A stretch of 20,331 nt of DNA from a virus. A program made the translations under genes and the position numbers. Shown here in pieces: positions 1 to 20,331 of the stretch. The notes below the pieces were generated by a model. The model searched no databases. It saw nothing but the letters and a program-made list of their open reading frames with translations, and was not told the DNA's origin. Positions within the stretch are counted from its first letter, which is position 1. Each line of letters begins with the position of its first letter. Where the stretch lies: the IMG/VR virus record IMGVR_UViG_3300044225_000851, positions 1 to 20,331 of that record; one strand, 5' to 3'.

Positions 1-308
1 AATCTATGTTTTAGTGGATAGAACTCACCATTCTGTTTCCAAGATTCTCGTGTTGGGCCTTGTTTGACAACTTCACACACTGTATTAGGAAATCGTTTAT
101 CCTTTACACGATTTAGTGTTACAGATGCAACCGCACTCCAACCAGCAGTCCCTTGGTTTCGTGCCTCAAAATAAATATTATCTGCCATACAAGATATCTC
201 TTCTTGTTGATGTTTTATCAACACATCTGGTTTAATCGTAGGTACATCAGCAACACTTGGTGTTGTTGCGATCCCCATGAGAACCAACATCTCTTGTAAA
301 CTAATCAT
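1..308 (-). CDS. SleB/CwlJ-type cell-wall hydrolase (partial, C-terminus off window)
   Basis: Likely cleaves peptidoglycan, as a lysin or a cell-wall remodelling enzyme. About 102 residues are visible. The segment NIYFEARNQG followed by GWSAVASVTLNRV and RFPNTVCEVV matches the SleB/CwlJ (Hydrolase_2) core, in which the Glu of the YFEAR-like motif is the catalytic acid. The start ATG at 308 overlaps the stop of the upstream metallopeptidase gene by 8 nt (ATGATTAG), so translation is probably coupled. A short hydrophobic N-terminus (residues 7-15) could be a weak export signal, but no clear signal peptidase site is seen. It is the last gene visible in the operon starting at the promoter at 1066-1094. 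The 3' end lies beyond the left edge. Family assignment is confident; whether it is the main endolysin is not known. Confidence 0.85.
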   Translation of the reverse strand, partial: MISLQEMLVLMGIATTPSVADVPTIKPDVLIKHQQEEISCMADNIYFEARNQGTAGWSAVASVTLNRVKDKRFPNTVCEVVKQGPTRESWKQNGEFYPLKHR

Positions 309-711
309 TCTTATATTCCTCTAATAAAATCTCTTGTAGATGATATGCTTCTTTTTCCCAAGGTAGATCGTAATAGTCTATACTGATATGACTTTCCCCC
401 TTCCACCTTTGTTCAAGAGCACTGATATCTTTCAACTCACCTTTTAAATATTGTTTCACATGAACCAACTCATGTAGGATGCAAGTAATAAAATCATCAC
501 CCTTTTGTTTTTTGTCAATCTCAATATAACAAGCTCTTCTGTCTATAGGCATACACCAACCATTGACCTCACCCTTTATGTTGACAAGATCAATCTCAAT
601 ATTAAAAGACTTGAATCTACTGAAATATTTTTCGCAGAACCACCAAGCAACTTCCTCAACAAGAGCACGTTGTTTCTTAGTTCCACCATTGACAAAGACA
701 TACTTGGTCAT
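301..711 (-). CDS. Small zinc metallopeptidase-like protein (HExxH)
   Basis: This 136-residue protein carries a clear zinc-protease motif, HELVH at residues 80-84, in a helix that starts ILHELVHVKQ. A later PWEKEA segment (about residues 117-122) supplies a plausible third metal ligand, Glu121; this arrangement occurs in SprT-like and other small phage or bacterial metallopeptidases. The ATG at 711 is chosen because it overlaps the upstream stop as TAATG. An in-frame TTG at 726 would add five residues without a better ribosome-binding site. It lies directly before the cell-wall hydrolase and overlaps it, so the two are probably made together. The substrate is unknown: host peptidase, peptide-crosslink hydrolase and assembly protease are all open. 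The metallopeptidase fold is an inference from the motif. Confidence 0.75.
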   Translation of the reverse strand: MTKYVFVNGGTKKQRALVEEVAWWFCEKYFSRFKSFNIEIDLVNIKGEVNGWCMPIDRRACYIEIDKKQKGDDFITCILHELVHVKQYLKGELKDISALEQRWKGESHISIDYYDLPWEKEAYHLQEILLEEYKND

Positions 712-917
712 TATATTTTTACCCAAGTTTCAAAGTTAACACCAGACCAAGAATAACCTTGATCCATCTTGTAAACTTCATATGCTTGAAGTACTTTGAT
801 TGTTTCATTGATTCTGACGCCTTTATTTTCATCTAACCACTGAACAAGTTCTTCTGTAGTCATGCCATAGAACTTTGCACGTTTCTTCAAAATAGTCATT
901 GCACCTTTAATACGCAT
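711..917 (-). CDS. Hypothetical 68-residue protein
   Basis: Not recognised. It is a small mixed-charge protein with a basic N-terminus (RIKG, LKKRAKF) and a mostly helical look; no Cys pairs or membrane segment are visible. The ATG at 917 follows AGAGGTG with a 5-nt gap, a strong ribosome-binding site, and the first 11 nt overlap the end of the 42-residue gene upstream. Its stop forms TAATG with the metallopeptidase start. Its place in a tightly overlapping early-type operon supports it as a real gene. An internal ATG (MTILKK) is a less likely start because it lacks such a site. Confidence 0.7.
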   Translation of the reverse strand: MRIKGAMTILKKRAKFYGMTTEELVQWLDENKGVRINETIKVLQAYEVYKMDQGYSWSGVNFETWVKI

Positions 918-1035
918 AATTCACCTCTAAATACTTTGTCCACGCAAGAGCAGTGGCTTCCTTTATAGTGTAACCGATTTCTACAAGATCGTTAGTCACT
1001 TCTTCAATCCACATTTTTGCTTCTTGTTCAGTCAT
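907..1035 (-). CDS. Hypothetical 42-residue protein, first gene of operon
   Basis: A short gene starting at ATG 1035 (MTEQEAKMWI) and ending at TAA 907, within the ribosome-binding region of the next gene. It follows the promoter at 1066-1094 by a leader of about 25 nt that contains the purine-rich GAGAAAGAGAG element. The protein looks like a single acidic amphipathic helix followed by AWTKYLEV. No family is recognised. Placement right behind a near-consensus promoter and the 11-nt overlap with the next gene are the main reasons to accept it. It could also act mainly as a coupled leader peptide for the genes behind it. Confidence 0.6.
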   Translation of the reverse strand: MTEQEAKMWIEEVTNDLVEIGYTIKEATALAWTKYLEVNYAY

Positions 1036-1065
1036 TGTTTCTCTCTTTCTCTTGACTATACATAT

Positions 1066-1094
1066 ACTATAACAAGAAAGGGGGGTCTTGTCAA
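1066..1094 (-). promoter_or_regulatory. Early-type sigma70-like promoter P1
   Basis: The -35 box TTGACA is at 1094-1089 and the -10 box TATAGT at 1071-1066, separated by exactly 17 nt. The spacer ends in TGT, giving an extended -10 (TGn). The predicted transcript starts near 1059 and carries a GAGAAAGAGAG element before the ATG at 1035. It drives the four-gene run ending in the SleB hydrolase. The -35 box lies inside the loop of a terminator hairpin. Confidence 0.85.
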
Positions 1095-1103
1095 CCCCCC
1101 TTT
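1077..1103. terminator. Bidirectional terminator hairpin overlapping P1
   Basis: On the plus strand AAAGGGGGG (1077-1085) pairs with CCCCCCTTT (1095-1103) around a 9-nt loop. On the plus strand it is followed by TTTTATT; read on the minus strand the T run is TTTC. It would end transcription from the 64/35-residue operon upstream. Its loop sequence contains the P1 -35 box, so terminator and promoter share DNA. Confidence 0.65.
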
Positions 1104-1154
1104 TATTCCCAACAATTACAACGATTTATCAAGTCACATTTCTCATCATAAAAA

Positions 1155-1173
1155 CGAATCGTAGCGAATCGTG
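1155..1173 (-). repeat. CACGATTCG tandem motif, cluster A
   Basis: On the minus strand this reads CACGATTCGC-T-ACGATTCG, two copies of a GATTCG core 10 nt apart. Exactly 60 nt separate its promoter-proximal edge (1155) from the P1 -35 box (1094). A near-identical pair stands at the same distance from P2. Each core is a GANTC site. It is probably a protein-binding site, which is an inference. Confidence 0.6.
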
Positions 1174-1179
1174 GGAAAG

Positions 1180-1227
1180 TGATTCGGTGGCTTTTGATGA
1201 TGAGAGAGAGAGGTGCCAACCGAATCA
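1180..1227. other. Imperfect hairpin after the 35-residue gene
   Basis: TGATTCGGTGGC (1180-1191) pairs with GCCAACCGAATCA (1215-1227) with one bulged base, leaving a 23-nt loop rich in GA. It begins 7 nt after the stop at 1234. No T run follows on the minus strand, so it is not a classical terminator; it may protect the mRNA end or present two further GANTC sites. Confidence 0.4.
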
Positions 1228-1233
1228 AACTGT

Positions 1234-1341
1234 TTAATCCATACAACCTTTCATCAATCCCTCTGTTGCACATGGATCTTCTATGTATCCAACAATCATT
1301 ATACAGGCAATGATAACCAATATCGGAACTATATTATTCAT
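1234..1341 (-). CDS. Small single-pass membrane protein, 35 residues
   Basis: The protein MNNIVPILVIIACIMIVGYI continues into EDPCATEGLMKGCMD. Residues 4-20 form one hydrophobic membrane segment, followed by a short tail with two Cys. The ATG at 1341 shares bases with the stop of the upstream gene (TAATG), which argues for coupled translation. Tiny inner-membrane proteins are common in T4-like early regions, where some affect host functions or superinfection; nothing here shows which. Last gene of its operon, followed by a hairpin at 1180-1227. Confidence 0.65.
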   Translation of the reverse strand: MNNIVPILVIIACIMIVGYIEDPCATEGLMKGCMD

Positions 1342-1535
1342 TAAGAACGAACTCCACCAATAGGGCAAACAGTCTTTACGATATTGAAAGGATTGTCTGC
1401 AAGAAAGATCTGACACTGATAACCAGTTTTCTTTGCAATCTTGATTGCCTTTTCTAGTGTGTCAGTCGCACCACAAGTATAACCAAAATTAGTGAGGAAT
1501 ACTTCGTACTTAACATTTGGTGCTTTTGGTATCAT
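1341..1535 (-). CDS. Hypothetical 64-residue protein
   Basis: Not recognised. It starts MIPKAPNVKYEVFLTNFGYTCG and looks like a small alpha-beta fold: a strand, a helix rich in Lys (LEKAIKIAKKTGY) and a second strand (CQIFL). Three Cys are present but not arranged as a zinc knuckle. The ATG at 1535 is preceded by AGGAG with about 8 nt spacing; an in-frame TTG at 1541 is too close to that site. It follows the 120-residue gene by 11 nt and overlaps the membrane peptide gene downstream, so the three form one operon from P2. Confidence 0.65.
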   Translation of the reverse strand: MIPKAPNVKYEVFLTNFGYTCGATDTLEKAIKIAKKTGYQCQIFLADNPFNIVKTVCPIGGVRS

Positions 1536-1546
1536 AAACAAATCTC

Positions 1547-1909
1547 CTATTTCAAATACTCAGGGCCAGTCCAACGAATACGGAAACCACCCTCTAGAAC
1601 ATTACCACGAGCTGCGTTACGAGCAGGAGCATTGTAACCAGCAGGTTTTAACAAATCACCTTTTTTGAATTTCTTATCATTTTCAGTATTGACAACAAAT
1701 CCCCAAACATTTCCACCATGTTTTTGCAAAATCTTTGTGTATTTTGGGCCAGTCTTAACTACCCAACCTTCTGCAAACTCTTTGTTCATTTTAACACGAG
1801 TTTCGGTATCTGGTTGCATCCACTGACCATAATCATAGATTGCAGCATCAATCATGTTCTGAATACCATCTTCTAAATTATCAAACTGTTTCTGGATCTG
1901 AATAGTCAT
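1547..1909 (-). CDS. Hypothetical 120-residue protein, first gene behind P2
   Basis: Not recognised. The N-terminal half is helical and acidic (DNLEDGIQNMIDAAIYDYGQW) and the C-terminal part is rich in Gly, Asn and Arg (PAGYNAPARNAARGNV) before GFRIRWTGPEYLK. The ATG at 1909 follows the purine-rich leader GAGAAAGAGAG, the same element seen at two other early-type starts; an in-frame TTG six codons upstream lies inside that leader and is rejected. With a near-consensus promoter just upstream it is probably expressed early. No catalytic motif is visible. Confidence 0.7.
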   Translation of the reverse strand: MTIQIQKQFDNLEDGIQNMIDAAIYDYGQWMQPDTETRVKMNKEFAEGWVVKTGPKYTKILQKHGGNVWGFVVNTENDKKFKKGDLLKPAGYNAPARNAARGNVLEGGFRIRWTGPEYLK

Positions 1910-1938
1910 TTTTTCTCTCTTTCTCAATGTTACTACTC

Positions 1939-1967
1939 ATATTACCAGATGATTTACTATATGTCAA
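1939..1967 (-). promoter_or_regulatory. Early-type sigma70-like promoter P2
   Basis: TTGACA at 1967-1962 and TAATAT at 1944-1939, with a 17-nt spacer ending in TGG (extended -10). Like P1, the -35 box is preceded by GGGG. The leader of about 25 nt carries GAGAAAGAGAG before the ATG at 1909. It drives the 120-, 64- and 35-residue genes. Confidence 0.85.
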
Positions 1968-2027
1968 CCCCATCTCTAAAACACTGTTATCACTAGATTT
2001 TTCAAACCCATCTTTTTGGGATTTTTG

Positions 2028-2045
2028 CGAATCGTGCGAATCGTG
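2028..2045 (-). repeat. CACGATTCG tandem motif, cluster B
   Basis: The minus strand reads CACGATTCG CACGATTCG, two exact 9-nt copies in tandem, with a third GATTC at 2047-2051. Exactly 60 nt lie between its proximal edge (2028) and the P2 -35 box (1967), the same as cluster A to P1. The rest of 1910-2122 shows no convincing gene. Confidence 0.6.
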
Positions 2046-2122
2046 AGAATCACTGGGGTTTCCAGACCATGTTTGTGACCTTTGTCTATTTGAAAACACA
2101 GACCTCTGGATAGGTGTCACCC

Positions 2123-2632
2123 TCATGCGTCAGCAACCAATCCACTAGCAGAACGACTTGCTTGTGGATATACGTCTGGTTCTGGTATCATAAAGTTATC
2201 GTCCCAACCAAATGCTTCCTTCACCACAGCCGCAGACAATCCTTTATAAACTTGATGCAACTTTTTATCTTTCGCATTGATAAGAAGTTTTGCTTCACTT
2301 TCATGCAATCCCTCCAACATCTGAAAGAACATATTTTCTTTCTGGTGTTGTTTAGTCACGTTATCTGCACCTTCAATAAATCTCCACAGTTTCTTTGCCT
2401 CTTGTGCCAACACAGTGTGTTCTGTACCAGCAGGGGCATCATTTGGTGTATAAGGAACATCCCCAGCAGGGAATACCCATCTCTTTGTTGGGTCAAATGC
2501 AGCCTTGAGCAACATTCTCAATGAGTCTGTATTGTGTTCTCTAAGAATTGCAACTTTTTGTGATTTAGTTTTTGCTTTGTGTACCTTATCTAATACTTCA
2601 GAAAAAAGTAAAACGTAAGTTTGTTCTGCCAT
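2123..2632 (-). CDS. Conserved T4-like phage protein, DUF6433-like
   Basis: This 169-residue protein begins MAEQTYVLLFSEVLDKVHKA and continues with a Lys-rich helix. It resembles, from memory, an uncharacterised family (DUF6433) widespread in marine T4-like phages, often near replication genes; the name should be confirmed by profile search. The sequence is largely helical and soluble with no signal peptide or metal motif. The ATG at 2632 follows GGAGACTTTTAAA, a good ribosome-binding site, one base after the RNase H stop at 2634. It is the last confident gene of the bS21-RNase H operon. A role in DNA replication or recombination is suggested only by its neighbours. Confidence 0.75.
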   Translation of the reverse strand: MAEQTYVLLFSEVLDKVHKAKTKSQKVAILREHNTDSLRMLLKAAFDPTKRWVFPAGDVPYTPNDAPAGTEHTVLAQEAKKLWRFIEGADNVTKQHQKENMFFQMLEGLHESEAKLLINAKDKKLHQVYKGLSAAVVKEAFGWDDNFMIPEPDVYPQASRSASGLVADA

Positions 2633-2633
2633 T

Positions 2634-3476
2634 TTAAAAGTCTCCTATTGATTCTGTAAGTTCTTTCAGTCTTGATTGAATAAAGTAATTTAACAACTTA
2701 CTTCTATCTCCACAAGGTGCTTCACAAAAGTCTACCACAATCTCTTTTTCAAGATCTTCTGGCACGTTATCCAAGTTGATAAGTTTATCATTTCTTTGAT
2801 AGTTTCTTTTGACTTCATCTTGTAAATCATCTATGTGCATATTCAACCAAGTTTCAATTTTTTTTCGTCCTAAAGGCCTTTGTCGTAATCCATCAACAAA
2901 TGTATTGTCAGGTGATAGAACATTTGGAACTCCATCACTTGCATCACCTTTAAGTATGTGTTCTTTTATATAGGTGATCGGATCGTGTCCATTTACATAC
3001 TTCTTGAGTATTGGACTATACTGCTGAACATTTGGATATTTTTGTAGTTGAATAAAATCTTTATCACCAGACACAATCATAATTTTTTCATCTGGAAAAT
3101 GTTTACACAATATTGCAATAACATCATCTGCCTCTGCACCATAAACTTCCACATATTTGTATGGTAGATTTTCTTTAAACTCTGATTTAATTTTGTTCAA
3201 ACAATTGAAGATTGCACCCCAATCTTTACTATCATTCTCTCTACCCTTTTTACGACCAGCTTTGTAATTAGGGAAGTAGTCTCTTCTCCAGTAGTGTTTA
3301 GAATCGTATGTGAGAACTATCTCACCAAACTCTTGGTGAAAATCTGTTCTATACATACGAATAGAGTTGAGTATCATATGTCTTACTAAGTCTTCTCTGA
3401 CCTCGTTACTCTTTCGCATATTCAAATCCATCATTAGACTTGCTAATGAGATTTGATTCATGTCCATAATAATCAT
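2634..3476 (-). CDS. rnh: RNase H / 5'-3' exonuclease, T4 Rnh type
   Basis: In T4 this enzyme removes RNA primers from lagging-strand fragments and degrades flap DNA; it belongs to the FEN/PIN-like nucleases. At 280 residues it is close to T4 Rnh (305). The acidic metal-binding residues are all visible in order: D5 (IIMDMNQIS), D58 (TYDSKHYWRRD), E115, D117 and D118 (GAEADDVI), D138 and D140 (SGDKDFIQL), D178 and D181 (KGDASDGVPN). The YWRRD and KYPNVQQYSP segments also match T4 closely. The ATG at 3476 overlaps the oxygenase stop as ATGA; D5 aligns with T4 D19, so this start loses no core residue. The nearby primase gene fits a shared role in lagging-strand synthesis. Confidence 0.93.
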   Translation of the reverse strand: MIIMDMNQISLASLMMDLNMRKSNEVREDLVRHMILNSIRMYRTDFHQEFGEIVLTYDSKHYWRRDYFPNYKAGRKKGRENDSKDWGAIFNCLNKIKSEFKENLPYKYVEVYGAEADDVIAILCKHFPDEKIMIVSGDKDFIQLQKYPNVQQYSPILKKYVNGHDPITYIKEHILKGDASDGVPNVLSPDNTFVDGLRQRPLGRKKIETWLNMHIDDLQDEVKRNYQRNDKLINLDNVPEDLEKEIVVDFCEAPCGDRSKLLNYFIQSRLKELTESIGDF

Positions 3477-4189
3477 TTATTAACACTATCCCTTGATTCT
3501 ATCTGTGCATCTGTCATATAGTAAGCATTAAAACTCATACTACGTCTTTCACCATCGCAGTAAAATGGATAAACACTATGTTTCAACCAAGATGGAAATA
3601 CTAACATCATACCTACTTTTGGTTTGAACATGAGTGTATCACTTCTCATATCACAAGGCTCTCCATAACTAAACTCAATCAAACCACTAGCAGGATAATG
3701 ATCTTTTGTCTCTTCATCAAAATGGTTTTCCATATCCTCTGGTAATTTTAGATAACAAACACCACTAAAGTTCCCACTATGTTTGTGCCATGGATTGTAT
3801 TCATATTTGTATTGACTTACAATCCAAGATTGTGCAAGGTGAATATTATCGGTAGTTGGATTACCATGTCCACCATTTTTCTGCCACTCATATGCTCGAC
3901 TATTTGCAATCATATTTTGAAGATAACCTAAACAAGCTTTCTTAATAATATCTGCCATATAGTTTCTGTCATCTTCTTCTGCCACTGGTATTCTAACTTC
4001 TTTAGAAACCTTACCCACAAGATTGTCAGAGAAATCAAACTTCTTTGATAATCCATCATCAGGCAAAACCGCATCACCAGATGTGTTTATGATATCAATA
4101 AATCTCTGTGGAACTTGGTATTCTAAAATAGTTGGGCTGAAAGGAGTGCGAATAACTACTTCACGCCTCCACTGTTCTGCATCAGTCAT
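3473..4189 (-). CDS. 2OG-Fe(II) oxygenase-like protein
   Basis: A 238-residue protein of the 2-oxoglutarate/iron-dependent dioxygenase superfamily, judging from the pattern WHKHSGNFSGVCYLKLP (H135 and H137), then FPSWLKHSVYPF (H204) and RRSMSFNAY (R215/R216, for the 2OG carboxylate). This resembles the prolyl-hydroxylase-like 2OG-FeII_Oxy_5 group common in marine phages. The substrate is unknown; hydroxylation of a host or phage protein and nucleic-acid oxidation are both possible. The ATG at 4189 follows AGAAGGAAAAAG and overlaps the previous stop by 8 nt; an upstream TTG at 4207 is rejected. It couples to RNase H by ATGA. Superfamily fairly sure, function not. Confidence 0.8.
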   Translation of the reverse strand: MTDAEQWRREVVIRTPFSPTILEYQVPQRFIDIINTSGDAVLPDDGLSKKFDFSDNLVGKVSKEVRIPVAEEDDRNYMADIIKKACLGYLQNMIANSRAYEWQKNGGHGNPTTDNIHLAQSWIVSQYKYEYNPWHKHSGNFSGVCYLKLPEDMENHFDEETKDHYPASGLIEFSYGEPCDMRSDTLMFKPKVGMMLVFPSWLKHSVYPFYCDGERRSMSFNAYYMTDAQIESRDSVNK

Positions 4190-4589
4190 CGTCTTTTTCC
4201 TTCTCAATTTCGTTTTGTATCTTTATAAACTGAATTAATTTATCTACTGCTTCTGCATCAAATGAGGCATATACATCCTCTGTTTTTTCTGTTCTTAGTT
4301 TCATTACAGATTCTATTAACTCTTTCATTTCATGTTTATAACCTAGATGTCTGAACAATATAGTTCTCACTACCTCATTTAGAAATCCAATCTCTCTACA
4401 AAAATCGTCCTCTTTGATATCTACACCATTTTCGGCAAGACCATGTATCAAAGGTATCATAACATTTTCTGCGACATCATCTATAAAAACCATGTCTTGA
4501 GTCACTTTTGCCGTTTGCACCTTTGATACTTTCTTTGCCCTTTTCCAAGGCCCTTTGATTACATTCCCTTTGAAGTTATCGTCTGCCAT
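4182..4589 (-). CDS. Hypothetical 135-residue acidic phage protein
   Basis: Not recognised by name. The first 20 residues are basic (NVIKGPWKRAKKVSK), the rest helical with a very acidic C-terminus (EIEKEKDDD). No membrane segment and only one Cys. The ATG at 4589 has a GGAG about 11 nt upstream, and the gene overlaps the basic protein upstream by 31 nt, an unusually long overlap for this window. A role in replication or in binding to a neighbour protein is conceivable from context only. Confidence 0.7.
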   Translation of the reverse strand: MADDNFKGNVIKGPWKRAKKVSKVQTAKVTQDMVFIDDVAENVMIPLIHGLAENGVDIKEDDFCREIGFLNEVVRTILFRHLGYKHEMKELIESVMKLRTEKTEDVYASFDAEAVDKLIQFIKIQNEIEKEKDDD

Positions 4590-4993
4590 TTTATTTTTTT
4601 CTCCCCATAGGCACCATAATAGTCATCACAGTAGTCCCCATGTTTTAGATAATGTTTTAGATGTCTTATATATCCTTCTGCACTATGATACTTTGCCTTT
4701 GCACCTTTGACATCTTTTCGCACTTCGTATCTTAAACTAGACATCAGATCTTTCTGGGACTTGATCCAATTCTTAACATTTTTTGCAGACAACACATGGT
4801 CATCATCTAGTGCAAGAACAGAATGATGTATTGATTCATTCTTTGCTGGTTTTCTTGCAGCACGAGCCTTCGCAAGACGTTCTGCTGCAGCAACCTTTTG
4901 TTCTGGTGTCATGGGTTTCCTTTTCTTTTTAGGTTTAGGTTGAACCCATCCATCATTAGTAGTTGTTGATGCCACTATTTTTTTTCTACTCAT
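4559..4993 (-). CDS. Basic, Lys-rich phage protein of unknown role
   Basis: A 144-residue protein with a strongly basic first half (QPKPKKKRKPMTPEQKVAAAERLAKARAARK in two short stretches around residues 18-48) that would bind nucleic acid or be flexible. It is followed by a helical part and a Tyr/Asp-rich segment (HGDYCDDYYGAYGEKK). Proteins of this look occur in marine T4-like phages, but I cannot name a family. The ATG at 4993 overlaps the bS21 stop by 8 nt (ATGAGTAG), so its translation is probably tied to bS21. Nucleic-acid binding is inferred from composition. Confidence 0.7.
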   Translation of the reverse strand: MSRKKIVASTTTNDGWVQPKPKKKRKPMTPEQKVAAAERLAKARAARKPAKNESIHHSVLALDDDHVLSAKNVKNWIKSQKDLMSSLRYEVRKDVKGAKAKYHSAEGYIRHLKHYLKHGDYCDDYYGAYGEKKIKWQTITSKGM

Positions 4994-5207
4994 TAGGCCA
5001 TTGTCCTTGTTCCTTGAGTTTATCCACTTTCTTCAACCACCTTCTTCTACCAGCAGCTCGTTGAAGTCTCTTTTTTTCACCTTTACTTCTAAAGGCAGTT
5101 CGTTCTCTCAGTTCGTTAAAGACACCCTCAATTTGCATACGTTTCTTTAGAACTCGCAATGCACCATTGAGGTCATCTCCACGAACTGTTACTTTTAATC
5201 CAGACAA
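4986..5207 (-). CDS. rpsU: Phage-encoded ribosomal protein bS21
   Basis: The 73-residue product has the bS21 layout: a short beta start (LKVTVRGDDLNGALRVLKKRM), then EGVFNELRERTAFRSKGEKKR and a long Arg/Lys helix (LQRAAGRRRWLKKVDKL). In bacteria bS21 sits on the 30S platform next to the 3' end of 16S rRNA and helps start translation; bS21 homologues are known from marine phages. No ATG gives a normal-length protein. The TTG at 5207 lies 7 nt after AGAGG and yields a family-like length, so it is chosen; an ATG at 5231 would overlap the lipoprotein gene by 14 nt. The ribosome-binding site straddles the lipoprotein stop. The phage copy might replace or compete with host bS21 and bias ribosomes toward phage mRNA (inference). 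Confidence 0.85.
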   Translation of the reverse strand: MSGLKVTVRGDDLNGALRVLKKRMQIEGVFNELRERTAFRSKGEKKRLQRAAGRRRWLKKVDKLKEQGQWPNE

Positions 5208-5217
5208 AGTTTTTCCT

Positions 5218-5892
5218 CTATTCTGCCGCATCAACAACCTTGTTGATTTCGGTTTCAATGTTTGACATTGATAAAGTCTGATCTTCATCCTTTGATGCAT
5301 CTACTTCATTCTGAAGTTCTTTCCATGCATTGGTAGAACGAATCTTACCATAGACCATACGATCTTTCATCATACGGTTCATAATGATCTTACGAGCCTC
5401 TTCCTCTGAATACTCAAGTAAAACATATGCACGAAACTGTGTTCCTGTTGGATATATCTCCATCTCTTTTGGATTGTAACCAGCAACATCAACTGATGCA
5501 ATCACATTCTTTGTGACCTTCTCAACTTCTGACATTGTAGTTGCAGACACATCATCATCTGTACCAAGTCGTGTTACAAATGTTTTCATCATTGCATCCA
5601 ACTTACCATTGATACGATCAGCAAGAGTATACTTTGCATTGAGTGTTGCCATGTCGATAGACAATTGCAAGTCTGGTGACTGTGCAGTACCGACACTATA
5701 GATTGACTTCTCATCAGTTGGTAATGTTGTAAACCAAGATGGGACTGTTTTGGTTGCAGCCTCTACCTTTTCTTGTTTATACTCAACAGATGAGGTATTC
5801 AACATCTGTGTCGCATCTGGATTATTAGAACAGGCACCAAGTGTAAGGACACTTCCCAATACTCCAACAGTTACATAATTTAGATTATTCAT
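5218..5892 (-). CDS. Outer-membrane type lipoprotein, LPP20-like
   Basis: A 224-residue precursor with a lipoprotein signal: a hydrophobic run (residues 6-19) and lipobox LGAC with Cys21, followed by SNNP, so it is probably lipidated and exported. The mature part, PSWFTTLPTDEKSIYSVGTAQSP and the helix after it, resembles the LPP20/DUF-type lipoproteins of Gram-negative bacteria. The C-terminus is acidic and helical. The ATG at 5892 overlaps the previous stop (TAATG), with GGAGG about 10 nt upstream. Finding it between a membrane peptide and bS21 is odd; a host-derived gene, surface exclusion, or an envelope function during infection are possible. Lipoprotein nature is well supported; the family match is moderate. 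Confidence 0.75.
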   Translation of the reverse strand: MNNLNYVTVGVLGSVLTLGACSNNPDATQMLNTSSVEYKQEKVEAATKTVPSWFTTLPTDEKSIYSVGTAQSPDLQLSIDMATLNAKYTLADRINGKLDAMMKTFVTRLGTDDDVSATTMSEVEKVTKNVIASVDVAGYNPKEMEIYPTGTQFRAYVLLEYSEEEARKIIMNRMMKDRMVYGKIRSTNAWKELQNEVDASKDEDQTLSMSNIETEINKVVDAAE

Positions 5893-6026
5893 TATTTCAA
5901 GCCCTCCAAGACTTCTATAGATTTATCCACTCCACCAGAATCAACAAAAAAGTTTAACACCTCTGGCATGATGTTATACTCCACTAAAACTACACCGATA
6001 ATAATTCCTATTGCTACTCTGAACAA
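5892..6026 (-). CDS. Small membrane protein, 44 residues, TTG start
   Basis: Reading from TTG at 6026 gives MFRVAIGIIIGVVLVEYNIM and then PEVLNFFVDSGG to a TAA at 5892. Residues 3-15 are a membrane segment. GGAGG stands 5 nt before the TTG, an ideal ribosome-binding site, and no ATG is in frame at that end. The stop overlaps the lipoprotein ATG. It is the first gene behind the internal promoter at 6050-6078. Similar tiny proteins with an IGIIIG segment are common in marine myoviruses; function unknown. Confidence 0.65.
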   Translation of the reverse strand: MFRVAIGIIIGVVLVEYNIMPEVLNFFVDSGGVDKSIEVLEGLK

Positions 6027-6040
6027 TTATGCCTCCACAT

Positions 6041-6361
6041 TTAACTACCACTATACAACAAACTTAGTATTCTGTCAAGTCTATTTTCATTAGAAGTGTA
6101 ATGATTTATATAATCATATGTACTAACCACTGGTGGCCGCACATACTTGACTTGATCTGTTACTGTTGGTTCTAACACTAGAATAGGTTTAGACCCTTTA
6201 CAAACATATTCTGTTTTAGAGGATAAAATTTTCCCACCATCATCTAGCACTACTGTTTTTTCATACTTACAATCTTGTGCAAATGCACTCTTGCCAGTTA
6301 GTAAACCACCAAGAAATGCTACAACCCATAAAAGTATTATTAATCTAATGAGATTTTTCAT
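6041..6361 (-). CDS. Secreted or periplasmic protein of unknown function
   Basis: A 106-residue precursor with a clear signal peptide: MKNLIRLIILLWVVAFLGGL, then TGKSAFA and a likely cleavage before QDCKYEK. The mature domain of about 78 residues has two Cys (DCKYEK and YVCKG) that could form a disulfide, with a beta-rich look. No family recognised. The ATG at 6361 overlaps the previous stop (ATGA). The end of its coding sequence carries the promoter P5, so the last codons double as regulatory DNA. Its export to the envelope next to the lipoprotein gene suggests a shared envelope task, which is an inference. Confidence 0.7.
   Translation of the reverse strand: MKNLIRLIILLWVVAFLGGLLTGKSAFAQDCKYEKTVVLDDGGKILSSKTEYVCKGSKPILVLEPTVTDQVKYVRPPVVSTYDYINHYTSNENRLDRILSLLYSGS
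6050..6078 (-). promoter_or_regulatory. Internal sigma70-like promoter P5
   Basis: TTGACA at 6078-6073 and TATAGT at 6055-6050 with a 17-nt spacer, inside the last codons of the secreted-protein gene. The predicted start near 6043 leaves a leader of about 17 nt with GGAGG before the TTG at 6026. It would feed the lipoprotein, bS21 and RNase H operon. It lacks the extended -10 and the GAGAAAGAG leader of P1-P3. Confidence 0.65.
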
Positions 6362-6564
6362 GCATAATCACACCAGAACTCACTCCAGAGTTCTTCAACA
6401 AATTCTAGTTGTTCATTTGCAGACATATGTGCAATGTCATTCCAACACTTATCTCTTGTAAGTGCCATGTGAAGTTCTGTGATATGTTCACAACCACCAA
6501 TCCTAAGATTTACTGAATTGATAAACTGTTCTTCACAGTCCATTATATAACTTGACATTCCCAT
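6358..6564 (-). CDS. Hypothetical 68-residue protein behind P3
   Basis: Not recognised. An acidic, Cys-containing small protein (four Cys at about residues 10, 25, 40 and 65, not in a zinc-knuckle spacing) ending WSEFWCDYA. The ATG at 6564 has AGAGG 6 nt upstream, and the leader from P3 is short and purine-rich. The stop overlaps the next ATG. As the first gene after an early-type promoter it is likely to be expressed soon after infection. Confidence 0.65.
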   Translation of the reverse strand: MGMSSYIMDCEEQFINSVNLRIGGCEHITELHMALTRDKCWNDIAHMSANEQLEFVEELWSEFWCDYA

Positions 6565-6592
6565 AATATACCTCTTTCTCTATTGTATATAC

Positions 6593-6621
6593 ATCCTACC
6601 ACGATTCGGAAATGATGTCAA
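6593..6621 (-). promoter_or_regulatory. Early-type sigma70-like promoter P3 with motif in spacer
   Basis: TTGACA at 6621-6616, TAGGAT at 6598-6593, spacer 17 nt ending in TGG (extended -10). The -35 box overlaps the stop of the nuclease gene. The spacer contains CACGATTCG on the plus strand (6600-6608), the motif also found upstream of P1 and P2. The leader carries GAGAAAGAG before the ATG at 6564. Confidence 0.8.
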
Positions 6622-6953
6622 GTGTTTTTATGTAGATTAATAAAATAATCTGCATCCACTACGACCAAAGGTTTGTGATTGTTTCTTTTGATGAAGACCA
6701 CTGGTTCATACTTACCAGAGTTTTCTGTTGCCTGTTTGTATGATTCCCAGAGATTGATTTTTTCTTGATTTTTACATTCGATTGAATATGGAAAGGTTTC
6801 TCGTGCAGCTCTTGCCATGATAAGATCTTCACCACCAGCACCCATAGAACGACTCTCTATATCCTCTGGGTGGATGTCCAACACCTCAATGAGTTTATCA
6901 CGAACCCATTGTTGGAATCTTCTACCTTTTGCTTTCGCCGATTGTGTTTTCAT
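6618..6953 (-). CDS. PD-(D/E)XK nuclease-like protein
   Basis: A 111-residue protein with MKTQSAKAKGRRFQQWVRDK at the start, then GAGGEDLIM and FPYSIECKNQE. D43, E59 and K61 match the PD-(D/E)XK nuclease core (D followed by ExK), and the preceding basic helix could contact DNA, as in small resolvase or Vsr-like folds. The reaction might be Holliday-junction or mismatch-type cleavage or degradation of host DNA; this is not decided by sequence. ATG 6953 is chosen because residues before it are an out-of-context frame overlapping the Cys-rich gene. The gene overlaps that gene by 32 nt and ends inside promoter P3. Confidence 0.7.
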   Translation of the reverse strand: MKTQSAKAKGRRFQQWVRDKLIEVLDIHPEDIESRSMGAGGEDLIMARAARETFPYSIECKNQEKINLWESYKQATENSGKYEPVVFIKRNNHKPLVVVDADYFINLHKNT

Positions 6954-7053
6954 TATCTGCCGTTCTTCCACAATCACAAATGTCACATCCACATCGACCA
7001 CACTCTCCAGCAGAACAGTGACACTCGTGACCACATGATTCGCAACTATTCAT
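6922..7053 (-). CDS. Tiny Cys/His-rich protein, 43 residues
   Basis: Starts at ATG 7053: MNSCESCGHECHCSAGECGR continuing CGCDICDCGR and a polar tail. Nine Cys and two His fall within the first 28 residues, in CxxC, CxC and CxxCxC spacings, so it probably binds zinc or another metal. AGGAG lies 7 nt upstream and the start overlaps the previous stop by 8 nt (ATGAATAG), both strong signs of a real gene. It overlaps the nuclease start by 32 nt. Metallothionein-like binding, a zinc ribbon, or an adaptor to the nuclease are possible; no family is recognised. Confidence 0.65.
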   Translation of the reverse strand: MNSCESCGHECHCSAGECGRCGCDICDCGRTADNENTIGESKR

Positions 7054-7207
7054 CATCGTACTCCTCGTCATATCCGACTTCATCTTCCATGTCATCATCT
7101 AATGCATCACCACAAAATGGACAATGCCATACACTATATAGTCGTTTGTCCATATTGTGTTTTATGGAAAATTCTGCTTCACATGACAGGCACACAATTA
7201 ATTTCAT
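7046..7207 (-). CDS. Small zinc-ribbon protein, 53 residues
   Basis: The product MKLIVCLSCEAEFSIKHNMD continues through VWHCPFCGDALDD into an acidic tail. Two CxxC pairs (C6/C9 and C29/C32) form a classic zinc ribbon of about 35 residues. The ATG at 7207 overlaps the RNR stop as ATGA. Similar short ribbons occur in marine myoviruses. A role as a nucleic-acid or protein-binding adaptor is possible, but nothing in the sequence fixes it. The tail, about 18 residues, is almost all Asp, Glu and Tyr. Confidence 0.75.
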   Translation of the reverse strand: MKLIVCLSCEAEFSIKHNMDKRLYSVWHCPFCGDALDDDMEDEVGYDEEYDDE

Positions 7208-9120
7208 TGAATTTCACAAGCCCCTGCCACACAAGCAAGTTCTTGTGAACCAACTGTCATATCCATAGATTCATATTCTGAAAGTTTACTCCAATCAACC
7301 TGTTTAGGCATCTTGTTCAATAAGAACTTATATTCTTTCTCATCACAATCTTGATATGGTGCTTGTTGATATGTGTGTTCACTAAATGGTAGGAATGACA
7401 CCCCAGACATCCAGTCAAAGTTTTTGTAAACCCATGAACCAACTTCCATCCACTCACTTTCTTTCACAGAAATAGTCACAGATGGTTTGTGTTCACACCA
7501 ATGTTTCTGATAAGTCAACCACAACTCCAACTGTTCAACAGCAGACATATCTGTTCTAAATACTGCACTTCTGTCTACTTTCATGGGGAATGAAAATACA
7601 GATGTGTTTGATGGATTCATTACATCATCCTCAACTGGAAAACCAATATCAGTCATCATCTTTGTCAATGGATCTTTCTTGTCACCACGAACAGTGCGAA
7701 TATAATATGGATTATGTCGTGCATGAATACCAGAGGCTGCATCTACAAGTTGTGACACTGTGCCAGATGGTTTTACACAAGTGACCGCAGCAGATTGTGG
7801 GATACCTAACTTCTCTGCCCAGATTTTGTTCGTCTTAACTGCCTCTTCTCTCAAGTCATCAAGTAACCCACTAAGATTTTTCTCTTTACCATTTGTTAAA
7901 CAACAATCCATGATACCAGTGAGTGAGACACCAAGTAGTCTTTCCTCTGCACAATTTTTTCTCCACATTGCAGATACATATTTGAAGTTTGTAAGTGTAG
8001 ATTGGAATGTTCCAAGAATGGTTGCAAGTCTTACTTTTTCCATAAGGGACTCTTTAGTATCTGAAGGTCTTACCACTACCTCTGAAAGATTACAAAACTC
8101 TCTATCTCGTAATATGATCTCCGAACAAGGATTCGTGCCGAACTCATGTTCTGTATCTCTACGACCATTCTTTGCAGCCATGTTCACTGCACTTGCACGA
8201 TTAAAGATACCTCTTTCACCAGACTTGGAATCATAAAGTGCTTTCCACTCATCCATGAAGATACCCATATCTGGTTTTTCTGTGTAACAAGCAGAGTTAT
8301 TTGCAAGTGCTCGTTGTCCATTCTGTTCCCACCATTGACCCGACTTTGCGTGTCTCATTCGGTCATCAGAGAGGTTTGAGAGACTTATGAGCGCACTTCG
8401 CCTTACACCCCCTACTACAACTACCTCTGCAATCTTACAAACAATATCGTGACATTCGATAGAAGATAGTTTTCTACCATTTGCATTTTTGAGTACATTC
8501 ACTGTAAAATTAAATAGATTGTCTAGTGGTGCAGGCCCAGACGCACGACCACCAAAAGTTTTAAGTGGTGCTCCTGCTGGTCTTACTTTAGATAAATCCC
8601 ATCTTGGTATCTGTCCAATGTAAAGTAATCCTACAAGTTCCTTGAACGCCTTTGCCCAACCAAGTTTACTATCTGCAACAGTAATAACTGTATCAGATGG
8701 AAAAAACTCTTCTGCAACAACTGGTAGTTCAGCAATGTGTTGTCTCTCGACTGAAAAACCAACACCAGTTCCATTCATCAAAATGTATAGTATTTCATCA
8801 AATGATTGAATACGATTTACTGCAACATAAGAGCAATTATAACCAGCAATGTTTTCTCTTTTCAATGCATCACCAGCAGTCATCAAACATCTCATGGAAG
8901 GCATAACCTTCGTGGCCAAGACTGCGTTTTCTAGTTCTTTTCTATCTTTGTCTTCTAACTCATAACCAGTCATATCTTTTAGGTGTTCTTTGAAGAAGTT
9001 AAAATATCTTCCTACTGTTTCGTTCCAAGTTTCTCTACGACCCTCTTTGGGCAACCATCTGGAATATCTTGATAGGTGAATAAATTCTTGATATGATGTT
9101 GGTAAAAAGTTATTAGGCAT
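7204..9120 (-). CDS. nrdJ: Adenosylcobalamin-dependent ribonucleotide reductase (class II, monomeric)
   Basis: Reduces ribonucleotides, probably triphosphates, to deoxyribonucleotides for phage DNA synthesis using vitamin B12. At 638 residues it resembles the monomeric RTPR of Lactobacillus leichmannii (739) but is shorter. Key residues: C96 (YNCSY), C332 with E334 (NPCSEI) and C343 (FCNLS). The spacing +2 and +11 equals RTPR C408, E410 and C419, and C96 fits C119. The C-terminal CVAGAC (C630, C635) matches the swinging thiol pair. No NrdAB-type radical subunit gene accompanies it. The ATG at 9120 follows GGAGAAAAATCA and overlaps the primase stop by 8 nt. Co-transcribed with primase from P4. 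Confidence 0.93.
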   Translation of the reverse strand: MPNNFLPTSYQEFIHLSRYSRWLPKEGRRETWNETVGRYFNFFKEHLKDMTGYELEDKDRKELENAVLATKVMPSMRCLMTAGDALKRENIAGYNCSYVAVNRIQSFDEILYILMNGTGVGFSVERQHIAELPVVAEEFFPSDTVITVADSKLGWAKAFKELVGLLYIGQIPRWDLSKVRPAGAPLKTFGGRASGPAPLDNLFNFTVNVLKNANGRKLSSIECHDIVCKIAEVVVVGGVRRSALISLSNLSDDRMRHAKSGQWWEQNGQRALANNSACYTEKPDMGIFMDEWKALYDSKSGERGIFNRASAVNMAAKNGRRDTEHEFGTNPCSEIILRDREFCNLSEVVVRPSDTKESLMEKVRLATILGTFQSTLTNFKYVSAMWRKNCAEERLLGVSLTGIMDCCLTNGKEKNLSGLLDDLREEAVKTNKIWAEKLGIPQSAAVTCVKPSGTVSQLVDAASGIHARHNPYYIRTVRGDKKDPLTKMMTDIGFPVEDDVMNPSNTSVFSFPMKVDRSAVFRTDMSAVEQLELWLTYQKHWCEHKPSVTISVKESEWMEVGSWVYKNFDWMSGVSFLPFSEHTYQQAPYQDCDEKEYKFLLNKMPKQVDWSKLSEYESMDMTVGSQELACVAGACEIQ

Positions 9121-10111
9121 TGATTTTTCTCCATGTTGCGAACTTTATCTTGGCCATATTACCTTGATAAGTATTGTTCTTTATGATTGTTTGTACTTCG
9201 TCTTTAGTTCTTCCAGATAGGATCATGTCATTTATATCTTTTTCTTTTACATCATCTGGCCATAATACCACGTTGTAACCTTTGTCTATAATTTGTTCCA
9301 TCTGCATCAAAATTTCTTTGTTTCTTCTTTCATTATCAAAAACGATTGTCGTGTTTTCTTTTGGCATATCCTTCGCAAAATTTGATGAACCAGCAACAGC
9401 AAGACAGTTATCCAAAAACAAACTATCTATGGGGCCTTCCACCACATAGATAGGTTTAGATTTGTCTACTCTATTAAGTCCGTATATTTTATTTCGGTCT
9501 GGATCAAGTTTAAAAGTAATATACTTTGGTTGTTCATTGCCAAATGACCTTCCTTGAAAACAAAACAAGTTATTATTCTCATCAAAGAATGGTATGACCA
9601 ATCTAGGATGATCCCCCACAAGTGAGGGAAACTTATTCGGTATAACTGTATTTACCCACTTGTAAAACTTTGGGGCAAAAAACAATTCATAGTGAAACTT
9701 CGTAGGTATCTTTCTACTCTCAATAAATTTCTTTACTGGGTGATCGTGTTGTAGTGATGATATTTTTTTGAGAGATTTGAGAGGTGAAGTTCCTTTCATA
9801 AAATTAGGTTGAGAGAACTTACCAATGTCTACTGGCTCGTCACTCTTTTTGTACTTTTCAAATATATAGTCATTCCAAATCTTTGAGTCTACAAACTTTA
9901 GTAGGTTTGCAAAACTTTTTCCAACCCCACAGTTATGACACTTATATATAAGATTCGATTCTTTACGAAAGACGAACCCACGAGCTTTGCTCTGGGACTT
10001 TTGGGAATCACCACAATAAGGACAACGAAAGTTCCAAAGAAAATCGTTTGTTTTCTTAAATCGTGAAAGTTGTGATGATATTAGATTTAGATACTTTTGT
10101 TCAATATACAT
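9113..10111 (-). CDS. DNA primase, T4 gp61 type
   Basis: Makes RNA primers for lagging-strand synthesis with the gp41-type helicase. 332 residues (T4 gp61: 342). An N-terminal zinc finger is formed by C30/C33 (RCPYCGDSQKS) and C58/C61 (KCHNCGVG), followed by a linker and a TOPRIM domain with YVVEGPIDS (E225, D229) and VFDNERRN (D259). The ATG at 10111 stands only 7 nt after the -10 box of P4, so the mRNA would start at or next to the ATG. The family-typical N-terminus (IEQKYLNLISS) makes a later start unlikely. It is the first gene of the primase-RNR-zinc-nuclease operon. Confidence 0.92.
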   Translation of the reverse strand: MYIEQKYLNLISSQLSRFKKTNDFLWNFRCPYCGDSQKSQSKARGFVFRKESNLIYKCHNCGVGKSFANLLKFVDSKIWNDYIFEKYKKSDEPVDIGKFSQPNFMKGTSPLKSLKKISSLQHDHPVKKFIESRKIPTKFHYELFFAPKFYKWVNTVIPNKFPSLVGDHPRLVIPFFDENNNLFCFQGRSFGNEQPKYITFKLDPDRNKIYGLNRVDKSKPIYVVEGPIDSLFLDNCLAVAGSSNFAKDMPKENTTIVFDNERRNKEILMQMEQIIDKGYNVVLWPDDVKEKDINDMILSGRTKDEVQTIIKNNTYQGNMAKIKFATWRKINA

Positions 10112-10118
10112 AAGACAG

Positions 10119-10147
10119 ATGATACACTAATAAACGTGTGTTGTCAA
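10119..10147 (-). promoter_or_regulatory. Sigma70-like promoter P4 for primase operon
   Basis: TTGACA at 10147-10142 and TATCAT at 10124-10119 with a 17-nt spacer. Only 7 nt (CTGTCTT) separate the -10 box from the primase ATG, so a start 6-8 nt downstream gives a leaderless transcript. No ribosome-binding site is visible. It lacks the extended -10, the leader and the CACGATTCG motif of P1-P3. Confidence 0.75.
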
Positions 10148-10563
10148 GATAATATGAGAAATTTTTGTATTATGAATCCTACTACGATTGACCCACCGAT
10201 AATTAACCATCTCCACTTTTCCAACACACCAACTCTACTTGCTAACTCATTTCTAAGTTGTTGCATTTGCAGTGCTTGTTCTTTGTGTTGTTGAGTGATC
10301 ATGTCGGTCATTTCTTTGTAGTTTGATGTGATACGAGAATGTAGCTCTCGTATGTCTGTGGTAAACTCTGCATTTGCTCTTGCGGCTGCCTCTTCTTGGT
10401 TTGCAATCTTTTCTTCATGCACTGCAAGCATACGATTTACACAACTAGACACATCTGTAATCTTCTCAATCGCAACATCTAGTCTTGAGAAAATTACTTT
10501 TACATCTGATACTTCTTTTTTAAGAAGTGCAACCTCTGTATTTAAATCTTGCATTACTTTCAT
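10144..10563 (-). CDS. Coiled-coil protein with C-terminal membrane anchor
   Basis: A 139-residue protein: a long helical, Glu/Lys/Gln-rich region (residues about 5-112) that should form a coiled coil, then KWRWLIIGGSIVVGFIIQKF as a single C-terminal membrane segment. It would be tail-anchored in the inner membrane with its coiled coil in the cytoplasm, or the reverse. Either the ATG at 10563 or the one at 10554 could start it; the exact late box TATAAATA at 10575-10582 leaves a very short leader, and AAGGA sits 9 nt before the second ATG. Function unknown; late expression is inferred from the promoter. Confidence 0.7.
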   Translation of the reverse strand: MKVMQDLNTEVALLKKEVSDVKVIFSRLDVAIEKITDVSSCVNRMLAVHEEKIANQEEAAARANAEFTTDIRELHSRITSNYKEMTDMITQQHKEQALQMQQLRNELASRVGVLEKWRWLIIGGSIVVGFIIQKFLILS

Positions 10564-10574
10564 TCCTTACCTAA

Positions 10575-10582
10575 TATTTATA
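10575..10582 (-). promoter_or_regulatory. T4-type late promoter box L1
   Basis: Exact TATAAATA on the minus strand in a 21-nt gap between the two membrane coiled-coil genes. Transcription would start only a few bases before the ATG at 10563. In T4 this box is recognised by gp55 with gp33 and gp45. Confidence 0.75.
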
Positions 10583-10584
10583 TA

Positions 10585-11130
10585 TCATCTATTTGCTAGA
10601 GGATTATCTAAACTTTTTTGCAGCTTTCTATCAAGATCCTCTTCCAGAGATGTCAACTCTCTTTTGACATATCCTTCCATACCAGATACCTTATCATTGA
10701 AACGATTGTTTGCATCTTCAATCATAGACCTTGCATCTGATTTAGTTCTGTCCATAAGTGACTGTGCGTCATCTTCTACTGCATCAATATCGTTCTCAAC
10801 CTTGTCTAATATCTTCTCCATGCGAACCAAGTCTGCTCGTAAATCGTGTTTAGTATCACGCATAAAGTCCACCTGTTCACCGATTGCGTCACGAATGATA
10901 ATAACCTCTTCTCTAGTTATTTGCATCTCCTCTTTGAGCACAGCAAGTTCTTTATCAAATCCAGATAAATCTGGTGCGACATAACTCTGAATCTGTTCTT
11001 TCATATCCATATAGTCTTTATAAAATTCAAAGCCTGCCCATAGTCCACCACCAATTGTACCGATAAGTGGTAGAATAAGTAGAAGTTTAGAGCCCCCTAC
11101 TTTGATTCCCCCATATTCTATTTCTGCCAT
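10585..11130 (-). CDS. Membrane-anchored coiled-coil protein
   Basis: A 181-residue protein with an N-terminal membrane segment (LLLILPLIGTIGGGLWAGF, residues about 16-34) and a long charged helical region to the end, rich in Asp, Glu, Lys and Arg heptads. The topology is opposite to that of the next gene. The ATG at 11130 follows AGGAGAGAGAAA. It lies 10 nt after the stop of the Cys-repeat protein and is probably transcribed late from 13232-13239. Such proteins are seen in marine myoviruses without known role; a scaffold or envelope-spanning function is a guess. Confidence 0.7.
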   Translation of the reverse strand: MAEIEYGGIKVGGSKLLLILPLIGTIGGGLWAGFEFYKDYMDMKEQIQSYVAPDLSGFDKELAVLKEEMQITREEVIIIRDAIGEQVDFMRDTKHDLRADLVRMEKILDKVENDIDAVEDDAQSLMDRTKSDARSMIEDANNRFNDKVSGMEGYVKRELTSLEEDLDRKLQKSLDNPLANR

Positions 11131-11140
11131 TTTCTCTCTC

Positions 11141-12730
11141 CTATTTAAAATTGTATTGTGAATCCTCCATTATACCAAAGTTGGGGTCATTCAAGAACCA
11201 CCTTGCATACGCATGGTCAACTGTTGGTTTTGGTGGATAGAAATTAACCTGTGGTAATTTCTTTTCATTGTAATCAAAGCCCGGCACGTATGAAATCAAC
11301 GCAAGTAGTTGACGTTGCATTATCATGTTCTGTTCCAGACTAACCTCTTTCTCAAGTTTTTTTGTCAGTTCTATTGCTTTCATAGCAAGCAGTAGTTTTA
11401 TCTTTTCGTTCTTCGTTTTTGGTTTTGGTGCATCTTCTTTGTTATCTGAATCTGCACTCTCCTTTAACTCTGCGAGTTCTTTCTCAATATCATCCTCTTG
11501 ATTTGCACCACCACCAATCATGTCTGGTGCATTAGTATTATCTTCTGATGCCTCACTTTCTAGTTCTGCGATTTCTCTTTCGATGTCATCTTCCATCTGT
11601 AACTGTTCACCTTCGATACTATCATCAACCTCTTGAAATCCATCTCCATCCTCTACCTCTACAACCTCTATTACTTGTTGTTCTGGGACATCAATATCGC
11701 CTGTGAAATCTAATTCTGCAATCACTGGAATATCTGGTTCAGATAGTATTTCTTCAATTGGATCAACTGTACCCAAGTCTGCGATTTCTGGATCAAGGTA
11801 GCCTGGACAAGTAGTGTCATATTGACTATCTAACTCACACTGTTGATCAAAGTATGCTTGTTGATAGCCTGTGCATTGCACATCATACAAAGGATCATAC
11901 AAACATCTATCTGCAAGATATGCTGCAGCATAGCCTGGACAGGTGGGATCATATAAAGGATTTGCAGTACAAAGTTGTGTGAAATTTGCAGTCGCATAGC
12001 CTGGACAAGTAGGATCAAATAGTGGATTTTGTGTACACTGTTGATTGAATAGTGCAGTTGCATACCCTTGACACTGTGGATCATACAAAGGATTGTTATA
12101 ACATGGGTTTGCAGAAAATGTCAATTTAAGTTCAGATGCCTGCACGTTGAACTCTGGCCCGTAGTGTCCAGGCCATGCTGCACTATCACTGCCTTGTGCA
12201 GATACAATAATATCTGAAAAATAAGATGGTGGTAAAAATGGGTCTACGAATGTTTCAGAACCACTGTGGTATGACCAGTTATGTTGGTAACTAAGATCAT
12301 ACTGATATGAGGCATAAATGTTACCATTAGAATCGTAAACGTCTACGTTTATGAAAAAATCATCTGTGCCTGGTTGGTTTCCATATAGATTAGCATTACC
12401 ATTTTTGACTCTCCACCTATATGTGAATCCGTTAACTTGAACTCCAGCCTGTGTTAATGCTTGATTGATTGCAATGGTTGTACTAACAATATTTGAACCA
12501 CTGCTCCAAACAAACCCAGTATCACTTGGTAGTCTGTTTGGGTCAGGGCCACCAAAACCATGCCACATACCAATGCCATATTGTCCAGACCAATTTGAAG
12601 CATTAGGCTCTAATAGATCTTGTGTGTTCTGTGTGGGGTTGGTGTTTACTACTTGTGCGTTAGAGAAGGAGCAGTAAGAGTGCGAGAGAAAGACCACCAG
12701 CAGCAACTGCTGCATTACGTTTCTGAACAT
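11141..12730 (-). CDS. Exported repeat protein with five 22-residue Cys repeats
   Basis: A 529-residue precursor. Residues 1-25 form a signal peptide (MQQLLLVVFLSHSYC core, then SFSNA before QVVNT). Residues about 30-205 look beta-rich (Gly, Ser, Tyr, Trp, as in lectin or carbohydrate-binding domains). From C210 to about residue 319 come five 22-residue units of the type C-x2-NPLYDP-x-C-x-GYA, each with Cys 10 residues apart. Then follows a long acidic stretch with two copies of DDIE-x-E-x-AEL, and a helical C-terminus. The ATG at 12730 has GGAG upstream and overlaps the previous gene by 71 nt. Not a known named family; attachment, envelope or virion surface roles are possible. Confidence 0.75.
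   Translation of the reverse strand: MFRNVMQQLLLVVFLSHSYCSFSNAQVVNTNPTQNTQDLLEPNASNWSGQYGIGMWHGFGGPDPNRLPSDTGFVWSSGSNIVSTTIAINQALTQAGVQVNGFTYRWRVKNGNANLYGNQPGTDDFFINVDVYDSNGNIYASYQYDLSYQHNWSYHSGSETFVDPFLPPSYFSDIIVSAQGSDSAAWPGHYGPEFNVQASELKLTFSANPCYNNPLYDPQCQGYATALFNQQCTQNPLFDPTCPGYATANFTQLCTANPLYDPTCPGYAAAYLADRCLYDPLYDVQCTGYQQAYFDQQCELDSQYDTTCPGYLDPEIADLGTVDPIEEILSEPDIPVIAELDFTGDIDVPEQQVIEVVEVEDGDGFQEVDDSIEGEQLQMEDDIEREIAELESEASEDNTNAPDMIGGGANQEDDIEKELAELKESADSDNKEDAPKPKTKNEKIKLLLAMKAIELTKKLEKEVSLEQNMIMQRQLLALISYVPGFDYNEKKLPQVNFYPPKPTVDHAYARWFLNDPNFGIMEDSQYNFK
11774..12103 (-). repeat. Five tandem 66-nt coding repeats
   Basis: Five in-frame units of 66 nt encode 22-residue repeats, consensus C-x-x-N-P-L-Y-D-P-x-C-x-G-Y-A-x-A. 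The first three are closest to each other, the last two are diverged (CLYDPLYDV, CELDSQYDT). Boundaries are set at each first Cys. Copy number could change by recombination. Confidence 0.85.
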
Positions 12731-13205
12731 CTTCTTTTGTCTCCATTTCTTCTGTAACTGGTATTCTGTGTGGATTTGCTTTCCACTCATCAGTTGCCTG
12801 ATCACCAATCTTTCCAAGAAACGGACAAGGTGTCCCTGCCATCTCCATGGCATCATATACTCTACGATCTTGACATAGAACTGATACTGCGGCAACTTTC
12901 ATACCCATGTCATACAATGTCTTTGAGATTTTTAGACGTTCACAGTTTTCATCTCTTACCATTTCACCACTTGAAATACCTAAGATTTGTGTTTGCACTG
13001 CACCAGATACCCCTGCCATACAAAGGTCAGAGGTTGACGAACCAACACTTGGTGAGATTGCAGATGGTGGTGGACTAATTACGATTGTCCTACCCTCTGT
13101 CTCAACCTCACTCGTTGATTTCGTAGTTGTATCTACAACTGTCTGTGAATATGCCGTTGACACTATAGACATTACAAAAAGAACGGCGAATATGAATTTG
13201 TTCAT
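12660..13205 (-). CDS. Exported protein with C-terminal hydrophobic tail
   Basis: A 181-residue precursor with a signal peptide (MNKFIFAVLFVMSIVSTAYS, cleavage before QTVVD), a Thr/Ser/Pro-rich linker, a helical domain with four Cys (DLCMAG, ENCERL, VLCQDR, TPCPF) and a C-terminal stretch AAGGLSLALLLLLL that could anchor it in a membrane. The ATG at 13205 follows GGAG; an in-frame ATG at 13220 lies upstream of that site and is less likely. It is the first gene after late promoter box L2 and overlaps the Cys-repeat protein by 71 nt, which suggests the two act together. No family is recognised. Confidence 0.72.
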   Translation of the reverse strand: MNKFIFAVLFVMSIVSTAYSQTVVDTTTKSTSEVETEGRTIVISPPPSAISPSVGSSTSDLCMAGVSGAVQTQILGISSGEMVRDENCERLKISKTLYDMGMKVAAVSVLCQDRRVYDAMEMAGTPCPFLGKIGDQATDEWKANPHRIPVTEEMETKEDVQKRNAAVAAGGLSLALLLLLL

Positions 13206-13231
13206 TTCATCTCCGACCATAGTTCTATTAC

Positions 13232-13239
13232 TATTTATA
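13232..13239 (-). promoter_or_regulatory. T4-type late promoter box L2
   Basis: Exact TATAAATA, 26 nt before the ATG at 13205. Just upstream is a 12-bp perfect palindrome (TCAAAATTTTGA, 13245-13256). A TTGACA overlaps this area, but no good -10 follows at 16-18 nt, so the late box is the better reading. Confidence 0.8.
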
Positions 13240-13244
13240 TGATG

Positions 13245-13256
13245 TCAAAATTTTGA
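13245..13256. other. Perfect 12-bp palindrome upstream of L2
   Basis: TCAAAATTTTGA reads the same on both strands, 5 nt upstream of the late box. It may be an operator or simply AT-rich chance. The rest of 13206-13275 holds no gene. Confidence 0.3.
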
Positions 13257-13275
13257 TACAATTATATATTTGACG

Positions 13276-13542
13276 TTATCTGTCGTCATCTGTATGACGT
13301 TCTTCTATATTATGCAATCTTCGTTCCAATTCGTCAATCTTTTTCGCAACTTTTGGATATTTTGTTTTCCACGCAATATCTTCTTTATCTAGAATATCAA
13401 TACCATATCTTTCTTGAGCCCAGTTTGCAATGTCCTCAAACTTCTTGTAACCCCAAATACCAACCTTGGTATCTTTGATCCATTTTGTTGAAGCTGCACC
13501 TAACAGACTGCCTGCAATATTACTAACGACCCAAAACCACAT
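13276..13542 (-). CDS. Hypothetical 88-residue protein with N-terminal hydrophobic segment
   Basis: Starts MWFWVVSNIAGSLLGAASTKW, a moderately hydrophobic segment that may attach to a membrane, followed by a soluble helical part with a charged C-terminus (LERRLHNIEERHTDDDR) that looks like a coiled coil. AGGTAAACAA precedes the ATG at 13542. Not recognised. It lies 8 nt after the DUF1353-like gene and closes a late block that also holds the spanin candidates, so a lysis or envelope link is possible but unproven. Confidence 0.65.
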   Translation of the reverse strand: MWFWVVSNIAGSLLGAASTKWIKDTKVGIWGYKKFEDIANWAQERYGIDILDKEDIAWKTKYPKVAKKIDELERRLHNIEERHTDDDR

Positions 13543-13550
13543 TTGTTTAC

Positions 13551-14063
13551 CTACACTTCTCTTTTTACACTATTGTTGATTGCCCAACGACCAAACATTC
13601 TAACTGCGTAATATGCCGCATATTTTTTCCATGCTGGAACTGGTGGTTCAGAGGCGTGCATACCCTCTAAGAAAACATCATCTGCAATCTTACGATATGA
13701 CTCTCTTTCTTTCTTGGTTGCAGGCCCCTCTTCTGCTGCAGCAGATTCATGGACTGCTTTGTATTGGGTATTGATTTTTTCATATAGGATATCATGTATA
13801 ACAGCTGCTCTTGCAACATCAAATGGTGCAATAAATGCCCAGCACGCTCTTGGTACAGATGCCATATCTGTGATATAACCTTTTGGTACAGTAACAATAT
13901 ACTGGTTTGTCTTTGTAGAATTACGAACTTCTACTTCACATTCTCTTAACATCTTTGCTTGTTCTTCAGTAATGTTTTCTGAATAAAATTTTAAGTCCTC
14001 TAACAATTTCCAGTTTCTAGGTGGATTAAATGTTGCCTTCATCAATGAATCAAATTTTGCCAT
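13551..14063 (-). CDS. DUF1353-like phage protein
   Basis: 170 residues. The stretch VPKGYITDMASVPRACW, then HDILYE and later RKIADDVFLEGM match the pattern of the DUF1353 family, found in many phages near lysis or tail genes with no proven function. The conserved D, S, H and D residues look like an active or metal site. The ATG at 14063 is 1 nt after the o-spanin-like stop, with GGGGAGAACTGAA before it; an upstream in-frame start would overlap the neighbour. The context favours a role at the cell envelope late in infection (inference). Confidence 0.8.
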   Translation of the reverse strand: MAKFDSLMKATFNPPRNWKLLEDLKFYSENITEEQAKMLRECEVEVRNSTKTNQYIVTVPKGYITDMASVPRACWAFIAPFDVARAAVIHDILYEKINTQYKAVHESAAAEEGPATKKERESYRKIADDVFLEGMHASEPPVPAWKKYAAYYAVRMFGRWAINNSVKREV

Positions 14064-14064
14064 T

Positions 14065-14445
14065 TCAGTTCTCCCCGACAGGTATCTTAGTATTTTCATC
14101 ATCTGCCACCGCCTTTTCGTAGTAGATGATTATATCTTTCTGTTGTTGTATATATCTTTTTATCTCTTCTATACCAACTGCTAAATTTTTAAATGTCACT
14201 GGGTCAAGAGCATAAACAAGAAATTGTCCTTGATTAGTTTTCATTTCCTCAATGACTTCTTGTACGTTTGCTTCAGTAATGACCTTAACCTTTAGTTCAT
14301 CAAACTCCACTGATCTTGGTCTTGGTACAATAGCAATTGTAGGTTTAACAATTCTGTCAACTGTTACTACCTCTTTTTCTGGTTTCCAAGAGCAACTACT
14401 TAGTAGAGTCACTAAGAGTGCCAAATATATTACTGACTTCTTCAT
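14065..14445 (-). CDS. Lipoprotein, candidate outer-membrane spanin (o-spanin)
   Basis: 126 residues with a lipoprotein signal: MKKSVIYLALLVTLLSSCSW, lipobox LSSC with Cys18. The mature part has a Val/Pro/Arg-rich start (KPTIAIVPRPR) and a helical C-terminal half. Its first 51 nt lie inside the 3' end of the membrane coiled-coil gene upstream, in another frame, as for Rz/Rz1-type spanin pairs. Spanins join inner and outer membranes to complete lysis of Gram-negative hosts. It is longer than many Rz1 proteins, so other roles are possible. Ribosome-binding signal is weak (GGAAC about 10 nt upstream), fitting coupled translation. Confidence 0.6.
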   Translation of the reverse strand: MKKSVIYLALLVTLLSSCSWKPEKEVVTVDRIVKPTIAIVPRPRSVEFDELKVKVITEANVQEVIEEMKTNQGQFLVYALDPVTFKNLAVGIEEIKRYIQQQKDIIIYYEKAVADDENTKIPVGEN

Positions 14446-14770
14446 TTATTTTTTGTTCCATAACTTTAGGGTCTTTGAGACTATCTGCAACTAAATTACC
14501 CTCTGCAAGTTTATCTCTAATTTTTGTATTTTCTTTTTCTGCAGCCGCAAGTTTTGTATTGAGTTCATTTGATAACTCAATTTGTTTCTGCATATTGTTT
14601 TGTAACTCTTCAATCACAGCATCCTTACTGTCAAGAGCAACTTCTAATTTTGCATTATTCTCTCGTAACACAGCCATACGTTGCATAGTATCATTGTAAA
14701 TATAATACGCACCATATCCTATACCACCAAGAATGAATAGAATGAAAATTAGAATGTATACTCTTGTCAT
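14396..14770 (-). CDS. Membrane coiled-coil protein, candidate inner-membrane spanin (i-spanin)
   Basis: 124 residues: an N-terminal membrane segment (VYILIFILFILGGIGYGAYYI, residues 4-24) followed by a long coiled coil (about 30-95, rich in Glu, Lys, Asn) and a short tail. This is the i-spanin layout: N-in anchor with the coiled coil in the periplasm. The end overlaps the lipoprotein gene by 50 nt. The ATG at 14770 has AGGTGAGGTT upstream. No sequence family is recognised; the call rests on topology and gene arrangement. Confidence 0.6.
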   Translation of the reverse strand: MTRVYILIFILFILGGIGYGAYYIYNDTMQRMAVLRENNAKLEVALDSKDAVIEELQNNMQKQIELSNELNTKLAAAEKENTKIRDKLAEGNLVADSLKDPKVMEQKINEEVSNIFGTLSDSTK

Positions 14771-14778
14771 AACCTCAC

Positions 14779-15000
14779 CTACATACCAGAATCAATTCCC
14801 AACCATGCACTAAATCCAAATACTTCCATCAACATGAAAGTGAATAACATGATCATGATTCCCCACATGATTAGTTTACCATTAAAGTTTGATGCTGATA
14901 GTTTAATCGCAAGTATTTCATTACCGAAAAATCTTAACATCAATTCAAATTCGTTATGATCGTCTTTTACAACGACACCATTTTTCTTTTCTTCAGCCAT
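14779..15000 (-). CDS. Small membrane protein, 73 residues
   Basis: Starts MAEEKKNGVVVKDDHNEFEL, a charged cytoplasmic-type head, then KLIMWGIMIMLFTFMLMEVFGF as one long membrane segment near residues 42-63. AGGAAAAAATA precedes the ATG at 15000. It sits between another small membrane protein and the i-spanin candidate; a holin-like function would suit the place but a single segment with this head is not diagnostic. Not recognised by family. Confidence 0.65.
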   Translation of the reverse strand: MAEEKKNGVVVKDDHNEFELMLRFFGNEILAIKLSASNFNGKLIMWGIMIMLFTFMLMEVFGFSAWLGIDSGM

Positions 15001-15014
15001 TATTTTTTCCTAAC

Positions 15015-15176
15015 TTATTCAGATTTCCAAATAGTCCAAACACCCCACGCAATTGCAACACCAGCAGCAATCTTTGCGAGTGGTGCCATGAATAGAATCA
15101 TTAAACCAAGTGCAATACACATTGCACCATCCCATGATGTTCTTTCTTTTACTCTGTTTTTAATCCAGTTCATCAT
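15015..15176 (-). CDS. Small membrane protein, 53 residues
   Basis: Reads MMNWIKNRVKERTSWDGAMC, then IALGLMILFMAPLAKIAAGV and AIAWGVWTIWKSE to TAA at 15015. Two adjacent hydrophobic segments (about residues 19-33 and 34-50) suggest a membrane hairpin. AAAGGAGAGTCAA precedes the ATG at 15176. Similar short proteins with RTSWDG and a WxIWKSE end are familiar from marine myoviruses, from memory. A holin or holin partner is one possible role given the two segments and the spanin-like genes behind it; unproven. Confidence 0.7.
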   Translation of the reverse strand: MMNWIKNRVKERTSWDGAMCIALGLMILFMAPLAKIAAGVAIAWGVWTIWKSE

Positions 15177-15187
15177 TTGACTCTCCT

Positions 15188-15490
15188 TTACTTGTATTTG
15201 TCTGACTTCCTTTTAGTTCCGTCAGCTCGTGGTATTAAACCTCTTGCCTTTGCACTTGCAGTTTCAGTAGAACCTAATTTAGTTCCAGACTTTATTTTCT
15301 TTTTTAAAACTGCGAGAGATGGTGCCTCTGTCTGCTGATTTTTTCTTGCAGCATCTTGAGTTCTTGCCCTATCATCTTCTCTGTCATGTTTTATTTTGAG
15401 TCTATCTAACTCTCTTTTCTGTGCAGTATTAGTTTTTGCAACTGCTGTATGACCATCCTCATAATACATCTGTTTGAATGTTTTCATCAT
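15188..15490 (-). CDS. Basic, Lys/Arg-rich 100-residue protein
   Basis: A highly charged helical protein (KRELDRLKIKHDREDDRART, then KKKIKSGTKLG and a basic tail) without membrane segments. It might bind DNA or be part of the virion interior. The ATG at 15490 overlaps the previous stop (ATGA) after a G-rich ribosome-binding site; a second ATG at 15487 is also possible. Not recognised by family. Confidence 0.65.
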   Translation of the reverse strand: MMKTFKQMYYEDGHTAVAKTNTAQKRELDRLKIKHDREDDRARTQDAARKNQQTEAPSLAVLKKKIKSGTKLGSTETASAKARGLIPRADGTKRKSDKYK

Positions 15491-16317
15491 CCACCCCCTT
15501 TTGCGATCATAATCGCAGCCATATAATCATTTGCATCTTTTTCGTTTTTGTAAACTTTCTTCAGTTCTTTTGCGTGTTTACCACTAGGCAACTTAACTCT
15601 CTTACCTTTTACAAACTTATCTGCATAAACACCATAACCACCATCAGGCATCTTTCTAACATCTGCTGCTAAATATCTTTCACCAGTGTTCTGTCCGTTA
15701 CCAGCACCAGCACCATTACCGTTACCAGCACCGTTTCCGTTACCATTACCATTACCAGTTTGACCATTGCCACTCTGACCATTCGATCCCTGTGCATTTT
15801 GACCACTTTGATTTGACGTATCTTTTGATCTACCAAAGAATGGATATGCATAAACAAAGCCACTTTTAGGAACACACGACCTTAACTTTTTATCATACTT
15901 GTAGCCTGGTGGACATTTTGAATCATGCACACTTTCCTTTACCTGTCGTTGCTTGGTAATCTTTTTCATCTTCTCAATGTATGCACGATACACTGCGGCC
16001 TCTTGTGTTTTACCCATCACCCTCGCACGTTGTTCCATTGCGATTGCTGCCTGTATCTTATGTGCATGAGATTTACCAGAACCCTCAATCTTTTTCACAC
16101 TTGCCTTTGCAGTCTTGACATCTTTGAAACCAAGTCCGTGAATAGTTCCTTTTGGATTTTCATCTGTGTATAGATCGGAGTGTTTGTCAGAACCGGCTGG
16201 TTGACCTTTTTTTCTAGGTATTCTGGGATTGTTCTTTGCTTTTAAATCGGCAACAGGTTTCATTACACCGAAACTGTAACCATAGGAATTTTCGTGAAAT
16301 GTTAAAAAGGTTTTCAT
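15487..16317 (-). CDS. Phage protein with basic N-domain and Gly/Asn-rich linker
   Basis: 276 residues. Residues about 20-120 form a conserved-looking basic domain (RIPRKKGQPAGSDKHSDLYT, GTIHGLGFKDV, SHAHKIQAAIAMEQRAR) that I have seen in marine phage proteins of unknown role. Then comes CPPGYKYDKKLRSCV, a possible disulfide, a linker of about 25 residues made of Asn and Gly with some Ala and Gln, and a C-terminal domain (YLAADVRKMPDGGYGVYADK). The ATG at 16317 is preferred over an upstream TTG at 16335, which overlaps the neighbour stop. Late and possibly virion-associated; no enzyme motif is visible. Confidence 0.65.
   Translation of the reverse strand: MKTFLTFHENSYGYSFGVMKPVADLKAKNNPRIPRKKGQPAGSDKHSDLYTDENPKGTIHGLGFKDVKTAKASVKKIEGSGKSHAHKIQAAIAMEQRARVMGKTQEAAVYRAYIEKMKKITKQRQVKESVHDSKCPPGYKYDKKLRSCVPKSGFVYAYPFFGRSKDTSNQSGQNAQGSNGQSGNGQTGNGNGNGNGAGNGNGAGAGNGQNTGERYLAADVRKMPDGGYGVYADKFVKGKRVKLPSGKHAKELKKVYKNEKDANDYMAAIMIAKGGG
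15694..15770 (-). repeat. Low-complexity Asn/Gly coding stretch
   Basis: Imperfect GGTAAT/GGTAAC-type units encode alternating Gly and Asn with a few Ala and Gln. It separates two domains of the protein at 15487-16317 as a flexible linker and could slip during replication. Confidence 0.7.
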
Positions 16318-16324
16318 GGGAAAA

Positions 16325-16828
16325 CTACTTTCCAACCATCTTCATAACTTTATTCTGAAGAGCCATGAACTGACCTTTAGTTCCGTTTACCATCTTTTCA
16401 AGTTTTTTCTTATTGTCCATATTTACTTTATTATAGACTTGTGTGATTGCAGATGCAGTAAACATATCTACTTTCATAGTGCCATCCTTAAACTTCACTG
16501 GTTTCATTTGTTTCTTCACTACGATATCTTTTAAGACGTTCATGTTGTTTTCTTCAAGATAAACTTCACGATTGAAGTCCATAGTGTTTTCTTGAACCTT
16601 TTGTGAAAGTTTAGATTTTTGTTCTGCCCTTCTTGCTCTTGCACGATCAAGTTTTTCTCTGTGTTGTCTGTATGCTTTTGTCCTTGCGTCAAGTAATCTT
16701 TTTTTCTTTTTCATCATCGCATCTGGAGGCATTGCAACACCACTACCTTGACCAGCAAAGTTGGTAGGTGCATCTTCCTCTACAGGCTGTCCACTATAAG
16801 GACTTACTTCTTTCCAACTAATTGTCAT
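16325..16828 (-). CDS. Conserved phage protein of unknown function, 167 residues
   Basis: Begins MTISWKEVSPYSGQPVEEDA, followed by a strongly basic helix (KKKKRLLDARTKAYRQHREK and on to about residue 70) and a helical C-terminal half (TASAITQVYNKVNMDNKKKL). No Cys and no membrane segment. The ATG at 16828 overlaps the previous gene by 11 nt with GGAGG 9 nt upstream. Its place among late-type genes suggests virion assembly or an internal head component; not assigned. Confidence 0.7.
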   Translation of the reverse strand: MTISWKEVSPYSGQPVEEDAPTNFAGQGSGVAMPPDAMMKKKKRLLDARTKAYRQHREKLDRARARRAEQKSKLSQKVQENTMDFNREVYLEENNMNVLKDIVVKKQMKPVKFKDGTMKVDMFTASAITQVYNKVNMDNKKKLEKMVNGTKGQFMALQNKVMKMVGK

Positions 16829-17435
16829 CTTTAATATCCTCCAAGCTTACATATATTTTTTCTTGAGTTTTAACATGAACCACTGGGAAAATGTCAACAC
16901 CCAAAACAGTATCTATTGGAGCTTCATCTGCAAATGCGATTACTTTGTCACCTTTCTTTGCAGACAATTCTTCCTCTTCCTTATTTAGTATATCGTTAAC
17001 TAGAACATAGTTTCCTTTAGGTAATACCTCACCAAACCCTATAACTTCTTCTGATATCTCATTATCCAGTTCCATACCTTGTTCTTTGAGATATTTCATA
17101 AACTCCTTTTCAAATACATCTGGATCATCAACAGATTCTTTGAACGTATCTTTTAATAAAAAAAGTGCAGCTGCATAAGTACCAACCTTGGTTCTTAAAC
17201 CAGGCACTTTTGCAAATATTTTTTTAATATTAAAAACTAATTTATGTAGGATTGTATATGAGTTTTTAAGTTCAGTTGTGGAGAGTTCTACTGCTGGGCG
17301 AGTGGATTTTGGTTGTCTAATACGATTACCATCTGCATCAATGATACCCAACTTAAAAGCATCCTGTTTTTCAAAAGGTGTCGTTAACAACTTTAGAAAT
17401 CTGTAGGTAACAAATAAATCAATCGCCCTTCCCAT
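16818..17435 (-). CDS. Conserved marine-myovirus protein, possibly structural
   Basis: 205 residues. The opening MGRAIDLFVTYRFLKLLTTP and the segment DAFKLGIIDADGNRIR look like a conserved protein found next to structural genes in cyanophage-type myoviruses (from memory). A helical middle (TYAAALFLLKDTF) is followed by a beta-rich C-terminal part (EVLPKGNYVLVNDIL, DKVIAFADEAP). No enzymatic motif. ATG 17435 overlaps the previous stop as TAATG. Structural role is an inference from company. Confidence 0.7.
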   Translation of the reverse strand: MGRAIDLFVTYRFLKLLTTPFEKQDAFKLGIIDADGNRIRQPKSTRPAVELSTTELKNSYTILHKLVFNIKKIFAKVPGLRTKVGTYAAALFLLKDTFKESVDDPDVFEKEFMKYLKEQGMELDNEISEEVIGFGEVLPKGNYVLVNDILNKEEEELSAKKGDKVIAFADEAPIDTVLGVDIFPVVHVKTQEKIYVSLEDIKDDN

Positions 17436-17797
17436 TATAGTTTCCTTAATGTCTCAAAAACTTTTTCGTCTTTGTTTATGTCTTTTAGTTCATCATTTCT
17501 TAATATATTTAGATATATTAGAAATGATTTAAGTGCAGGCCAGTACTCTGGTTGGATTTTATATAATAACAAAGTAGAACAAGCATCTGCACCAAAGACA
17601 TTGTTTAATACTATGATATGATTTAATAATAATCTTTCTTTCAAAACATCGGTATCATGGTATTTTCTTAAAAGTCGTTTAATATACTTAAACCTTTTAA
17701 GATCATCCTCAAATTCTTTTTCACCCTCACAGTGTGGATTGTTGTAATTTCTAATCGCATACATCAACACATTGCTTGGTGTTATTTTTTCGTACAT
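17435..17797 (-). CDS. Conserved phage protein of unknown function, 120 residues
   Basis: An all-helical looking protein: MYEKITPSNVLMYAIRNYNN, then a Lys/Arg-rich helix (DDLKRFKYIKRLLRKY) and a hydrophobic helical core (LLNHIIVLNNVFGADACSTLLL). Similar proteins occur in many marine T4-like phages; I cannot give a reliable name. Start and stop both form TAATG overlaps with the neighbours, so the three genes from 18240 to 16818 are translated as a coupled set. Confidence 0.75.
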   Translation of the reverse strand: MYEKITPSNVLMYAIRNYNNPHCEGEKEFEDDLKRFKYIKRLLRKYHDTDVLKERLLLNHIIVLNNVFGADACSTLLLYKIQPEYWPALKSFLIYLNILRNDELKDINKDEKVFETLRKL

Positions 17798-18240
17798 TAT
17801 GATATACTGGCGTAAACTCTACACGATTGATTTCTAGGCATCATCTCATACTCAATCTTCAAACTTAGACCACCTTCCACTTGGTTAGAAATCCCATCAT
17901 CATTTACAAACTCATCATATGGTGTGTTTTCATCTTTACCAAAACGACCACCAAACAAAGATAGTGGTAAATCAAATGAACCACTTTGTCCCTCAAATAC
18001 TGGTGTTGATGGAAAAGATAAACCGATCTTATTAAGAGTTCCTCTCAATCTATGTACTGCGTGTTCTGGAACTAAGTACTCTGCGTTCCCTATTTGACCA
18101 ACAACAGCATTTAATCTTCTGCGAACCGCTGGATCACTCAACTGTGCTGTGTTGATTTCCAGACTACCACCTAAGTTGTTTGGGTGTTCGACAGAATGAT
18201 ATACTGATGCTTCAGATACAAACTTTTTAAATGATTCCAT
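17797..18240 (-). CDS. Conserved phage protein of unknown function, 147 residues
   Basis: Begins MESFKKFVSEASVYHSVEHP; the middle carries LPLSLFGGRFGKDENTPYDE and a C-terminal segment LSLKIEYEMMPRNQSCRVYA. The composition is that of a soluble alpha/beta protein. AAGGA precedes the ATG at 18240 by about 9 nt. It is the first gene after a strong terminator, so it needs its own promoter or readthrough; a CTAAATA just upstream of the terminator is a poor match to the late box. Function unknown. Confidence 0.7.
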   Translation of the reverse strand: MESFKKFVSEASVYHSVEHPNNLGGSLEINTAQLSDPAVRRRLNAVVGQIGNAEYLVPEHAVHRLRGTLNKIGLSFPSTPVFEGQSGSFDLPLSLFGGRFGKDENTPYDEFVNDDGISNQVEGGLSLKIEYEMMPRNQSCRVYASIS

Positions 18241-18258
18241 TATCCCATTCCTTAATCT

Positions 18259-18290
18259 AAAAAGGGGAGAGAGTTAAGCCCCTCTCCCCT
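18259..18290 (-). terminator. Intrinsic terminator after the 156-residue structural-type gene
   Basis: On the minus strand AGGGGAGAG (18290-18282) pairs with CTCTCCCCT (18271-18263) around a 10-nt loop, followed by a run of T. Nine perfect base pairs, 6 of 9 G-C in the stem. It starts 28 nt after the stop at 18319. Confidence 0.88.
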
Positions 18291-18318
18291 ATATTTAGGT
18301 ATTCGCAATCTACTAAGA

Positions 18319-18789
18319 TTAGGCTACGTCAACGATACCCATATCAGTAGCAACTTTGTTAGAAGCAAGAACTGCCCATGCAGTACCAGTCCACATACAA
18401 ATCACTGCGTCACCATCGTCAACAAAGTCAATGTTGGCATAACCCAAACGTGACTGTGGGGTCAACTCTGATGTTCCACCGTCTTGATCATTCACGATGA
18501 TCTTGATCTGACCTTGAACAGTTCCGTTTGCAAGAGTTGTTGCGTTAGAACCAGCAGTTTGCAACAGAGTAACAGCAGTTGATACTGAAATTGCAGTCTG
18601 TGTTCCGTCAGAAATATCTTCGATTGAATTTGAAAATCCAATAAATGAAGGAAGGTTGTTAACAAAGTTAGTGACAGACACCTTCTTATTGATAGGTGTA
18701 CCTGTTGGATCGTCCACAACGTGGAGCAAATCAGCACCAGCAATACCTGTTGAAAGGTCTGTCAAGGCGGTAATCTTCTTATCGGCCAT
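18319..18789 (-). CDS. Virion structural-type protein, 156 residues
   Basis: Begins [20 protein letters not shown] and then [19 protein letters not shown], a pattern typical of marine phage tail or surface proteins, where the N-terminus may attach the protein and the rest is beta-rich ([37 protein letters not shown]). No enzymatic site. AGGAGAAGCCAA precedes the ATG at 18789. It ends at a strong terminator, so it is probably made in quantity from the late boxes upstream. Exact position in the virion is not known. Confidence 0.75.
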
Positions 18790-18813
18790 TTGGCTTCTCC
18801 TAGTTTATCTAAA

Positions 18814-18843
18814 CCCACAAAATTATGGGAATGTTACTGTGGG
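18814..18843. other. Hairpin between two late genes
   Basis: CCCACA (18814-18819) pairs with TGTGGG (18838-18843) across an 18-nt loop, in the 60-nt gap between 18789 and 18850. On the minus strand it is followed by TTTAG only. It could be a weak terminator or an mRNA-processing site. Confidence 0.35.
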
Positions 18844-18849
18844 CATTAT

Positions 18850-19077
18850 CTAGATTAATTCTAGTCCCACATCACTTTCAGAGCCATCTGGCTCTTTTTC
18901 ATCATTAAACTCTTTTAAGAAACTCTCGCATTGTTGTCTTGCACCATTAAGTGCGTTCAACATTCCGACAGCTTCATTTTTTTGTTGTTCTAAACTCTGT
19001 AGTTTTCCGTTTACTTCTTTTATATCAGAGTCTAAAACAGATATTCTTTCTTCTATCATACTCTTAGTAATAGTCAT
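18850..19077 (-). CDS. Coiled-coil protein of 75 residues
   Basis: Starts MTITKSMIEERISVLDSDIK and continues with heptad-like Leu/Ile and Glu/Lys spacing (VNGKLQSLEQQKNEAVGMLN), then a polar acidic tail. The ATG at 19077 is preferred over a GTG six bases upstream because AGGTG lies just before it. Two late boxes stand upstream. A chaperone or minor virion protein would fit; not recognised. Confidence 0.7.
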   Translation of the reverse strand: MTITKSMIEERISVLDSDIKEVNGKLQSLEQQKNEAVGMLNALNGARQQCESFLKEFNDEKEPDGSESDVGLELI

Positions 19078-19104
19078 ATTCACCTCACTTCATACATGAT
19101 ATAC

Positions 19105-19112
19105 TATTTATA
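19105..19112 (-). promoter_or_regulatory. T4-type late promoter box L3
   Basis: Exact TATAAATA, about 28 nt before the ATG at 19077; one of two boxes spaced 22 nt apart on the same strand. Confidence 0.8.
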
Positions 19113-19126
19113 ATACTTTATACGAG

Positions 19127-19134
19127 TATTTATA
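19127..19134 (-). promoter_or_regulatory. T4-type late promoter box L4
   Basis: Exact TATAAATA just 7 nt after the stop of the 295-residue structural protein, preceded by a run of eight T. With L3 it forms a tandem late promoter for the coiled-coil and tail-type genes. Confidence 0.75.
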
Positions 19135-19141
19135 AAAAAAA

Positions 19142-20029
19142 TTACGATACAGTCATGGTTGCATCGGCATCAGCAGTCAATGTCAGATCTGCGGCCATAC
19201 CTACACCACCTTCACCAGTTAAGAAACCACCCAAGTCTCTACTTGAACTATCTGTCCCATCAAGTAGAATAAATGAGTCTTGTTCATCAGTATCATCCAA
19301 TGCAGTTGTTCCACTCTCCATTCTGATTTTATCGTCATCTACAAGTTTCTGAATCGTTCCACTGTTCAAAGAGATTGCATCATCAGAGTTGATACCCAGT
19401 GTGTTGTTCGTAACATTTGACGTTCTAGTGTCTTCAGATGCTGGTAGTGAAAATGCCATGATACCTTCAGACAATACTGAAACACTAGAGTTGAAATCCA
19501 TAATCGTACCAAAGTTTGAACCTAATGCAGTTGCTTGTTTAAGTTGCAGTTGTGGTGTGCCTGTCACATGGATTGGTTCGTTGAAGTAAATGTATGCAGT
19601 CACATCTCCAAGTGATGATGATGCAGCCCCAGTAAACGTATCTCCATCTGGGAAAAATGCTGTCTTATCAGTCGTGCTACCCAAAGTAATATGTGTGGGT
19701 GTTGGAACGTCAATAGACTTCTGCAAGTTTCTGCTGCAAACTAGAACCTCTGGTTGTGCTCCCTTGTTGTCATTTCCAGAATTAGGGTTGCCAGGTGTAA
19801 ACACCCAACCAGATCTATTTGCGACTACCTTTTCTTTTGCGTAATCACTTTCTCCGTTTGCACGTTCTGTTAAATATGTTGGTTTAGCTTCAGACTGACT
19901 AGCATCGACAGCAATAACTCTGTCCTCTACGTCAACACCATCTGCTGTGCTATCTAGTAGTAGAAATGCATCATTTTCTGATTCACTTGCACTTTCCAAA
20001 ACTACATTAAAACTTTTTCCAAAAGGCAT
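19142..20029 (-). CDS. Probable virion structural protein, 295 residues
   Basis: A Ser/Thr/Asp-rich beta-type protein without Lys clusters, as in phage surface or fibre proteins. It has FLLLDSTADG near residue 22 and the related FILLDGTDSS near residue 252, so a short motif is repeated near both ends. A middle segment (VTAYIYFNEPIHVTGTPQLQ) resembles immunoglobulin-like or adhesion repeats. AGGAGAGGAAA precedes the ATG at 20029 and late box L5 lies 22 nt further up. No enzymatic motif. Host recognition or decoration is possible; unproven. Confidence 0.72.
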   Translation of the reverse strand: MPFGKSFNVVLESASESENDAFLLLDSTADGVDVEDRVIAVDASQSEAKPTYLTERANGESDYAKEKVVANRSGWVFTPGNPNSGNDNKGAQPEVLVCSRNLQKSIDVPTPTHITLGSTTDKTAFFPDGDTFTGAASSSLGDVTAYIYFNEPIHVTGTPQLQLKQATALGSNFGTIMDFNSSVSVLSEGIMAFSLPASEDTRTSNVTNNTLGINSDDAISLNSGTIQKLVDDDKIRMESGTTALDDTDEQDSFILLDGTDSSSRDLGGFLTGEGGVGMAADLTLTADADATMTVS

Positions 20030-20051
20030 TTTCCTCTCCTTATTTTACTAT

Positions 20052-20059
20052 TATTTATA
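20052..20059 (-). promoter_or_regulatory. T4-type late promoter box L5
   Basis: Exact TATAAATA in the 31-nt gap after the HAD gene, about 22 nt before the structural gene ATG at 20029. Confidence 0.8.
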
Positions 20060-20060
20060 A

Positions 20061-20331
20061 TTATTTAAAACCTAAACGCTTCAAGTCGTTTATAGTTTTG
20101 GGAACTGATGTATGATGTATTCCTATGCCACCTTTTGCTTCCCACTCTTTTATGTTTTTAATATAGTCATCAATAAGAACATTTGGTTCACCATCACTAT
20201 CTTTCGCAAATGCTTGTTTCTGATCTCTTCTTACCAAATGTATTTTACTCCTTTTGAAGTCCGTTCTTTGTAACCACTTCATTTTGCCTGGCCGAGAGTT
20301 TGCATCTCGTTTTGAGTAAGCAGAAAGTATG
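20061..20331 (-). CDS. HAD-type phosphatase / nucleotidase-like protein (partial, N-terminus off window)
   Basis: The reading frame stays open to the window edge, so the start is outside; the visible 89 residues begin ILSAYSKRDANSRPGKMKWL. The segment VLIDDYIKNIKEWEAKGGIG matches motif IV of the HAD superfamily (the paired Asp bind magnesium) with the usual loop after it, and GGIGIHHTS resembles the end of 5'(3')-deoxyribonucleotidase-like phage proteins. The catalytic DxD near the N-terminus is not visible. It could recycle nucleotides or be an unrelated phosphatase. An internal ATG at 20282 is not a credible start since it would delete the core. Confidence 0.68.
   Translation of the reverse strand, partial: ILSAYSKRDANSRPGKMKWLQRTDFKRSKIHLVRRDQKQAFAKDSDGEPNVLIDDYIKNIKEWEAKGGIGIHHTSVPKTINDLKRLGFK

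Follow-up and report, generated by a model that had tools for sequence, protein, structure and literature searches.

What does a short word do in a phage genome when it is repeated ahead of two predicted promoters and found again inside the spacer of a third? The window, i.e. the whole stretch of DNA analyzed, is a 20.3-kb piece of a marine T4-type phage with nearly all of its genes on the minus strand and no tRNA genes; among isolates, the Methylophilales phage Melnitz is nearest at the DNA level, with 67% over 21% of a 7.5-kb query. Its genes include a class II (B12-dependent) ribonucleotide reductase (7204-9120, minus strand) that shares 66.6% identity with the enzyme of Puniceispirillum phage HMO-2011, and a phage-encoded homologue of ribosomal protein S21 (4986-5300, minus strand; Pfam PF01165, E 9e-10). 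A preliminary description had proposed that tandem copies of a 9-mer, CACGATTCG, mark the site of a regulator that acts from upstream at promoters P1 and P2 and possibly from within the spacer at P3. The predicted promoters and the copies of the word are as follows, with placement classes A and B as defined below.

1066-1094, minus strand: predicted promoter P1, with TTGACA at 1089-1094, 17 nt, TATAGT at 1066-1071 and a TG before the -10; kept in relatives.
1939-1967, minus strand: predicted promoter P2, with TTGACA at 1962-1967, 17 nt and TAATAT at 1939-1944.
6593-6621, minus strand: predicted promoter P3, with TTGACA at 6616-6621, 17 nt and TAGGAT at 6593-6598.
1155-1163, minus strand: box copy TACGATTCG at P1, class A, one mismatch to the 9-mer.
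1165-1173, minus strand: box copy CACGATTCG at P1, class A, exact.
1180-1186, plus strand: inverted box TGATTCG at P1, of which the minus-strand CGAATC is the right arm of hairpin 1.
1221-1227, minus strand: box copy TGATTCG at P1, the left arm of hairpin 1.
2028-2036, minus strand: box copy CACGATTCG at P2, class A, exact.
2037-2045, minus strand: box copy CACGATTCG at P2, class A, exact.
2046-2054, minus strand: degenerate third 9-nt unit at P2, with GATTCT.
6600-6608, plus strand: class B box in the P3 spacer, which reads CCGAATCGTGGTAGGAT on the promoter strand.

The tandem repetition of the 9-mer is real, as four exact copies of CACGATTCG occur in the window against a shuffle mean of 0.03 and no shuffle reaches four. 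Both pairs of cores reported at P1 and P2 are present; the third unit at P2, the inverted copy at P1 and the copy in the hairpin arm had been missed. The coordinates also agree with a P3 copy that lies within the spacer, in the opposite direction relative to transcription. The exact 60-nt distance to the -35 holds at P1 and P2 (1095-1154 and 1968-2027) but not in relatives, where it ranges over roughly 60-94 nt, with many near 75 nt. Twenty-six matches with exactly 69 nt from AAGTGATTCG to TTGACA come mostly from one freshwater gene family (EVLEVIRGRKPAHQRE) and were treated as a coding coincidence.

Relatives were collected in two ways, through protein homology and through the motif itself. 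The conserved unit in them is YGATTCG rather than the 9-mer; it lies mostly within AAGTGATTCGC and recurs at predicted promoters. Enrichment was calculated for 11 phage contigs (508 kb), partly kin to one another, the promoter zone being set at -95 to about +22 relative to predicted promoters, or 5.5% of the 508 kb. In this set 45 of the 86 copies of TGATTCG fall inside the zone, as do 17 of 26 copies of CGATTCG, and TGATTCG tops all 7-mers for promoter-zone enrichment, bar pieces of the -35. Single contigs behave alike, with 8/12 TGATTCG copies in the zone for G002 and 9/17 for the 146.6-kb G014. The flank controls AGATTCG (1/30) and GGATTCG (1/22) are hardly seen in the zone, and the GASTC forms are not enriched there (TGAGTCG 1/10, CGAGTCG 0/4). 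The nominal P of 1e-33 overstates the enrichment because the contigs are partly related; the flank contrast is independent of P. Generic GANTC marking by CcrM, with no flank preference, was rejected: GANTC occurs at expectation in the phage contigs and RGATTCG is not promoter-associated.

Placement was analyzed over 616 non-redundant promoter-like sites, the promoters being predicted as consensus matches. Since some of the loci had been retrieved through the motif itself, evidence for class A counts only from an unselected subset of 196 non-redundant promoter-like sites, the loci of which came through protein homology or from contigs behind those; classes B and C are absent from every fetch pattern. 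In class A (87 of 616 sites), to which P1 and P2 belong, YGATTCG stands at -94 to -60 relative to the -35, facing either way and often in tandem. Class B (33 of 616 sites) has CGAATCR in the spacer, centered 16-17 nt from the start of TTGACA and adjoining the -10, with an orientation bias of 34 to 1; its consensus is TTGACATTNNNAACGAATCRTGTTANNNT, several copies occur per genome, and P3 of the window is a member. Class C (27 sites) has a sense YGATTCG that follows the start of TTGACA by 28-60 nt, i.e. at the predicted start site, and its orientation is nearly uniform, whereas class A occurs in both orientations. Only 5 of the 616 sites combine more than one class at a promoter. In the 196 unselected sites, TGATTCG leads all 7-mers in the class A window, with 25 sites, and occurs 0 times in -59 to -8; in the class B window the leader is GAATCAT (17). 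Class A promoters also have in common a second box, CAANGAYTTA, near the -35; with up to one mismatch to TAAGTCATTG or CAATGACTTA, it is present at 22/83 class A promoters, 1/55 class B or C promoters and 5/474 others. The core proposal, a regulator site upstream of P1 and P2 and in the P3 spacer, withstands the refutation test set in the preliminary description, since in related phages the copies cluster at promoters and the placements recur; support for the description is partial, as neither the 9-mer as the unit nor the exact 60 nt holds up. Judged from these patterns, the feature is a real promoter-linked regulatory box, of which the preliminary description saw three members.

A group- or host-specific regulator is the leading reading of the box, and the host cofactor GcrA is its strongest named rival. 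With confidence slightly short of even, YGATTCG is suggested to be the recognition box of one sequence-specific regulator of sigma-70-type early promoters in uncultured marine T4-like phages. Each promoter would normally carry one placement, either class B, in the spacer at the -10 (as at P3), class C, at the start site, or class A, upstream; at P1 and P2 the class A arrangement would combine a box at about -110 from the start with CAANGAYTTA near the -35. As the class B and C positions overlap the RNA polymerase footprint, a protein bound there may block or hold the polymerase and so provide shut-off or timing of early genes, and class A may act via a complex that bridges both boxes. A single protein would then serve all three placements, the reader would be other than GcrA, and the sign of its effect would presumably be that of a block or hold. 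Against this reading, a blocking protein would be oddly placed at about -110. Pfam searches of ten window proteins returned no DNA-binding family, and inspection of the motif-bearing contigs, which are fragments, revealed no obvious shared DNA-binding protein. The class II ribonucleotide reductase is among the genes that these contigs have in common and that Melnitz, HTVC008M and Mosig lack (no match in the three at E 1e-4).

The box may instead be an extended CcrM-methylated GANTC site that is read by the host sigma-70 cofactor GcrA, a possible but rather doubtful explanation. YGATTCG agrees throughout with the published GcrA motif, YGAKTCG/YGAKTCK (PMC7987155), Y and G flanks included, and the AGATTCG and GGATTCG controls lack these flanks. 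GcrA positions were taken from PMC7987155 and PMC3667746; the Caulobacter GcrA regulon is defined by a zone of -40 to +40 around the start (PMC7987155), which, measured from predicted starts, would accommodate classes B and C, P3 included, but not the class A boxes of P1 and P2 at about -110. GcrA is encoded in 8/8 SAR11 genomes searched, and the methylation of SAR11 GANTC sites (PMC9516812) also counts for this reading. The closest counterparts of the window's class II ribonucleotide reductase are in SAR116 and Roseobacter phages, which suggests an alphaproteobacterial host.

On the other hand, the GASTC forms, including the GAGTC that K allows, and generic GANTC share none of the enrichment, and gcrA was not found in 20 phage contigs. 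No promoter association is seen in the alphaproteobacterial phages Mosig and HTVC008M (both Pelagibacter), Cr30, phiM12, OC, RHph_I1_18, HMO-2011 and CRP-2; it is missing from Melnitz and DLP6 as well, thus from ten isolate phages in all, a negative result that is weak for those isolates with few predicted promoters. The class B arrangement occurs in 0/385 alphaproteobacterial genomes. Methylation sensing, the second option of the preliminary description, therefore keeps the match of the Y and G flanks to YGAKTCG (PMC7987155) and is opposed by the absence of GANTC enrichment, the unused GASTC forms, the lack of gcrA in the contigs and the isolates without association. In short, the box resembles a GcrA/CcrM site in its 7-bp core with both flanks and in the proximity of classes B and C to the -10 or the predicted start; it differs in using the T form only, in the class A position near -110, and in an arrangement that is missing from the 385 alphaproteobacterial genomes and the eight alphaproteobacterial isolate phages.

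Three related candidates were rejected. A phage-encoded GcrA is found in none of the 20 contigs; a phage N6/N4 methyltransferase as the common partner is carried only by contigs G006 and G019; and SAR11 is not an obvious source of the architecture, as YGATTCG is not promoter-associated over 400 kb of one genome, in which only 25 promoters were predicted. The HTVC008M genome (L364, L384, L385) is strongly depleted in GANTC, with 28 GATTC against 180 expected and 15 GACTC against 72 over both strands, and about half of the pelagiphages are reported to show GANTC depletion (PMC9516812). The SAR11 genome G025 (L511-L530) has 269 GATTC against 524 expected and 239 GACTC against 224, the latter not depleted.

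A phage-encoded activator like T4 MotA, with the box as its site and as the mark of a middle promoter class, is an unlikely reader. The fixed orientation and phase of class B beside the -10 would suit such an activator, and T4 MotA middle promoters likewise have a short, phage-group-specific box common to many T4-type promoters; however, the sequence differs, and here the -35 is intact and the box occupies the spacer, the start site or a far-upstream position. MotA promoters lack a good TTGACA, whereas all box promoters retain one. The MotA box TGCTTTA, which takes the place of the -35 some 30 nt ahead of the start, is present at none of P1, P2 and P3, where TTGACA is found, and the start-site position of class C would be unusual for an activator. 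Another comparison is offered by mycobacteriophage L5 and its relatives, in which stoperators serve as dispersed repressor sites. These too are short asymmetric sites strewn over a phage genome with an orientation fixed to transcription; the boxes described here differ in being tied to specific promoter positions and in belonging to T4-type phages, and a repressor gene was not found. Recognizable middle promoters are missing in marine T4-like phages (PMC9004378, PMC7029224), which leaves room for an unknown system.

The region upstream of P1 folds with z = -5.1 and comprises the following elements.

1181-1226, minus strand: hairpin 1, GATTCGGTTGGC / GCCACCGAATC, with conserved loop CCTCTCTCTCTCATCATC.
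1106-1178, minus strand: helix 2 region, TTCCCACGATTCGCTACGATTCG ... AATCGTTGTAATTGTTGGGAA, which, as judged by alignment inspection, incorporates both tandem P1 boxes.
1077-1103, minus strand: intrinsic-terminator-like hairpin, AAAGGGGGG-TTGAC-AAGACCCCCCTTT, with the P1 -35 in its loop.

Over 19 diverse relatives 96.9% of the hairpin 1 cells are paired, 27 cells are changed on both sides against 7.8 in shuffles, and the covariation score is 0.372 compared with at most 0.072 for slid partners. The inner pairs covary and the pyrimidine-rich loop is conserved. The right arm CGAATC is invariant in 19/19 sequences and the left arm shows G-U wobble, a pattern that fits selection on the DNA word itself. 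By inspection, ATGATGAG of the helix 2 region probably pairs with CTCATCAT of loop 1 as a pseudoknot, for which the proposed partners are written CUCAUCAU/AUGAUGAG. The GGG/CCC core of the terminator-like hairpin is kept in 19/19 sequences, and since its loop carries the P1 TTGACA, terminator and promoter overlap. The P1 region is retained across relatives while the flanking genes on both sides vary. A search of the hairpin region against Rfam 15 gave no family match; two weak window matches, both below the gathering score, lie elsewhere than P1. The place of the P1 copies in a covarying hairpin region with a promoter-overlapping terminator had escaped the preliminary description.

Several further observations concern the surroundings of this region. 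A conserved loop, CUCUCUCUCAUCAUC, within the structured region 1066-1230 (minus strand) is complementary to the GAGAAAGAGAG leaders of the genes behind P1 and P2, so that a trans-acting RNA is conceivable; these genes have a common leader, GAGAAAGAGAGAAA, just before ATG (1036-1054 and 1910-1930, minus strand). An unlisted small frame, MNNIVPILVIIACMIVGYIEDPCATEGLMKGCMD (1234-1338, minus strand), is conserved in relatives directly upstream of the P1 region. At L184:936 (minus strand) and L187:8168 (minus strand) a further GGGGGTTGACAAACCCCC-type promoter is preceded by a different inverted repeat, CTGACACTCTGTAATGTAGTGTCAG, and by GATTCG boxes.

The P2 copies lie in a reading frame that had likewise been overlooked.

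1881-2126, minus strand: 81-aa reading frame, SDSHDSHDSQ, spanning P2 and its boxes.

The start of this frame overlaps the end of a 169-aa gene, its shorter relatives end in NKNKDLK, and the 9-nt repeat corresponds to three codons (HDS). Class A counterparts in relatives take the form of an inverted CGAATCACTT inside a gene of roughly 198 aa (frame NESL), or else they sit where a 117-aa gene (SDSLDSQ) or the relative of the 169-aa gene (VASDSYP) ends. Class A copies thus span at least four different genes in varied frames and orientations, which argues for selection on DNA; conservation of the box is observed at that level. That the P1 copies are RNA arms, that the P2 copies encode part of a repetitive small protein and that both have the word by coincidence could draw on the fold and covariation at P1, on the HDS codons at P2 and on one freshwater gene family with AAGTGATTCG ahead of a promoter-like site purely as coding sequence, but is highly improbable in view of the equivalent copies in other genes, frames and orientations, the enrichment across all contigs, the class B position in the spacer, which its own promoter does not transcribe, and the invariant right arm of hairpin 1 opposite a wobbling left arm.

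There is about an even chance that an undescribed regulon box organizes early transcription from three positions in an uncultured group of marine T4-like phages, and that at P1 it is joined to a structured RNA and to a terminator that has the promoter's -35 as its loop. The box bears on gene timing in marine T4-like phages of heterotrophs, in which recognizable middle promoters are missing (PMC9004378) and for which, in the case of pelagimyophages, the methods used on cyanophages failed (PMC7029224). If the reader were host GcrA, phage early promoters would sense host DNA methylation and the state of the cell cycle; no report of such a link between phage early transcription and host DNA methylation via GcrA was found in open-license papers. 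As it is recognizable from sequence, the box allows candidate members of the regulon to be picked out of metagenomes and offers a direct route to the regulator.
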